This document shows positions 1 through 64,000 of a DNA stretch of 64,000 nt, piece by piece; the stretch's first letter is position 1; each line of letters starts with the position of its first letter. The stretch is taken from assembly GCF_016623615.1 (NCBI RefSeq), contig NZ_JAEHFX010000002.1, forward strand, positions 558,001 to 622,000, in the 5' to 3' direction. A model generated the notes under the pieces. That model saw only the letters and a list, made by a program, of their open reading frames with translations, was not told the origin of the DNA and did not search any database. This DNA comes from Adhaeribacter terrigena (lineage in GTDB: Bacteria; Bacteroidota; Bacteroidia; Cytophagales; Hymenobacteraceae). Position numbers and translations under genes: made by a program.

Positions 1-7
1 CCTCTCT

Positions 8-31
8 CCCCTTCTCCTATAGGAGAAGGGG
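8..31. repeat. Perfect 24-bp palindrome before the WYL-PhyH gene
   Basis: A perfect inverted repeat (CCCCTTCTCC, centre TATA, mirror arm) ends 21 bp before the first start codon. C/T-rich palindromes of this look are scattered in many Bacteroidota genomes, so it is probably a dispersed repeat. Because it sits in the leader of the next gene it could also form an mRNA hairpin; that is inference. Confidence 0.6.
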
Positions 32-52
32 CCGGGGGATGAGGTTAAAACT

Positions 53-1798
53 ATGCCCGTAAATCGCAATGCCCTGATCCGCTACCGTACCATCGATAAC
101 TGCCTGCGGAACAAATACCGGAAGTGGACTTTGGAAGACCTTATTGAGGCCTGTTCGGAAGCTTTGTATGAATATGAAGGCATTGACAAAGGCGTAAGCC
201 GGCGTTCGGTCCAGATGGATCTGCAACTTATGCGCAGCGATAAACTAGGCTACAACGCGCCGATCGTGGTGATCGACAAGAAATATTACGCTTACGAAGA
301 TCCGGAATATTCCATTACCAACATTCCGCTTACCGATCAGGACCTGGGCAAACTGACGGAGGTAGCTGAAATTTTAAGGCAATTTAAAGGCTTTACCCAT
401 TTCAACGAACTGAACGGAATGGTGCAACGGCTGGAAGACCGGATCCATACCGCTAAAACGAAACAGGCACCGATTATTGACCTGGAGAAAAACGATAATC
501 TGCGTGGACTAGAATATCTGGACGCGATCTACCAGGCCATAATTAAGAAGAAAGCGCTAACCATTACTTACCAGTCTTTTAAAGCGCGGGAGGCAAATAC
601 CTTTACCTTTCACCCGTATTTTATCAAGGAATTCCGGAACCGTTGGTTTGTAATTGGCGTGAAAAAGCAAAGCCAGCCGGTGCAGAATTTAGCGCTCGAT
701 CGCATCTGGGCATTGGAAGAGTCTGCTGAGCCTTACCTGGTAAATACCAGTTTCAATCTGGAGGAATATTACCGCAATGTAATTGGAGTTACCGTAAATC
801 CGAACGAAGGGCCGGAGCAGGTTGAACTTTTTGTGAATGCCAACACCGCTCCATATGTGCTTACCAAACCGATTCACCACTCGCAAACCTTGCTGGAAAA
901 GACCGGAAACGGTATCATAATTGGCTTAAAAGTGCAGCTGAATTTTGAGCTGGAAAAGGAAATTCTTGGGTTTGGCGAATGCGTGAAAGTGCTGCGGCCG
1001 GAACGATTTAAACGGCGGATTCAGGATCGGTTAAGCAATGCGGTGGAAAGTTATGAAAAGGAATTGCGCCTGCACGATCTGGAAAATAGTTTGAAAAAAG
1101 TGCAGCGCCGGGGCTTCGCTATTTTAGAAAATATTTACACCCATAAAGAAGTTAGCCGTCTGCTTTCCATCATCAATAAAGCCGCCGAAGACCGTACCAG
1201 ATTCAGAAGAACAGACGACCTGTTTGCGATCAGGAATTTGCTAAAGGAATTACCTTCTCTGAAAAGGATTTTATTTAACAGCAACCTTTCAAAGTTGGTA
1301 AAGGAAGGTTTTGGCAAGGATTATTTTTTGACCAAAGCCATTTATTTCGACAAGCCGCCGCGCTCAAACTGGTACGTTACCTGGCACCAGGATATACCCA
1401 TTAATGTGAATGGTAAAATTGAAACGGAAGGTTTTAATGCCTGGACCAATAAACAGGATCTGGTAAGCGTGCGTCCGCCAATGGAATACCTGAAAGATGC
1501 TTTTACGCTCCGGATCCACCTGGATGATACGGATGAAAAGAATGGGGCTTTAAAAGTAATTCCTAAAACTCATTTTGAAGTTTTAACCGATGAAGCAATT
1601 GGAATGTTGCGGGATAACTCGGAGCATAAATGTTGCCGGGTGCCTAAAGGAGGAGTTCATTTATTGAAGCCATTAACGTTGCATGCTTCTTCCAAAACGG
1701 AAAACGACCGGCATCGGAGGGTTATACACCTTGAATTTAATAATAAAGAACTGCCGGGGGAATTGGATTGGCTGGAGCGGGAATTCATTTTTAATTAA
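53..1798 (+). CDS. WYL-domain regulator fused to phytanoyl-CoA dioxygenase-like domain
   Basis: 581 aa. Residues about 1-90 look like the winged-helix N-terminus of WYL regulators, about 150-230 like the WYL ligand-sensing domain (WFVIG in place of WYL) and about 255-335 like its C-terminal extension. Residues about 350-575 resemble the PhyH family of Fe(II)/2-oxoglutarate oxygenases: the WHQD motif supplies H445 and D447, distal H544 lies in LHASS, and R556 in RHRRVIH fits the 2-oxoglutarate carboxylate binder. WYL proteins are normally about 300-330 aa, so the second half is a full extra domain in the same frame. A role as a regulator coupled to an oxygenase is inference; substrate unknown. 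The start is the first ATG, with GAGG about 10 bases upstream. Confidence 0.8.
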   Translation: MPVNRNALIRYRTIDNCLRNKYRKWTLEDLIEACSEALYEYEGIDKGVSRRSVQMDLQLMRSDKLGYNAPIVVIDKKYYAYEDPEYSITNIPLTDQDLGKLTEVAEILRQFKGFTHFNELNGMVQRLEDRIHTAKTKQAPIIDLEKNDNLRGLEYLDAIYQAIIKKKALTITYQSFKAREANTFTFHPYFIKEFRNRWFVIGVKKQSQPVQNLALDRIWALEESAEPYLVNTSFNLEEYYRNVIGVTVNPNEGPEQVELFVNANTAPYVLTKPIHHSQTLLEKTGNGIIIGLKVQLNFELEKEILGFGECVKVLRPERFKRRIQDRLSNAVESYEKELRLHDLENSLKKVQRRGFAILENIYTHKEVSRLLSIINKAAEDRTRFRRTDDLFAIRNLLKELPSLKRILFNSNLSKLVKEGFGKDYFLTKAIYFDKPPRSNWYVTWHQDIPINVNGKIETEGFNAWTNKQDLVSVRPPMEYLKDAFTLRIHLDDTDEKNGALKVIPKTHFEVLTDEAIGMLRDNSEHKCCRVPKGGVHLLKPLTLHASSKTENDRHRRVIHLEFNNKELPGELDWLEREFIFN

Positions 1799-1961
1799 GA
1801 TTAAGTAGAGAAGTATTTTAGAGCAAGTACAGGATTATTATCGTGCCTGTTTCTATAAGTAATTGGAATCTTCTACACAGGCTTTTTAGTTTAATTTTTT
1901 TATGTTTTCAGTATAAAGATCCTTGCTTTTCAATGTCTATTTAGAGCCGTAAGGTTTTATT

Positions 1962-2370
1962 ATGATTAGAAGTATCGTTTTACTTTTTTTACTTTTTTCA
2001 TTTTCTATCCAAGCGCAAAGCTGGCTAACGAAAAGCAATTACCGCAGCCCTTATACTTATATCTACAGAATAACCCATCAGGAGACAAAAACCATTTTTG
2101 AGATAAGGCCAGATCGGTTTCAAAGACCTTTTTTCATGCTGTAGTCGATTCTTTTGCCGTAAACCAATATTATTAATAAGATTTGCCGCAAGGGCATTAC
2201 CTCTTCGTCCTTGCTCAGGGGTCTGACCTGGTTTATTCGTTAAATACCGTTTCTCCTATATCCCTAAAGGTTTGCAATTAAAGTCTGGTTTTTCTGTACT
2301 GGTGCATGACGGTTTGGGAAACCGGTTTCAAATGCAGTTGTTCGGTATGGTAAAAAAGTGGTAAACCAGT
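1962..2370 (+). pseudogene. Decayed 5' part of a large secreted protein gene
   Basis: Starts with a clean signal peptide (MIRSIVLLFLLFSFSIQAQ) and stays open for 60 codons. It then shifts by one base and continues in another frame as FFHAVVDSFAVNQYY, two stop codons, and DLPQGHYLFVLAQGSDLVYS. The text resembles the N-terminus of large Bacteroidota alpha-2-macroglobulin/MG2-like proteins (from memory, tentative). The frameshift and stops mark a dead gene rather than a 60-aa protein. Confidence 0.6.
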
Positions 2371-2439
2371 AAGTAGCCAGGTAGTTGTTCAGTTAACAAG
2401 TCAGAAAATCAAGTAAAGAAATCTGCTAAATTAAAACCA

Positions 2440-3060
2440 TACCGGAAAGGCGGTCTCGATTACGGTATCGCCGTTCAGCAGATCACTGATGGGGGCTAAA
2501 TTCTGGGTGGTTCTTCGCAATCTATAATCAGTGGCAATCCAATTCAGTCTTCAAAAGGGTAGTTTGATTACTTGATTTTAAAGTTGGATGCCAAAGGCAA
2601 TAAAATCTGAGACAATGCCTTTGGAGGGGTAACACCAATAACCTTTTGGCTCTTCAGTAAACAAACCACTGACGGGGTTATATCCTGGGCGGAAGTTCTG
2701 AAGGCTGGGTAAGCCCAGACAAAAGCGAAACCAACAAAGGAAATTTTAACTTCTATGATTACTGGGTAGTTAAGATAGACTCCACCGGAAACAAAATGTA
2801 GGACCGGACTCAAGGCGGAAAATAAAGATTAAAGATTTTGGACAGTTCGGCAAACTCCGGATAAAGGATACATATTGGGTGGTTAATTCGATTCCGCTAG
2901 TAACAGTAATAAATCTGCTTTTTAACGAGAATACTGATGGAACCGCCATTAATCGGAGTGTAAGCTTTGGATGCCACTACGTTTTAAACTGGGTCCGGAA
3001 ATTTTCGCCAGATGGTGATTGGGATCAGACTGATACTTCTACTTAAGATTTTCTTCTTAG
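2440..3060 (+). pseudogene. Decayed tandem GGYILGGSS-repeat protein
   Basis: Translating across frames gives at least three copies of a unit like TTDGGYILGGSS...DYWVVKIDSTGNKMW, found in secreted Bacteroidota repeat proteins that often carry T9SS tails. The copies are interrupted by stops where the repeat expects Tyr or Trp (TAA in GGxILGG near 2498, TGA near 2608, TAG near 2800, TAA after GYILGG near 2885) and by frameshifts. No intact reading frame or C-terminal sorting domain remains. It may be the tail of the same ancestral gene as the preceding fragment or a second gene. Confidence 0.65.
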
Positions 3061-3320
3061 CGAATGGGTCTTGTATATTACAGGAGGATAAATGTACCAG
3101 CAAAATAAAACGTTCAGCGGTCAACAGGTCCTCCTGATTTTCTGGAGATTTCAGATTTTACATTAATGTGGCTTTACAAAACATATTCAGCTTCTTTACT
3201 TGCTTGAAGTAAGTTCAGCTCTTAATCGCAGCATAGTGGAATTGAAATTTGGTATCTACATGAAAAATTTTAGCCGTTTGTTTCCTCTTAATAATTGGTA
3301 TTGGTCAGGTAGCTTTCCTA

Positions 3321-4651
3321 TTACTTCAGCAGGGCTGCAAATGCCTTTTCTACTTTGCTGAAATTAAATTCCTGCAAAACCTGCTCCATGGCATTTTCGA
3401 TCTCCTGGTTGCACAAATTTCCGATACTGCCTTCATGGGTATGGTTAATTTTTTCCGGCCTTTCGAACGTGTTGTTTTCGATAGCAGCACCCACATTTTT
3501 ATACGCATCCCGGAAGGGCACGCCTTCCAGGACCTGTTGGTTTACGGCTTCCACGCTGAACAAATAACGGTATTTTTCATCCTGCAGCATATCCGGTTTT
3601 ACTTCCAGATTCTGCAGCATGTAAGTGGTCATTTCTAGGCAACTTTGCAGTTCTTTAAAAGCCGGTAAAAAGCTTTCTTTTACCAGCTGCAGGTCGCGGT
3701 GGTAACCCGATGGCAGATTGGTGATCATGAGCGCAATTTCGTTAGGCAAAGCCTGCAGTTTGTTGCACTTGCCCCGGATTATCTCAAATACATCAGGGTT
3801 CTTTTTGTGTGGCATAATGCTGGAACCGGTGGTCAGTTCGTCGGGCAGGGAAATAAAACCGAAATTCTGGCTCATGAACAAACAGGCGTCCATGGCGAGT
3901 TTGCCTACCGTAGCGGCCACTGAAGCAAGTGCGCTACTTACGTTCCGTTCGGTTTTTCCCCGGCCCATTTGCGCGTAAACCACGTTGTAATGCAGCGAGT
4001 CGAAACCCAGCAGCTGGGTGGTGAGCTGGCGGTTCAGCGGGAACGAAGAACCGTAACCGGCCGCTGAACCCAACGGATTTTTATTGCTGATCTTATACGC
4101 CGCCTGCAGCAGGATCAGGTCATCGGCTAAACTTTCGGCATAGGCACCAAACCACAACCCAAACGACGAAGGCATGGCAATCTGCAGGTGCGTGTAACCC
4201 GGCATAAGTTTACATGGTGCTGGTTGCTGAGCGAAATAAGTTGCCGGAAAAGCATATCCACCGATTCCACCGTTTTCTGAATTTCGCTCCGGATAAACAG
4301 TTTCAGATCGAGCAGGACCTGGTCGTTGCGGGATCGGCCACTGTGGATCTTTTTCCCCGCTTCGCCAATGCGGCGCGTAAGCAGTAATTCCACCTGCGAA
4401 TGCACGTCTTCCACGCCTTCTTCCAGCGTAAATTCTCCGTCCTGTATGGCAGCAAAAATGTTTTTCAATTCACGCTGCACCAGTTGTAGTTCTTCTGCGG
4501 AAAGCAGATCGATGCTGTGCAACATTTTGGTGTGCGCCAATGAGCCCAGCACATCGAAAGGCGCTAAAAACAAATCCAGTTCGCGGTCTTTGCCAACGGT
4601 AAATTGTTCTACTTGCTGCTGTACCTGGGTTTCTTTCTGCCAGAGTTTCAT
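3321..4651 (-). pseudogene. argH: Argininosuccinate lyase, frameshifted
   Basis: Last step of arginine synthesis: argininosuccinate to arginine plus fumarate. Two minus-strand frames together make a full-length enzyme (about 443 aa). The N-terminal frame (4651 to about 4207) has HSGRSRNDQVLLDLKL; the second (about 4206 to 3321) begins MPGYTHLQIAMPSS and has the signature GSSIMPHKKNPD. The switch falls in GTAAAC near 4207; one extra A (GTAAAAC) would restore QHHVKLMPGYTH. Either a real one-base deletion or a homopolymer sequencing error. It is last in the arginine operon, with a 130-bp gap after argE' containing one copy of the dispersed repeat. No other argH is seen here. Confidence 0.85.
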
Positions 4652-4710
4652 AAGGGGTTTGGGTTTATTTGCTACTGTTTTAATTGGTTTTAACTTTTTG
4701 CTTCAGGCAG

Positions 4711-4738
4711 TTTTCAGGTCCAAAACCATAGCGTTTTT
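4711..4738 (-). repeat. Dispersed repeat copy (argE'-argH gap)
   Basis: Contains AAAACCATAGCGTTTTT, the reverse-orientation core of the family; the pyrimidine arm (ACTTTTT) lies about 20 bases to the left. Confidence 0.6.
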
Positions 4739-4781
4739 AGGTATAAAAGGGCAGGTTTCGTAGCTTTATTATTTGAAGAGC

Positions 4782-5900
4782 TTAGTCTGCATTATTTGTT
4801 TTCAGGGCCAGCCGGTTCAGCATTTTCACGTACAACTCAATGCCGTTTTTCAATTCAGCCAGGTAAATGTATTCATCGGCGGTGTGCGAACGGGCAGAAT
4901 CGCCGGGGCCAATTTTAAGCGACGGTACCGGAAGCAAAGCCTGGTCGGAAGTAGTGGGGGAACCGTACATTTGCAGGCCCAAGGCCAGGCCGGCCTGCAC
5001 AATAGGCGCTGTGCTGGCAATGCCCGAAGGCCGTAAACGCATAGACCGCGGCCTAACTTCCGAAGTCACATGATGGCGGATAATTTCCAGGATCTCTTCG
5101 TGGGTATAGCAATCGGTAACGCGTATATCTACGGTAAATTCGCAACGGTCCGGAACTACGTTGTGCTGGCTGCCGGCTTTAATCATGGTCACGCTCATTT
5201 TTACCGGTCCCAGAAATTCCGAAACCTTTGGAAAGCGGAAATTCTGAAACCAGCTGATATCTTTCATCGCGTTGATAATGGCATTTTCCCCTTCTTCGCG
5301 GGCCGCATGGCCGGCTTTCCCGTGGGCTACGCAATCCAGCACCAGCAAGCCTTTTTCGGCTACCGCCATTTGCATTTGCGTAGGTTCGCCCACAATTGCA
5401 AAATCGATCTGGCCCAGGTCCGGTAAGATCAGCTCCAACCCGTTTGTGCCCGAAATTTCTTCTTCTGCCGTAGCCGCCATTATAAAGTTGTAGGCCAGGT
5501 TTTGCTGGGGATAAAAATATACGAATGTAGCCAGCAAAGCCACCAGGCAACCGCCGGCATCGTTGCTGCCCAAACCAAATATTTTCCCGTTTTCAGTTTC
5601 GGCCGCGAACGGGTCGCGTTGCCAGCCCGGGTTTGGTTTAACCGTGTCGTGGTGAGAGTTAAGCAAAATGGTAGGCAAAGCCGGGTCAAAATATTTATTA
5701 CGCGCCCAAACATTATGACTTTTTCGCCTTGAAACGATACCGTTTTCGGTTAGAAAAGCTTCGATCAGGTTGGCCGTCTGGTCTTCTTCGCGGCTATAAG
5801 AAACCGTACGGATCAGGTTTTTCAGCAAAGCTAAAGCTTGCTGGTAAAGCAGGTTTAATTCATTTGTGGCGAGTGTTGGTATTTCCTTTGTAGCCGGCAT
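4782..5900 (-). CDS. argE: M20 peptidase: N-acyl-ornithine/citrulline deacylase
   Basis: 372 aa, M20 metallopeptidase family. It shows the zinc-site motifs NSHHDTVKPNPGW, NDAGG and EEEISGTNG. In Bacteroidota arginine operons with an argF'-type transcarbamylase this enzyme is expected to remove the acetyl or succinyl group from acyl-citrulline rather than from acyl-ornithine; that role is inferred from the operon. It lies between argB and argH, with an unusually long 430-bp gap upstream. The ATG used gives a usual length for the family. Confidence 0.85.
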   Translation of the reverse strand: MPATKEIPTLATNELNLLYQQALALLKNLIRTVSYSREEDQTANLIEAFLTENGIVSRRKSHNVWARNKYFDPALPTILLNSHHDTVKPNPGWQRDPFAAETENGKIFGLGSNDAGGCLVALLATFVYFYPQQNLAYNFIMAATAEEEISGTNGLELILPDLGQIDFAIVGEPTQMQMAVAEKGLLVLDCVAHGKAGHAAREEGENAIINAMKDISWFQNFRFPKVSEFLGPVKMSVTMIKAGSQHNVVPDRCEFTVDIRVTDCYTHEEILEIIRHHVTSEVRPRSMRLRPSGIASTAPIVQAGLALGLQMYGSPTTSDQALLPVPSLKIGPGDSARSHTADEYIYLAELKNGIELYVKMLNRLALKTNNAD

Positions 5901-5971
5901 TTTAAATTGAAAACTGGAATTGTTTGGGTGGGAATATTAATATTTTTGGCTTTGTGTAAATAACTTTTGAA

Positions 5972-6006
5972 GCACTTTTTCAACTAAAAACCCTACCGTT
6001 TTTTTA
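5972..6006 (-). repeat. Dispersed repeat copy (argB-argE' gap)
   Basis: GCACTTTTT, spacer, then AAACCCTACCGTTTTTTT: a near-consensus reverse copy. Confidence 0.75.
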
Positions 6007-6007
6007 T

Positions 6008-6083
6008 GCTGGTGCGAGCTGGTAAGCTTGTACATTTTCCTGTTGATTCCTTAAAAGATTCGAGCTGCCAGCTCACTCCAGCA
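6008..6083. other. Imperfect hairpin inside the arginine operon
   Basis: TGCTGGTGCGAGCTGG at 6008-6023 pairs with CCAGCTCACTCCAGCA at 6068-6083 (14 of 16 positions), enclosing a 44-base loop. It lies in the 430-bp argB-argE' gap between two repeat copies. No T-run follows on either strand, so it is not an evident terminator. It could be an mRNA-processing structure or a relic palindromic repeat. The rest of the gap (6128-6330) shows no credible gene. Confidence 0.5.
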
Positions 6084-6100
6084 ATGAAATTTTTGGTTAA

Positions 6101-6127
6101 AAGTATCCGGAAAAGCATAGCTTTTAC
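6101..6127 (-). repeat. Degenerate dispersed repeat copy
   Basis: AAAAGCATAGCTTTTACC preceded by GGTTAAAAGT; weaker match to the family. Confidence 0.35.
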
Positions 6128-6330
6128 CTGCTAAGATTTACCTTGGTTGTTGGAGCACAGACCAGCATGCTGCAGTATAGGTTTCTGCTAACTTTTAAGG
6201 GCAGCGCTTCGAATTACGAGCCACAGACCGAGGCGGAAGGCATACAGATTAAGGGTCATGCCATGATTAGCACGAAATGGGTTTCAGCAAAAGCATCAAC
6301 TTCACAAAGGGAGTATTATGCCCGATTCTG

Positions 6331-7131
6331 CTATTCTTTAACCAGTTCTGTTCCCGCTTTTTTATCCTGAATGAGCATTTTTCCGATCGCATCGGCGTGG
6401 CAGATCACGACGGAATTTACGCCGGCTACCAGGGCTTTAAACGCATTGTCTAATTTCGGAAGCATGCCTTTGGCAATAAGGCCTTCGTGTTTCAGGGAGC
6501 GGTATTTTTCCAGCGTCAATTCTTCGATGATCGAGTCTTCGTTTTCAAGATCGGTGAGTACGCCATTCTTTTCGAAGCAGTAGTATAGTTTGGTTTCGTA
6601 CTGCCCGGAAAGCGCAATGGCCAAAGCGGAAGCAATGGTATCAGCATTGGTGTTCAGCAGGCTGCCGGCTTTGTCGTGGGTCAGTGGGGCGAATACCGGT
6701 ACGAAGCAGTTATCCAGAAAAAAAGCGATCTTTTCGCCCCGGATCACGCCCGGAATGATATCGCCGGCGTAACCGAAATCGAGTTTGCCGGCCGCGCGTT
6801 TGGCCGCCGGAATCAGGTTTGCATCGGCACCGGTAAAACCAATGGCGTTGCAGTCTTCAGCCTGTAACTTAGCCACAATGGTTTTGTTTATCAGGCCGCC
6901 GTACACCATGGTAACTACCCGCAGGGTTTCGGCATCAGTAATGCGCAGGCCGTTTACCATGGTGGTTTCAAGGCCCAGGTTGCCACTGATCTGGGTAACC
7001 GTTTTCCCGCCCCCGTGAATCAGGATCTTCGGCCCGGGGATCTGGGCAAAATCTTTCAGGAACCGGTTTAATTTTGTTTCATCGTCGATGATGTTGCCAC
7101 CGATCTTGATCAGGTTTAATGTTTGTTTCAT
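6331..7131 (-). CDS. argB: Acetylglutamate kinase family protein
   Basis: 266 aa amino-acid kinase fold: NLIKIGGNIIDD at the N-terminus and ILIHGGGKTVTQ for the nucleotide and substrate loops. It phosphorylates N-acyl-glutamate, the second step of arginine synthesis. The ATG overlaps the argF' stop by 4 bp (7128-7131), implying translational coupling. Whether the substrate is acetyl- or succinyl-glutamate is not decided by what can be read here. Confidence 0.9.
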   Translation of the reverse strand: MKQTLNLIKIGGNIIDDETKLNRFLKDFAQIPGPKILIHGGGKTVTQISGNLGLETTMVNGLRITDAETLRVVTMVYGGLINKTIVAKLQAEDCNAIGFTGADANLIPAAKRAAGKLDFGYAGDIIPGVIRGEKIAFFLDNCFVPVFAPLTHDKAGSLLNTNADTIASALAIALSGQYETKLYYCFEKNGVLTDLENEDSIIEELTLEKYRSLKHEGLIAKGMLPKLDNAFKALVAGVNSVVICHADAIGKMLIQDKKAGTELVKE

Positions 7132-8090
7132 GATGGAATTGGGAAATTAGTTTCAAGCATTTTTTTTAGCACTACCTGTGCCGCCCACACGCGGTTTGCA
7201 GCCTGCTGCAGGACTAGGGAATTTGGCCCGTCCAGAATATCAGCACCAAGTTCCAGGTCTCTTCTCACCGGCAGGCAGTGCATCACCTTGCCGCTGTTGG
7301 TGTTTTTCAGGCGTTCCTCGGTTAGCATCCAGCCCGGGTCCTGGGTCAGGATCTGTCCGTATGGCTGGTAGGACGACCAGTTCTTTACATAAATAAAATC
7401 AGCATCTTGCAGGGCTTCGTCCTGGTTGTTGGTAATGGTTGCGCCGGAAGTATAGGCCGGATCCAGGTCGTAGCCTTTGGGGTGCGCGATCACCAGTTCA
7501 ACGTCGGCTACGCTCATCCATTCTGCAAAGGAATTCGGAACGGCCTGGGGCAAGGGTTTAACGTGCGGCGCCCAGGTAAGCACCACTTTGGGTTTTTTCG
7601 CCGTTTTCAGTTCTTCGATCGTGATCAGGTCGGCCAGGCTTTGCAGCGGGTGTAAGGTGCCCGATTCCAGGCTGATAACCGGTAAATCGGAGTAGTGAAT
7701 GAATTTGTTCAGGATATCTTCGCGGTAATCTTCGTCGCGGTTTTTCAGGTTCGGGAACGACCGTAAGCCCATGATATCGAAGTACTGACCCATAACGCCG
7801 GCGGCTTCCCGGATGTGTTCCACCGAAGTTCCGTTCATGATCACGCCATCCAGCGTTTCCAGCGCCCAGCCTTCTTTGTCGATGTTCATAACCATTACGT
7901 CCATACCCAGGTTTACTGCCGCTTTTTGGGTGCTGAGTCGGGTGCGTAAACTCGGGTTCAGGAAGATCAGCCCCAACGTTTTATTTCTGCCGGTTTCTTT
8001 ATAGCCCAGCGGGTTTCTTTTTAAAACCAGCGCTTCGGTTACCAGGGCATTTACATCGGCAACGTCTTTTACGGAAGTGAATTTTTTCAT
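7128..8090 (-). CDS. argF': N-acyl-ornithine carbamoyltransferase (ArgF')
   Basis: 320 aa. Carbamoyl-phosphate site FLNPSLRTRLSTQ and the C-terminal HCLPVRRD match the transcarbamylase fold. Length, WAPHVKPLPQAVPNSFAEWM and GYDLDPAY place it with the Bacteroidota N-succinyl/N-acetyl-ornithine branch rather than ornithine carbamoyltransferase. The position that in the Bacteroides enzyme is Pro90 (succinyl) and in the Xanthomonas acetyl enzyme Glu92 (both from memory) is Val90 here (GTSVEH), so acyl preference is open. The gene follows argD by 2 bp and overlaps argB by 4 bp. Confidence 0.88.
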   Translation of the reverse strand: MKKFTSVKDVADVNALVTEALVLKRNPLGYKETGRNKTLGLIFLNPSLRTRLSTQKAAVNLGMDVMVMNIDKEGWALETLDGVIMNGTSVEHIREAAGVMGQYFDIMGLRSFPNLKNRDEDYREDILNKFIHYSDLPVISLESGTLHPLQSLADLITIEELKTAKKPKVVLTWAPHVKPLPQAVPNSFAEWMSVADVELVIAHPKGYDLDPAYTSGATITNNQDEALQDADFIYVKNWSSYQPYGQILTQDPGWMLTEERLKNTNSGKVMHCLPVRRDLELGADILDGPNSLVLQQAANRVWAAQVVLKKMLETNFPIPS

Positions 8091-8092
8091 TT

Positions 8093-9232
8093 TTACACCA
8101 GGGTTTTCGCTAACACATTCGAAAAAGCTTCCAGGAAAAGGTCGGCTTCTTCTTTCTTCAGATTTAATGCGGGAAGGATCCGCAGGGTATTTTTATTTGA
8201 AGCCGAGCCGGTAAAAATCCGGTATTCTTCCAGCAGTTCTTTCCGGAGCCCAGCCACCGGAAACGGCATTTCGATCCCGATCATCAGGCCCAGTCCGCGG
8301 ACTTCTTTTATGCCTTCGATCTTGCTTAATTCCGCCATCAGGTACATGCCTGTTTGGGCCGCATTTTCCACCAGGTTTTCCTGCTCCATTACTTCCAGCA
8401 CCGCCAGAGCTGCCGCACAGGCCAGGTAATTCCCGCCAAACGTGGTGCCTAGCATGCCGTATTTGGCTTCGAATTTCGGGTGCAACAAAATACCGCCAAC
8501 CGGGAAACCGTTGCCCATGCCTTTGGCCATGGTAATGATATCGGCTTCGATACCGGCATGCTGATGGGCAAAGAATTTCCCTGACCGGCCGTAACCCGAT
8601 TGAATTTCGTCCAGGATCAGCACAATGTGGTGTTGGTTGCAATAGGCGCGGAGCTTTTTAAGGAAGCTTTCGGATGGAATATTTACGCCGCCTACACCCT
8701 GAATGCCTTCTATGATTACCGCGCAGATCTTCTCCGGGTCCCTGATTTCTTGCAACGCTTCTTCATCATTAAATGGCATAAAAAGCACGTCGTGGCCTGA
8801 ATTTACCGGAGCCTGAATGGAAGGGTCGTCGGTAAAGGCAACGGCAGCAGAAGTGCGGCCGTGAAACGATTGGCTGAAGGAAATTACCTTTTTGCGACCG
8901 GTATGGAAAGAGGCAACTTTCAGAGCATTTTCAATGGCCTCGGCGCCGGAATTTACCAGGAACAGATTGTAAGCCGGGTAACCGCAAAGCGCGGCTAGTT
9001 TATGGGCCAGTTCCTGCTGTTGCGGAATCTGCACCGAGTTGGAATAAAACCCGATCAGCTTAAGTTGGCCGGTAAGTTTCTGCACGTAATGCGGGTGGCT
9101 ATGGCCAATAGAAATTACTGCGTGGCCGCCGTAAAGATCTAAATATCTGGTGCCGTTCTCATCCCACACATAAGACCCTGCAGCTTTTACCGGCGTGATA
9201 TTGAAAAGCGGATATACGTTAAATAATGACAT
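8093..9232 (-). CDS. argD: Acyl-ornithine aminotransferase
   Basis: 379 aa class-III PLP aminotransferase. NSGAEAIENALK forms the phosphate loop, LDEIQSGYGRSG holds the PLP-ring Asp, and MAKGMGNGFPVGG contains Schiff-base K237. It converts N-acyl-glutamate semialdehyde to N-acyl-ornithine with glutamate as donor. It starts 10 bp after argC and ends 2 bp before argF', so a tight operon. A class-III aminotransferase for another substrate is unlikely in this context. Confidence 0.9.
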   Translation of the reverse strand: MSLFNVYPLFNITPVKAAGSYVWDENGTRYLDLYGGHAVISIGHSHPHYVQKLTGQLKLIGFYSNSVQIPQQQELAHKLAALCGYPAYNLFLVNSGAEAIENALKVASFHTGRKKVISFSQSFHGRTSAAVAFTDDPSIQAPVNSGHDVLFMPFNDEEALQEIRDPEKICAVIIEGIQGVGGVNIPSESFLKKLRAYCNQHHIVLILDEIQSGYGRSGKFFAHQHAGIEADIITMAKGMGNGFPVGGILLHPKFEAKYGMLGTTFGGNYLACAAALAVLEVMEQENLVENAAQTGMYLMAELSKIEGIKEVRGLGLMIGIEMPFPVAGLRKELLEEYRIFTGSASNKNTLRILPALNLKKEEADLFLEAFSNVLAKTLV

Positions 9233-9242
9233 GTTCTTTTTT

Positions 9243-10253
9243 TTAAAAAGCCGAAGCTTTCAGTTTTAATCCGGCTGTTTCTTCCAGCCCGAAACGTAAA
9301 TTCATGTTCTGAACTGCCTGCCCGGAAGCACCCTTTAACAGGTTGTCGATCAGACTGATGATTATCATTTGGTCGCCTTCTTTGGCCAGGTGCAGCACGC
9401 ATTTGTTCGTGTTCACTACTTGCTTGAGGTTCGGGTTTTCAGAAGCAAGATGCACGAACGGATGGCTTGCATAAAATTCCTGGTAAAGCGCTGTGGCTTC
9501 CACTAAACTTAGCTCCGTTTGCAGGTAGCTGGTAGTTAAAATCCCGCGCGTGAAATTGCCCCGGTAGGGCACAAAATGGATCGCCGGAATTTCGGTTGGC
9601 TGCAGCTGGTTCAGGCTTTGTCTGATCTCGGCCAGATGCTGGTGCGTAAAAACTTTATAGGCCGAAACGTTGCTGTCGCGCCAGCTGAAATGGCTGGTTT
9701 CAGTTAAGCTTTGGCCTGCGCCCGTGGCACCCGTAATACCGCTGATGTGGACCGGAGAAGTCAGCTTTTTTTCCTGGGCCAAGGGCAGCAAAGCCAGCTG
9801 AATGCAGGTGGCAAAACAACCCGGATTCGCAATGTTTCTGGACCCTTTTATCGCTTCGCGTTGCAGTTCCGGTAAGCCGTAGGTGAATTCGCGGCCTTCC
9901 AAAACGCTATCTTTTTTCAGCCGAAAATTCTGGCTCAGGTCGATCACTACGGCGTTTCCCGTATAATTTTCCATGAACTTGCGGGCAGCGCCGTGGCTGC
10001 TGCATAAAAACAATACATCGATATCGGTGGAAATGGTTGTGCTGAAATGCAGTTCCGTTTCACCGATCAGATCTGGATGGACAAAGTGAACCGGTTTGCC
10101 GCCGTTGCTGGAACTATGCACGAAGGCAATTTCAACCTGCGGATGGTGCAGCAAAAGGCGCAACAATTCGCCGCCGGTGTAGCCTGCGCCGCCCACAATT
10201 CCTGCCCGGATCACGGCAGTTTTTACCTGATTTTCGATACCGTTATTTGCCAT
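9243..10253 (-). CDS. argC: N-acyl-gamma-glutamyl-phosphate reductase
   Basis: 336 aa. The N-terminal GIVGGAGYTGGELLRLL is the NADPH-binding turn, and NPGCFATC carries the catalytic C146. It reduces N-acyl-glutamyl phosphate to the semialdehyde. The start overlaps the 3' end of argG by 11 bp, another sign of coupled translation. Confidence 0.92.
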   Translation of the reverse strand: MANNGIENQVKTAVIRAGIVGGAGYTGGELLRLLLHHPQVEIAFVHSSSNGGKPVHFVHPDLIGETELHFSTTISTDIDVLFLCSSHGAARKFMENYTGNAVVIDLSQNFRLKKDSVLEGREFTYGLPELQREAIKGSRNIANPGCFATCIQLALLPLAQEKKLTSPVHISGITGATGAGQSLTETSHFSWRDSNVSAYKVFTHQHLAEIRQSLNQLQPTEIPAIHFVPYRGNFTRGILTTSYLQTELSLVEATALYQEFYASHPFVHLASENPNLKQVVNTNKCVLHLAKEGDQMIIISLIDNLLKGASGQAVQNMNLRFGLEETAGLKLKASAF

Positions 10254-11430
10254 TTACTTTCTGATGGATCATGGTTTGGTTGCCGAAAATTTTACAGAAG
10301 CCTTTCACGTCTTCGCCGGTCCAGGTATTGTTCATTTCGCCGTAAGCGCCAAATTCGGCAGCCATCAGATCATAAGGCGATTCGATGCCGATCACGTAAA
10401 AGCGATAAGGCGCTAAACCCACGGTTACCGTGCCGCTTACCGATTCCTGGGTATCGGTCAGGAATTTTTCGATGTTGCGCATGACCGGATCCAGGAACTG
10501 GCCTTCGTGCAGCAGGTTGCCGTACCAGGTTGCCAGCTGTTCTTTCCAGTACAATTGCCATTTGGTGAGCACGTGTTTTTCCAGGGTATGGTGCGCTTTA
10601 ATAATTACCAGCGGCGCAGCAGCTTCGAAGCCAACGCGGCCTTTAATGCCAATAATGGTATCGCCCACATGTATGTCGCGGCCAATGCCGAAAGGAGCAG
10701 CGATCTCACTTAATTTCTGAATGGCCTCTACCGGGTTTTCGAATTGCTGGTCGTTTATGCCTTTGAGTTCGCCTTTTTCAAAAACCAGTTTCACTTCTTC
10801 GGGTGTATTTTTGGTTTGCGGCGTCGGGAAAGCTTCTTCCGGCAGATAGCCCAGGGAAGTAAGCGTTTCCTTACCGCCCACAGAAGTTCCCCACAACCCT
10901 TTATTGATGGAATAAGCTGCCTTTTCAAAATTCATTTCCACACCCTGCGCTTTCAGGAAATCGATCTCGGCCTGGCGCGATAATTTCTGGTCGCGGATAG
11001 GCGTCAGGATCTGAATTTCCGGGATCATAATGTTGAAGATCATGTCGAAACGTACCTGATCATTACCGGCGCCGGTGCTGCCGTGGGCTACAAAATCGGC
11101 GTTCATTTCTTTTGCAAAGCGGGCAATGGCCAGTGCCTGGTAAATGCGTTCTGCGCTCACCGAAAGGGGATAAGTGTTGTTTTTCAGAACGTTACCGAAA
11201 ATGAGGTATTTGATGCAGTGCTGGTAATAATCGTCGGTTTCGTTTAAGGTGGTATGGCTGGCCACGCCCAAAGTGTAGGCGTGGCTTTCAATTTCTTTTA
11301 GTTCTTGGGCAGAAAAACCGCCGGTATTTACAAGTACGGAATGCACTTCCAGGTTGCATTCCTGCGCCAGGTACTTTACGCAATAGGAGGTATCCAGGCC
11401 GCCGCTAAAGGCTAAAACCACTTTTTTCAT
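10243..11430 (-). CDS. argG: Argininosuccinate synthase
   Basis: 395 aa. VVLAFSGGLDTSYC is the ATP pyrophosphatase P-loop, and SVGGKETL and GHGSTGAGNDQVRF-type text (AHGSTGAGNDQVRF) are family signatures. It joins citrulline and aspartate, giving argininosuccinate for argH. It is the second gene of the operon; a 150-bp spacer with two repeat copies separates it from the upstream GNAT gene, so it may have its own transcript start or be read through. Confidence 0.93.
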   Translation of the reverse strand: MKKVVLAFSGGLDTSYCVKYLAQECNLEVHSVLVNTGGFSAQELKEIESHAYTLGVASHTTLNETDDYYQHCIKYLIFGNVLKNNTYPLSVSAERIYQALAIARFAKEMNADFVAHGSTGAGNDQVRFDMIFNIMIPEIQILTPIRDQKLSRQAEIDFLKAQGVEMNFEKAAYSINKGLWGTSVGGKETLTSLGYLPEEAFPTPQTKNTPEEVKLVFEKGELKGINDQQFENPVEAIQKLSEIAAPFGIGRDIHVGDTIIGIKGRVGFEAAAPLVIIKAHHTLEKHVLTKWQLYWKEQLATWYGNLLHEGQFLDPVMRNIEKFLTDTQESVSGTVTVGLAPYRFYVIGIESPYDLMAAEFGAYGEMNNTWTGEDVKGFCKIFGNQTMIHQKVNGK

Positions 11431-11466
11431 GGCAGTAAAATTTAATTATGAAATGAAGGTGAGCGT

Positions 11467-11495
11467 AATTTTTAAGGGAAAAGCCCGCCGTTTGC
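11467..11495 (-). repeat. Degenerate dispersed repeat copy
   Basis: AATTTTTAAGGGAAAAGCCC followed by GCCGTTTGC; the core deviates (GCCGCC for CTACC). Confidence 0.35.
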
Positions 11496-11519
11496 AAAGG
11501 AATTACTTCCAATGCCGGC

Positions 11520-11552
11520 GACTTTTTAAGGGGAAAAGGCTACCGTTTTTTT
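11520..11552 (-). repeat. Dispersed repeat copy (GNAT-argG gap)
   Basis: GACTTTTTAAGGGG, then AAAAGGCTACCGTTTTTTT: close to consensus. Confidence 0.75.
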
Positions 11553-11580
11553 AGCAGCACTTTAACAGGGGAGGGGGAAA

Positions 11581-12165
11581 TCATCGTCGGACTACAGCCG
11601 TTTCTGTGGTGGGCGATTTCTTTTTAGTAACCAGTTCCGGATCGAAAAGCATGGCCGTGCACAGGCAGTTCTTCCGGTCTTTGGCCATCAGAATGTCGAA
11701 ATTTACACAGCTTTTGCAGCCGCTCCAGAAAGCGTCGTCGTTGGTTAGTTCGGAATACGTAACCGGCTGGTAACCAAGGTCTGAATTGATACGCATTACC
11801 GCCAGCCCGGTAGTTAAACCAAATATTTTGGCTTCCGGAAATCTGGTGCGCGACAACTCGAAGATCTTTTCCTTGATGGCCTTGGCCAGCCCGCTTTTCC
11901 GGAATTCGGGCGCCACGATCAAGCCTGAATTAGCCACGTACTGGCCGTGGCCCCAGGTTTCGATGTAGCAGAAACCTGCCCAGGTCCCGGCTTCGGAAAA
12001 TGCAATTACCGCTTTGCCTTCCAGCATTTTGGCCGAAAGGTATTCCGGGCTGCGTTTGGCAATACCCGTACCCCGGGCTTTAGCCGAAGCTTCCATTTCG
12101 CTGCAGATAGTATGCGCGAATTCCAGATGGCCAGAGGTAGCCACTTGCACAACGAATTTGTTCAT
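11581..12165 (-). CDS. GNAT acetyltransferase, probable glutamate N-acyltransferase
   Basis: 194 aa. A GNAT core is visible: central strand GLIVAPEFRKSGLAKAIKEK with the acyl-CoA pyrophosphate-binding R-x-x-G-x-A type loop, preceded by AGFCYIETWGHGQYV. It is first in the arginine operon, where an enzyme making N-acyl-glutamate is required and no argJ is present, so an argA-like role is inferred. The C-terminal stretch has several Cys (WSGCKSCVNF, NCLCTAM) in an otherwise Cys-poor protein, unexplained. Start at the first ATG of the frame. Confidence 0.7.
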   Translation of the reverse strand: MNKFVVQVATSGHLEFAHTICSEMEASAKARGTGIAKRSPEYLSAKMLEGKAVIAFSEAGTWAGFCYIETWGHGQYVANSGLIVAPEFRKSGLAKAIKEKIFELSRTRFPEAKIFGLTTGLAVMRINSDLGYQPVTYSELTNDDAFWSGCKSCVNFDILMAKDRKNCLCTAMLFDPELVTKKKSPTTETAVVRR

Positions 12166-12431
12166 TGTACTAAAAAAATAAAATAATAAATGGATAGGGA
12201 TCAGAAACTGACCCTTCTGGGAAAATAATAAGCTGGGGAGATGCCTCTACCGCGTTCGGATTAACGTCGGATATTGAGGACCCGTCGGACAGAAACGGAT
12301 ACGGAAAATAAAATACTGGCAAACAACAACGCAACCTTCAGGGAAGGAGGTAACTGCTGGGCAGTTAAAGAAGTCGTTGGAGTTATTGTTTTCAATTTGG
12401 TAGTACCAGTTGGGTAATTACTTTAAGGGCA

Positions 12432-12463
12432 CAAAGTTAAATAAAAAATATTTTATAAAATAT
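12432..12463 (-). promoter_or_regulatory. Probable arginine operon promoter with dyad operator
   Basis: On the minus strand, TAACTTTG (12439-12432) fits the Bacteroidota -7 box. Immediately upstream is the perfect palindrome ATATTTTATAAAATAT (12448-12463), in the -33/-7 spacer region, a natural position for a repressor such as ArgR. The resulting leader of about 260 nt has no ATG. No convincing -33 TTTG is seen. Confidence 0.45.
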
Positions 12464-12732
12464 AATTTCTTAAAAAAGTAAAAAAATATGCTGAGCGCCG
12501 GGCCTGCTCTTGACCAGTAGATCCAGCTGCCCGTTCCGCAACAGTCGCGAAAAGTCAGGATTGCTGGTAATTGCTAAGGATTTTTCGGAAGTAGGTTTTC
12601 AAAACAATTTTTTTTTATAGAGAGTATTTTTACTGGTTTTAAGCAGCAAAAGCGCGTTAGAACTTATTTAGTTGTTTTAATGCTCCTTGGTTGATGTTCT
12701 TTTGAGGGCATTTCCTGAATTGCCCACCAAAC
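12464..12732. other. Intergenic spacer before metF 3' end
   Basis: AT-rich spacer between the arginine promoter and the metF stop. No gene, hairpin terminator or repeat-family copy is recognised. Confidence 0.5.
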
Positions 12733-13686
12733 CTAAAAAAGCTGTTCCGCAATTCTTCTTACGGCATCTGATTTTCCCATGGAATAAAAATGCAGACAAG
12801 GCACCCCCGCCTGCATCAGTTCTTTAGATTGTTGCACGGCCCATTCCACGCCCAATTGGGAAGCTTCCAGGTTGTCTTTACAATTTTCCAAAGCACTGGC
12901 CAGGTCATCGGGAATTTCCAGATGAAAAAGGCTGGGTAATAAGTTGAGTTGCGTTTTAGTGGTGATCGGTTTCAGGCCCGGAATAATGGGAACGGTAATG
13001 CCGGCTTCGCGGCAACTGGCTACAAAATCGAAATATTTTTTATTGTCGAAAAACATCTGTGTTACAATATATTCCGCGCCCAGGTCTACTTTCTTTTTGA
13101 GCCACCGCAAATCGGCTTTGGCATTGGGCGCTTCGAAGTGTTTTTCCGGGTAACCGGCCACGCCAATGCAGAAATCAGTGTTGCAGCAATCGGCCTGTTC
13201 TTCATCGAGGTAGCGGCCCCGGTTCATGCCCGCAATTTGCGCTACCAGTTCGCTGGCATAATGGTGGCCGTCGGGCTCTGGTACAAACCGGGTTTCGCTT
13301 TTCACGCAATCGCCGCGCAAGGCCAGCACGTTATCGATACCCAGAAAATTCATGTCGATAAGGGCATTTTCGGTTTCTTCTTTGGAAAAGCCGCCGCAAA
13401 TTAAATGGGGCACCGTGTCTACATTAAAGTGGTTCTGAATGGCGGCGCAAATACCCACCGTGCCCGGCCGTTTCCGGATGGAGCGTTTTTCCAGCAGCCC
13501 GTTTTCGCGCTTTTTGTACACATATTCTTCGCGGTGGTAGGTAACATCGATAAACGGCGGTTTAAATTCCATCAGCGGCTCGATGTGATCAAAAAGCCCT
13601 TTAAGCGTCTGCCCCTTTAACGGTGGCAGAATCTCGAAAGAGAAAAGCGTGTCTTGGGCATTCTTAAAATGCTCGGTTACTTTCAT
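12733..13686 (-). CDS. metF: 5,10-methylenetetrahydrofolate reductase
   Basis: 317 aa TIM-barrel flavoprotein. FSFEILPPLKG at the N-terminus, VDVTYHREE-like text (FIDVTYHREEYV), LALRGDCVK and GAEYIVTQMFFDN are MetF signatures. It makes 5-methyl-THF, the methyl donor for MetH, encoded just upstream on the same strand. The 247-bp gap from metH carries a nested palindromic repeat and a dispersed repeat copy; co-transcription with metH under its riboswitch is plausible but unproven. Confidence 0.92.
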   Translation of the reverse strand: MKVTEHFKNAQDTLFSFEILPPLKGQTLKGLFDHIEPLMEFKPPFIDVTYHREEYVYKKRENGLLEKRSIRKRPGTVGICAAIQNHFNVDTVPHLICGGFSKEETENALIDMNFLGIDNVLALRGDCVKSETRFVPEPDGHHYASELVAQIAGMNRGRYLDEEQADCCNTDFCIGVAGYPEKHFEAPNAKADLRWLKKKVDLGAEYIVTQMFFDNKKYFDFVASCREAGITVPIIPGLKPITTKTQLNLLPSLFHLEIPDDLASALENCKDNLEASQLGVEWAVQQSKELMQAGVPCLHFYSMGKSDAVRRIAEQLF

Positions 13687-13732
13687 TTATTTCGTTGTTC
13701 GTTATTCGTTGTCGTTGCTCTGATTTGCAATT

Positions 13733-13764
13733 GACTTTTTAAAGCATTTTGCCTAGCGTTTTTT
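13733..13764 (-). repeat. Dispersed repeat copy (metH-metF gap)
   Basis: GACTTTTTAAAGCATTTTG, then CCTAGCGTTTTTT. Confidence 0.6.
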
Positions 13765-13782
13765 CGGTCCTTACTTTATTTG

Positions 13783-13899
13783 GTCATCCCGACCTTAGTC
13801 GAGGGAACTATCGCGTACTGAACCTACTGATAGGAATTTATTGCTTCGCTCAAATTCCATAGGAGTACCAGTTAGTTCCTTCGACAAGCTCAGGATGAC
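13783..13899. repeat. Nested palindromic repeat between metH and metF
   Basis: Outer arms GTCATCCCGACCTTAGTCGA... (13783-13810) and its approximate complement ending CAGGATGAC (13873-13899). Inner arms ATAGGAATTT and AAATTCCATAG sit around 13830-13862. It resembles the GTCATCC...GGATGAC palindromic repeats scattered in Bacteroidota chromosomes. A half copy appears at about 53524-53548. Confidence 0.7.
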
Positions 13900-13933
13900 A
13901 AAAGTGAGTTTTTATGCCTTTAACCCTAGCATT

Positions 13934-16900
13934 TTAACCCAGTTTTTTCACCGGTTCTTTCACCGGTTTCGGGTCATAATTCAGGTTTGGGGAAAGCCAG
14001 CGTTCCAGTTTATCCTTCGGCATATTTTTGCGTTCCGCAATATCGGAAACCTGATCTTCGCCAATTTTTCCTAGACCGAAATACCGAGAATCCGGATGTG
14101 CGAAATACAAGCCACTTACCGAAGATGCCGGATACATGGCCAGGTTTTCTGTTAATTGAATACCGGTTTCTTCTTCTACTTTTAGCAGGTTAAACAAAGT
14201 CGTTTTCTCCGTATGATCCGGGCAGCCGGGATAACCGGGAGCAGGGCGAATTCCCTGATATTTTTCTTTGATCAGATCTTCGTTCGGTAGGTTTTCCTGC
14301 GGCGCATAACCCCAGAATTCCTTGCGGACTTTTTCATGTAAATGTTCGGCGAAGGCTTCGGCTAAACGGTCGGCCAGGGCTTTGAGCATAATAGAATGAT
14401 AATCGTCGTGTTCCTTTTCGTAATCGGCAAGCAGTTTTTCGATGCCAAACCCTACCGATACCGCAAAGCCGCCAATATAATCGGTAAGACCGGATTCTTC
14501 GGGCGCAATAAAATCGGAGAATGCTAAATTCGGAACGTTTGCGCCTTTTTTACCTTGCTGCCGCAGCGTATGGAAACGGGTTAGTTCCTTGGCTTTCGCT
14601 TCATCTTTATACACCACGATCGTATCATCGGCTTCTGTATTGGCTGAATAAAACCCAATTACCGCGCGGGCTTCGAGTAACTTTTTATCTACAATCTGCT
14701 GCAGCATTTCCTGCGCGTCTTTGTAAAGTTTGGTGGCTTCAACTCCGTAATCCGGATCAGTTAAGATTTTTGGGAACTGGCGTTTTAATTCCCAGGCGTG
14801 GAAGAATGGCGTCCAGTCGATGAAAGGAATTAATTCTGCAATCGGGTAATTCAGGAAAGTTTTATTACCCAGAATATTTGGTTTTTTAATGTCTTCGGCT
14901 TTCCATTCGATCGGAAATTTGTTGGCTCTTGCCTCTTCAATGCTTACAAACTGGCGGTCTTTGGTGCGGCTGAAATGTTCCTGGCGAAGTTCTTCGTACT
15001 CCGCTCTGATTTCCTGATAGTACGTTTCGCGGTTGCTGCCCAGTAAATTACTCACCACCGTTACGCTGCGCGAAGCATCGTGCACGTGCACCACCGGGCC
15101 GCTGTATTGCGGGGCAATTTTTACGGCTGTATGCACCCGCGAAGTTGTAGCGCCGCCAATCAAAAGTGGAATTCTCATTCCACGGCGTTCCATTTCCTGC
15201 GCCACGTAAACCATCTCATCCAAAGAAGGCGTGATCAGGCCGCTCAGGCCCAGCACATCTACTTTCTGCGCTTCAGCTTCGGCCAGAATTTTATCCAGCG
15301 CTACCATTACACCCAGGTCGATCACTTCGTAATTGTTGCAGGCCAACACTACGCCTACAATGTTTTTGCCGATATCGTGCACGTCGCCTTTTACCGTGGC
15401 CATCAGGATCTTTCCGGCAGCATTTCTTCCGCTGCCGGCTTTTTCTTTTTCCATGAACGGCAGCAAATACGCCACCGATTTCTTCATTACGCGGGCGCTT
15501 TTTACCACCTGCGGCAGGAACATTTTACCGGCGCCGAACAAGTCACCAACTACCTGCATGCCCGCCATTAGCGGACCTTCAATTACGTCTAAGGTTTTAT
15601 TTGCCTGCTGTCTGGCTTCTTCGGTATCTTCGTCAATAAATTCTACAATGCCTTTTACCAGCGCATGTTTCAGGCGTTCTTCTACGGTGTTTTGGCGCCA
15701 GGTTTCGTCTTCTTTAGCCTGTGCTTTCCCTTTGCCTTTTATAGTATCGGCGTAGGTTACCAGTTTCTCGGTACTTTCCGGGTTCCGGTTGAAAATTACA
15801 TCTTCGATCAGGTCTTTGAGTTGCGGCTGAATTTCGTCGTAATTTCCCAACATACCGGCGTTTACAATGCCCATATCCATACCGGCTTTCACGGCGTGGT
15901 AAAGGAAAATGGTGTGCATGGCTTCGCGAACCGCATCGTTGCCGCGGAAAGAGAAAGACAGGTTACTTACCCCACCACTTACCAACGCATGCGGCAGGTT
16001 TTGCTTGATCCAGGTTACGGCATTCAGGTAATCTACGGCGTAGTTGTTATGTTCTTCAATGCCGGTGGCAATGGCTAAAATATTCGGGTCGAAAATAATG
16101 TCCTGCGGCGGGAAACCAACTTCATCCACCAGAATTCTGTAGCTGCGTTCACAGATCTCTTTTTTGCGCTCAAATGTATCAGCCTGACCGGTTTCGTCGA
16201 ACGCCATAACGACCACCGCCGCGCCGTACTGACGCACTTTTCGGGCTACTTTTATAAAGCTTTCTTCGCCTTCTTTTAAGCTGATGGAATTTACAATGGA
16301 TTTACCCTGCACGCATTTCAAACCTTCTTCGATCACGCTCCACTTCGAGGAATCGATCATGATCGGGCGTTTGGAAATATCGGGTTCGGAAGCGATGAGG
16401 TGCAGGAAGTTGGTCATGACCGCTTCGGAATTCAGCATGCCTTCGTCCATGTTCACATCGATGATCTGTGCGCCGGCTTCCACCTGCTGACGAGCTACCG
16501 AAAGCGCTTCTTCGAATTGTTCGTTCAGAATCAGCTTGGCGAATTTTTTGGAGCCAGTCACGTTTGTGCGTTCGCCTACGTTCACAAATAAACTTCCCGG
16601 GAAAATGGTAAGCGGTTCCAGCCCGCTGAAACGTGGTAAGGGTTCAATTTCCGGCAACGGACGCGGCTGGTATTTTTCTACGAGTTCGGCAATGCGTTTT
16701 ACGTGGATTGGCGTGGTGCCACAACAACCACCCAGAATATTTACCAAGCCTTCCTTCAGATATTCTTCCACAATAGCCGCCATTTCTTCCGCCGATTCGT
16801 CGTAGCCGCCAAAAGCGTTTGGTAAGCCGGCATTCGGGTACGCGCTGATGAAGGAGCCGGAAATGCGCGATAATTCCTGGATATGGGTTTTGAGCTGACG

Positions 16901-17647
16901 GGCTCCCAACGCACAGTTAAAACCAATGCTTAAAACCGACGCGTGCGAAACGGAATTCCAGAAAGCTTCTACAGTTTGCCCGGAAAGTGTACGGCCGCTG
17001 GCGTCGGTTATGGTGCCGGAGATCATTAATGGGAGTTGCTTGCCGCCGTCTTCTACAAATTGCTGAATGGCAAATAAAGCCGATTTACAATTCAGCGTAT
17101 CGAAAACGGTTTCCACCAAAAGCAGATCGGCACCACCATCGGTTAAGCCTTTTACCTGTTCGTAATACGCCGTTACCAGTTCATCGAAAGAAATAGCGCG
17201 GAAACCGGGACGATTTACATCCGGGGAAAGGGAAGCGGTGCGGTTGGTCGGGCCGATGGCGCCGGCAACGAAACGTGGTTTGTCCGGCGTTTTTGCCTCA
17301 ATTTCGATAGCGATTTCCTTGGCAATGCGGGCAGATTCGTAGTTTAGTTCATAAACGATGCTTTCCAGACCGTAATCGGCCATAGCAATAGTAGTACCGC
17401 TAAAGGTGTTGGTTTCGATAATGTCGGCGCCGGCTTTTAAATATTCGCGGTGAATGTTCTGAATAATATCCGGGCGGGTGATGGAAAGCAGGTCGTTGTT
17501 GCCTTTCAGGTCTTTGGGATGATCTTTGAAACGTTCGCCCCGGAAATCGGCTTCGGAAAGCTTGTAACGCTGGATCATGGTACCCATGGCGCCATCGAGC
17601 ACGAGTACGCGTTGCTGCAGTAAATTATAGATCGGGTGATTTTTCAT
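13934..17647 (-). CDS. metH: Cobalamin-dependent methionine synthase
   Basis: 1237 aa, full multi-domain enzyme. The homocysteine-binding barrel (about 1-330) has zinc cysteines in GFNCALG and GGCCGTTP. The pterin-binding domain (about 350-610) starts [13 protein letters not shown]. The cap and B12 domain (about 660-890) has [11 protein letters not shown], with the cobalt-ligand His in the DxHxxG motif. The C-terminal activation domain (about 920-1230) has [15 protein letters not shown], the SAM-binding signature. It transfers methyl from methyl-THF to homocysteine. A SAM-I riboswitch occupies the leader. The reading frame is intact throughout. Confidence 0.97.
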
Positions 17648-17652
17648 TGGTT

Positions 17653-17660
17653 TCTTTCTT
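17653..17660 (-). promoter_or_regulatory. metH pre-start sequence complementary to distal switch element
   Basis: The minus strand reads AAGAAAGA a few bases before the metH ATG (17647). It can pair with TCTTTCTT in the distal riboswitch element (17691-17684). It also mimics the 5' side of the aptamer P1 region, so it is a likely translation-control target. Confidence 0.5.
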
Positions 17661-17679
17661 CAGGTATTTAAACACAACC

Positions 17680-17819
17680 TATCAAGAAAGACAACCAAAA
17701 CAGAGAGGCTGCAATCCTTATCTTCCCTTACCGAGTTTGGTAAGGAGGGAGGTAGCACCAAGTCGGAACAAGGTTGCTAAGACGTCATCGGGCCCAATCC
17801 CTCGGTCTTTCTTGATAAG
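17680..17819 (-). ncRNA. SAM-I (S-box) riboswitch upstream of metH
   Basis: Read on the minus strand from 17819: CTTATC (5' P1), GACCGAGGGA, GGGCCCGATGA, GCAACC, TTGGTGCTACCTCC, then GGGAAGATAAG (3' P1 at 17722-17717). These are the SAM-I landmarks in order. After the aptamer, GTCTTTCTTGATA (17692-17680) is perfectly complementary to the 5' flank (17817-17805). No T-run terminator follows, so control is probably at translation. Confidence 0.92.
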
Positions 17820-17824
17820 AAGCG

Positions 17825-17857
17825 CAAATGTAATCCCAAATATTCTAATTATCCAAA
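17825..17857 (-). promoter_or_regulatory. metH promoter
   Basis: Minus strand: -33 TTTG (17857-17854), 21-base spacer, -7 TACATTTG (17832-17825). Transcription would begin just before the riboswitch aptamer. Confidence 0.7.
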
Positions 17858-18000
17858 TTTTATTTTTAGCCCGACTTTTAGCCTTGTAAACCATATCATA
17901 TTTTAAACGTGCTAGCTTCAGAAATTATCACTGCTTTTGCTAAAGGGTTTTTTACCAGCTCCAGGCGCGTTTTTAAAAGATAACAAAACGGGATGTTTGG

Positions 18001-18035
18001 AAAAACGATAGGGTTTTAAGTGAAAAAAGTATGGT
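18001..18035 (+). repeat. Dispersed repeat copy in metH/CGS divergent spacer
   Basis: AAAAACGATAGGGTTTT, then GTGAAAAAAGTATGG: forward consensus copy lying between the two promoters. Confidence 0.75.
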
Positions 18036-18090
18036 TGTGAATATTTAAATATCTGATTAACAGGTTTGTAAAAATATTATTAAAAATAAA

Positions 18091-18123
18091 TTTGGAAATT
18101 AAAAAAATAGCATCTTACCTTTG
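18091..18123 (+). promoter_or_regulatory. Promoter of the CGS-hom operon
   Basis: -33 TTTG (18091-18094), 21-base spacer, -7 TACCTTTG (18116-18123). This is textbook Bacteroidota spacing, identical to the divergent metH promoter. The aptamer begins 14 bases later. Confidence 0.8.
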
Positions 18124-18136
18124 TCGCAATAAAATT

Positions 18137-18239
18137 CTTATCCAGAAAGGTGGAGGGACAGGCCCTTTGATACCTTGGCAACCTAACTTTTTAGTAAAGG
18201 TGCTAACTCCTGCTCCGCAGCAATGCGGGGGAAGATAAG
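18137..18239 (+). ncRNA. SAM-I (S-box) riboswitch upstream of CGS-hom
   Basis: CTTATC (5' P1, 18137-18142), GGTGGAGGGAC, GGCCCTTTGA, GGCAACC, AAAGGTGCTAACTCC, and GAAGATAAG closing P1 (GATAAG 18234-18239). These are the SAM-I landmarks in the right order. Its expression platform runs on to the start codon at 18382. Confidence 0.95.
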
Positions 18240-18273
18240 CAAGATCGAGCAACTCGTTGTACCTAAAAAATAC

Positions 18274-18306
18274 AAGCTCTTCTGTCTTATCGGAAGGGCT
18301 TTTTTT
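18274..18306 (+). terminator. Riboswitch-controlled intrinsic terminator
   Basis: AAGCTCTTC (18274-18282) pairs with GAAGGGCTT (18293-18301) and is followed by a run of T. The loop contains CTTATC (18286-18291), which duplicates the 5' P1 strand and could capture GATAAG of the aptamer when SAM is absent, giving an antiterminated state (inference). Confidence 0.7.
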
Positions 18307-18322
18307 ATGCCTTTCCGGTAAG

Positions 18323-18335
18323 CTTTCTGGATAAG
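18323..18335 (+). promoter_or_regulatory. Distal switch element of the CGS riboswitch
   Basis: CTTTCTGGATAAG is perfectly complementary to the aptamer 5' flank (18137-18149). Its CTTTCTG also pairs with CAGAAAG (18373-18379) just before the start codon. The metH leader has the same arrangement. Confidence 0.6.
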
Positions 18336-18381
18336 TGGTTTTGAAAAATTATATCGTTTAACCATAAAAATTCAGAAAGAA

Positions 18382-19566
18382 ATGAAATTAGCAACTACCC
18401 TTTTACACAGCATTCCCACCGATCCGTTAACCGGCGCCATTTCCGTTCCGATCTACCAGACTTCCACGTTCGTGCAGGAAGCGCCTGGCGTAAATAAGGG
18501 TTTCGATTACGCCCGCAGCAACAACCCAACCCGCAAAGTTTTAGAAGATCTGGTCGCAGTGCTGGAAGGCGGCAGCAACGGCTTTGCCTTTGCCAGCGGT
18601 TTAGCTGCCATCGATGCCGTAGTAAAATTGCTGGAAGCCGGCGACGAAATTCTTGCAGTAGATGACATTTACGGCGGCGCATTCCGCCAATTCACGCACA
18701 TTTTCCAGAAATTCGGCATAAAAGTAACCTACGCCGATACCACCAAAGTTGAAAACGTAATTGATGCCATAACGCCGAAAACCAAACTGATTTGGCTTGA
18801 AAGCCCAACCAACCCGACATTAAAAATCTCCGACATCCGGGAGATCGCGAAAATTGCCCAATCCAATAATTGTTTGCTTTGCGTGGATAACACGTTTGCA
18901 TCACCAATTGGCCAGAACCCGATAAAACTCGGAGCCGATTTGGTAATTCACAGCGCCACCAAATACCTGGCCGGTCACTCCGATCTGATCGCCGGAATTG
19001 TAGTTGCCAAAACCCCGGAATTAGGCGAAAAGATCAAATTTATCCAGAATGCTTGCGGGGCCATTTTAGGCCCATTCGATAGCTGGCTGACCATTCGCGG
19101 CATCGAAACGTTACCCTTACGCTTCGAACGCCACAGCAAAAGCGCCCAGCAAATTGCCGAATTCCTGACAACAGTTGATTGTATAAAAAACGTGTATTAC
19201 CCGGGCCTGATCGATCATCAGAATTTTGAAGTTGCGGTAAATCAGCAAACTCAATTCGGCGGCGTAATTGCTTTCGATCTGCATGAAGATTCAGCCGAAC
19301 TGGCTACCGAAGTTGTTTGCTTCACCAAACTTTTCAAACTGGCCGAAAGTTTAGGCGGCGCGAAAAGTTTGCTTTGCCACCCGGCTACCATGACTCACAA
19401 ATCCATCCCACGCGAAAAACGCTACCAGTCTGGCGTAACTGATAGCCTGATCCGCCTTTCCGTTGGCCTGGAAGACGCCGAAGACCTGATCGAAGAGCTG
19501 AGAAACGTTTTCAAAACGATAGGGGAAAAGGTCAAAAAAGTAAACCAAACTACCACCCAAAACTAA
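18382..19566 (+). CDS. Trans-sulfuration PLP enzyme (cystathionine gamma-synthase-like)
   Basis: 394 aa Cys/Met-metabolism PLP family. It shows SVPIYQTSTF, NNPTRKVLEDLVAVLEGG, the Schiff-base K194 in SATKYLAGHSD and the family C-terminal block ESLGGAKSLLCHPATMTH. Placement behind a SAM riboswitch and before hom points to methionine synthesis: cystathionine gamma-synthase or an O-acyl-homoserine sulfhydrylase. Motifs alone do not exclude cystathionine or methionine gamma-lyase. Translation probably depends on the switch described in the leader. Confidence 0.88.
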   Translation: MKLATTLLHSIPTDPLTGAISVPIYQTSTFVQEAPGVNKGFDYARSNNPTRKVLEDLVAVLEGGSNGFAFASGLAAIDAVVKLLEAGDEILAVDDIYGGAFRQFTHIFQKFGIKVTYADTTKVENVIDAITPKTKLIWLESPTNPTLKISDIREIAKIAQSNNCLLCVDNTFASPIGQNPIKLGADLVIHSATKYLAGHSDLIAGIVVAKTPELGEKIKFIQNACGAILGPFDSWLTIRGIETLPLRFERHSKSAQQIAEFLTTVDCIKNVYYPGLIDHQNFEVAVNQQTQFGGVIAFDLHEDSAELATEVVCFTKLFKLAESLGGAKSLLCHPATMTHKSIPREKRYQSGVTDSLIRLSVGLEDAEDLIEELRNVFKTIGEKVKKVNQTTTQN

Positions 19567-19573
19567 GCGAAGC

Positions 19574-20827
19574 ATGTCCAGAAAAAATTTAACCATTGGC
19601 CTGTTCGGTTTTGGTTGCGTGGGTTACGGCCTTTACGAAGTGTTGCACAAAACGCCTGGCCTGCAAACCACTATCAAAAAGATCTGTGTAAAGAACCCGG
19701 AAAAACAACGTCCGATTTCCGCAGGGAACTTCACATTCGATAAAAACGCGATCCTTTCTGACCCGGAAATTAATGTGGTGGTAGAACTGATCGACGATGC
19801 AGATGCGGCTTTTGAAATTGTTTCCGAAGCCATGAAAAAAGGGAAAGCAATAGTTTCGGCGAATAAAAAAATGATCGCGGAACACTTTCAGGAATTACTC
19901 GAGTTGCAGCAGGAATTTGGGGTACCCTTACTTTACGAAGCTGCCTGCTGCGCCAGCATTCCCATTATCCGGAACCTGGAAGAATATTACGATACCGATC
20001 TTTTGCAAAGCTTTGAAGGCATTGTGAACGGCTCCACCAATTACATTTTAAGTAAAACATTTGCTGAAGGCTTAAGCTATAGATCTGCTTTGGAGCAAGC
20101 CCAGGAAAACGGATACGTAGAAACCGACCCGACCTTAGACATTCAGGGAACTGATGCCAAATACAAATTGCTGTTATTGCTGGTCCACGCCTTTGGGCAA
20201 ATCGTAAAACCCGAACAGATCTTCAATTTTGGGATAGACCGGATCTCAGATCTGGATCTTAAGTTTGCGAAAGAAAATGGTTATAAAATTAAAATGGTTG
20301 CACAAGCTTTTAAAAATGAAGACCAAACCGTAAGTTGTTTTGTACTGCCCAAATTCGTAAAACCCGGTGACAAACTTTTTGGGGTGGACGATGTATTTAA
20401 CGGCTTAATAACCCAGAACAATTTTTCTGATACCCAATTTTTCGTAGGCAAAGGTGCGGGCGCTTTCCCAACCGCTTCGGCCGTTTTATCCGATCTTTCG
20501 GCCTTAACCTACGACTACAAATACGAATACAAAAAACTTAATCAGAATAAACGACTTCCCTTAAATAATGAATTTAAGATGGAAGTATTTATTAGCAGTA
20601 AAGAGGCTAGCACAACTATAATCTCTACCTTTTTTGAAAGGGTTTTAGGGGCTTACCGGGGTGAAGAAGAAAGCTATATAAGAGGAGTTATTAAATTCCA
20701 GCAGTTGCAGAAGTTGTTGCATCACCGGCCCTGTGTTTCAATAATTTTATTTGAAGTGGTTCCGGAATTAGAAAGTTTTTCCAAGCAGCACCGGAATGCG
20801 CAGCCATATTTTTTACCGGTATCCTAA
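19574..20827 (+). CDS. hom: Homoserine dehydrogenase
   Basis: 417 aa. GLFGFGCVGYGLYEVL is the NAD(P) Rossmann motif. VSANKKMIAEH and GIVNGSTNYIL are homoserine dehydrogenase signatures, with QENGYVETDPTLDIQGTDAKYK in the catalytic domain. It reduces aspartate semialdehyde to homoserine, the precursor used by the adjacent enzyme. Monofunctional: no aspartokinase domain. The start is 7 bp after the CGS-like stop, so the pair shares the SAM riboswitch. The C-terminal 85 residues past the catalytic domain are not assigned to a known domain. Confidence 0.93.
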   Translation: MSRKNLTIGLFGFGCVGYGLYEVLHKTPGLQTTIKKICVKNPEKQRPISAGNFTFDKNAILSDPEINVVVELIDDADAAFEIVSEAMKKGKAIVSANKKMIAEHFQELLELQQEFGVPLLYEAACCASIPIIRNLEEYYDTDLLQSFEGIVNGSTNYILSKTFAEGLSYRSALEQAQENGYVETDPTLDIQGTDAKYKLLLLLVHAFGQIVKPEQIFNFGIDRISDLDLKFAKENGYKIKMVAQAFKNEDQTVSCFVLPKFVKPGDKLFGVDDVFNGLITQNNFSDTQFFVGKGAGAFPTASAVLSDLSALTYDYKYEYKKLNQNKRLPLNNEFKMEVFISSKEASTTIISTFFERVLGAYRGEEESYIRGVIKFQQLQKLLHHRPCVSIILFEVVPELESFSKQHRNAQPYFLPVS

Positions 20828-20935
20828 TTTGTTTATGTCCGCTACCAAGGCAATAGGCAAATAGTACTGATAAATTAAAACAGCGATTATTGGTATTGGA
20901 AATTAAACTTTGACCTTGTGTATTAGTTTTAATGC

Positions 20936-20978
20936 AAAACAAAAATCGCTCTTTTTAAGCATGAGCGGTTTTTGTTTT
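20936..20978 (+). terminator. Terminator after hom
   Basis: AAAACAAAAATCGCTC (20936-20951) pairs over 16 bp (one G-U) with GAGCGGTTTTTGTTTT (20963-20978); T-rich 3' arm. Confidence 0.8.
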
Positions 20979-20979
20979 A

Positions 20980-21663
20980 TAGATTAAAGGAGTGAAATAC
21001 CGAACTTTATCTGCAAAACGGCGGCCCTGCTTTCAGAATATTTTCCCGCCTAATGGATATTGATTTACTTGCCACTTTGATCAAACTAAAATTTACTCCC
21101 ATCTTTCTTTCTAAGTATTCCAGAAAGGTTTACCTTTTCACTGGTCTTTGCTCCAGCTAATTCATTTTTTAAAATGGCGATTGGGCAACGCAAATCCGGC
21201 CCCCTACTCGAATATAAATCATCTTTTTACCATTCTTTTTGGTAATATTTTCTGCATCAGTTTGTAAAGGCCGGTTGGTGGGTTCTGAGGGATCTGAAAA
21301 AATTGAAGGGCTTTAAACCATTGCAGTTTGCAAACAGATCGTTTTACCCTGTCTATCCAGGATGCTTTCAACCTTTTTAAAAATCTGAAAGTTTATTTGT
21401 TTTTTTTTGTTGTTTTTAAATGAATAAAAAATGCCTGTATTTTATTTCAGGGCCGTTTTTAATGCTTTCCTGATTCCTTTCATTTATGCAGGAATATAAA
21501 AAAAATAGAAACAACTTCTAACAGGCATCTTTCTTGCATAACTCAAAAATATAGGAATTAAAGCGGATCATTTGATAAAAAATTTACGAAAACCTTTTAC
21601 CCGAATTTCCGCCAGGTAGCGGATCTTTAAAATCAATTATCCACCAATTAAATTTTTTAAGCT
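20980..21663. other. Gene-free spacer
   Basis: About 680 bp between the hom terminator and the small lipoprotein. AT-rich, only tiny ORFs, no family repeat, tRNA or convincing terminator recognised. A small RNA cannot be excluded. Confidence 0.4.
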
Positions 21664-21954
21664 ATGATCAGGTCACTCTTCATGTTAGCCATTGCCACCA
21701 TTCTCATGTTAAGCAGCACTTCATGTTCTTCCAGCATGCGAACCGCCGAAGGCCGCAAGTATAAGCCTTTAACCAAGTTCAATTTCCGGTTTAATAATAA
21801 CCAGGTAAGCTCCGCTTCTGTTTACAAACGATATGTGGCCTATAATAAAAAGCAGGAGTCGAAAGGCAGAAGCACCAAGCCGCAACAGGTAGCTAAGAAA
21901 TCTGCTAAACCGCAATCTACCACGGCTAAAAAAGGTTTACTGGCTGTGCACTAG
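21664..21954 (+). CDS. Small putative lipoprotein, function unknown
   Basis: 96 aa. The N-terminal signal peptide runs into a lipobox-like STSC (Cys21), so the mature protein would be about 76 aa and membrane-anchored. The rest is rich in Lys, Ser, Gln and Asn (KKSAKPQSTTAKK), basic and low-complexity, with no recognised domain. It is isolated by long spacers and followed by a strong terminator, which supports a real single-gene unit. The annotated start fits the signal peptide. Confidence 0.6.
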   Translation: MIRSLFMLAIATILMLSSTSCSSSMRTAEGRKYKPLTKFNFRFNNNQVSSASVYKRYVAYNKKQESKGRSTKPQQVAKKSAKPQSTTAKKGLLAVH

Positions 21955-22133
21955 ACCATTATTAAACCTGGCATAAAAGCGCGGCAGGCCCCGTTTTACT
22001 ACCGGGTTGACTTTTAAGCGCCCTTTTGCCAACTATGAACCATACTTAAACGAAAACAAGAGGCAGGACTCATGGCAATTCCTTCCTCAAATACATTGCC
22101 CTGAAAATTACTACCCGCTGCACTCATAAAATA

Positions 22134-22173
22134 AAAAGCCCCGGACTGCAAACAAATGTCGTTCGGGGCTTTT
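22134..22173 (+). terminator. Terminator after small lipoprotein gene
   Basis: AAAAGCCCCG (22134-22143) pairs with CGGGGCTTTT (22164-22173), extended by GAC/GTT, followed by more T. Confidence 0.75.
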
Positions 22174-22315
22174 TTTATGTAAAAATTGCACGGATAAGTC
22201 TAACTTCCGGTAATAAGTCCTGCGCTTAATTGAAAGGGCAAATTTGTAGGCATGACAGTCCTGGAGGTAAAAAGGTTGGGGAAGCAGGAAGTAAATTATG
22301 AGCCAGTTCTAACGC

Positions 22316-22345
22316 AAAAAAACGCTATTGTTTTTAACCGGAAAA
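22316..22345 (+). repeat. Dispersed repeat copy
   Basis: AAAAAAACGCTATTGTTTTT, then AACCGGAAAACC; the right arm is diverged. Confidence 0.55.
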
Positions 22346-22355
22346 CCAGCTGAAA

Positions 22356-22392
22356 ACAGAAAACGTACCGGCAAAGCCCGTACGTTTTCTGT
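22356..22392 (-). terminator. Terminator of the TlpA-like gene
   Basis: ACAGAAAACGTAC (22356-22368) and GTACGTTTTCTGT (22380-22392) form a 13-bp stem. On the minus strand TTTTC follows. It lies about 105 bp past the TlpA-like stop codon. Confidence 0.55.
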
Positions 22393-22496
22393 GTAATTGA
22401 TTTAATACTCAGTTAAACGTAAAAGTTTGAAAATGGTTATTAATTCTTTGTAATGCCCCATTTTTTCTTCAATGGCTAAACAATTTGTTTTGGAAT

Positions 22497-23132
22497 TTAC
22501 CGGGTTAAGCTGGTTAGATAATCCTCTACTTTTTTCGTGTTGTAGTCGGCCATGCCATCGTGCCGGGCAGCAATTTTTCCGTCTTTGCTTAAAATAAAAG
22601 TGGTGGGAATAGACCGGGTCTGGAAGGCTTCAGGAAGATTGCTGGCGGGCAAATAAACCGGAAAAGTATAGCCTTTTTTTGTAATGAATTTCTTTACTTT
22701 TTCCGCCCCCGCCTGATCTACCGAAAGCATTACGAACGCAATTTTCTGGTTAGAACCTACCTTTTCGTACAAACGCTGTATCCCGGGCATTTCGGCAACG
22801 CAGGGCGGACACCAGGTAGCCCAGATGTTCAGAAATATTACCTTGTTTTGCAGGCTGCTGAATTTTATGGTTTTGCCATTCAGGTCCTGCAACAGAAAAT
22901 CGTTGGCCGCCAGGGCCTCAGTAGGAAACCTGTTTTCCGGAGGATTTTCAGCGGTTATGGGTGTTTGGGGGATTTCGGAAAGCTTGGGCTGCAGGATGCC
23001 GGTAGCCAGCAAGGCCCGCTGCACCTGGCCAATGGCTTCTGTGTGCAAACCGGTAAGGTAAAGAAAACCGAAAATTACCAGCATATATACCCAGCCGGGG
23101 AGATTTTTTACAGAAAATTTATTTTTATTCAT
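22497..23132 (-). CDS. TlpA-like membrane-anchored thioredoxin
   Basis: 211 aa. One N-terminal membrane segment (about 12-29) is followed by a periplasmic linker and a thioredoxin fold with NIWATWCPPCVAEMPG (redox cysteines C108 and C111). The cis-Pro segment is SIPTTFIL. Such proteins reduce disulfides in the periplasm, for example in cytochrome maturation or oxidative defence; no cytochrome gene adjoins it, so the partner is unknown. A -7 box TACCTTTG lies at 23198-23191 on the minus strand, about 60 bases upstream. Confidence 0.88.
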   Translation of the reverse strand: MNKNKFSVKNLPGWVYMLVIFGFLYLTGLHTEAIGQVQRALLATGILQPKLSEIPQTPITAENPPENRFPTEALAANDFLLQDLNGKTIKFSSLQNKVIFLNIWATWCPPCVAEMPGIQRLYEKVGSNQKIAFVMLSVDQAGAEKVKKFITKKGYTFPVYLPASNLPEAFQTRSIPTTFILSKDGKIAARHDGMADYNTKKVEDYLTSLTR

Positions 23133-23190
23133 GAGAGTGCTTGGTTAGGTTTAACCTGATTAACTGTTTATTGCGCTTAAAATTGCTTGC

Positions 23191-23198
23191 CAAAGGTA
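23191..23198 (-). promoter_or_regulatory. -7 box upstream of TlpA-like gene
   Basis: TACCTTTG on the minus strand, matching TAnnTTTG. No clear -33 element. Confidence 0.45.
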
Positions 23199-23397
23199 CA
23201 AAAAGCAACTTCCTGGTATGGTGACTTAAGACACATTTCCGCCAGTAAGCTTTTGTAAAGAAATTACAGTTTCCCCTTGCTTTTGCCGTATGCAGGAAGA
23301 CGAACGGGATTTGCATTGCTTGCAAGTGCATTCGGCGCGTTGAAGATCAAAACCCGCCGGAGTTTCGGATTTTGCTTGTATTTAAGAATAAAACGCT

Positions 23398-23691
23398 ATG
23401 CCTATGAATCTGAAAACGAAACACGATGCTGCCAAAGCCGTTTCGGCGGCCATACTTTTTAAAGGCCAGGAAGGCACGGTTACCACTCTCCAGATCCAGA
23501 AAGAAGCGGAACTGAAAGAGCATATTACCAAAGTGCCGGCTTTGTTGGTTTGCGTTACCGGAAAGATCGTTTACGAGGATGAAAGTGGCGCACGCGAAAC
23601 ACTGTTATCCGGCGATTTCGTAAATATCGAGCCTATGGTAAAGCACCGCGTAAATGCTCTGGAAGATAGCCAGCTGCTGGTTATTAAGTAA
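23398..23691 (+). CDS. Small cupin-domain protein
   Basis: 97 aa, a single small beta-barrel cupin. The second cupin motif is recognisable in LLSGDFVNIEPMVKHRVNALEDSQLLVIK. The metal-binding histidines are sparse (H in LKEHITK, KHRV), so metal binding is uncertain. Substrate unknown; such proteins act as small-molecule sensors or enzymes. Two in-frame ATGs lie at 23398 and 23404; either may be the start. Divergent from the TlpA-like gene. Confidence 0.75.
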   Translation: MPMNLKTKHDAAKAVSAAILFKGQEGTVTTLQIQKEAELKEHITKVPALLVCVTGKIVYEDESGARETLLSGDFVNIEPMVKHRVNALEDSQLLVIK

Positions 23692-23774
23692 TCAAAAAGC
23701 TTTTTCCGGATAGAAACAAGAAAGGTGCGCCGGTTTTTCTCAAGCAGCTTTCTGAATTTCGCAACAAACTGGTT

Positions 23775-24737
23775 TTATAAGCTAACGGCGCTATTCAGCT
23801 CCGGTTCCTCCGGATCTTTTAATTGCGGATCTTCGGAAGCCGGTTCCATTTCCACCGGATTCGGAGCGTAGTTTTTCGCTTTAAAAGGATACCATTGCTG
23901 CGCAATAAATGAGGGTGGATATTTTTCAACTTCCTCAAATCCAAGCGCAATGTCGCGGCCATCTTCGGGCAGGTAGGCGGTCTGGAAAAGGTAATCCCAG
24001 AGGCTTAGGCTGATGCCGTAATTGGCGCCGTATTTTAAGGGCATGTGCTTGGCGTGGTGCCAGATATGCATTTGCGGATTGTTGAAAATGTACTTGAGCG
24101 GGCCGAGCGGCAACCGGATATTGGAGTGGTTGAAATGGCCGATGGATGTAGCGAAAATATGCACCAGGAAAAAATCCTGAATGCCGAAGCCGATCATGGC
24201 CAACGGAATGTATTCGAGCACCCGGTAAACTACCGTTTCGCCCCAGTGAAAGCGCAAGTGGGCGGCAAAACCCATTTGCTGAACGGAGTGATGCACTTTG
24301 TGAATTTCCCAGAGAAAAGCCGAGCGGTGCAGCAGGCGGTGTACGTTCCACTGAATAAAATCGCGGACTAAAAACAAGGTAAGCAGCTGCGCCCAGACCG
24401 GCCACGACTGCACTTCAAAAGCCACCAGGTTCTGGATGCCGAACAGGCCCAGCAGATCGTTGAAAGCCTGCACACCGATGTTGGAAATAGCATTGAACCC
24501 GATAAGCGAAAAAAGGAAAAAGTTAAAGAACATGTAAAAGCCGTCGAGCCAGAAATCCTGCCGGATGCGGGCCTGGTGCTGCCGCCAGGGCGCTATCATT
24601 TCGAGCAGCCAGAAAAACAACGACAAGCCAAGAAGCCAGTAAAAATAATTCCCCCAATGCGGGTTCAGGATTTCCCGCCCCAGGTAGCCGGCATAATCGG
24701 TGAACGAGGAGATAAAAATGTTCCAGTACTTTTCCAT
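23775..24737 (-). CDS. Sterol desaturase/fatty acid hydroxylase family membrane protein
   Basis: 320 aa with several hydrophobic segments and the three histidine boxes of the family: HRLLHR, HKVHHS and, further on, HIWHHAKH. These bind a di-iron centre that hydroxylates or desaturates lipid chains. Bacterial members modify fatty acids, carotenoids or sterol-like lipids; the substrate here is not predictable. It is 36 bp downstream of the rhodanese lipoprotein gene, same strand, so probably one transcript. The C-terminal 45 residues are acidic and look disordered. Confidence 0.85.
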   Translation of the reverse strand: MEKYWNIFISSFTDYAGYLGREILNPHWGNYFYWLLGLSLFFWLLEMIAPWRQHQARIRQDFWLDGFYMFFNFFLFSLIGFNAISNIGVQAFNDLLGLFGIQNLVAFEVQSWPVWAQLLTLFLVRDFIQWNVHRLLHRSAFLWEIHKVHHSVQQMGFAAHLRFHWGETVVYRVLEYIPLAMIGFGIQDFFLVHIFATSIGHFNHSNIRLPLGPLKYIFNNPQMHIWHHAKHMPLKYGANYGISLSLWDYLFQTAYLPEDGRDIALGFEEVEKYPPSFIAQQWYPFKAKNYAPNPVEMEPASEDPQLKDPEEPELNSAVSL

Positions 24738-24773
24738 GGCAATTGGCTATGTTTAAAAGAAAAATGCGGGCGA

Positions 24774-25214
24774 TTACTGTTCAACCGGCAGGCCGGCCGC
24801 TTTCAGGTCCTCAAACCCTTTGGCGTCGTAAACTTTCTTAAAGCCCAGGGTTTGCATTAAGGCTTTGGTTTCGCCGCTGCGGCCGCCCGAAGCGCAATAA
24901 ACCAGGTAAGGTTTTTCGCGGTCTAAGGTTTTGATTCTGGCTTCAAAATCGGGTTCGTATTTATTGAGCAGCGTGGCATTTTTCAGGTGGCCTTTAGTAA
25001 ATTCTTCCGGGGTGCGCACGTCTAAAATCACCAGTTCCTTTTCGCTGGCCACTAAAGTGCCGGCTTCTTCGGAGCTGATCGTTTTTACTTCCTGATCGGC
25101 AACTGCTGGCATTTGTTCGGTAGCGGTTTGCCCTGCGGCAACCGTTTTGCTGGCTTCCTGGCTACAGGCGGTGGCGGCAAGGGCACCGGCAAAAAGCAAA
25201 TAGATCGGTCTCAT
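24774..25214 (-). CDS. Rhodanese-domain lipoprotein
   Basis: 146 aa. A lipobox (ATAC, lipidated C17) follows a short signal peptide, so it is likely exported. The rhodanese fold has VILDVRTPEEF and the active-site loop VYCASGGRS with C107, so it is competent to carry persulfide sulfur. One of three rhodanese-domain sites in the window (the other two are in the metallo-beta-lactamase protein), hinting at sulfane-sulfur handling in periplasm as well as cytoplasm. Confidence 0.88.
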   Translation of the reverse strand: MRPIYLLFAGALAATACSQEASKTVAAGQTATEQMPAVADQEVKTISSEEAGTLVASEKELVILDVRTPEEFTKGHLKNATLLNKYEPDFEARIKTLDREKPYLVYCASGGRSGETKALMQTLGFKKVYDAKGFEDLKAAGLPVEQ

Positions 25215-25340
25215 ATTTTCGTTTTAGATTTGGTTCCTGATTAAAGATTTCAGCCCGAATTTAGGGAAAAATGCTAGGTTCTTAAACCTGCAACAAGCGA
25301 ATGCCGCGATGCGTTCCGGGGTAAAGTTGCTCACATCAAG

Positions 25341-25371
25341 AGTTTTTACCTTAAAAAGCTTAGCGTTTGCA
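25341..25371 (-). repeat. Degenerate dispersed repeat copy
   Basis: GAGTTTTTACC, then AAAAAGCTTAGCGTTTGC. Confidence 0.4.
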
Positions 25372-25398
25372 GGAATAATTTTTGAAACTTCGTATTGG

Positions 25399-25427
25399 TT
25401 TTAAAACCTGGACGCGGACCTGAACTT
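25399..25427. repeat. Copy 1 of TTTTAAAACCTGGAC motif
   Basis: TTTTAAAACCTGGAC followed by GCGGACCTGAACTT. Related copies lie at 34018-34041 and 36672-36700. Confidence 0.4.
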
Positions 25428-25697
25428 AAGTTTTTAAATTATAGGGCCTGCCAGGCATTTTTGTTCGTACAAAGCCAGGTTTAAGCCTGCACCTGAACCG
25501 GGCATCCCGGGCTAAGGTGAAATTAAATGCATATAAAAGCACCTGCATCTACGTTAGAAATTGCTGGCTCGCTTCTAAAGGAGGCTTTTTTCCCAGCTGC
25601 GTAAGAAGTGGTAATTTCGTTAACTTTATAAACCTGATGCGGAAGTTGCCCGGGATAGTTCACCGTAATTACAACGCATCATTTCAGAAGAAAAATC

Positions 25698-26735
25698 ATG
25701 GCATTAAATTCACCAAATATTCCTTATTCATTACTTGAGCTGGCAATTGTTTCCAGCGGGGTTTCTACGGCCCAAACTTTTGCAAACAGCCAGGATCTGG
25801 CCCGGAAAGCGGAAAGCTGGGGCTATAAAAGATTCTGGCTAGCAGAACACCATAACGCGCTCAGCATTGCCAGTTCGGCTACGCCGGTACTGATCGGGCA
25901 CATTGCCGGCGGCACGAAAACCATCCGGGTGGGCTCGGGCGGGGTGATGTTGCCTAACCATTCGCCGCTGATCGTGGCCGAACAATTCGGAACGTTGGCC
26001 ACGCTTTACCCGGGCCGCATTGATCTGGGGCTGGGCCGTGCCCCGGGCACCGACCAGGTTACGGCGCAGGCCATTCGCCCGGACCGGATGGTTTCGGTGC
26101 ACAGCTTTCCAGAGGAGATCAGCCAGATCCAGCAATATTTATCGCCGGAAAACAGTACGGCTAAGGTGCGGGTGCCATTTGCTGAAGGCGTGGAAGTGCC
26201 TGTTTACGTGCTGGGTTCCAGTACCGACAGCGCCCATTTAGCCGCGCAGAAAGGTTTGCCGTACGCGTTTGCCAGTCATTTTGCCACCACGCATCTGTTC
26301 GATGCCCTTAATATTTACCATAACGAATTTCAGCCTTCGGGATTTTTAAAAGGGCCTTATACCATTGCCTGCATCAACGTGATCGCAGCTGATTCGGAAG
26401 AAAAAGCCGAATCGCTTTTTACTTCCCTGATCCGGATGTTTGTGGGCGTGATAACCGGCCAATCGGAATACCTGCAGCCCCCCATGCGCATGACCAGCGA
26501 ACTGCGCAGCCTGTGGCAGCACCCGAGCGTAAACCAGATGCTCAAATATACTTTTGTGGGCACCAAAGAAACGGTAAAGCAAAAAACGAAGGAGTTTTTA
26601 AACCAGACCCAGGCCAGTGAATTAATGGTGGTTTCCAACGTGTACGGCCACGAAGACCGGCTTCGTTCCTGCGAGCTTTTCGCGGAAATAATGCAGGAGA
26701 TTGATGCGGAAAAAGGCACCGGAAACGAAGCATAG
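25698..26735 (+). CDS. Luciferase-like (LLM) flavin-dependent oxidoreductase
   Basis: 345 aa. FWLAEHHN near residue 50, IRVGSGGVMLPNHSPL and IDLGLGRAPGTD match the MsnO8-type subgroup of bacterial-luciferase-like monooxygenases. An F(420)H2- or FMNH2-dependent reaction on an unknown substrate is expected. The ATG at 25698 gives the usual length and an N-terminal PYSLLELAIV strand. It stands alone, divergent from the rhodanese lipoprotein gene. Confidence 0.88.
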   Translation: MALNSPNIPYSLLELAIVSSGVSTAQTFANSQDLARKAESWGYKRFWLAEHHNALSIASSATPVLIGHIAGGTKTIRVGSGGVMLPNHSPLIVAEQFGTLATLYPGRIDLGLGRAPGTDQVTAQAIRPDRMVSVHSFPEEISQIQQYLSPENSTAKVRVPFAEGVEVPVYVLGSSTDSAHLAAQKGLPYAFASHFATTHLFDALNIYHNEFQPSGFLKGPYTIACINVIAADSEEKAESLFTSLIRMFVGVITGQSEYLQPPMRMTSELRSLWQHPSVNQMLKYTFVGTKETVKQKTKEFLNQTQASELMVVSNVYGHEDRLRSCELFAEIMQEIDAEKGTGNEA

Positions 26736-26827
26736 TGGTTTCGGTTTCAGGTTGGCAACTTTGAGAATAGGCTGAAATTTCCGGCATTATACTTTTTAAC
26801 CGGTTTTACCTGGCGTTTTCTGAAAGA

Positions 26828-27241
26828 TTAATGCGGCAGCTTTTCCTGGATCACGCCATAAACGAAGGTGCCGCCAAGCGCGCCCAGAATTGCTACCAGG
26901 ATTGGCCAGTAACCCTGCCCTAAGTTTACAAAAAGCGGACCCGGACAAGCGCCTACCAAAGCCCAGCCCAAGCCGAAAATGGTGCCGCCCGCCAGATACC
27001 GGGTTACCGATCTTTCTTTGTCGGTAAACACAATCGGGTTGCCCTGGATATCGCGCAGGTGGTATTTTTTAATCAGGAAGGTGAGCAAGGCAGCCAGGGT
27101 TACTGCCGTGCCGATAATGCCATACATGTGAAAGGCCTGGAAGCGGAACATTTCCTGGATGCGGTACCACGAAATGGCTTCCGATTTGCTCATGACAATG
27201 CCGAATAAAATGCCGGCCAGAATATATTTCAGAAACTTCAT
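26828..27241 (-). CDS. YeeE/YedE-type sulfur transporter half, subunit B
   Basis: 137 aa with about four membrane segments (DUF6691 type). The conserved cysteine loop GLGWALVGACPGP is the sulfur-relay motif of the thiosulfate transporter family. It pairs with the 185-aa half encoded 39 bp upstream; in other bacteria the halves are fused. It likely imports or exports thiosulfate or sulfane sulfur across the inner membrane. Confidence 0.8.
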   Translation of the reverse strand: MKFLKYILAGILFGIVMSKSEAISWYRIQEMFRFQAFHMYGIIGTAVTLAALLTFLIKKYHLRDIQGNPIVFTDKERSVTRYLAGGTIFGLGWALVGACPGPLFVNLGQGYWPILVAILGALGGTFVYGVIQEKLPH

Positions 27242-27280
27242 GCTAGTCTGTTTTTGATTTAAGAAGGAAAGCGGAATACA

Positions 27281-27838
27281 TTAAAAGATAAGCGGCAGGA
27301 ACACGTGCGTCATCACCAGGCCGCCGATAAAGAAACCGATCACGGCAATAAGCGAGGGCAATTGCAAATTAGAAAGGCCGCTGATGGCGTGTCCGGAGGT
27401 GCAGCCGCCGGCGTAGCGCGTTCCGAAACCGATCAGAAAACCGCCTCCCAGTAAAATCAGAAACCCTTTCGGGCTAAATAAAGCCTGGGTACTGAAAATC
27501 TCTTCGGGTTGAAGGCCTTTGGGTGCGGAAAATCCCAGGGCGCTAAGATCCTGCACCGTTGCCTGCGAAAGCCGAACTGCTTCGCTATCGGATAGAAACT
27601 GGTGCGAAATAAAACCACCGATGATGGCGCCGACCAGAAACATTAAATTCCAGATCTGGGCCTTCCAGTTAAAATCGAAGAACTTTACTTTTTTGCCGGC
27701 ACCGCAGGCTGCGCAAAGGGTACGGAAATTAGAAGAAAAACCGAACGATTTTCCGAAGAAGAGCAGGCTGGCCATTACCAGAAAAATTACAATGCCGGAG
27801 GTGTACCAGGGCCAGGGCTGTTTGAGGAGGTCAAGCAT
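27281..27838 (-). CDS. YeeE/YedE-type sulfur transporter half, subunit A
   Basis: 185 aa, about five hydrophobic segments. GFGTRYAGGCTSGHAISG is the family signature with the conserved Cys; another Cys pair, LCAACGAG near residue 44, is also present. Together with the next gene it would make a full thiosulfate/sulfur permease. TACCTTTA about 50 bases upstream (minus strand near 27895) may be its -7 box. Followed by the companion gene without a terminator. Confidence 0.82.
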   Translation of the reverse strand: MLDLLKQPWPWYTSGIVIFLVMASLLFFGKSFGFSSNFRTLCAACGAGKKVKFFDFNWKAQIWNLMFLVGAIIGGFISHQFLSDSEAVRLSQATVQDLSALGFSAPKGLQPEEIFSTQALFSPKGFLILLGGGFLIGFGTRYAGGCTSGHAISGLSNLQLPSLIAVIGFFIGGLVMTHVFLPLIF

Positions 27839-28242
27839 GGGTGCGGGTTTATTTTGGGGTTTGAAATTGAACGTTTGCGTAAAAGTTTAAAGGTAGCGAA
27901 CCCGGCTGGTTTTAACCAACAGGCCTTTATTTGTACTTGGAAGCTTGCCTCCATTGGATATCGCGGTAAATGGCGTGCATCCGGAGATGAGCATTTTTCC
28001 GACTTTCCTTCTTGAAATAACGTTTTTGGATTGACGTAAAAAAATGGCTGCAATTCCCCGGCCGGTTTTACGCCTGATCTTTTACCAGGAATCCAGGTAA
28101 AGATGGTTACGTGTGAGAGTCCGGCCGGAAGAACTGCAGTTTTTATAGATGCATTTATTTTTATTGACTTTTTAGAGCTGAAACGATAGCGTTTTCTCTT
28201 GTAAAACGCTGGATCTGGCTCATTTAAGATTCTGCCTCTCCG
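27839..28242. other. Spacer between MBL-rhodanese and YeeE genes
   Basis: 404 bp with one dispersed repeat copy near the MBL stop and no credible gene. Confidence 0.45.
28166..28195 (-). repeat. Dispersed repeat copy
   Basis: GACTTTTTAGAGC, then AAACGATAGCGTTTT. Confidence 0.7.
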
Positions 28243-29655
28243 CTACACCTGGGTGGAAGGGCACACGAAAGCGGTTTTAGGGATACTGGTTTCCGCGATC
28301 GCCTGAAAGCCGCCAAGTACGTTTACCAGTTTTTTAAAGCCACGTGCTTTTAAAATGGACGCCGCGATCATCGACCGGTATCCGCCGGCGCAATGCAGGT
28401 AAACGGTTTCGTTTTTGGGTATGGCGGCCAGGTGATCGTTGAAGTATTCGAGCGGGGCATTTAATGCTGTTTCCAGGTGCTCCGATCCGTATTCGCTGGC
28501 TTTTCGCACGTCTATAATTTTCAGGTGCTTATCTGCCTGAAAAGCGGTTTCCAGTTCTTTGGCTGCGATGGAGTGGACCTGGTCGGTTTCTTTGGCGGCC
28601 TTTTTCCAGGCTTCCATACCACCCTGCAAATAGCCGATGGTATAATCATAGCCCACGCGGGCCAAACGGGTAACGACTTCTTCTTCGCGGCCCGGCTCGG
28701 CAACGATTAAAATTGGCAGTTTCAGATCCGGAATCAGGGTTCCTACCCAGGGTGCAAAATTACCGTCGATGCCGATGTTGATGCTGTTGGGAATAAAGTC
28801 TTTGGTAAACTCTTCGGGTTTGCGGGTATCTAAAACCAAAGCGCCTGTTTCGTTGGCAGCCGCTTCAAAAGCATCGGGCGTAAGCGGCTGTAAGCCTTGT
28901 TTTAGCACTTCGGTAATGTTGGCGTAGCCTTCGCGGTTCATTTTTACGTTCAGCGGGAAATAGGCCGGCGGTGCCAGCAGGCCATCGGTAACTTCTTTTA
29001 TGAACGCTTCCCTGGTCAGGTCGCTTCGCAGGGCGTAATTGGTTTGTTTCTGGTTGCCCAGGGTATCGAAAGTTTCTTTGCGCATGTTTTTGCCGCAGGC
29101 CGAACCTGCCCCGTGCGCCGGAAAAACCAGCACGTCGTTGGCCAGAGGCATGATTTTGGAGCGCAGCGAATCGAACAAAAGGCCAGCTAATTGATCCTGG
29201 GTTAAGTCCGATTTGGCTGCCAGATCCGGCCGGCCCACATCGCCAATAAACAAGGTGTCGCCCGAGAAAATGGCGTGATCTTTTCCGGATTCGTCCTTCA
29301 GGAGGTACGTGGTCGATTCCAGGGTATGGCCGGGCGTATGCAGCACTTTCAGGGTTATGTTCCCAAGTTTTAGCTCTTCGCCGTCGCGGGTAATATACGC
29401 CGGGTAGGCAGGCTGGGCATTCGGCCCGAAAACGATCTGCGCGCCGCTGGCAAGGGCCAGGTCTACGTGTCCGGAAACAAAGTCGGCGTGGAAATGGGTT
29501 TCGAGCACATATTTAATTTTTACGCCTCGTTGTACCGCTTTTTCCAGGTAAGGGGTAATTTCGCGCAGCGGATCAATAATGGCGGCCTCGCCGTTGCTTT
29601 CTATATAATAGGCGCCCTGAGCCAGGCAACCGGTATAAATCTGTTCTACTTTCAT
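28243..29655 (-). CDS. Metallo-beta-lactamase fold with two rhodanese domains
   Basis: 470 aa. The N-terminal hydrolase (about 1-250) has ETHFHADFVSGH and the later GHTLES and FPAHGAG metal-site motifs, as in persulfide dioxygenases (ETHE1-like). Rhodanese 1 (about 265-360) lacks the catalytic Cys (IVAEPGREEE at that loop). Rhodanese 2 (about 375-465) keeps it in YLHCAGGYRS. Likely oxidises glutathione- or low-molecular-weight-persulfide sulfur and passes sulfur between domains; the thiol cofactor is unknown. A probable member of the Crp-linked sulfur block. Confidence 0.88.
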   Translation of the reverse strand: MKVEQIYTGCLAQGAYYIESNGEAAIIDPLREITPYLEKAVQRGVKIKYVLETHFHADFVSGHVDLALASGAQIVFGPNAQPAYPAYITRDGEELKLGNITLKVLHTPGHTLESTTYLLKDESGKDHAIFSGDTLFIGDVGRPDLAAKSDLTQDQLAGLLFDSLRSKIMPLANDVLVFPAHGAGSACGKNMRKETFDTLGNQKQTNYALRSDLTREAFIKEVTDGLLAPPAYFPLNVKMNREGYANITEVLKQGLQPLTPDAFEAAANETGALVLDTRKPEEFTKDFIPNSINIGIDGNFAPWVGTLIPDLKLPILIVAEPGREEEVVTRLARVGYDYTIGYLQGGMEAWKKAAKETDQVHSIAAKELETAFQADKHLKIIDVRKASEYGSEHLETALNAPLEYFNDHLAAIPKNETVYLHCAGGYRSMIAASILKARGFKKLVNVLGGFQAIAETSIPKTAFVCPSTQV

Positions 29656-29807
29656 GGCAGATGATCTTTGGTTTTTAATGTTTTTTAGTTTGGCTTGGGA
29701 AAGCGCTACTTATATCATTTCAATTCTGAAAATGCGTGAAACCTCCCCCTTACCCCCTCCAAAGGGGGACTTGACCGGCGTTCCTTCAATGCGGATTTTA
29801 CCGGCAG

Positions 29808-29838
29808 ACTTTTTTGCTTTGCAGGGATAGCGTTTTTA
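29808..29838 (-). repeat. Dispersed repeat copy, first of a tandem pair
   Basis: GACTTTTTTGC, then GGGATAGCGTTTTT; 37 bases from the next copy. Confidence 0.65.
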
Positions 29839-29844
29839 CTTGCA

Positions 29845-29877
29845 GCACTTTTTCGGGAGAAAAGCCTACCGTTTTTT
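29845..29877 (-). repeat. Dispersed repeat copy, second of a tandem pair
   Basis: GCACTTTTTCGGG, then AAAAGCCTACCGTTTTTT: close to consensus. Confidence 0.75.
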
Positions 29878-29975
29878 ATTGGCTTTACCAGTCTTGAAAG
29901 CGTTTGCCTGAAATACAATACAAATTTCGGGAGAAAAAGAAAGGGCGTCAGTGACTAAGGTTACACTGCGGGGAA

Positions 29976-30779
29976 TTAAAGAAAAATTTCTTTCAGGATG
30001 ATGTAAATGCCCATCACCAGTACGAACCAGCCGAAACCGGTTTTGAGTTTATCGCTGTGAATGCGGTGCGAAAGGGCTGAACCGATGAAAATACCGGCTA
30101 TGGAAAGCGATGAAAAGGCCAGCAAAAAACGCCAGTGGATGTCGTAATTGAAAATATCGCCTACAAAACCGAAGAGTGAATTGGCTGCAATGATTAGCAG
30201 CGAAGTACCCACGGCTATGCGCATGTCGAGCTTGCTGAAAAGTACCAGCGCCGGAATGATCAGAAACCCGCCGCCCGCGCCTACCATGCCCGAAATAAGC
30301 CCTACCGAAACGCCCTGGATCAATAAAGCCGGCACGTTGGGGGTGTGATCTTTTTCTTCCGCCGGCACAACATATCTTTTTTTTCGGATCATGCTCAGGG
30401 AAGCAAATACCATCAGGATGGCAAACAGGGTCATGAGCAAAACGCCTTTGGTAATTTCCAGCGAACCCAGGCTGGCAATATGTTCCGGAATGGCGGGCAC
30501 CAGGAACCGGCGGGTCAGGAATACGGTGATCAGGGAGGGAATGCCGAAGGTTAAAGCGGTGCGAAAACTTACCAGGTCTTTCTGGTAGAATTTATAGCTG
30601 CCTACCAGACTGGTGGTGCCTACAACAAACAACGAATAGGCCATAGAAATTACCGGGTTCAGGCGCATGAGATACACCAGAATAGGAACGGTTAAAATGG
30701 CGCCGCCACTGCCGGTAAGGCCCAGCGATAGACCGATCAGCAAAGCAGCAAGGTATCCGAAAATTTCCATAAGAATCAA
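29976..30779 (-). CDS. TauE/SafE-type sulfite/sulfur anion exporter
   Basis: 267 aa, about eight membrane segments in two related halves. GLSLGLTGSGGAILTVP and GLISGMVGAGGGFLIIPAL are the paired family signatures. Family members move sulfite, sulfoacetate or other sulfur anions. In Bacteroidota it sits beside persulfide dioxygenase-like genes, consistent with exporting the sulfite they make (inference). Promoter and Crp-type operator lie immediately upstream. Confidence 0.88.
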   Translation of the reverse strand: MILMEIFGYLAALLIGLSLGLTGSGGAILTVPILVYLMRLNPVISMAYSLFVVGTTSLVGSYKFYQKDLVSFRTALTFGIPSLITVFLTRRFLVPAIPEHIASLGSLEITKGVLLMTLFAILMVFASLSMIRKKRYVVPAEEKDHTPNVPALLIQGVSVGLISGMVGAGGGFLIIPALVLFSKLDMRIAVGTSLLIIAANSLFGFVGDIFNYDIHWRFLLAFSSLSIAGIFIGSALSHRIHSDKLKTGFGWFVLVMGIYIILKEIFL

Positions 30780-30792
30780 TAATTTACGGATA

Positions 30793-30836
30793 CAAAGTTA
30801 CCAGCTTGTTTTCCGGCCTTCAGTGACATTTATCAC
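30793..30836 (-). promoter_or_regulatory. tauE promoter with Crp-type operator
   Basis: The minus-strand -7 box TAACTTTG is at 30800-30793. GTGACATTTATCAC (30823-30836) is a perfect GTGA-N6-TCAC dyad, the Crp/Fnr-family consensus. Its centre is about 43 bases before the expected transcript start, the class II activator position. A Crp/Fnr gene ends 67 bp further on. Confidence 0.7.
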
Positions 30837-30862
30837 GGAGCAAATGTTGAACAGGCAAATTT

Positions 30863-30892
30863 AGTTTTTTGGCCTGAAAGCATAGCGTTTTT
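30863..30892 (-). repeat. Dispersed repeat copy
   Basis: AGTTTTTTGGCCTG, then AAAGCATAGCGTTTTT. Confidence 0.7.
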
Positions 30893-30902
30893 AATTAGAG
30901 AT

Positions 30903-31550
30903 TTATAGGATTTCCAGATCGTGCACTTCCAGGAAATTGCGGTGCAGGGTTAAGGCACCTTTTTGTTCCAGTTTTTTGAGCAGCCGGGAAATTACTTCGC
31001 GCGAACTGTTCAGGTCGTCGGCTATTTGCTGGTGCGAAAGTTTTATTTCCGGGCCGCTTACCTGCACATGGCGTTTCAGGTAAAATAAAAGGCGTTCGTC
31101 CAGGCTTTTGAACACAATGCTGTCCAGGGTTTGCAGCAGTTCTTCGAAGCGCACGCGGTAAGAACCGATCACAAAATGGTGCCAGCTTTTATATTTGCTT
31201 AGCCATTGTTCGGAAAATTGCTGCGGTACGAGCACCAGGTCGGAAGCTTGCACGGCTTTTACTTTTACCTGGCTGGTTTCTTCGCGGGCGGTGCACATGA
31301 ACGAAAGTGCGCAGGCCTGGCCGGGTTCCAGGTAATACATCAGAAATTCGTTGCCTTCGTCGTCTTCGCGGTATACTTTCAGCAGGCCGTGCAAGAGCAA
31401 AATACTGGAACGCATATACTGCCCGGTTTGAAGAACGGGATCGCCGGCTTCGAGGTGTCTGATCACGCTTTCCTGTAGGATCTGCTCCAGCAAGGCTTGC
31501 TCGAACTGCGGGAACTGCTGATGTAATTGCTCCAGGCTGATAGGGTTCAT
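30903..31550 (-). CDS. Crp/Fnr-family transcriptional regulator
   Basis: 215 aa. A cyclic-nucleotide-binding-like barrel fills about 20-125, and the winged helix at about 165-210 has LSHQQIADDLNSSREVISRLLKKLEQKGAL. Cysteines C80 and C86 in GQACALSFMC could sense thiol or sulfur chemistry, but these residues are also common in redox-independent relatives. Its location between the tauE operator and the cysteine genes makes it the likely regulator of the sulfur block (inference). Confidence 0.88.
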   Translation of the reverse strand: MNPISLEQLHQQFPQFEQALLEQILQESVIRHLEAGDPVLQTGQYMRSSILLLHGLLKVYREDDEGNEFLMYYLEPGQACALSFMCTAREETSQVKVKAVQASDLVLVPQQFSEQWLSKYKSWHHFVIGSYRVRFEELLQTLDSIVFKSLDERLLFYLKRHVQVSGPEIKLSHQQIADDLNSSREVISRLLKKLEQKGALTLHRNFLEVHDLEIL

Positions 31551-31737
31551 GCGGATTTTTTCTGGTAAACTTCCGGTACGCGCAGCTTTTTTTCCGGGCT
31601 GCCTTCCGCCCCCAATTTACGCAATTCTTCCGGTTGGCCCGACCCGGATTTCCAGGAAAACACCTTAGGGAAGGATTTTTTATGAACCTGGAAAATGCCG
31701 GCCCGCAAAAATATTTCAGCAGCATGTTCTGAAACGT

Positions 31738-31766
31738 AAAACGGTAGGGGTGCAGGCCTGAAAATT
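31738..31766 (+). repeat. Dispersed repeat copy
   Basis: AAAACGGTAGGGGT, then CCTGAAAATT. Confidence 0.6.
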
Positions 31767-31773
31767 AACCAAA

Positions 31774-31806
31774 GCACTTTTAAGCATCCAAACCTTACCG
31801 TTTTTT
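31774..31806 (-). repeat. Dispersed repeat copy
   Basis: GCACTTTTAAGC, then AAACCTTACCGTTTTTT; lies 7 bases from the previous copy in opposite orientation. Confidence 0.7.
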
Positions 31807-31860
31807 AGGGAAGCAAAATGCGAATGCAAGCCCGGTGATAAAGTACAGAAAACCAGATTT

Positions 31861-31892
31861 AAAACGGTAGGCAAATGGGCCGGAAAAGTAGG
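31861..31892 (+). repeat. Dispersed repeat copy
   Basis: AAAACGGTAGGCAAA, then CCGGAAAAGTAGGGG. Confidence 0.6.
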
Positions 31893-32115
31893 GGAAAGTT
31901 AGAATTCCGGCGTTTTGATCTCGTTTTCCATGGGCTTGAAAGTTGCAATTCATTTAAAAAATCATTCCGTTTCTTAAACAATTTGCTTTCAGATTGCTTA
32001 AGTATCAGGCCATAACCGGAAACCGAATAATGGTGAAGCAATTCCACTGAAGAAGGGAGAAGCAAATTAAAGCCAACCATACGAACGCCGGTATAATCAA
32101 TCCGTTCAAAGCCAG

Positions 32116-32949
32116 ATGAGCAGTCCGTTTATAAAAGCATTGTTTCAGCAGCATCACCGGGCGCGGCACCAGGTACCGGCTTCGGCCATTTGCCACGTGG
32201 TAGAAGGGGTGCTGGGTTTGTTTTTTCCGGTGCTGGCCGATCAGCGTTTCGAATCGGAACGGGAACTGGAAGCTTACCGGAATTCCCTGCAGTCTGACCT
32301 GGTCCGGATCCTGACCGGTATGGAAGAATTGCTGCCCGATCCGGCCGAAACTGTGGTAAATCAACTTGTAAAAGAATTGCCGCTTATCTACGAAGATTTA
32401 ATAGCCGATGCCCACGCCATTTTAGCCGGCGACCCCGCCGCCCAAAGCCTGGAAGAAGTGATCCGCTCGTATCCCGGTTTTAAAGCGGTGGCTATTTACC
32501 GGTTGGCGCATGCTTTGCACCAGTTGCAGGTTCCCTTGCTGCCGCGCATTTTATCGGCTTACGCGCAGGCCAAAACGGGCATCGATATTCACCCTGGCGC
32601 CGAGATCGGTTCGCACTTCTGCATCGACCATGGCACCGGTATTGTGATCGGGGAAACCTGCATCATCGGCGATTACGTAAAAATTTACCAGGGCGTAACG
32701 CTGGGTGCGCTGAGCGTAACCAAAGCCATGGCCAAAATCAAGCGGCACCCCACCATTGAGCACCACGTGGTTATTTATGCCGGTGCCACCATTCTGGGCG
32801 GGAATACCGTGGTGGGCGCTTACAGCATTATTGGCGGCAATGTGTGGCTTACCGAAAGCGTGCCGCCGTATTCCAGGGTTTACCACCGGCCCCAGATCGA
32901 CGTAAGACGTTCTGCCAACCCATCTGAAAGCATCGATTTTTCCATTTAA
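32116..32949 (+). CDS. cysE: Serine O-acetyltransferase
   Basis: 277 aa. An N-terminal helical region precedes left-handed beta-helix hexapeptide repeats with IDIHPGAEIGSHFCIDHGTG, the family signature holding the catalytic His-Asp pair, and YAGATILGG. It makes O-acetylserine from serine and acetyl-CoA for the cysteine synthase 12 bp downstream. The N-terminal portion is longer than in Escherichia-type enzymes only slightly; start at the first ATG of the frame. Confidence 0.93.
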   Translation: MSSPFIKALFQQHHRARHQVPASAICHVVEGVLGLFFPVLADQRFESERELEAYRNSLQSDLVRILTGMEELLPDPAETVVNQLVKELPLIYEDLIADAHAILAGDPAAQSLEEVIRSYPGFKAVAIYRLAHALHQLQVPLLPRILSAYAQAKTGIDIHPGAEIGSHFCIDHGTGIVIGETCIIGDYVKIYQGVTLGALSVTKAMAKIKRHPTIEHHVVIYAGATILGGNTVVGAYSIIGGNVWLTESVPPYSRVYHRPQIDVRRSANPSESIDFSI

Positions 32950-32961
32950 AGATCCTTAAAT

Positions 32962-33879
32962 ATGAAAGTAAATAATATCCTGGAATCAATTGGCCGTACG
33001 CCGCATTTACGCCTGAACCGCCTCTTTGCCGGTAAAGCCGACGTATGGGTAAAACTTGAACGGGCAAACCCCGGCGGAAGCATAAAAGACCGCATAGCCC
33101 TGGCTATGGTAGAAGAAGCCGAAAGAAATGGTATTCTGAAACCAGACAGCATTATTATTGAGCCTACTTCCGGGAATACCGGTGTGGGGCTGGCCATGGT
33201 AGCGGCGGTAAAAGGTTATAAACTTATTCTGGTAATGCCCGAATCGATGTCGTTAGAACGGAGAAGATTGATGCAGGCTTACGGAGCAAAACTGGAGCTT
33301 ACCCCGCGCGAGCAAGGCATGAAAGGGGCGATAGAAAAAGCCCGGGAACTGCTTTCCGAAAAAAGCAACGCCTGGATTCCCATGCAGTTCGATAACCTGG
33401 CCAATACCCGGATCCACCAGGAAACCACTGCCCAGGAAATTCTTGAAGATTTTCCCGAAGGACTGGATTACCTCATAACCGGCGTGGGAACCGGCGGGCA
33501 CATTACCGGCGTAGCCAAAATACTGAGATCGAAATTCCCGAACCTGAAAGTTTATGCTGTGGAGCCGGCTGCCTCGCCGGTCTTAAGCGGCGGCGCGCCG
33601 GGACCGCATCCGCTCCAGGGCATTGGCGCAGGTTTTATTCCGTCTATTATGGATACAACTTTGCTCGATGGCACCATTCAGATAGAACAGGAAGAAGCGT
33701 ATGCGTACACCCGGCGGGCTGCCCGCGAAGAAGGTTTGTTCGTCGGCATTTCGTCAGGGGCTTCGCTGGCGGCGGTGGCTAAGAAACTGGAGGAAGACAA
33801 ACCGGCGAATGCCAGAATTTTAACGTTTTGTTACGATACCGGCGAGCGTTATTTATCGGTAGAAGGCTTATTTGTGTAA
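32962..33879 (+). CDS. cysM: O-acetylserine-dependent cysteine synthase
   Basis: 305 aa fold-type II PLP enzyme. NPGGSIKDR contains Schiff-base K42, SGNTGVG binds substrate, and GTGGHITG binds the PLP phosphate. It condenses O-acetylserine with sulfide or thiosulfate. Length and the C-terminus favour the compact CysM-type, but CysK versus CysM is not firmly separable by eye; a nearby thiosulfate transporter would suit CysM. It forms an operon with cysE. Confidence 0.88.
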
Positions 33880-33912
33880 CCAAAGGCTGGTTGGTATTTA
33901 AGGTACAATTGA

Positions 33913-33943
33913 ACAAAAGCCCGGCAATATTTCCGGGTTTTTG
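33913..33943 (+). terminator. Terminator after cysM
   Basis: CCCGG and CCGGG arms around CAATATTT, flanked by A-run and T-run (AAAAG...TTTTT). Confidence 0.65.
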
Positions 33944-34017
33944 CTTTTAAAAACCTGCCATTTTACTTCCGGTAATTAGTAGCCAAAACAACTTCCCGCC
34001 GGAGTTTTTTTTCCCGT

Positions 34018-34041
34018 CTAAAACCTGGACCAGTCCTTAAA
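34018..34041. repeat. Copy 2 of TTTTAAAACCTGGAC motif
   Basis: TAAAACCTGGACCAGTCC about 40 bases before the next start codon; CTGGACCAG is itself a dyad. Confidence 0.4.
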
Positions 34042-34075
34042 CTACCGTAAAAACAAAGCCGTAAAAGCCCTGATT

Positions 34076-35191
34076 ATGAAAGCAATTAACCTGGTACCCG
34101 GCACAAAATCTGTAAGTCTGGAAGAAATCTCCGAACCGCAAATTACGGCCGGCGACGAAGTAAAAATCAAAGTCTGGGAAGTAGGTATTTGCGGCACCGA
34201 CCGCGAAGAAACTTCCGGCGGCCGGGCTACTGCGCCCGCCGGCCAAAAGAAACTGGTGATCGGTCATGAAATGTTCGGCCAGGTAGAAATGGTAGGCAAA
34301 ATGGTGAAAAAAGTAAAGCCCGGCGATTTTGGGGTTTTTATGGTTCGCCGCGGCTGCGGCCAGTGTGCAGCCTGCCAAAACCGGCGCAGCGATATCTGCT
34401 ACACCGGCAATTATACTGAAAGAGGCATACATGGCGCCGACGGCTTTCAGGCAGAATATGTGGTGGACAAAGAAGAATACCTGGTAAAAGTACCGGAAAA
34501 GATCAGGCATATCGGGGTTTTGACCGAGCCCATGAGCGTGGCGGCCAAAGCCATAGACGAAGCGTTGTGTTTGCAGAAAGCCCGCTTAAAGGAAATAATG
34601 GATCAGGAAAAATGGCTGAAGGGCAAAAAAGCGTTGGTTGCCGGTATCGGAGCAATTGGCTTGCTGGCAGCCTTCATTTTACGGCTGAAAGGAGCCGAGG
34701 TGATAGGCCTTGATATTGTGCCGGAAGATTCTTTGCGGCCGCAGCTTTTAAAGCAAATTGGCGGCACGTATATAAACGGCAAAGAAACCAAAACCCTCGC
34801 AATCGATAAAGAGATAGGGCAAATCGATTTTATTTTTGAAGCGACCGGTATTGCCGAATTACAGCTGCAATTGCTCGAAGCGCTGGGCATAAACGGCATA
34901 TACGTTGCCACCGGAATTCCGGAAGGCAAACGCCCGGTTACCAATATTTCCGCCGACGTGATGAAACAACTCGTGCTGAAAAACCAGATTCTGCTGGGCA
35001 GCGTGAACGCCGGTTACGCGCATTACGAAATGGCGGTAGAAATGCTGGAGCAAAGCTACCGGAAATGGCCCGACGTTGTAAACAAGCTTCTTACTGCCCG
35101 CATCCCTTTTACGGACTTTAAAACCGCCCTGCACCAGCATGACGAGAATGAAATTAAAGTAGTAATAGAATGGCATAAAGCAAAAGCCTGA
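34076..35191 (+). CDS. Zinc alcohol dehydrogenase, glucose 1-dehydrogenase-like
   Basis: 371 aa MDR family. Catalytic-zinc residues are C39 (GICGTDRE) and H64-E65 (GHE). The structural-zinc cysteines are C94, C97, C100 and C108. The Rossmann motif is VAGIGAIGLLA, and the C-terminal region is of the archaeal-type glucose dehydrogenase family (DGFQAEYVV, LTEPMSVAAKA). It would oxidise an aldose or polyol with NAD(P). The stop codon overlaps a dispersed repeat copy. Confidence 0.82.
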   Translation: MKAINLVPGTKSVSLEEISEPQITAGDEVKIKVWEVGICGTDREETSGGRATAPAGQKKLVIGHEMFGQVEMVGKMVKKVKPGDFGVFMVRRGCGQCAACQNRRSDICYTGNYTERGIHGADGFQAEYVVDKEEYLVKVPEKIRHIGVLTEPMSVAAKAIDEALCLQKARLKEIMDQEKWLKGKKALVAGIGAIGLLAAFILRLKGAEVIGLDIVPEDSLRPQLLKQIGGTYINGKETKTLAIDKEIGQIDFIFEATGIAELQLQLLEALGINGIYVATGIPEGKRPVTNISADVMKQLVLKNQILLGSVNAGYAHYEMAVEMLEQSYRKWPDVVNKLLTARIPFTDFKTALHQHDENEIKVVIEWHKAKA

Positions 35192-35220
35192 AACGCTATG
35201 GTTTACAACCTAAAAAGTCG
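35190..35220 (+). repeat. Dispersed repeat copy at the ADH stop codon
   Basis: GAAACGCTATGGTTTACAA, then CCTAAAAAGTCG; begins within the stop codon. Confidence 0.75.
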
Positions 35221-35386
35221 GGGAGCTGCTTACCAGATCTGCTTTAAGAGAAGTTAATGCTTATGACTCTGGAAGGCTGCTAAATACTTCTTTAGCTTAA
35301 AGCAGAAACCCGGAAACAACGGTTGAGCTCACTGCTGTTAAGTTTTCTTGCAGGCATGCAACAAACTCAAAACTTTAATGATCAGT

Positions 35387-35421
35387 AAAAAAAACGGCCC
35401 GGATTTATTATTCCGGGCCGG
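35387..35421 (-). terminator. Terminator of the cupredoxin-DUF4142 operon
   Basis: CGGCCCGGA (35395-35403) pairs with TCCGGGCCG (35412-35420); on the minus strand the stem is followed by a T-run. Confidence 0.8.
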
Positions 35422-35431
35422 TAAAGGTAAC

Positions 35432-35776
35432 TTACTTCAGCGTTATTTTTCCTTTCATTACCGGGTGAAAAGTGCAGTAATAACTGGCGCTTTTGGTTGC
35501 CACCATACTCCATGATTTCCCGGTAGCCAGGTCCGGCGATTTCCAGGATTTGGCGCTTGCTTCGGTTACATTATGCACTACCATATCGCGGTTCACGAAC
35601 ACGATCTTGTCGCCGCTTTTTACGGTAATTTGCGCCGGTTTAAACTTCATCTGCACGATCTCCACCGTATGGGTTACCGGCTTTTTTTCCGGACCGGAAA
35701 TAACGCTGCTGCTATAAAAATGCAATGAAGCTGCAAGGAGCAAAACTCTATATTTTAACTGCAAAGCAGGTATCAT
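35432..35776 (-). CDS. Secreted plastocyanin/azurin-like cupredoxin
   Basis: 114 aa. A signal-peptide-like N-terminus (about 1-28) precedes a cupredoxin domain with type-1 copper ligands H68 (VVHN), C101, H104 and M107 (YYCTFHPVMKG). It is probably a periplasmic electron carrier. The gene's start overlaps the DUF4142 stop by 4 bp, so it is the second cistron of a two-gene unit. Electron partners are unknown. Confidence 0.85.
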   Translation of the reverse strand: MIPALQLKYRVLLLAASLHFYSSSVISGPEKKPVTHTVEIVQMKFKPAQITVKSGDKIVFVNRDMVVHNVTEASAKSWKSPDLATGKSWSMVATKSASYYCTFHPVMKGKITLK

Positions 35777-36351
35777 TTCTTGGTGTATTGTTTCTTATTG
35801 AATTGTTTCTGAACCATCTGGGCGTGTTCCAGGTGCGCATTCAGGATAGGCGCCACATCCTGTAATAATTTCTTAAGTTCCGCATTCTCAGTTTCCGGAA
35901 TCAATACATTGTTCACGGTAGAAATTACGGCTTTGTGATAGGTAACTTCATTGTCAATATAAGCTTTGTCGAAGGCTGCGCCGGATTTTGACCGCAGCAT
36001 GGTTTTGGTTTTTTCCGCATCGGCCATCAGTTTTTTGCTCGTAGCATTATCTTTGGGCGTAACGTTCAGTTTGGTAACCAGTGCCACCGCCTGATCAATT
36101 ACCGACTGGTGGTCTTTTGCCATCATATCAGCAAACGCGATCACATCTGCATTCTTCGATCTTTCCCTGGCAATTTTAGCATAATCGATATCGATCTGGT
36201 TTGCCGTTACTGCTACGGAAGCTACCTCCGGGTCCGACAATGTAACCGTCGATTTAGCGGTTGATTTCTGGGCCTGGGCAGGAACCTGCACCACAAATAA
36301 ACTGAATAGCGCGCCGGCTATCCAGCCCATTGCATTCTGGATCTTTCTCAT
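35773..36351 (-). CDS. DUF4142 secreted protein
   Basis: 192 aa with a signal peptide ending near VPAQAQ and the mainly helical, ferritin-like DUF4142 domain (DPEVASVAVTANQIDIDYAK, FADMMAKDHQSV). His residues (DHQ, YHKA, HLEH) suggest possible metal binding. DUF4142 proteins are periplasmic and of unknown function. Overlap with the cupredoxin implies a shared copper- or redox-related role, which is inference. Confidence 0.85.
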   Translation of the reverse strand: MRKIQNAMGWIAGALFSLFVVQVPAQAQKSTAKSTVTLSDPEVASVAVTANQIDIDYAKIARERSKNADVIAFADMMAKDHQSVIDQAVALVTKLNVTPKDNATSKKLMADAEKTKTMLRSKSGAAFDKAYIDNEVTYHKAVISTVNNVLIPETENAELKKLLQDVAPILNAHLEHAQMVQKQFNKKQYTKK

Positions 36352-36489
36352 AGTTTTGGTTTTTAGTTGATGGTTTATTTCTTGGAGTAAAAAAATAAGT
36401 AAAGGTTACAAAATCTAAAGCATAAATTATACGGCAGTAACAAATGGTTCCGGCTTATGTTTGGTCTTTTAAACGGGAAGCCAGAAAGC

Positions 36490-36520
36490 GTACTTTTTTA
36501 CATGAAAAGCATAGCGTTTT
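36490..36520 (-). repeat. Dispersed repeat copy
   Basis: GTACTTTTTTACATG, then AAAAGCATAGCGTTTT. Confidence 0.65.
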
Positions 36521-36579
36521 CTGCCTTAAAATGCATTTCAGGATGCATTTCAGGAACTTTGTAAACTGACAATGGAAAT

Positions 36580-36610
36580 TAAAACGTTATGGTTCCGGTA
36601 AGAAAAAGTG
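36580..36610 (+). repeat. Dispersed repeat copy, first of an overlapping pair
   Basis: TAAAACGTTATGGTTCCGG, then AAGAAAAAGTG. Confidence 0.65.
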
Positions 36611-36634
36611 CTATTGTTTTGGGCAAAAAAGTGG
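36607..36634 (+). repeat. Dispersed repeat copy, second of an overlapping pair
   Basis: AGTGCTATTGTTTTGGGC, then AAAAAAGTGG. It begins inside the right end of the previous copy, so right and left ends are related. Confidence 0.55.
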
Positions 36635-36671
36635 CTTGAAAGCTGGTAGCTCGGAATTCTGCCGGTCCAGA

Positions 36672-36700
36672 TTTTAAAACTGGATCAGTACCTGAATTTG
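36672..36700. repeat. Copy 3 of TTTTAAAACCTGGAC motif
   Basis: TTTTAAAACTGGATCAG followed by TACCTGAATTTG. Confidence 0.35.
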
Positions 36701-36735
36701 CTAAATTTAAATGAAACGACTATCACTTCAGCGCT

Positions 36736-37209
36736 TTAACTATGATAAAAATAACCCAGAATGGCGCCGTAGATCAAATGCCCCAACAGGGTTACGATCG
36801 GGGTGCCTTTGCCGTAGTTCAGGGCAAAAAAACCGGGCGGCTCCAGTTGTTTGGTAGGAGTTGGCCCCTGAAAAGGCCGGGCCATGCGCGGGTGAAAAAA
36901 GGGAAGGATCTCCAGGCCCAGCGACAATACAAATGCCCCGTGCACAAACCCGATCGCCATTCCAAACCACCAGGTACTTAAGCCGGAACTTTCGAAAGCG
37001 GCACCGTAAATAAAAGCAAAAAGCCAACCCATACATAAATGAGCCAGAAACCCAAGCCAGGGCGCTTTGTTCCGGTTAGCAGTAAACATGGTGCCTAGAA
37101 TAAATGGCAGATCCATGCGGGTAAATCCCAGCGGGCGGGAAGCAGCTACCAGAATGGTAAAAACAATGGTAGCGGCAAAACCCCATAAGATCAGGTTAGC
37201 AATGTTCAT
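36736..37209 (-). CDS. Small polytopic membrane protein, function unknown
   Basis: 157 aa with four hydrophobic segments (about 5-25, 50-75, 80-105, 135-155). No family recognised beyond a general conserved membrane protein. It overlaps the GH15 stop codon by 4 bp (37206-37209), so it is translated from the same mRNA. Possible osmotic or trehalose-related partner, but that is a guess. Confidence 0.7.
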   Translation of the reverse strand: MNIANLILWGFAATIVFTILVAASRPLGFTRMDLPFILGTMFTANRNKAPWLGFLAHLCMGWLFAFIYGAAFESSGLSTWWFGMAIGFVHGAFVLSLGLEILPFFHPRMARPFQGPTPTKQLEPPGFFALNYGKGTPIVTLLGHLIYGAILGYFYHS

Positions 37210-39035
37210 TTGGCAGTTTCCTTTCCGGTTAAGGCTTCGTTTAGGGTAAGAGCAGTGCAGATCAAACCAATGTGAGTGAAGCCCTGCGGGTAATTCCCCA
37301 GCAATGCCCCGGTTGCCGGATCAAATTCTTCCGCTAACAAACCCGCCGGACTGGCATATTGCAGCAGGGCTTCGAATACCGTTTGGGCTTCCCTGATTTC
37401 CCCGGCTAAAACTAAATTTTCGGCAAGCCAGAAATTACAGATCCCAAATGCCCCTTCGCCGCCCTGCAGCCCATCGTCTACGTGCTTGTACCGGTACACC
37501 AGATCCCGGTTCGTAAGCTGCTCTTTTATTTTCCGGATGGTAGAAAGCATGCGTGGGGAATCGGCGCTGCAGTAACCCATCAACGGGAAAACCAGGGAAC
37601 TGGCATCTAACGTACCTCCGTTAAACGCGCGGGTGTAAGATCCCAATGCTTCGTTAAAGCCATACGCTTCCACCTCACTCCGGATCTTCAGACTTATTGC
37701 CCGGTATCTGGCAAGCGGGGCTTCTTTCCAGTTATATTTTTCAGCCAGTTTTATTAACCTATCCAGCCCCACCCAGGCCATTACTTTAGAGTGCGTATGG
37801 TGCGTATTTTCGGAGCGGACTTCCCAGATCCCGTTATCAGGCTGGTTCCATTGCCGGCAGATGATCTCGCCCAAACCCAATAAAAACTTCCTGGAGTCAC
37901 GGGCAAACCCCTTTGCCAGCGGAGCGTATTCATAAACAGCATCCAGCACTTCGCCATACACATCCAACTGAAACTGATCGTGAGCACCGTTGCCGATCCG
38001 CACCGGCCGGGATTTCCCAAAACCCGCTAGCCAGCTCAACGTCCTTTCCTGCAGAAATGAATGCCCGAAAACCGAATACACTACCTGCAGTTCGGGTTGC
38101 GTGAGGCGGGTAGCGTGCAGGATCCAATCCATATACGCGTGCGCTTCTTCCTCAAAGCCCAGTTTTACCAGAACCCGGGTAGTGAAAGAAGCATCACGAA
38201 GCCAGCAAAATCGGTAATCCCAGTTACGTTCTCCGCCTAATTCTTCGGGTAGGGAAGTGGTAGGCGCCGCAATAATGGCTCCGGAAGGCGCATGGGCCAG
38301 TAGTTTTAAGGTAAGCGCGCTGCGTTTTACCATGTGCTGGTACACGCCCTGGTACTTGCATTGCTTTATCCAGTTTTCCCAGTATTGGTTTGTAAGCTGC
38401 AGCCTTTTCAGCGCCGTTTCTTTCAGTTCCGGTACAATTGCCGGACTCTGGCTCGAATAACTTAAGGAAAAAATAACCCGCTCGCCGGCGCGTAAGCTAA
38501 ACGTTGCAGCGGCCTGATCGTTTGTTTTTGACCGGATTATGATACCGTTTTCGAGGGTGCTGAGCAGGGTATAAATATGTTCTTTCCATAAAACCTGAAT
38601 GCCTAACTTCCGATGGTCTTCCAGCGTGGCTGCTTCTTTTCCGTAAAAAACCCGGGGCACGTATTCCATCCGGAACTCCACCTCACCCGAAATTATTTCC
38701 AGCACGCGTAAAATTTCGTGGTCGGGGAAAAGCGACCGGGCTTTTTCTGCTTCAGATAATGCCACAAACGCATCGAGCAGGCGGGCTTCACCGCTGCCAG
38801 AACGGAAGCGCGTTTCTACCACATTAGAATCGGGAAGATAATTTTGGGAACTGGTAAATGTTTCGGTCGGAGCAAGTGAAAAATGCCCTCCAAAGTCCGG
38901 ATCTAAAAGGGCCGCAAAAATAGCCGGCGAATCGAATTCCGGCAGGCAGCACCAGTCAACCGAACCTTTATTGCTCACCAAAGCCGCCGCGCGGGAATTC
39001 CCGATAAGTGCGTAATCTGAGAGTTTGGCGGCCAT
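37206..39035 (-). CDS. Glycoside hydrolase family 15 protein (glucoamylase/trehalase-like)
   Basis: 609 aa. The N-terminal beta-sandwich (about 1-220) begins YALIGNSRAAALVSNKGSVDWCCLPEFDSPAIF. The catalytic (alpha/alpha)6 barrel shows NWDYRFCWLRDASFT and a C-terminal acidic QGGEGAFGICNFWLAE, the family's two Glu regions. Bacterial GH15 enzymes of this layout hydrolyse alpha-glucosides, several being trehalases. No signal peptide, so probably cytoplasmic. Confidence 0.9.
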   Translation of the reverse strand: MAAKLSDYALIGNSRAAALVSNKGSVDWCCLPEFDSPAIFAALLDPDFGGHFSLAPTETFTSSQNYLPDSNVVETRFRSGSGEARLLDAFVALSEAEKARSLFPDHEILRVLEIISGEVEFRMEYVPRVFYGKEAATLEDHRKLGIQVLWKEHIYTLLSTLENGIIIRSKTNDQAAATFSLRAGERVIFSLSYSSQSPAIVPELKETALKRLQLTNQYWENWIKQCKYQGVYQHMVKRSALTLKLLAHAPSGAIIAAPTTSLPEELGGERNWDYRFCWLRDASFTTRVLVKLGFEEEAHAYMDWILHATRLTQPELQVVYSVFGHSFLQERTLSWLAGFGKSRPVRIGNGAHDQFQLDVYGEVLDAVYEYAPLAKGFARDSRKFLLGLGEIICRQWNQPDNGIWEVRSENTHHTHSKVMAWVGLDRLIKLAEKYNWKEAPLARYRAISLKIRSEVEAYGFNEALGSYTRAFNGGTLDASSLVFPLMGYCSADSPRMLSTIRKIKEQLTNRDLVYRYKHVDDGLQGGEGAFGICNFWLAENLVLAGEIREAQTVFEALLQYASPAGLLAEEFDPATGALLGNYPQGFTHIGLICTALTLNEALTGKETAK

Positions 39036-39818
39036 TTTTAACAGATATAAGTTTCAGGAAAAACGATTGAACTACCGGACTTTTCTTTCCGCTGAAAAGC
39101 TAACCATCAGTATTATGCCCGCTTAAATGATAATATTTTCTACCTTTTTCATGCTACGAGAAATCTATAATCTGTTTGCTACCAACCTGCACATTCCTTC
39201 CGGAAAAACCTGGCTGGAAAATAAACCGAAGCTGCTTTTTTACCTCCCTCATTATATAACGAAATTGCTGGTAAATGACCGGCGAGAAATCGGGTTGGGA
39301 TTTTGCCCTGGTATAAAATTATAGACTTCAGTTTTGTTTTTCGCAGGGCAGGTTTTCCAGGTTAATCCGCTAAAAACGTTAGGTTTTTAAAGTAAAAAAC
39401 TCCCGCATCTTTACTCATCAATGTTTCTGTAAACAGGAGTTGCGTGTTGTTTTCATTCTCTTAGCAGATAGGTGTAAACGCCTTTCTGCCAAATCCGGAT
39501 CCGGGAAATGCCAAAAGACGCCGGTTAAATAATTTTTATTTGCCTTTTAAGCCAAACTGGTTTTATGAAAATCGTGCCGCCTGAAACAAAAAACTTTCTA
39601 CAGGTTAGAGTTCTTTCAGCGCAAAAGCGTTACATATTTTGCTGTTAATTTCTGCAAGCATTTTCTTTATCGACTTCAGCAAAGCCGGTAGATTTAAACA
39701 TATTGTTCAAGAAGGTAAACCTATGCGATTATGGAATGTTTATTTATATTGAAGCCGGCTCCATTTGCTGATGCCAAGATCATTGATTCTCTTTCTTTAG
39801 AAAAGTTTTACGACAAAA
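39036..39818. other. Long spacer before the efflux terminator
   Basis: About 780 bp with only one dispersed repeat copy (39371-39399); a 65-codon ORF at 39127-39324 shows no sign of being coding. Confidence 0.45.
39371..39399 (+). repeat. Dispersed repeat copy
   Basis: TAAAAACGTTAGGTTTT, then AAAGTAAAAAAC; right arm partly diverged. Confidence 0.55.
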
Positions 39819-39850
39819 AAAACCATTTTACAATCCTGTAAAATGGTTTT
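39819..39850 (-). terminator. Terminator of the RND efflux operon
   Basis: AAAACCATTTTACA (39819-39832), loop ATCC, TGTAAAATGGTTTT (39837-39850): perfect 14-bp stem with T-runs on both strands, 41 bp past the last stop. Confidence 0.85.
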
Positions 39851-39890
39851 TTTCCGGTTTTACACCCGGATACTTAAATGAAACAGAAGC

Positions 39891-41327
39891 TTATTGGTTC
39901 CAGCCACCGCCCAGGGCCTGGTACATATTTACCGAAGCGTTAAGTTGCTGCATTTTAGTTTCGATGAGTTCAAATTTAGATTCCAGTGCATCGCGTTGGG
40001 TAAGCAACACTTCCATGTAATCGGCGCGGGCCGAACGGAACAGATCATTCGAGATCGTAATAGATTCGGTAAGCGCCTGCACCTGCCTTGCTTTCAGTTC
40101 GTAGCTTTTTTCCAGGTTTACGATCCGGTTCTGCTGATTCACAACTTCCAGGTACGCTTTCAGAACAGTTTGTTCATAATTATAAACCGCCTGAATTTGT
40201 TTCGCATTGGCGCTGGAATACGCTGCTTTTATGGCGTTCCGGTTTATGAGTGGTGCAGCCAGCTCGCCGGCCAAAGAATAGATTAACGATTCCGGTGTTT
40301 TTACAAAATAACCCGGGTTTAAAGCCCGAAGGCCAATGCCCGCCGAAATTCCTAACGACGGATAAAAATTCGCTTTGGCTACGTTTACATCCAGTTTAGC
40401 AGCGGCCAGTTCCAGCTCCGCCTGCTTAATGTCCGGCCGGTTTTCCAGCAATTGCGCGGGTGCGCCGGCCTGCATTGTAACGGGTACCAGGTTCGTAAAC
40501 GCTTCGGCATTCCTGACAATGGGTTGCGGATAACGGCCCACCAGAAAGTTGATCCGGTTCTCCATTTCCACGATGCGCTGCTGAATGTCGTATTGCAGGC
40601 TTTGGGTTTTCAGCACTTCGGCTTCGAAACGGCGGACGGCCAATTCATTTACTTTTCCAGCCTGTTTCTGATACCTGACCACTTCAAGCGCGTTAGTCTG
40701 GATGCCGGTATTTTGCTTTACAATGGTCAGTTGGTTATCCAGCGCCAGCAGTTCGTAATAGGCATTCGCAATTTCCGCGATCAGGTGGGTAACTATAAAA
40801 TTCCGGCCTTCTACTGAAGCTAAATACCGGTTTACGGCGGCCTTCTTCGCGTTGCGCAGTTTGTGCCAGATATCTAGTTCCCAGTTCGCAAAAGCGCCCA
40901 CAAATATATCGGGCACCGGTTCCGGCATTTCTTTTCCCGGCTCAATTTCGGTAGTTGCTTCCATGGCCCCGATATTGGTATAGCGCCCTGCTTTCTCAAC
41001 GCCGCCGCCAGCTCTTAATTCTACTGAAGGCAAATATTCCCCTTTCCTGGCCCGAATCTCATTGCGGGAAATTTCGATCTCCTGCCTGGTGATGTTAAGC
41101 TCCTGGTTATTCCTTAAAGCCGAATCGATCAGGGCTGTCAGGTTAGGGTCGGTAAAGTATTGCTTCCAGTTTATTTTGCCGGCAGAAACGGTATCCTTTG
41201 CGGTCGAAAAAGTGGCAGGAATAATTGTATTAGCGGTTTTTTGAACCAATGCCGGTCCGGTACAAGCCGTATAGGTAAGGGAAATGAACGCGATCCCCAA
41301 CCAATTCCAGATATTTTTAATGAACAT
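39891..41327 (-). CDS. TolC-family outer-membrane efflux lipoprotein
   Basis: 478 aa. The signal peptide ends at the lipobox TYTAC, so it is lipid-anchored like OprM/NodT. Two long coiled-coil repeat halves contain the family text NRPDIKQAELELAAAKLDV and SLGISAG. It is the outer-membrane channel of the tripartite pump. Its start overlaps the RND gene's 3' end by 11 bp. Confidence 0.92.
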   Translation of the reverse strand: MFIKNIWNWLGIAFISLTYTACTGPALVQKTANTIIPATFSTAKDTVSAGKINWKQYFTDPNLTALIDSALRNNQELNITRQEIEISRNEIRARKGEYLPSVELRAGGGVEKAGRYTNIGAMEATTEIEPGKEMPEPVPDIFVGAFANWELDIWHKLRNAKKAAVNRYLASVEGRNFIVTHLIAEIANAYYELLALDNQLTIVKQNTGIQTNALEVVRYQKQAGKVNELAVRRFEAEVLKTQSLQYDIQQRIVEMENRINFLVGRYPQPIVRNAEAFTNLVPVTMQAGAPAQLLENRPDIKQAELELAAAKLDVNVAKANFYPSLGISAGIGLRALNPGYFVKTPESLIYSLAGELAAPLINRNAIKAAYSSANAKQIQAVYNYEQTVLKAYLEVVNQQNRIVNLEKSYELKARQVQALTESITISNDLFRSARADYMEVLLTQRDALESKFELIETKMQQLNASVNMYQALGGGWNQ

Positions 41328-44300
41328 ATTTTGTAGTTTCTACAGGTTGGGGAAAAGCGTCCAGGGCATGCACGTAATCTTCGGTTAACGTCGTATCTTC
41401 TTCGTCTCTTATCAGCTGACGGCCATCGGCCAGGTGCGCGAAAATGTAGTACAAGCCCGGCACAATAATTACCCCGAAAATGGTACCGAACAGCATGCCG
41501 CCCATGGCCGAAGCTCCGATGGTGCGGTTACCAATAGCGCCGGCACCGGTTGCTATAATCAGCGGAATTAACCCGGCAATAAAAGCGAAGGAAGTCATCA
41601 GGATCGGGCGGAAACGAACCTTTGCGCCTTCAATGGCCGCATCGGAAATAGAGTAACCCTGGTGGCGTTTCAGCACGGCAAATTCTACGATTAGCACGGC
41701 ATTTTTACCCAGCAAACCCACCAACATAATGAGGCCGATCTGCGCATAAATGTTGTTTTCCAGGCCCATCAGTTTCAGCAGTAAAAACGAACCAAAAACC
41801 CCGGCTGGCAATGAAAAAACCACCGCCAGCGGAATGATAAAGCTTTCATATTGCGCGGCCAGCACAAAATAAACAAACACCAGTACGATCAGGAATACAT
41901 ATAGCGATTCATTACCCCTGATCGATTCGTCGTATGAAAGGCCTTCCCAGGCAATGTCGTAGCCATTCGGCAGGTTCTTTTCGGCTACTTCCTGCACGGC
42001 TTTAATGGCATCGGCGGTGGTATAACCCTTAGCCGGTTGCCCTTGAATGGAAGCCGAATTGTATAAATTGAAGCGCGTAATTTCGTTCGGACCCTGCGTT
42101 TTCTTCAGCCGCATAAAAGCCGAATAAGGCACCATTTCGCCCGCATCATTTTTCACGTAAAGCTTAAGCAAATCAGACGGCATGCGCCGGAATTGCGGAT
42201 CGGATTGCACGTACACTTTAAAGAACTGGTTGAACTTGATAAACCCTTGCTCGTAGGTACTCCCGATCAGAATGTTCAGGTTTTCCATCGCCTTCCCAAT
42301 CGACACGCCTTTTTGCATGGCCAGGTTATTATCGATTTCCAGTTCGTATTGCGGGTAATTGGCGGCGAAGAACGTAAACAACCCGGACAGCTCTTTCCGC
42401 TTGCCCAGATCATCCATGAATTGCTGGTTTATCTTATCGAATTCGTGGTAATCAGTTTCGGAATTTTTATCCAGCAAGCGCATCGAAAAACCTCCGGAAG
42501 AACCAAAGCCTGGAATAGCCGGTGGTTCAAAGAATTCCACTACCGCGCCTAAGCCCTGAGAATGTTCTTCCAGCTCTTCCATGATCTCTTTTACATTGTG
42601 CTTCCGCTGCGACCACGGTTTCAGGTTGATCAGGCAGGTACCGGCATTGGAGCCCCGGCCTTCGGTCATGATCTCGTAACCGGCCAGCGAAGAAACGGAT
42701 TCGATGCCATCTATTTCTTTACAAACTTTCTGCAGCCTTTGCGAAACCTGATTTGTTTTTTCCAGGGTAGAACCTGGCGGCGTTTGGATAATGGCGTAGA
42801 TCGTACTCTGGTCTTCGTTCGGAATAAAACCTGATGGCAGGATCTGGTTTTCCCAGAAAATTCCTAACCCGAATAGGAAAAGAATCCCGAAAGTAAGCCA
42901 TCTCCGGCTCACCATTACTTTTAACAAACTCACGTATTTCCCGGTCAGTTTATCGAAGCCGCGGTTAAAACCGTCGAGGGCATTGGTGAGGATGTTTCTT
43001 TTGTGTTCGTTCCCGCAGTGGTTCTTTAACAGCATTGCGCAAAGCACGGGTGTAAGCGTAAGCGCAATTACGGCCGAAATAACGATGGAACTGGCCATGG
43101 TAATGGAAAACTGCCGGTAAAACGTACCAACCGGACCGCTCATAAACGAAATTGGCAGGAATACCGAAACCATAACCATAGTAATAGCAATAATGGCCCC
43201 GCTGATCTCACTGAGTACTTTTTTTACTGCATTGTAAGGAGATATGTGCGGCTCTTCCTCAAATTTTGCGTGCACGGCTTCCACTACCACAATGGCATCA
43301 TCCACCACAATACCAATGGCAAGTACAAGTGCAAAAAGGGTAACCAAATTGATGGAAAGCCCGAAAAACTGGATCACGAAAAATGCGCCGATCAACGAAA
43401 CCGGCACCGCCAGAATGGGAATTAAAGTCGAACGCCAGTCGCCAAGGAAAATGAAAACCACGATGGCTACCAGAATGAAGGCGTCGCGAAGGGTATGAAT
43501 TACCTGTTCGATGGAAGCATCCAGGAACTGGGAAACGTCATAACTGATCTTATAATCTACGCCCGGCGGGAAAGACGTTTTCATTTGCTCGAGCTGGGTT
43601 TTTACTTCCGCAATTACGTCGGAGGCGTTACTGCCGTAGTTTTGCTTTAATACAATGGCCGCCGAAGGATTCCCGTCCAGGTTGGAATAAATATCGAAAA
43701 ATTCGCTGCCTAGTTCTACTTTGGCAATGTCGCGGAGATGGATACTTTCCCCTTCGGCATTGGCCCGGACAATGATGTTTTCGTATTCTTCGGGTTTGTT
43801 GTAGCGGCCTTTGTAAGTAAGCACGTATTCCAGCGATTGCGCGGCAATGCCGGAGCTTTGCCCCAAACGTCCCGGCCGGCCGATAATGCTTTGCTCGGCC
43901 AACGCTTCCATTACTTCTTCCACGGATATGTTGTAAGCCCGCATCCGGTCCGGGTTAAGCCACACGCGCATGGCGTAGCGCCGGCTACCCAGGATCTGCG
44001 CCCGCGCCACGCCTTTGATCCGCTGAATTTCGGGGATCATTTTCACAGTGGCGTAGTTGAACAGAAATTTTTCGTCCATGCTCTTTTCCTTGGAATAAAG
44101 GTTCACGTACATCAGCATACTCGGCTGAATGGGCGTAATTACCACGCCTTCGCGCTGCACCAATTCCGGCAAAAGCGGCATTACCTGGTCTACACGGGTT
44201 TTCACCCGGATCACCGCATCGTTCGGATCAGTACCCGGTTCGAAAATGATACGGAGAGTAGCCTCACCGGCGCTGGTAGCATCGGAAGCAATGTAGCGCA

Positions 44301-44523
44301 TGCCTTCCACGCCGTTAATGGCCTGTTCCAGCGTAATTAAAGTTGATTTCACCAAAACATCGGCGCTGGAACCCGGGTAGGCAATGAAGATATTAACGGT
44401 GGTGGGCGCAATGTCCGGGAACTGGGAAATGGGCAGTTTTTTGATCGCCAGGGTTCCCACAAACACGATCATAATGGAGATCACGATCGCAAAAACGGGC
44501 CTTCTTATAAATTTACTAAACAT
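41317..44523 (-). CDS. RND (HAE1-type) inner-membrane efflux pump
   Basis: 1068 aa, AcrB-like. It begins with FIRRPVFAIVISIMIVFVGTLAI and has TM4 acid residues in GIVVDDAIVVVEAV. Paired porter and docking domains are interrupted by two sets of six membrane segments. It expels hydrophobic drugs or other amphiphiles using proton motive force. It starts 25 bp after the adaptor gene. Substrate range unknown. Confidence 0.95.
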   Translation of the reverse strand: MFSKFIRRPVFAIVISIMIVFVGTLAIKKLPISQFPDIAPTTVNIFIAYPGSSADVLVKSTLITLEQAINGVEGMRYIASDATSAGEATLRIIFEPGTDPNDAVIRVKTRVDQVMPLLPELVQREGVVITPIQPSMLMYVNLYSKEKSMDEKFLFNYATVKMIPEIQRIKGVARAQILGSRRYAMRVWLNPDRMRAYNISVEEVMEALAEQSIIGRPGRLGQSSGIAAQSLEYVLTYKGRYNKPEEYENIIVRANAEGESIHLRDIAKVELGSEFFDIYSNLDGNPSAAIVLKQNYGSNASDVIAEVKTQLEQMKTSFPPGVDYKISYDVSQFLDASIEQVIHTLRDAFILVAIVVFIFLGDWRSTLIPILAVPVSLIGAFFVIQFFGLSINLVTLFALVLAIGIVVDDAIVVVEAVHAKFEEEPHISPYNAVKKVLSEISGAIIAITMVMVSVFLPISFMSGPVGTFYRQFSITMASSIVISAVIALTLTPVLCAMLLKNHCGNEHKRNILTNALDGFNRGFDKLTGKYVSLLKVMVSRRWLTFGILFLFGLGIFWENQILPSGFIPNEDQSTIYAIIQTPPGSTLEKTNQVSQRLQKVCKEIDGIESVSSLAGYEIMTEGRGSNAGTCLINLKPWSQRKHNVKEIMEELEEHSQGLGAVVEFFEPPAIPGFGSSGGFSMRLLDKNSETDYHEFDKINQQFMDDLGKRKELSGLFTFFAANYPQYELEIDNNLAMQKGVSIGKAMENLNILIGSTYEQGFIKFNQFFKVYVQSDPQFRRMPSDLLKLYVKNDAGEMVPYSAFMRLKKTQGPNEITRFNLYNSASIQGQPAKGYTTADAIKAVQEVAEKNLPNGYDIAWEGLSYDESIRGNESLYVFLIVLVFVYFVLAAQYESFIIPLAVVFSLPAGVFGSFLLLKLMGLENNIYAQIGLIMLVGLLGKNAVLIVEFAVLKRHQGYSISDAAIEGAKVRFRPILMTSFAFIAGLIPLIIATGAGAIGNRTIGASAMGGMLFGTIFGVIIVPGLYYIFAHLADGRQLIRDEEDTTLTEDYVHALDAFPQPVETTKYVH

Positions 44524-44548
44524 GTTTTCTGATTTTTAAAATCCTGAA

Positions 44549-45631
44549 TTATTCCGCGTACAGATTCAGCTGCGACATTACTTTTTCCGGCTTCACAAAT
44601 TGGTAATGGATCTTTTCGTTTTCGCGTACCTGCCGCAAGCCTTCCAGCAAAATTTTATCGTCTTCTGCCAGGCCGTGCTGCACCACGTAAATGTGCGGCA
44701 GTTCGGCGGCTACCGTAATTTCGCGCGACTTGATTTTACCCGCTTTATCAACCACGTACACGTACTTTTTATCGAGCACCTCGTAAGTAGTTTTTTGCGG
44801 AATAAGCATAGCGTTTTTGAATGGAATGGTCATGAGAATGTTGCCGGTTTCGCCGTGGCGCAGCAAACCATCCGGGTTTGGAAAAGTAGCCCGGAAAGCA
44901 ATATTGCCGGTTTCGTTGTTAAAATCGCCTTCTATGGTTTCTACTACGCCGGTATAAGGGAAGGTTTGGTTATTAGCCAGTTGCAGTTTTACTTTTACCG
45001 GATCGTTGGTTTTTATACTGTTCTTGTAATCCAGGTATTGCGCTTCCGGCACGTTGTAATACACCCACATTTTGCGGTTATCAGACAAGTTGGTAAGCAA
45101 TTCCCCTTCTTCCAGCAAACTGCCCAGGCGCACATGAAACCGGTCGATGAGGCCATCGAAAGGGGCGCGGATCTCGGTAAACTGCAGGTGCACATTGGCT
45201 AAGGCTAATTCGGCTTTGGCCTTTTCCAGTTTGGCTTTGGCCATGGCCTGTTCGGTTTTGGCTACCACGTTGCGACTGGCCAGCGAAGCGGTATTCTGGT
45301 ATTCGATATTGGCGAAATTTACCTCTGCCTGCGCTTTTTTCATTTCCGCTTCGTAGAGGTTCGGCATGATCTGGAACAGGAGCTGCCCTTTTTTTACCAG
45401 CTGACCTTCATCTACATAGATCTTTTGCAGGTAGCCTCTTTCCTGAGCCCGTAATTCGATATGACTATTGGAATGGACCTGGCTGACAAAGGTTTCGGTA
45501 AGGGTGGTGTCCTGCTTTAGCGGGCTGGTGACCAGGAATTTGGTTTCGTGTTCTTCTTTCTCTTTTTTGGATCCGCAACCGGTAAATGCTATACACAGGC
45601 ACAGGCCGAAATACATGAAAATTTGCTTCAT
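44549..45631 (-). CDS. RND periplasmic adaptor (membrane fusion protein)
   Basis: 360 aa lipoprotein: the signal peptide ends at FTGC. It has the lipoyl-like hairpin (LRAQERGYLQKIYVDEGQLVKKGQLLFQI), an alpha-helical hairpin and a barrel domain. First gene of the pump operon; the order adaptor, RND, TolC is usual in Bacteroidota. No adjacent regulator is seen, so control is not evident. Confidence 0.93.
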   Translation of the reverse strand: MKQIFMYFGLCLCIAFTGCGSKKEKEEHETKFLVTSPLKQDTTLTETFVSQVHSNSHIELRAQERGYLQKIYVDEGQLVKKGQLLFQIMPNLYEAEMKKAQAEVNFANIEYQNTASLASRNVVAKTEQAMAKAKLEKAKAELALANVHLQFTEIRAPFDGLIDRFHVRLGSLLEEGELLTNLSDNRKMWVYYNVPEAQYLDYKNSIKTNDPVKVKLQLANNQTFPYTGVVETIEGDFNNETGNIAFRATFPNPDGLLRHGETGNILMTIPFKNAMLIPQKTTYEVLDKKYVYVVDKAGKIKSREITVAAELPHIYVVQHGLAEDDKILLEGLRQVRENEKIHYQFVKPEKVMSQLNLYAE

Positions 45632-46112
45632 GAGTTTTTTTTTAATTATAAAATTTTGATTTTAGGAATTGATATTGGAATTGCGTGTTTTTCCTGAACG
45701 TTTAGCATGTCGCATGGAGCTGAGCAGACTGTTTTGTAAACAGCTGGCTTATGCAGGCTTCTGGTTTCAAAAGAACCGCAAGGGGTTTTCCGGAAGCAGG
45801 CAACGTGCCTGCTTCTCTGGAAAAGAAATATGTGAGAGTATTAAAATTGGTTAGGGAAAAGTGCTGAATGTTCGGTTTGTTTTTTGCAAACACGGGAAAT
45901 GAAAACTGCCCTAAACCGGCGCGCAAAACTGGTTGCCGGAGTGCCATAAAAGCTTTTGGTAAAGAAAAAAAACGATAAAACGGTAGGGTTCAGGCCTTAA
46001 AAGTGCCGGTGCCAGCGTTGATCTTACCAGGAAAATATAGCTTGAAATGGAAACAGCACAGCTTTCCGGCGCCGGGATTTGCGCATAGAAAAAAGAAAGC
46101 CGGAAAAAAAAA
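45632..46112. other. Spacer upstream of the efflux operon
   Basis: 481 bp with one repeat copy; a reading frame at 45911-46285 lies in another frame over the following gene and is not supported. Confidence 0.4.
45977..46007 (+). repeat. Dispersed repeat copy
   Basis: AAAACGGTAGGGTTCAGG, then CCTTAAAAGTGCC. Confidence 0.7.
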
Positions 46113-46484
46113 TTACAATCGGAAAACGGAATTGACCAGGAAAATTGCGGGTAAGCTGCTTTTGATCGCTTTCCCGTAATGCACCAGAAAATGTTTGTTG
46201 AAAAGCCGGAAGTCCGGAATGAAGGCGTAAAAAGTATTGTCGTGGCCAAAGGAAAGCTGCAGAGTAACAAACGAATCGTCTTCATCTGATTCTACCTTGT
46301 TTATCTGCGGGGCCTGCACGTCAATTCCGGAGTTTTTCTTCACCACAAAGCCCTCCGAAAGATGCGTATCGGGGGAAGAAAGCGAATGCGCAGTTTGTGA
46401 AAGAACGCCGGCCGCAAAAGTATAACCACCCGCTATATTGAAGAAGGTTATGCAGATAACGATTTGAAGCAGAAATCTTTTCAC
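46113..46484 (-). CDS. Small secreted protein, function unknown
   Basis: 123 aa. The N-terminus is a plausible signal peptide (MKRFLLQIVICITFF... ending near TFAAG). The rest has no recognised domain; a second hydrophobic stretch ends the protein (AIFLVNSVFRL). A -7 box TAACTTTG (46511-46504 minus strand) lies 20 bases before the ATG, supporting expression. Confidence 0.55.
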   Translation of the reverse strand: MKRFLLQIVICITFFNIAGGYTFAAGVLSQTAHSLSSPDTHLSEGFVVKKNSGIDVQAPQINKVESDEDDSFVTLQLSFGHDNTFYAFIPDFRLFNKHFLVHYGKAIKSSLPAIFLVNSVFRL

Positions 46485-46503
46485 GGTTCTGGGTTTACAG
46501 CCG

Positions 46504-46511
46504 CAAAGTTA
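46504..46511 (-). promoter_or_regulatory. -7 box of small secreted protein gene
   Basis: TAACTTTG on the minus strand. Confidence 0.45.
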
Positions 46512-46780
46512 AATCGAAAAATTCCATATAAGTGCAACTTTTCACATAAAAATTTATTACTTAAATCTTGTTAACGGCTGCTTAAGGGTAAAATATATGT
46601 TTAAGCGGCTCGGCACGGCACTTTTAGTTGTTCTGAAAAATAAAACCGGGGCTGAATTACCCTGAAAATCGAAAACGTTTCAGAGCCTATCCGAGGTTTC
46701 ATTAAAAAATTATCAGTAACTTTTAATAACTAAAACCGCTAAACATACGCCTGGTAAATCCTAATATTAAAAAAGAACGC

Positions 46781-47866
46781 ATGGATCATCTATTCTCACC
46801 GATAAAAATTAAAAGCCTCGAATTTAAAAACCGGATCGTGGTTTCGCCTATGTGCCAGTATTCAGCCGAAGACGGTTTTGCCAACGACTGGCACCTGGTG
46901 CATCTGGGCAGCCGGGCGGTAGGCGGCGCGGCTTTGGTTATTGCCGAAGCCACCGCCGTTTCGCCGGAAGGCCGGATCTCGCCCGGCGACCTGGGGATAT
47001 GGAAAGACGAGCATATTACATTTTTGCAACGCATAACCGATTTTATAGAGGCGCAGAAAGCAGTTCCGGGCGTGCAACTGGCCCACGCGGGCCGTAAAGC
47101 AAGCAAAAGTGCGCCCTGGCTGGGCAACGAACATTTAAGCCCGGAAGAAGGTGGTTGGGAGGAAGTTTATGCTCCCAGCGCCATTCCTGTAAATGAAAAT
47201 ACGCCCCCGCCGCTGGAATTGACCGAAGCACAGATTGCCGTGGTAGTGGAAGATTTTAGAATGGCCGCCAAACGCGCCCTGGCTGCTGGGTTTAAAGTGA
47301 TCGAACTCCACGCTGCGCACGGTTACCTGATCCATGAATTCCTGTCGCCGTTAACCAATACGCGAACCGATCAATATGGCGGAAGCTTCGAAAACCGCAT
47401 CCGGTTTTTGTTGGAAGTAGTAGCGGCGGTAAAAAAAGAATGGCTGGAAACCTTACCCTTATTCGTCCGGATCTCGGCAACCGACTGGGTAGCAGATGCA
47501 CCGGAAAGCTGGACCCTGGAGCAATCTGTGGAACTGGCTAAAATATTAAAAACGAATGGTGTAGATCTGGTAGATTGTTCTTCGGGCGGCAACGTGCCGG
47601 TTTTGCAGAAAATAAAACCCGGCCCCGGTTACCAGACGCCTTTTGCTCAGGAAATAAAAAAGCAAAGCGAGATTTTGACCGGCGCAGTCGGCTTGATCAC
47701 TACCGCGCACCAGGCCGATCATATCATCCGCACCGGACAGGCCGATATGGTGGTAATTGCCCGCGAATTTTTACGCGACCCTTATTTTGGTTTAACCGCT
47801 GCTACGCATTTAGGGCAGGAAACGGAATGGCCGGTGCAATACGAACGCGCGAAGCCCAGAAAATAA
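46781..47866 (+). CDS. Old Yellow Enzyme family NADPH-flavin oxidoreductase
   Basis: 361 aa FMN TIM barrel. VSPMCQYSAEDG holds C25, the redox-tuning Cys of the YqjM/NamA subgroup. The substrate-binding HAAHGYLIHEFLSP and VVIAREFLRDP are conserved in this subgroup. It likely reduces electrophilic enones or nitro compounds. Single gene; ends at a perfect palindrome terminator. Confidence 0.9.
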   Translation: MDHLFSPIKIKSLEFKNRIVVSPMCQYSAEDGFANDWHLVHLGSRAVGGAALVIAEATAVSPEGRISPGDLGIWKDEHITFLQRITDFIEAQKAVPGVQLAHAGRKASKSAPWLGNEHLSPEEGGWEEVYAPSAIPVNENTPPPLELTEAQIAVVVEDFRMAAKRALAAGFKVIELHAAHGYLIHEFLSPLTNTRTDQYGGSFENRIRFLLEVVAAVKKEWLETLPLFVRISATDWVADAPESWTLEQSVELAKILKTNGVDLVDCSSGGNVPVLQKIKPGPGYQTPFAQEIKKQSEILTGAVGLITTAHQADHIIRTGQADMVVIAREFLRDPYFGLTAATHLGQETEWPVQYERAKPRK

Positions 47867-47880
47867 ACAATCTAGAAAAT

Positions 47881-47929
47881 AAACAAAAACGCTATACTTT
47901 CCGGCCTGAAAAGTATAGCGTTTTTGTTT
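47881..47929. terminator. 20-bp perfect palindrome built of two repeat arms
   Basis: The left arm (47881-47900) and right arm (47910-47929) form a 20-bp stem without mismatch around CCGGCCTGA, with T-runs on both sides. It lies between convergent genes, so a bidirectional terminator is likely. Each arm contains the dispersed-repeat core AAAAACGCTATA, as if two copies were fused head to head. Confidence 0.8.
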
Positions 47930-47948
47930 TAGGAACGGAATTTTCAAA

Positions 47949-47980
47949 ACACTTTTTCTTGCAGGAGCCCTACCGTTTTT
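47949..47980 (-). repeat. Dispersed repeat copy at a stop codon
   Basis: ACACTTTTTC, then GAGCCCTACCGTTTTT; overlaps the stop of the following minus-strand gene. Confidence 0.7.
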
Positions 47981-50900
47981 AACGATCCAGCACCAGCCCC
48001 AGGGAAAACTGCACCAGTAAGGCTTCCTCTGCCGAATGCCCGAAAAGTACGTTGAGCGCATAACGGTGTTCGATTGGGGCAATGTAAAAGCCGGCGCCGT
48101 AGCCTTTGTGCAAACCACCTTCATCGCTGCCCTTGTACCATACTTTTCCCTGATCATAAAAAGCCACCACACCATAATAAAATGGCAATACTACCGTGCG
48201 TACGCGGCCTAAATGAAAGCGTAGTTCAGTGTTCAGGTAAGCCGAGCGGTCGCCGAAAAAACGGTTATTTACGTAGCCGCGCAAATTATCGGATAAGCCC
48301 AGCGAGGTGTATTTATAAAATGGCAGGTCTTTTCCATAGTTGCGAGCACCGCCCAGTTTCACTGCCAGCGTAACCGGGATTTTAATGCGCGCTGTGCCAA
48401 AATACTGGCCCGAAAGCCCGGTTAAACCAAAGGCATTTTTTTCGCGGGTAAGCCGCTGGTACGTGGTATGGCTGAATTTGAAACGCAGGCCTTTTGTGGT
48501 GAAACTGGCATTGTCGCGCAGGTCGAAATCGAGTTCAGTCAGGCCTCCCAATAAGCTTTCTTTGCCGGTGATCAGGTCGCGGGCAGTTTCTTCGTTTAAA
48601 ATGGTACCGTTTTTTGGCTTGGAAACCAGGTATTCGTACAACGGCCCGATCCGGAAGGTGCTTTTGCGCAGGAAAGTGGTTTGGGTAAAGCCATTCAGGC
48701 GCAAACCTTTGTAGCGCGAACGGTAGAAATTTTCGTCGTAAAGGTTATCGTCTTTTTTGGTGTTGTTGCCTAAACCGAAGAAATTATAATGCGGGAAATA
48801 CGAGCCGTAGGAAGCCAGACCACCTACACTCCAGGTTTGCCAGACGTTATGCCAGATACCGCCACCTGTCAGTTGAAAAGCGCCTTTGTTGGTACCGCGA
48901 ATATCGACGGTGTAAATGCGTTTTTCTTCGGGTTCGCGGAAGGCGTAACGGCCAAGTTTCAGGGTCAGGCTCGCGCCCAGGCCATCGCTGCGGTTATACA
49001 CAATGCCCGGAATGGGAGACATGTAGTTGTAGCGGAATTCCTGCCGGTTGTAATCGTTGATATTCAGGGCGTTCGAACGCATGTCTTTGGTTTCCGGGCC
49101 GGCCTGTAATTCGGTTTTGGTAACGTCGTACACGCGGGTATAATGTTTGCGGCCGGGCACCAAAGAATTATCGCGGATAATGTCTTCACCTTCCCCGCCG
49201 ATCACGCGCACCAGAATGCTGCTTTCGCTGCTGCCGGTAATGTCGATCACGTCTTTTCCGTCCAGGGCAAAAATTCTTATTTCCTGGGTTTCGTGCGGGT
49301 AAAAGGTGCGGTCAAAATACGCTTCGCCTTCCGGGCCGTTGGTTTCTTTGTCTTTTTCGTACTGGCGCACGCGCACCATATTGCCGGGCAAGCGTTCCAC
49401 CTTAAAATATTCGTTTTTGTTCGAACCTACCACGTCTACTACCAGGGCCAGGTTTTCGTAAAATTCATCTACGGCTTTCGGTAGTTTTTTAATGCGGTTT
49501 TTGAGTTTATGAGCGATCAGGTTGCCTGAAACCGGAATCACTTCGGCGGGTTCGGCGGCAATGGCTTTATCGATGGTGGCTTCGGTCATTTCGGTTTGCA
49601 GTTCACGGGCAATTTTCTGCCAGTCTTCGCGCGAAAGGTTTTGCAGAAGTGCCCGGTCCAGGTGCCGCGCCGGGTGGGTTAGACTTCTTATTCCTTTATA
49701 ATCGTGCCCGAAATTCTGAATGGTTTTCACGCCAAAAGGCTGATCGGCGAGCCAGGGAAAAAAGCCGTCCCAGCGGGAAAAAGCGTGGTCGCGGTCGCGC
49801 GGAATGGGTTTGTAGATCCGTTCGCCCTGTTGGTTTTTAAAACCAGCCCAGCGCCAGTTATCGTCGTGCTTGCCAAAATCACCTACCCAGATATCAAAAG
49901 CGCGGGCTTTGCCAAAGGCGTAGGCATCCAGGCGGTTATCATGGTCGTCATAAAGCTTGCGGAAAAGGCTGTAAGTCCGGATCACATCGTCGGCGCCGGC
50001 GAAGCCTTTTTTGCCTTTTTCCGGATCTACGGGGCGGTCTTCCAGCATGCCAAACAAGCCGGCATACTGCGCGCGGTAAGGACCTAAAGCCGGATCGTTG
50101 GGCAACACATACAGCTGCGGGCGCGCATGCAGGATATCGGTAGAATCGAGCAGGGCGGAAACAATAATGGCGCCGTAAGGTTGTTCGGTAGCCGTAATAT
50201 CGCGGAGCACATTGGTTACAAACGTTTCGCGCAGGGCCAGGGGCAGGGCTTTTACCGGGTCTTTGTCTACAGAACGGAATACCAGATCGCGGCCGCTTCG
50301 GGAGCGGAATTGCAGCGAAGTGGTTTGCCGGCCGCCGCCGCGCCCCACCGGTTTCAGGCCGCCGTACGTTTTGCGCAGATCAAGCAGCGGCACCTGCACC
50401 GGCGTGGTCCAGGTGGTGCGGTAAAGCCTGCCAAAGAAGATCTTTTTAAGCCAGTTGGCTTTGTATTGCGGGCCCGGCACCACGGTTACTTTACCGTTCT
50501 GGATTTCCATATAGGTATCGGGCACTGAATCGGGCGCTACGCACGGAATAAAAAAACGGTTGGTCGGGGCCAGGGAATCGGAAAAATCGGCGCAAGGCGA
50601 CTGCAACAGAGTTTGCGAATTAAGCGGGGCTACGCTGGCGCGATTCAGCTCAAAGAAATGCACTTTTACTTCCCCGTTCGGGAAATATTCAAGCTTGGTA
50701 AAACCGGTTTTGGCGGCGCTGAACATGGTTTCGGGGCTTTTGCCCACGGCTTCCTTTTCGGTTAAACTTCCTGAGATCAGGTGGTAGGTTTCGTCGGTAT
50801 AATTGAGTTGCAAATTGTATTCGTGCGCCGAAGCGTAAATCAGGCCGGGGCTTTGCTTAAAAATTTTCTGCATTTGCTCCCTGAAAGCTTCGTAGCGGAA

Positions 50901-51680
50901 ATTGCTCAGGTCGCGCGGGGTGCCGATGTTCTGGCGGTAAGCGGCATAAATGCTCCCGAAAACGGGTAGCGGAATGCGGTTGCGGGGATTTTTATCGGAA
51001 AGCGGGAAAATGTGTTTTTTCAAGGTCATGCGACCACCGTATACGCCGTTGGATACCACCGGATGATGCCCCACCACCAAAATATTGCGGTTGTCGGCTT
51101 CGGTAATTTCTTCCTGTAGTTCTTCCACAAATTCCTGGCGGGTAAGAATTTTGCAGTCCGTATCGGTAACTTCGGGTTTGTCGTAAGGGTGCATCCACCA
51201 GGAAGAATTAATGGCTACAATACGCAGCAAGGGATTTACATCGAGTACTTCGGGGCCCGGACAACCGCTGCCCGGCACGAAACCGTTTTTATAAGGCAGG
51301 CGGCTTTGCAGGTATTTTTCCAGGCGGCGAACCGCTTTTAAGCCCTCTTTGCCGGAGTTGTTCCAGTCTTTGTCGCCGGGAATGAATATGATCTTCCCTT
51401 TCGGGTTGTCTTTCACCAGGTTCACGAGCTGTTCCAGGCGCAGGGCATCTTCGGGTTTCGGGTTTTCGGACCAGCCTTTATTCAGGGCAATATCGCCGAG
51501 GTGAACGATGGTGAACGGATTATTCTGGCGGTCAATTTCCTGCTTCAGCAAAGTATAACTTTCCGGGGAAAGCGGTTTGGTAGCGGTATTGCCGAAAAGA
51601 TAAACCGGGTAGGAAACATTCTGAGCGAAAACGGTATGGAACAGGAATATAAAAGTAAGCAGCGAAAAAATGCGGGCCAT
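47979..51680 (-). CDS. Metallophosphoesterase-like/outer-membrane barrel fusion
   Basis: 1233 aa. A signal peptide (1-19) is followed by a calcineurin-like phosphoesterase fold (about 25-330), a middle region of unclear fold (about 330-870), and a C-terminal Omp85/BamA-like barrel ending LLVQFSLGLVLDR. The first domain has lost expected metal residues: N31 in FGNTAT where D is usual, I64 in GDIAL where N is usual, and GDKDW (102-106) for GNHDW; GHHP (about 225) remains. It may be a non-catalytic surface or secretion protein. -7 box TACCTTTG at 51722-51715. Confidence 0.8.
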   Translation of the reverse strand: MARIFSLLTFIFLFHTVFAQNVSYPVYLFGNTATKPLSPESYTLLKQEIDRQNNPFTIVHLGDIALNKGWSENPKPEDALRLEQLVNLVKDNPKGKIIFIPGDKDWNNSGKEGLKAVRRLEKYLQSRLPYKNGFVPGSGCPGPEVLDVNPLLRIVAINSSWWMHPYDKPEVTDTDCKILTRQEFVEELQEEITEADNRNILVVGHHPVVSNGVYGGRMTLKKHIFPLSDKNPRNRIPLPVFGSIYAAYRQNIGTPRDLSNFRYEAFREQMQKIFKQSPGLIYASAHEYNLQLNYTDETYHLISGSLTEKEAVGKSPETMFSAAKTGFTKLEYFPNGEVKVHFFELNRASVAPLNSQTLLQSPCADFSDSLAPTNRFFIPCVAPDSVPDTYMEIQNGKVTVVPGPQYKANWLKKIFFGRLYRTTWTTPVQVPLLDLRKTYGGLKPVGRGGGRQTTSLQFRSRSGRDLVFRSVDKDPVKALPLALRETFVTNVLRDITATEQPYGAIIVSALLDSTDILHARPQLYVLPNDPALGPYRAQYAGLFGMLEDRPVDPEKGKKGFAGADDVIRTYSLFRKLYDDHDNRLDAYAFGKARAFDIWVGDFGKHDDNWRWAGFKNQQGERIYKPIPRDRDHAFSRWDGFFPWLADQPFGVKTIQNFGHDYKGIRSLTHPARHLDRALLQNLSREDWQKIARELQTEMTEATIDKAIAAEPAEVIPVSGNLIAHKLKNRIKKLPKAVDEFYENLALVVDVVGSNKNEYFKVERLPGNMVRVRQYEKDKETNGPEGEAYFDRTFYPHETQEIRIFALDGKDVIDITGSSESSILVRVIGGEGEDIIRDNSLVPGRKHYTRVYDVTKTELQAGPETKDMRSNALNINDYNRQEFRYNYMSPIPGIVYNRSDGLGASLTLKLGRYAFREPEEKRIYTVDIRGTNKGAFQLTGGGIWHNVWQTWSVGGLASYGSYFPHYNFFGLGNNTKKDDNLYDENFYRSRYKGLRLNGFTQTTFLRKSTFRIGPLYEYLVSKPKNGTILNEETARDLITGKESLLGGLTELDFDLRDNASFTTKGLRFKFSHTTYQRLTREKNAFGLTGLSGQYFGTARIKIPVTLAVKLGGARNYGKDLPFYKYTSLGLSDNLRGYVNNRFFGDRSAYLNTELRFHLGRVRTVVLPFYYGVVAFYDQGKVWYKGSDEGGLHKGYGAGFYIAPIEHRYALNVLFGHSAEEALLVQFSLGLVLDR

Positions 51681-51714
51681 AGAAACTGAAAATACTGAAA
51701 AAGCTATATCGGTG

Positions 51715-51722
51715 CAAAGGTA
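51715..51722 (-). promoter_or_regulatory. -7 box of the phosphoesterase-barrel gene
   Basis: TACCTTTG on the minus strand, 35 bases before the start codon. Confidence 0.5.
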
Positions 51723-51768
51723 TGTTTACTCCTGAAACGGCCTTTAAGTTTTTTGTTTGGGCGTTCTG

Positions 51769-51798
51769 AGTTTTTTAAAGGAAAATGATACCGTTTTT
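51769..51798 (-). repeat. Dispersed repeat copy
   Basis: GAGTTTTTTAAAGG, then AAAATGATACCGTTTTT. Confidence 0.65.
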
Positions 51799-51823
51799 GC
51801 CGCGTTGCTACTACGGGAATGCG

Positions 51824-51831
51824 TATATTTA
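51824..51831 (+). promoter_or_regulatory. Candidate promoter of the HMG-CoA-lyase-like gene
   Basis: TATATTTA fits the -7 box 23 bases before the ATG at 51854; the -33 element is unclear. Confidence 0.4.
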
Positions 51832-51853
51832 CGGCGCTATTTCTGAAATTCCT

Positions 51854-52702
51854 ATGAAAATAATCGAGTGCCCGCGCGACGCCATGCAGGGAATTGCTGA
51901 ATTCATTCCCACTGAAACCAAAGTTCACTACCTCAACACCTTGCTGAAAGTTGGCTTCGATTCCCTGGATTTCGGTTCCTTTGTTTCGCCCAAAGCCATT
52001 CCGCAATTGCGCGATACGGCCGAGGTTCTGGCGCAGCTCGATCTTTCGGCAACCAAAACCAAACTGCTGGCCATTATTGCCAATCTTCGCGGTGCTGAAC
52101 AGGCCGCCTCGCATAAAGAAATTCAGTATTTAGGGTTTCCGCTTTCCCTTTCTGAAACCTTTCAGCAGCGCAACACCAATAAAAGCATTGCCGAAGCGTT
52201 GGATGAAGTAGCGCAGATCCAGGAGGTTTGCGTGAAAAACAGCAAGGAACTGGTAACGTATCTTTCTATGGGTTTCGGAAATCCTTATGGCGATGCCTGG
52301 AGCGCGGAAACGGTAGGAGAATTCACCCAAAAACTCGATGCGCTGGGCGTGCAAATTATTTCGCTTTCCGATACCATCGGCGTTTCGGATCCGGAAAATA
52401 TCACGTACTTGTTTTCAAGTTTAATACCGGCTTTCCCGCACATCGAGTTTGGCGCGCATTTGCATACCAACCCGAATACCTGGCAGGAAAAAGTGGAAGC
52501 CGCTTACCTGGCTGGTTGCCAGCGATTTGATGGCGCCATGAAAGGTTTTGGTGGCTGCCCGATGGCCAAAGATGAGTTGGTTGGAAATATGGCAACGGAA
52601 AACCTGGTACAGTATTTCCGGAGTAAAGGTGTAGATTTGAATTTGAACGAAGCCGCTTTTGCCGAAGCATTTGCTGAAGCCGGTTCCGTGTTTTTGCATT
52701 AA
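51854..52702 (+). CDS. Hydroxymethylglutaryl-CoA lyase
   Basis: 282 aa from the preferred ATG at 51854 (MKIIECPRDAMQG); a longer open frame begins at 51785 but carries the promoter. HMGL-like TIM barrel: PRDAMQG for metal and substrate, SLSDTIGVSD, HLHTNP metal histidines, and DGAMKGFGGCPMAKDELVGN with the catalytic Cys loop. It cleaves HMG-CoA to acetoacetate and acetyl-CoA in leucine breakdown. The next gene starts 4 bp after the stop. Confidence 0.88.
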   Translation: MKIIECPRDAMQGIAEFIPTETKVHYLNTLLKVGFDSLDFGSFVSPKAIPQLRDTAEVLAQLDLSATKTKLLAIIANLRGAEQAASHKEIQYLGFPLSLSETFQQRNTNKSIAEALDEVAQIQEVCVKNSKELVTYLSMGFGNPYGDAWSAETVGEFTQKLDALGVQIISLSDTIGVSDPENITYLFSSLIPAFPHIEFGAHLHTNPNTWQEKVEAAYLAGCQRFDGAMKGFGGCPMAKDELVGNMATENLVQYFRSKGVDLNLNEAAFAEAFAEAGSVFLH

Positions 52703-52705
52703 TAT

Positions 52706-53446
52706 ATGGCGCGTAAACCCCTTGTAGATATTTTTATTCCCTGCTTTATAGACCAGCTTTTGCCGGAAACGGGCATGAACATGGTGAAGGTTTTGAAGCG
52801 TGTTGGTTGCGAGGTGCGTTACAACCCCAACCAGACCTGCTGCGGACAGCCTGCCTATAACGCCGGTTTTTACAACGAAAGCCTGGAAATCGCCAATAAA
52901 TTCCTCGACGATTTTATTTCTGAAGAAAGCAATTACGTTGTGAGTCCCTCGGCGAGTTGCGTGGGCCACGTACGCGGTGCCTGCGCCGAAATGTTTGTTA
53001 CTTCGCCCCGTTTCATCAGTTACCGAGGCCTGGAAAAAAAGACCTTCGAGTTCACCGAATTCCTGACCAAAGTACTGGACATTGAGAAAATTCCGGGCGC
53101 CAGGTTCGAGGGAAAAGTTACCTACCACGATTCCTGTAGTGCGCTCCGCGAGTGTAAAATTGCTGCCGGTCCGCGTGCACTTTTGCATTATGTAGAAGGC
53201 CTGGAGTTGGTTGAAATGGCGGAAACTTCCACCTGCTGCGGTTTCGGCGGCACCTTTGCCGTTAAGTTCGATGCGATCTCGGTAGCCATGGCGCAGCAGA
53301 AAGTAGAAAATGCCTTAGCCACCGGCGCGTCCGCCATCGTTTCCACCGATTCTTCGTGCCTGATGCATTTGGATGCTTATATCAAAAAGAACAAGATCGA
53401 TCTGAAAGTGATGCATATTGCGGATGTTTTGGCGAGTGGGTGGTAG
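52706..53446 (+). CDS. CCG-motif Fe-S protein (LutA/LldE/YkgE family)
   Basis: 246 aa with two CCG motifs: TCCGQPAYN near residue 45 and TCCGFGGTF near 175. Such proteins bind an Fe-S or related cluster and act as an oxidoreductase subunit for lactate or glycolate oxidation. No lutB or lutC follows here, so its partner may be elsewhere. It is translated 4 bp after the HMG-CoA-lyase gene, an unusual pairing. Confidence 0.85.
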   Translation: MARKPLVDIFIPCFIDQLLPETGMNMVKVLKRVGCEVRYNPNQTCCGQPAYNAGFYNESLEIANKFLDDFISEESNYVVSPSASCVGHVRGACAEMFVTSPRFISYRGLEKKTFEFTEFLTKVLDIEKIPGARFEGKVTYHDSCSALRECKIAAGPRALLHYVEGLELVEMAETSTCCGFGGTFAVKFDAISVAMAQQKVENALATGASAIVSTDSSCLMHLDAYIKKNKIDLKVMHIADVLASGW

Positions 53447-53489
53447 AATGTTTAGAATCGCGGATTTTAGGGATTAATGGATTTCGCTG

Positions 53490-53519
53490 AATTTTTGTGC
53501 TTGGAAGTATACCATTTTT
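53490..53519 (-). repeat. Degenerate dispersed repeat copy
   Basis: GAATTTTTGTGC, then GGAAGTATACCATTTTT. Confidence 0.4.
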
Positions 53520-53577
53520 GTTTGTCATCCCGACGATAGGAGGGATCTCATCCAACTGGTAATTAAGTTTGCTATAG

Positions 53578-53608
53578 ACTTTTTCTGCTCAAAAGGATAC
53601 CGTTTTTC
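53578..53608 (-). repeat. Dispersed repeat copy
   Basis: GACTTTTTCTGC, then AAAAGGATACCGTTTTT. Confidence 0.7.
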
Positions 53609-54208
53609 ATAGTAAACTTTACCTCATTGATCATTTGATTAAGTAGTTCTTATCTCACTTCAGTGTTCTTTTTGTCTTGACACAAAAAGAACCAAAAAAG
53701 TCAAGTCAAGCGCAAACTCGCTGACCGCTCAAACAGTGCGCTTGACAAAAGCGCACCCTGTGAACTTTCTGTATTTCATAGCCAACCGAACAGTGCCTAA
53801 ATAGTAGATTTCTCTGCTCTTGCAGGCGGCAAAATTTGCTGCCGTAAGCGCAAATTTTGCTGGTAGTTCTTCGCTTTAGTTGATCGTACTCCGCTCGCGC
53901 GTTCGAGTGAATTGGTTGTTTGAAGCAGGAAATAAAAGCTCCCCTCCTTAGCAAGGAGGGGTTGGGGGTGGTTGACTTGTACTTCCAATTGCTAAACCTG
54001 AAGCAGACAATTAATGAGAAAGCAAAAGTCCTGTCTATCCTTTAAATCTTTAAAATCGTGTTCAGATAAAAAATCAGATAATATTTGATCAGATAACCTG
54101 CGGACAGGTCAAGCCCTGTCCCTACATCGTCACGATAATCATAAAATTAAAAGAATCACAGTTCAGACAATCCTGGAAATCATGATCTTAAACTGAAAAC
54201 TATGAATA

Positions 54209-54241
54209 AAAAAGCCTTCTCGGTTTCCAGAGAAGGCTTTT
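54209..54241 (-). terminator. dapA terminator
   Basis: AAAAGCCTTCTC (54210-54221) pairs with GAGAAGGCTTTT (54230-54241); T-run on the minus strand. Confidence 0.85.
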
Positions 54242-54260
54242 GTGATTTCAGATAGAAAAA

Positions 54261-55124
54261 CTACAGCAATTGTTGGATCTTCGTTTTCAATCCGGCGGAA
54301 GCCTCGATCAAAGGCAAACGCACGCTGTCTTCGCAAATGCCATAAAGTTGCAGCACCGCTTTCACGCCAACCGGGTTACTTTCTTCGTACATGAGCGGAT
54401 TTAGTTCCAGGAAATCGAACATGAGTTTGGATGCTTCAGCAAAATTATTTTCCAGCGCCAGCTTTACCATGTTGCTGAATTTTTCCGGGAACGCGTTCGC
54501 TAAAACAGAAATTACGCCGTCCATTCCGAAGGAAATCATTGGCACCGTTAAAATGTCTTCGCCGCTGATCACCATAAAACCTTCCGGCTTGTTTTTTACG
54601 ATGTGCATGCATTGCTCCAGGTTGCCGGAAGCTTCTTTTATGCCGATGATATTATCGTGATGCGCCAGTTTTAAAGTAGTTTCGGCGGTCATGTTGCTGC
54701 CGGTGCGGCCGGGCACGTTATACAGAATTACCGGTAACGGACAGGCATCGGCGATGGCTATATAATGCTGGTAAATACCGGCTTGTGATGGTTTATTGTA
54801 ATAAGGACTCACCGATAAAATGGCAGTAATTCCGGTAAGATCGGTGGCAAGAATGGTGTCTAAAACGGCCTGCGTGTTGTTGCCGCCAATCCCGTAAACT
54901 AACGGAACACGACCATCCACGTGCTTGCGGATCGTATCCAGAATCTGCTTTTTTTCTTCGGTAGTAGTGGTTACCGATTCAGCTGTAGTACCGTTGATCA
55001 CAAGGTAGTTTACGCCGCCGTTAATGTTGAAATCAACCAGCTTTTTCAGGCCATCGAAATCTACACTTAAATCTTTGTTGAAGGGAGTTACCAGTGCAAC
55101 ACCAGTGCCTTTTAATTTATCCAT
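54261..55124 (-). CDS. dapA: 4-hydroxy-tetrahydrodipicolinate synthase
   Basis: 287 aa from the preferred ATG at 55124 (MDKLKGTGVALVTPF); an upstream ATG would add 9 residues. Aldolase-type barrel with VNGTTAES-type loop (VINGTTAES), the Tyr in YNVPGRTGSNM and Schiff-base K163 in GIKEASG. It condenses pyruvate with aspartate semialdehyde on the lysine and diaminopimelate route. A single gene with its own terminator. Confidence 0.93.
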   Translation of the reverse strand: MDKLKGTGVALVTPFNKDLSVDFDGLKKLVDFNINGGVNYLVINGTTAESVTTTTEEKKQILDTIRKHVDGRVPLVYGIGGNNTQAVLDTILATDLTGITAILSVSPYYNKPSQAGIYQHYIAIADACPLPVILYNVPGRTGSNMTAETTLKLAHHDNIIGIKEASGNLEQCMHIVKNKPEGFMVISGEDILTVPMISFGMDGVISVLANAFPEKFSNMVKLALENNFAEASKLMFDFLELNPLMYEESNPVGVKAVLQLYGICEDSVRLPLIEASAGLKTKIQQLL

Positions 55125-55332
55125 TTTTTTTCCGATTATTCGAATATTCAAGGAAAGAATTTTCGATTTTATGCTTTTTATTTTTAGTTTTTCAAACCGG
55201 TTCTATACCAAAGAGAACAAGTTTGCATTTTAAGACTTTTTTATTGATTTCAGTACCGTTTTCTTTAATCTGAATATTTCCGATTAAATTTTAGATCGAA
55301 AATACAAACTTCGGAAATTCGAACCATCGAAA

Positions 55333-57402
<2,070 letters not shown>

Positions 57403-57445
57403 TCAACGGAAACAAAAGTACGAAAAACCTGAACAGCTTGCCGGC

Positions 57446-57480
57446 AAAAAACGCTATAGTTTCCGGGCAAAAAAGTGAAG
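57446..57480 (+). repeat. Dispersed repeat copy
   Basis: AAAAAACGCTATAGTTTCC, then GGGCAAAAAAGTG. Confidence 0.75.
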
Positions 57481-57694
57481 TTTGCTAACGAACAGGAGGT
57501 TTATTTTAGGTTTTTACTATCCCCTTGAGGACAAGCCAAACGAGAGTTTGAATTTGCGAGGGAAGCTCATAGGGTTGTTTACACATTATCTGATAAAAAA
57601 TTACAAATTTTAACACCCTCAGGCTCCGCTGAAGGGGAGAGTTCTGTAGTTTTAAACGGCCTTGGGCTAAAAGAAAATTACGTTTGTCGTGCAA

Positions 57695-57728
57695 GAAAAA
57701 ACGCTATCCTATTCGGTCTAAAAAGTAA
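57695..57728 (+). repeat. Dispersed repeat copy
   Basis: AAAAAACGCTATCCTATTCGG, then CTAAAAAGTAAAA; flanks a terminator-like hairpin. Confidence 0.7.
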
Positions 57729-57749
57729 AAGGCCGCCCGGAGGCAGCCT
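57728..57749 (-). terminator. Terminator-like hairpin between two repeats
   Basis: AAGGCTGCC / GGCGGCCTT on the minus strand, followed by TTTACTTTTT contributed by the neighbouring repeat copy. Confidence 0.6.
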
Positions 57750-57780
57750 TAAACGATAGGGTTTTACACTTGAAAAGTGC
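57750..57780 (+). repeat. Dispersed repeat copy
   Basis: TAAACGATAGGGTTTTACAC, then TGAAAAGTGC; ends 5 bases from the DUF4920 stop. Confidence 0.75.
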
Positions 57781-57784
57781 TGAA

Positions 57785-58291
57785 TTAAAGAATAATAATG
57801 CCTTTGGCGTTGAAGGTAATGGTGGTATCGGGCTGGGTGATGGCCATGATCTCTTCTTTGCTCTTGCCGGCATCTTCTAAATAATGGCGCTGCTCGTCTA
57901 CCGGGATGATCTTGCGGTAAGCTACGCCCTGCATAATGGCATTTTTACCGGAAACATCTTTCGGTACGAAATAATCGTCTTCGCCGAACATAACGCGCAT
58001 CGCTTCGCCGGAAGGCATTTTAATGGTTACCCAGCAGCCTTTCATCTGGCAAACTTCTTCTATTTCGCCGGTGAATTTTACTTCCATGCTATCCTGCGCC
58101 AGCATAGATTTCTCCAATTCGGCCGCAGCCACAGCGCCTTCCGGGGTTATTTTTTCACCGTAACTCTGGCCGCTGTTGGCCGACGTTTCGGTTTTTTCAA
58201 TTTCGGTGGTTTCGGTTTTGGTCTCCGATTTGGTGCAGGCCGCAAACGTGAACAAGCTGCAGGCTAAAGCAGAGTAAAGAATTTTTTTCAT
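57785..58291 (-). CDS. DUF4920 lipoprotein
   Basis: 168 aa. Signal peptide to the lipobox FAAC (C19), then a Thr/Glu-rich linker and a domain with VCQMKGCWVTIKM, EAMRVMFGEDDYFVPKD and GKNAIMQGVAYR, matching DUF4920 (from memory). The conserved Cys pair in CQMKGCW may bind metal or be redox active; function unknown. Single gene. Confidence 0.8.
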   Translation of the reverse strand: MKKILYSALACSLFTFAACTKSETKTETTEIEKTETSANSGQSYGEKITPEGAVAAAELEKSMLAQDSMEVKFTGEIEEVCQMKGCWVTIKMPSGEAMRVMFGEDDYFVPKDVSGKNAIMQGVAYRKIIPVDEQRHYLEDAGKSKEEIMAITQPDTTITFNAKGIIIL

Positions 58292-58391
58292 GAGGAATGA
58301 ATAATGAATGTGGCTGCCAAATTAGAAAAGTTAATCGGTTTTTGAAAGCCGCGCATCAGCAGAACTGGAATTTGGAAACGGATTAGATTGA

Positions 58392-59024
58392 TTAGAAAGT
58401 AAGGCCGGCTTTTAAAGTTAGATAATGGGCTGACCAGGTTACACTCTGGTAAAATGGGTAACTATTGTAGTAATAATAGGGGATATTCTTGATAGTAACT
58501 TCTTGGAAACGATAACCGAGGCTGAAGTTTAATGCTGTTTTTTCACTTAAAGCAGTGGTAACGCCAAACGCAGGATTAATCATAATACCGCCAATATTAT
58601 TATAGTATTCGGAATCACGAAACTCAGTCAGCTGGCGAATGCAAAACATATAACCAACTGCTTGTGAAAAAAATGGCTGGGTTTTTCCTTTTCCGAAGTG
58701 TACCCGCATATCGGTAAAAACTGGTAAGTAAGTTTCTCCTGTTTTGTAACCATTCTCATTATAATTTTCATAAAAGTACTGATCTACGCCCACGCCAATA
58801 CCTGCGGAAATATGTTTGTTAAAACGGTAGCCATTAATAGTTTGTAAACCGGTGTAAAAACTTGTGTTCTCTTTCAGGAAACCTTTGGAAAAACTTAATT
58901 CCGTAGTATTAAAATAACCTGCGTTTTGGTTTGTGTTTTCAGCAATAGAAACCTGATTTTGTGCTGAACTTATTTCTGTAATACAAAAAACTGCAGCCAG
59001 CAGGAAAAGGAAACGTTTAAGCAT
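58392..59024 (-). CDS. Outer-membrane beta-barrel protein, function unknown
   Basis: 210 aa with signal peptide (cleavage near SSAQ) and alternating aromatic/hydrophobic strands ending in a C-terminal LKAGLTF, typical of small outer-membrane barrels. No further family. -7 box TACCTTTG (59054-59047) with CAA/TTG at 59076-59074 and a 19-base spacer forms a good minus-strand promoter. Confidence 0.75.
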   Translation of the reverse strand: MLKRFLFLLAAVFCITEISSAQNQVSIAENTNQNAGYFNTTELSFSKGFLKENTSFYTGLQTINGYRFNKHISAGIGVGVDQYFYENYNENGYKTGETYLPVFTDMRVHFGKGKTQPFFSQAVGYMFCIRQLTEFRDSEYYNNIGGIMINPAFGVTTALSEKTALNFSLGYRFQEVTIKNIPYYYYNSYPFYQSVTWSAHYLTLKAGLTF

Positions 59025-59046
59025 AATCTGTTTTTAAGAATTTCTG

Positions 59047-59076
59047 CAAAGGTAGTTTCTTTTGTTAAATTTGCAA
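59047..59076 (-). promoter_or_regulatory. Promoter of the barrel protein gene
   Basis: -33 TTG (59076-59074), 19-base spacer, -7 TACCTTTG (59054-59047) on the minus strand. Confidence 0.6.
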
Positions 59077-59080
59077 TCTG

Positions 59081-59113
59081 GTTTATTTTTTTAGCCTGAA
59101 ACCATAGCGTTTT
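59081..59113 (-). repeat. Dispersed repeat copy
   Basis: TTATTTTTTTAGCC, then AAACCATAGCGTTTT; left arm diverged. Confidence 0.6.
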
Positions 59114-59172
59114 AGAGATTAATTTCAGTTAAAATGCTGCATTATTGCGTTTATTTTACTTATTTCGAATTA

Positions 59173-59180
59173 TACCTTTG
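59173..59180 (+). promoter_or_regulatory. -7 box right before a start codon
   Basis: TACCTTTG with the ATG at 59189, so the transcript would be nearly leaderless. Confidence 0.45.
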
Positions 59181-59188
59181 AAAATACG

Positions 59189-59762
59189 ATGGGAAACGAT
59201 AACAAAAATACCTCCGGATTGCCAGATATGGCCTTTGCGATTTTAAACCAGTTAGGCAGCATGAATGCCGAATTCAGTTTCGATTTTGAGAACATGGAAT
59301 TGCAGATGCCGGGGAAAAATACCTCGGAACCAGGCAATAAATTTCTGCTGAACGGCACGCTTCGCATTAAAACCAAAGGCAACAAAAACCCGCAGTAATT
59401 TGATAGGACAGAACTTCGATCTCGACGCACAACTCGTAGTTTCGGCCAACGACTCCCAGTTTGTGGTAGTGGCGCAGCAGAACTACATCATCGTGAATTT
59501 TCCCGATTTCAAGGCGCTGGAAAGTCTGAAAAAATTGAACGGCCCGCAGAAAAAATCAACCGGGAAAACAACTTCGGAAAAGAAAAGTAATGGCGGCCCG
59601 CTAAAAAAGCTGCAACAGGTAAACGATAAAATTCTGGACCTGGGGCTGGTGGTAGATGTACGGGTAAACAATAAAACCTACATTGAATTTGGTAATGGCA
59701 AATCTGCCAAAATCAAAGCCGCTGCCCTTTTCGGCATAATCGGGTCTTTTTTCGGGAAATAA
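59189..59762 (+). CDS. Unknown protein, one frameshifted gene or two adjacent ORFs
   Basis: The first frame (59189-59398, 69 aa, ending KGNKNPQ) is followed by a second frame from about 59388-59400 to 59762 (LIGQNFDLDAQLVVSA...GIIGSFFGK). Removing one base in the AAAAACCC run at about 59383-59390 would join them as one protein of about 190 aa. Two genes are also possible: the second would need a TTG start at 59400. No domain recognised; the second part is Lys-rich and ends hydrophobic. Confidence 0.55.
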
Positions 59763-59782
59763 GTTTTAGAATTATGTAAAGT

Positions 59783-59813
59783 AAGGTTTGTGCTGCAAGG
59801 TGCAAACCTTTTT
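59783..59813 (+). terminator. Terminator after the frameshifted gene
   Basis: AAGGTTTG (59783-59790) pairs with CAAACCTT (59803-59810), followed by a T-run. Confidence 0.75.
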
Positions 59814-59832
59814 TTGTTCGTGATTATGGTTT

Positions 59833-59864
59833 CGGTTTTTGAACTTAAATCCCTACCGTTTTTC
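59833..59864 (-). repeat. Dispersed repeat copy
   Basis: CGGTTTTTGAAC, then AAATCCCTACCGTTTTT. Confidence 0.6.
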
Positions 59865-59987
59865 AGGCTTAGCTTACCATAAAATCCCGACCAGACCAAT
59901 TTTCTTATAACCACCAGGCGACTAAAAACCGTATGCAAGAGTACAGGAAATCAAAAGGTTGGCTTACATTCTGGCAGGAGCAAAAGC

Positions 59988-60620
59988 ATGAAATCGGATA
60001 ACAAAAATAAAATCGGGGCAACGCATAAATCTTCTTTTTCCCGGATCGATAAAATTCACCCGGTTAAAATGCTGTTGTATCTGTGCCTGATCGGCATCGG
60101 CACTATTTTTCTGATCCTGCTGCTGGCGTATGCCCGCACCGAAGTTGCTATGTTGCAGAAAGTAAACGTTGGTTTTCCTAAATTTTTCAGCGTAAGCACC
60201 GTCCTTATTCTGGTGAGTAGTTACACGCTTTTGCGTACGCCCCGCTTTTACCGCAAAGATAACCTCACCAAAATGACGCGTTACCTGGGAATTTCGCTGG
60301 CTCTGGGTTTCGCTTTTTTGCTCTCGCAGGTTGGCGGCTGGTACGAACTGGCTAAATACGGCATCTATTTTAAAGGAAAACCCTACGGCTCTTATCTTTA
60401 TCTGATCACGGCCCTGCACGCCCTGCACGTAGCAGCCGGCATGATGTTCCTGATTTACATGTATTTCAAAACTTTTTTTGCCGCCGCAGACCCTATTCGC
60501 ACGCTGGTTTTTATCCGCGATCCTTTCCGGAAACTACAGCTTGGATTGCTTACCTCTTACTGGCATTTTATGGGGGCGTTGTGGCTTATTCTGTACTTTG
60601 TATTCCTATTCCTTTTTTAG
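59988..60620 (+). CDS. Cytochrome c oxidase subunit III-like protein
   Basis: 210 aa with five or more membrane segments and the subunit III histidine regions LHALHVAAGMMF and SYWHFMGALWLI. Subunits I, II or assembly factors are not nearby, so it is a stand-alone copy of a respiratory oxidase part; the rest of the complex may lie elsewhere. Residues 1-27 are a polar N-terminus. The M1 aminopeptidase gene begins 110 bp later. Confidence 0.85.
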   Translation: MKSDNKNKIGATHKSSFSRIDKIHPVKMLLYLCLIGIGTIFLILLLAYARTEVAMLQKVNVGFPKFFSVSTVLILVSSYTLLRTPRFYRKDNLTKMTRYLGISLALGFAFLLSQVGGWYELAKYGIYFKGKPYGSYLYLITALHALHVAAGMMFLIYMYFKTFFAAADPIRTLVFIRDPFRKLQLGLLTSYWHFMGALWLILYFVFLFLF

Positions 60621-60674
60621 CCGGAATTTGGCTAAAATAAGTTTAATAAGAACGGAAACCTGTCTGAAATTCAG

Positions 60675-60682
60675 TATGTTTG
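60675..60682 (+). promoter_or_regulatory. -7 box of the aminopeptidase gene
   Basis: TATGTTTG, 48 bases before the ATG at 60730. Confidence 0.5.
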
Positions 60683-60729
60683 TAAGTACGGACGTTCGTT
60701 CCGGCAACACCACGCAGCAACCTTTTTAT

Positions 60730-62703
60730 ATGCTAAAAAAAATTACTACCGGCTTGTTTTTACTGGCTGTATTATGGGCAAACCAGGCATTTGCACAGGG
60801 CAGCCAGGCTTGTGCCAATGCCCGCACCAACTCTAACATGCGCACCGCGCTGGCTAATGCCAACCAGCAGAGACTGATGAATAAATACGACATCAATTTC
60901 TATAAACTGGATGTAGCCCTGGAAAGAACCTCAACTTATATTGCCGGAAATGCGTTGATCCAGGCGCGTACCAAAACCATTCCGCTCGATACGTTTGCCT
61001 TCGAACTGCACCAGAACCTGGCAATTGACTCCATTATTATTAACGGTACCAAACGCACGTTTACCCGCCAGACCGGCATGACCTATGTGCGCTTTTTAAC
61101 CCCGGTTCCGGCCAATTCACCCATAAACGCTACGATTTTTTATAAAGGAACGCCGCCCACGGCCGGAGCTGCGGCCATCGGAGAGGGGATGACCAGTGCT
61201 ACTTCGCCTTCCTGGGGAAACCGCGTTACCTGGAGCCTCAGCCAGCCTTTTTCCGCCTACGAGTGGTTTCCGTGTAAGCAGGTTTTAACCGATAAAGCCG
61301 ATTCGGTAGAAGTCTGGGTTACTACCAGCCCTTCGAATAAAGCTGGCTCCAACGGGGTTTTAAAGCAAACCACCACCTTGCCAAACGGTAAAAAAAGATA
61401 CGAATGGAAATCGCGCTACCCGATCGATTATTACCTGATCTCGGTGGCCGTGGCTGAATACAACGAATACACCATTTTTGCCAACCCGGTTGGCGCGCCA
61501 AACCCGATTCCCATCGTAAATTACATTTACAACAATCCCGGCACGCTGCCGCAGTTTCAGGCGGAGATAAACAACACGGCGCCCATGCTGGTGAAATTTT
61601 CGGAACTGTATGGCTTGTATCCTTTTTACAAAGAAAAATACGGGCATTGCATGGCACCGCTTTCCGGCGGAATGGAACACCAGACCATGACCACACAGGG
61701 CTTTTTTGAATTTACCTTAACCGCCCACGAACTGGCACACCAGTGGTTTGGCGACAACGTTACCTGTGCCTCCTGGCGCGATATCTGGCTGAACGAAGGG
61801 TTTGCGAGTTATTCAGAATACGTAGCGCTCGAAAATCTGCGGCCTACCCAGAAACGCGCCTGGATGGATAATACTCATTCCAGTGTGCTTTCCAACGGAA
61901 CCGGCAGCGTTTATATTCCGGCGGCAGATTCTATGAACGTGGGCCGGATCTTTAACAGCCGCCTGACTTATGACAAAGGAGCGACGGTGGTGCATATGCT
62001 GCGTTTCGAATTTAATAACGATTCTTTGTTTTTTGCTGCCTTGCGAGCGTATCAGCAGCAATTTAAAGACGGAACGGCAAAAACTGCAGACTTTAAACAG
62101 GTAGTGGAAACCGTATCGGGTAAAAACTTAACGCCTTTCTTTAACCAGTGGGTTTACGGCGAAGGTCACCCGACTTTTGACCTGATCTGGAACCAGACCG
62201 GCAAGCATTTACTTATCAACAGTATTCAGACTCCCTCGGCTGGGGCCATTACGCCGCTTTTCGAAACCGATGTGGAACTTAAACTGGTGCGCAGCATCGG
62301 CGATACCATCATCAGAGTGCGGCAGGATCAGTTAAACGAATTCTTTTCCGTGAAGGTAAGCGGCGCGGTAAGCAGCATTGAAATAGACCCGAACCAGTGG
62401 ATTTTAAATATGGATGGTGTTGTTTCCCGCGATGCCAACCTGGTTAACGGTACGCCTTCAGAACTGGCTGCAGAAAAAATAAAGCTTTATCCTAACCCGG
62501 CAACGGCTTTCTTAACCATTTCAGACCTAGGTTTCAGACCGCAATTTATCCAGGTTTACGATGCAGCCGGGCGTTGCGTAAAAAATCTAAAAGCCAGCGG
62601 ATTCGATTCTAAGATTAAGGTAAACGACCTAGCCGAAGGATTTTATTTATTGAAGGTTGGAAACGCCGAAAACGTAATTACCAAGCCATTTCAGAAGCTG
62701 TAA
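60730..62703 (+). CDS. Secreted M1 aminopeptidase with T9SS sorting domain
   Basis: 657 aa from the ATG at 60730, which gives a signal peptide (MLKKITTGLFLLAVLWANQAF-AQ); the longer frame back to 60478 overlaps the oxidase gene. N-terminal beta domain, GGMEH substrate loop near 316, zinc motif HELAH (H333, E334, H337) with E356, and a C-terminal Por secretion domain (about 580-657, KIKLYPNPATAFLTISDL). It cleaves peptides outside the cell and is exported by the type IX system, encoded elsewhere. -7 box at 60675. Confidence 0.93.
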   Translation: MLKKITTGLFLLAVLWANQAFAQGSQACANARTNSNMRTALANANQQRLMNKYDINFYKLDVALERTSTYIAGNALIQARTKTIPLDTFAFELHQNLAIDSIIINGTKRTFTRQTGMTYVRFLTPVPANSPINATIFYKGTPPTAGAAAIGEGMTSATSPSWGNRVTWSLSQPFSAYEWFPCKQVLTDKADSVEVWVTTSPSNKAGSNGVLKQTTTLPNGKKRYEWKSRYPIDYYLISVAVAEYNEYTIFANPVGAPNPIPIVNYIYNNPGTLPQFQAEINNTAPMLVKFSELYGLYPFYKEKYGHCMAPLSGGMEHQTMTTQGFFEFTLTAHELAHQWFGDNVTCASWRDIWLNEGFASYSEYVALENLRPTQKRAWMDNTHSSVLSNGTGSVYIPAADSMNVGRIFNSRLTYDKGATVVHMLRFEFNNDSLFFAALRAYQQQFKDGTAKTADFKQVVETVSGKNLTPFFNQWVYGEGHPTFDLIWNQTGKHLLINSIQTPSAGAITPLFETDVELKLVRSIGDTIIRVRQDQLNEFFSVKVSGAVSSIEIDPNQWILNMDGVVSRDANLVNGTPSELAAEKIKLYPNPATAFLTISDLGFRPQFIQVYDAAGRCVKNLKASGFDSKIKVNDLAEGFYLLKVGNAENVITKPFQKL

Positions 62704-62710
62704 ATTGCAC

Positions 62711-62744
62711 TAAAACGCTAGGGTTTCGAACTCAAAAAGTAAAG
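62711..62744 (+). repeat. Dispersed repeat copy merged with a terminator
   Basis: TAAAACGCTAGGGTTTC, then CTCAAAAAGTAAA; its right arm is also the left arm of the next hairpin. Confidence 0.75.
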
Positions 62745-62779
62745 CCGGCACTGTGCAGAACGGGCCGGTTTTACTTTTT
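62734..62779 (+). terminator. Terminator after the aminopeptidase gene
   Basis: AAAAAGTAAAGCCGGC (62734-62749) pairs over 16 bp (one G-U) with GCCGGTTTTACTTTTT (62764-62779). Confidence 0.85.
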
Positions 62780-62912
62780 CAGGTAACATTTCCGGAGATA
62801 TTTCGTTTTTAGCAGACTTTGATTATATTTAAATAAATACTTCAAGCTTTTTCTCCACCCTTTCAGAGCTTTAATATCTTATTAATGCTTTGAATATCAA
62901 CTACTTAGTATT

Positions 62913-63374
62913 ATGGCTAAAAAAAAGACCGAACTAAAACGCCAGCTACTCCAGGAATGCCTCCGGATCCAGAACGAACAAATCAGTGCCGCAAAAATTG
63001 CCATGGATGAAGCCCAGGAAAGTGCCAACGAACACCACGGTGCCATGGAAGATAAGTTTGAATCTTTCCGGGAAGCCTGCCAGATCCAGCGCGATATGTT
63101 TGCCCGCCAGCTCGATGAAGCCATGGGAGTTTACCACGTGCTCAAACGCATCAATTCGATGAAGGAAAATTCAGAAATTATGCTGGGCACCGTGGTAGAA
63201 ACCGATACGCAGGATTTTTTTGTTTCCGCAAGCCTGGGAGCTATTAAAGTGGCCGATAAAACCTACTTCGCTATTTCTGCTTTGTCGCCCCTTTTTAAAG
63301 CCATGGCCGGGAAAAACAAAGGCGAATCTTTTGCCATGCGCGATAAACAATACACGATCAAGAATATATACTAA
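62913..63374 (+). CDS. Gre-like factor of unknown specificity
   Basis: 153 aa. The N-terminal half (1-90) is a charged helical coiled-coil. The C-terminal half resembles the Gre/FKBP-like domain: LGTVVETD, SASLGAIKV, SALSPLFKAMAGKNKGESF. GreA and GreB rescue stalled RNA polymerase with an acidic tip in the coiled coil; tip residues near ESANEHHGAMED do not settle activity here. It may act on RNA polymerase or be a diverged binding protein. Confidence 0.75.
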   Translation: MAKKKTELKRQLLQECLRIQNEQISAAKIAMDEAQESANEHHGAMEDKFESFREACQIQRDMFARQLDEAMGVYHVLKRINSMKENSEIMLGTVVETDTQDFFVSASLGAIKVADKTYFAISALSPLFKAMAGKNKGESFAMRDKQYTIKNIY

Positions 63375-63397
63375 GCCGGCAGTTCCGGAGAACATAA

Positions 63398-63430
63398 AAA
63401 AAACTCCTGCAGCACATGCAGGAGTTTTTT
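63398..63430 (+). terminator. Terminator after the Gre-like gene
   Basis: AAAAAACTCCTGCA (63398-63411), loop GCACA, TGCAGGAGTTTTTT (63417-63430). Confidence 0.85.
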
Positions 63431-63453
63431 GCGTTAAAAGCATACCGTTTTTT
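63423..63453 (-). repeat. Dispersed repeat copy overlapping a terminator
   Basis: AGTTTTTTGCG, then AAAAGCATACCGTTTTTTT; starts inside the previous hairpin and ends at the DUF2147 stop codon. Confidence 0.65.
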
Positions 63454-63884
63454 TATTGTACCCGGGTCCAGATCTGCGAACGGCCAATAAGCGAAATGCC
63501 AATATAACCTTTCACTTCAATTTTATTTTTGTCGAGCATCTGCATGTAAGAGCTGTAGGTCTTGCCGCTTTTCGGGTCGTAAATGGTGCCGTCGTCCCAT
63601 TTATTATGTTCGTCGTATTCAAAACCCTGGAGAAAAACCAATCCGATCAGGGGCCGGTCCTGCATTTTTTTATCGGGATTGTTCACGTCGGTTTTGGGTT
63701 TGCCGTTACGGTTTGGTTCTGCCAGCCAGGTTATTTTGCCGCAAAGTTTGTCGCCGCATTTATAAATTTCGAAGCGGGCTTCTTTTTCCTGGTTCGTCCA
63801 GATGCCAATAGGGGAAAGGCTTTGCGAGAGCGCAATACCATGAAGGGCCAGAAAAAACACGAATGCTACTAAATATTTTTTCAT
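63453..63884 (-). CDS. DUF2147 secreted protein
   Basis: 143 aa from the ATG at 63884 (MKKYLVAFVFFLALHGIALSQ), a clear signal peptide; an ATG 60 bases upstream would bury it. The remaining chain has SPIGIWTNQEKEARFEIYKCGDKLCGKITWL, NPD, and a DGTIYDPKSGKTYSSYM repeat, matching DUF2147 (lipocalin-like, periplasmic, function unknown). The upstream region (63885-64000) shows no other feature before the window end. Confidence 0.8.
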   Translation of the reverse strand: MKKYLVAFVFFLALHGIALSQSLSPIGIWTNQEKEARFEIYKCGDKLCGKITWLAEPNRNGKPKTDVNNPDKKMQDRPLIGLVFLQGFEYDEHNKWDDGTIYDPKSGKTYSSYMQMLDKNKIEVKGYIGISLIGRSQIWTRVQ

Positions 63885-64000
63885 AAAAGCACAAAAAAGA
63901 GGTTGATGAATACGAAATATACAAACTAATCTGCTTACATACAATTAATTTATCCGGGCTTTTTGTTAAAATTATCAGGTTTACTTTAAATACTTTAACA

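Follow-up and report, generated by a model that had tools for sequence, protein, structure and literature searches.

The window analysed here is a 64,000-nucleotide stretch of the Adhaeribacter terrigena genome, in which we found two divergent SAM-I riboswitch leaders about 310 bases apart. One precedes metH on the minus strand (13934..17647, AUG at 17647), which encodes a cobalamin-dependent methionine synthase (NF007024 and TIGR02082, both above cut-off). The other precedes a cystathionine gamma-synthase/gamma-lyase family gene on the plus strand (CGS, 18382..19566, AUG at 18382), which is followed by a homoserine dehydrogenase gene (19574-20827, plus strand). The aptamers lie at 17715..17821 (minus strand, metH) and 18135..18241 (plus strand, CGS). 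They are standard ones, as a sequence-only reading of this DNA had held, and match RF00162 over its full length (model positions 1-108) at 75.0 bits (E 9e-16) and 90.4 bits (E 3e-20), respectively, both above the gathering score of 44.4. No other match to RF00162 exists in the whole genome. A genome of the same genus (G001) gave no SAM-I match, although such matches occur in 150 of the 151 genomes searched from the family sample. SAM is the predicted ligand, and the functions of metH and CGS fit this. A promoter-like TAnnTTTG element precedes the aptamer in both leaders (motif matches at 17825..17832, minus strand, and 18116..18123, plus strand), and 176 of 320 leaders of the comparative set described below carry such an element no more than 60 nt ahead of P1. 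The motif by itself was ruled out as promoter evidence, because its 56 matches in the window compare with 59 expected; its position thus only suggests that the transcripts begin close to the 5′ strand of P1.

In both leaders, a 5′ flank made up of the P1 5′ strand, J1/2 and P2 5′ sequence (in CGS, the start of the P2 5′ strand) has a perfect 13-nt complement in a distal element, just as the sequence-only reading had described. In CGS, the flank CTTATCCAGAAAG (18137..18149) is the exact complement of the distal element CTTTCTGGATAAG (18323..18335). On the minus strand, the metH flank TATCAAGAAAGAC (17805..17817, read from 17817) is complementary to GTCTTTCTTGATA (17692-17680), the anti-P1 core of a distal element GGTTGTCTTTCTTGATAGG (17678..17696) whose anti-start part spans 17696-17684. 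The distal element was also said to match the sequence before the start codon; these matches are real in both leaders and longer than first given. In CGS, 18323-18332 (CUUUCUGGAU) pairs with a pre-start copy of the flank, ATTCAGAAAG (AUUCAGAAAG, 18370..18379), through 10 contiguous pairs, one of them G-U, and the helix stops 2 nt short of the AUG at 18382. In metH, minus-strand 17696-17684 (GGUU-g-UCUUUCUU) pairs with the copy AAGAAAGAAACC (17649..17660) through 12 pairs with one bulged G, stopping 1 nt short of the AUG at 17647. We compared these duplexes with 323 gene starts from 400 kb of the same contig. The metH duplex (-19.2 kcal/mol) is equalled by one of the 323 and is thus second best of 324. 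The CGS duplex is weakly unusual in energy (24 of 323 starts are as good), and its 10-bp contiguous core helix is equalled by two of the 323.

The CGS leader was further reported to contain a terminator whose loop repeats CTTATC. It does: an intrinsic terminator hairpin is predicted at 18274..18301, followed by a U-run, and the loop element at 18286..18291 is a copy of the P1 5′ strand. The P1 3′ strand GATAAG (18234..18239) can pair either with the P1 5′ strand or, through six contiguous pairs, with 18286-18291 as an antiterminator. At the U-run the two folds are balanced (P1 plus terminator, -52.9 kcal/mol; antiterminator, -52.2 kcal/mol), and the antiterminator can coexist with the helix between the 5′ flank and the distal element (H1), because it is nested inside H1. 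The metH leader has the same P1 3′ strand (GATAAG, 17717..17722, minus strand, from sequence and the RF00162 match), and no minus-strand terminator was found in it; one of its 42 homologues has one. In the S-box leaders of Firmicutes, the antiterminator forms between the P1 3′ strand and the terminator region. The CGS leader has both features of such a transcription attenuator, and the metH leader lacks the terminator. The idea that the two leaders share one switching logic is therefore right as far as the three-part design goes, which both possess, and incomplete for CGS, which has a second, classical S-box platform on the 3′ P1 strand. The 3′ arm of the CGS terminator can alternatively pair with a conserved segment just past the U-run (CUUAUCGGAAGGGC/GCCUUUCCGGUAAG; 18286-18322 in the window, and homologues), giving a long hairpin whose loop contains the U-run.

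To place the two leaders in context, RF00162 was searched in the family, the order and the phylum, and the matches were combined with 80 CGS loci bearing organism names and with regions extracted from the genomes, giving 329 loci. Aptamers in these loci were located with a purpose-built model and a profile HMM, and start codons were assigned by homology. A total of 321 leaders were classed by their downstream gene; 229 had a suitable length and 207, all from Bacteroidota, were retained as non-redundant after removal of near-copies. In most tests, they comprise 42 metH leaders, 80 CGS leaders (at least 55% identity to the protein of the window) and 85 others. We defined an anti-P1 site as a gapless complement to the 5′ flank scoring at least 8 of 12, with two J1/2 bases masked. 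Such a site is found in 28 of the 42 metH leaders and 37 of the 80 CGS leaders, vs 1.8 and 6.6 expected from shuffled leaders. The rigid site is absent from 14 metH and 43 CGS leaders, a count that leaves out bulged versions, as in L012, and includes some leaders that look different.

The sequence-only reading had staked the design on compensatory conservation of the distal and pre-start segments in homologous leaders, and the design survived this check: the distal element and the 5′ P1 flank covary, and the pairing with the start exceeds the swap controls described below. The masked J1/2 base has no partner in the aptamer model, and it complements the distal base in 27 of 28 metH leaders (13.9 in permutations, p=2e-4) and in 29 of 37 CGS leaders (23.8, p=0.001), p-values that are optimistic because related leaders are not independent. 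The metH pairs are A-U (18), C-G (6) and G-C (3), and on the MetH tree this pair changed about four times among the three types. Both pair types also occur within the present genome, as CAAG/CUUG in metH and CCAG/CUGG in CGS. Among the metH leaders of the window's own family (n = 25), the paired fraction of H1 cells is 90.7% vs 39-47% in slid registers, and the alignment column pair 12-166 is A-U in 18 leaders, C-G in seven and broken in none. The leaders are AT-rich and the elements short, and complementarity might thus arise by chance or from low-complexity composition. This explanation is almost certainly wrong: it is contradicted by the 13-nt perfect complements in both leaders, by the shuffle, permutation and slid-register controls and by the co-changes on the tree, and we rejected it.

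The predicted three-part design is thus a recurrent one in Bacteroidota, beyond the two leaders of the window. We rejected the proposal that every SAM-I leader in the phylum has it, because enrichment is much weaker in the 'other' class, which largely precedes MetY-type genes (21 of 85 with an anti-P1 site vs 7.3 expected; 2 of 32 at p≤0.01).

The terminator layer has its own distribution. An intrinsic terminator lies between aptamer and gene in 65 of the 80 CGS leaders, and in 59 of these 65 the P1 3′ strand and the bases following it pair with the 5′ arm and loop of the terminator at p≤0.05 (for example, GAUAAGUCAGA with UCUGAUUUAUC). As this is the classical S-box layout, the CGS leader could be a plain transcription attenuator, in which the distal element and everything else past the U-run have no regulatory role. 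We consider this improbable. All 30 CGS leaders that have both a terminator and a distal element carry the latter past the terminator. The element occurs far more often than by chance (the 37 of 80 noted above), covaries with the flank and prefers its own start. Moreover, metH leaders use the same element without a terminator.

We investigated the start side as per-leader duplexes with swap controls instead of alignment-column counts; column-wise counting was abandoned because the start region is displaced in MAFFT alignments and the bulge lies at different positions in different genera. Distal/start pairing exceeds the swap controls, in line with the compensatory conservation expected on this side. 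The leader's own start region beats swapped ones at p≤0.05 in 10 of 28 metH and 11 of 37 CGS leaders (30-36%, where 5% is expected); in most single leaders, the pairing is no better than with swaps. Where the distal element has changed, the start-side match follows it, as in L241 (CUUUCCGGAU/AUCCGGAAAG, CCGG), L114 (CUUUUUUGGU/ACCAAAAAAG, UUGG) and L132 (UUGUUAAGUG/CACUUAACAA, UUAAGUG). In L135, from Flavobacteriaceae, CAUUUUUCUA pairs with UAGAAAAAUG, and the P1 5′ strand itself begins with AUGUU.

When the two states were enforced in folding, H1 and P1 were nearly isoenergetic (mean difference -0.8 kcal/mol in metH and -0.2 kcal/mol in CGS leaders). The predicted unpaired probability of the start region is 0.69 in the H1 state vs 0.43 in the P1 state for metH, and 0.66 vs 0.38 for CGS, and the start region is predicted to be more open with H1 in 25 of 28 metH and 34 of 37 CGS leaders. 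With foreign start regions, this opening effect falls from 0.27-0.28 to 0.12-0.16. The own start region outdoes all six swaps in 11 of 27 metH leaders (3.9 expected) and 18 of 37 CGS leaders (5.3 expected). Since the effect is reduced but persists with swapped starts, the gain in accessibility is partly compositional and partly specific. Both window leaders adopt the H1 (ON) state in unconstrained ligand-free folding. For the full-length CGS leader of the window, we obtained -81.5 kcal/mol for H1, -80.2 kcal/mol for H1 plus antiterminator and -77.9 kcal/mol for P1 plus sequestor. The predictions therefore contain what characterizes a translational strand exchange: two mutually exclusive helices of similar stability that share an aptamer strand, and a start-masking helix that forms in the ligand-competent fold only. 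Direct occlusion, which would place the ribosome-binding site (RBS) in the P1 3′ strand and the start codon no more than about 15 nt from P1, does not fit these leaders, whose starts are 67 and 140 nt past the aptamer.

The same data bear on another possibility, in which the distal element, as a remnant or structural copy of P1, does no more than destabilize the aptamer and so tune its affinity for SAM, start masking being an incidental complementarity of T-rich and A-rich sequences. Pre-start regions are A-rich, and hence weak duplexes are common; the accessibility difference that remains with swapped starts and the failure of most single leaders to beat swaps also agree with this explanation. 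Nevertheless, it is quite unlikely, given the large excess over swaps in both gene classes and the way in which the start side follows distal changes in L241, L114, L132 and L135.

Thus, we propose that both leaders are SAM-I translational OFF switches operating by exchange of the 5′ P1 strand, to which CGS adds a terminator platform. We hold this to be probable on the basis of sequence elements, conservation, covariation and predicted energetics; the OFF direction, SAM dependence, the effect on the ribosome and the use of the terminator are what we infer, the direction and the ligand response because repression by SAM is expected for genes of methionine synthesis. Without SAM, the distal element would invade the P1 5′ strand, J1/2 and P2 to form H1, dismantling the aptamer; being occupied in H1, it would leave the A-rich start region free. 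With SAM, P1 and P2 would keep the 5′ flank, and the released distal element would pair with the copy of the flank that precedes the start codon and cover the ribosome landing site. This is the switching order originally suggested from the sequence, and on comparative grounds it is supported by the covariation and the swap controls. In metH, this exchange would be the sole platform. In CGS, the P1 3′ strand would pair with the terminator arm and loop without SAM and would be locked in P1 with SAM, allowing the terminator to form. A single sensor would then gate transcription through one P1 strand and the translation of escaping transcripts through the other. It is also conceivable, although we regard it as rather unlikely, that the main effect of the sequestor comes from Rho-dependent termination or mRNA decay once translation is blocked, rather than from translation itself; other translational riboswitches set a precedent for this, among them dual TPP switches that work via Rho (PMC10907184).

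The aptamer, the terminator/antiterminator pair and the three-element logic are already known. Three-element translational strand exchange, among the start region, a masking element and an aptamer strand, has been reviewed with the TPP class as an example (PMC10907184). There, as here, the masking element can be bound either by an aptamer strand or by the start region, which compete for it. The present leaders differ in having a SAM-I aptamer, in a competing strand that runs from the 5′ P1 strand through J1/2 into P2, and in a start region that bears a copy of the flank instead of a Shine-Dalgarno sequence. The SAM-I switch of the Xanthomonas campestris met operon is likewise a translational OFF switch using start-masking hairpins. 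However, it masks the Shine-Dalgarno sequence and AUG in an expression-platform hairpin, serves Shine-Dalgarno-based ribosome binding and also senses uncharged initiator tRNA (PMC7270179). Control of transcription and translation by one aptamer is a recognized category, the 'dual' class of Barrick and Breaker, in which the RBS lies inside or beside the terminator hairpin, the start lying beside P1 in their direct class (PMC2258182). Here, in contrast, terminator and sequestor are separate, use opposite P1 strands and lie well upstream of the start. Automated schemes label such leaders 'translation attenuation' by default (PMC2258182). With Firmicutes S-box attenuators, the leaders have in common the SAM-I aptamer, P1 as the switching helix and, in CGS, the P1 3′ strand as antiterminator. 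They depart from them in that the 5′ P1 strand is used as well, by an element past the terminator predicted to act on the start codon, and in that metH leaders lack a terminator.

What seems undescribed, judging from sequence comparison and folding models, is the capture of the 5′ P1 strand by a start masker without a Shine-Dalgarno sequence, its spread in Bacteroidota and its addition to an S-box attenuator. We found no description of such a platform in Bacteroidota in the literature searched, which is weak evidence, as subscription papers were mostly outside its scope. Since Bacteroidota mRNAs are devoid of Shine-Dalgarno sequences (PMC6847099, PMC3155529, PMC9976891), a model for how translational riboswitches hide a start in this phylum has been lacking. 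The suggestion that the design exists because the genes lack Shine-Dalgarno sites is consistent with this biology. In a wider reading, to which we give no more credence than to its opposite, the CGS aptamer would run two sequential platforms on opposite P1 strands, a 3′ antiterminator and a 5′ anti-sequestor, so that opening one helix lifts both blocks. The start would mimic the 5′ flank of P1 (in Flavobacteriaceae it would be the flank that mimics AUG), as a phylum-wide alternative to Shine-Dalgarno masking. With their natural covariation, the leaders provide a specific three-segment model open to testing by compensatory mutation. They also suggest that a switching helix can have both of its strands put to use, which bears on the prediction of riboswitch mechanisms and on the construction of SAM-responsive parts in Bacteroidota.

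Some lineages show variations. In the Flavobacteriaceae CGS leaders L135, L123, L152 and L160-L163, P1 starts with AUGUUAUC; the distal element has two alternative partners, this AUG-like P1 strand and the real start codon together with the A-run upstream of it. The overlap is about 3 nt (CAU), and mutual exclusion is therefore weaker there. CGS leaders from another genus of the window's family (for example, L012, L201 and L171) retain H1 with a one-base bulge; on the start side they have another local hairpin, GCGUUUU/AAAACGC, and masking may be solved differently. Outside the window, many SAM-I-type aptamers with a UUUAUA-like P1 (L013, L006, L178, L186 and others) lie mostly upstream of MetY-like genes of the O-acetylhomoserine sulfhydrylase type. 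In 67 of 110 such leaders vs 3 of 211 leaders with a UUAUC P1, the aptamer is followed by a short ORF whose last codons specify consecutive cysteines (such as MCCCCC or MPVRIGSCCCC, each closed by a stop codon). From these sequences, the UUUAUA-like-P1 leaders appear to combine, in tandem, a SAM aptamer and a cysteine leader-peptide attenuator.
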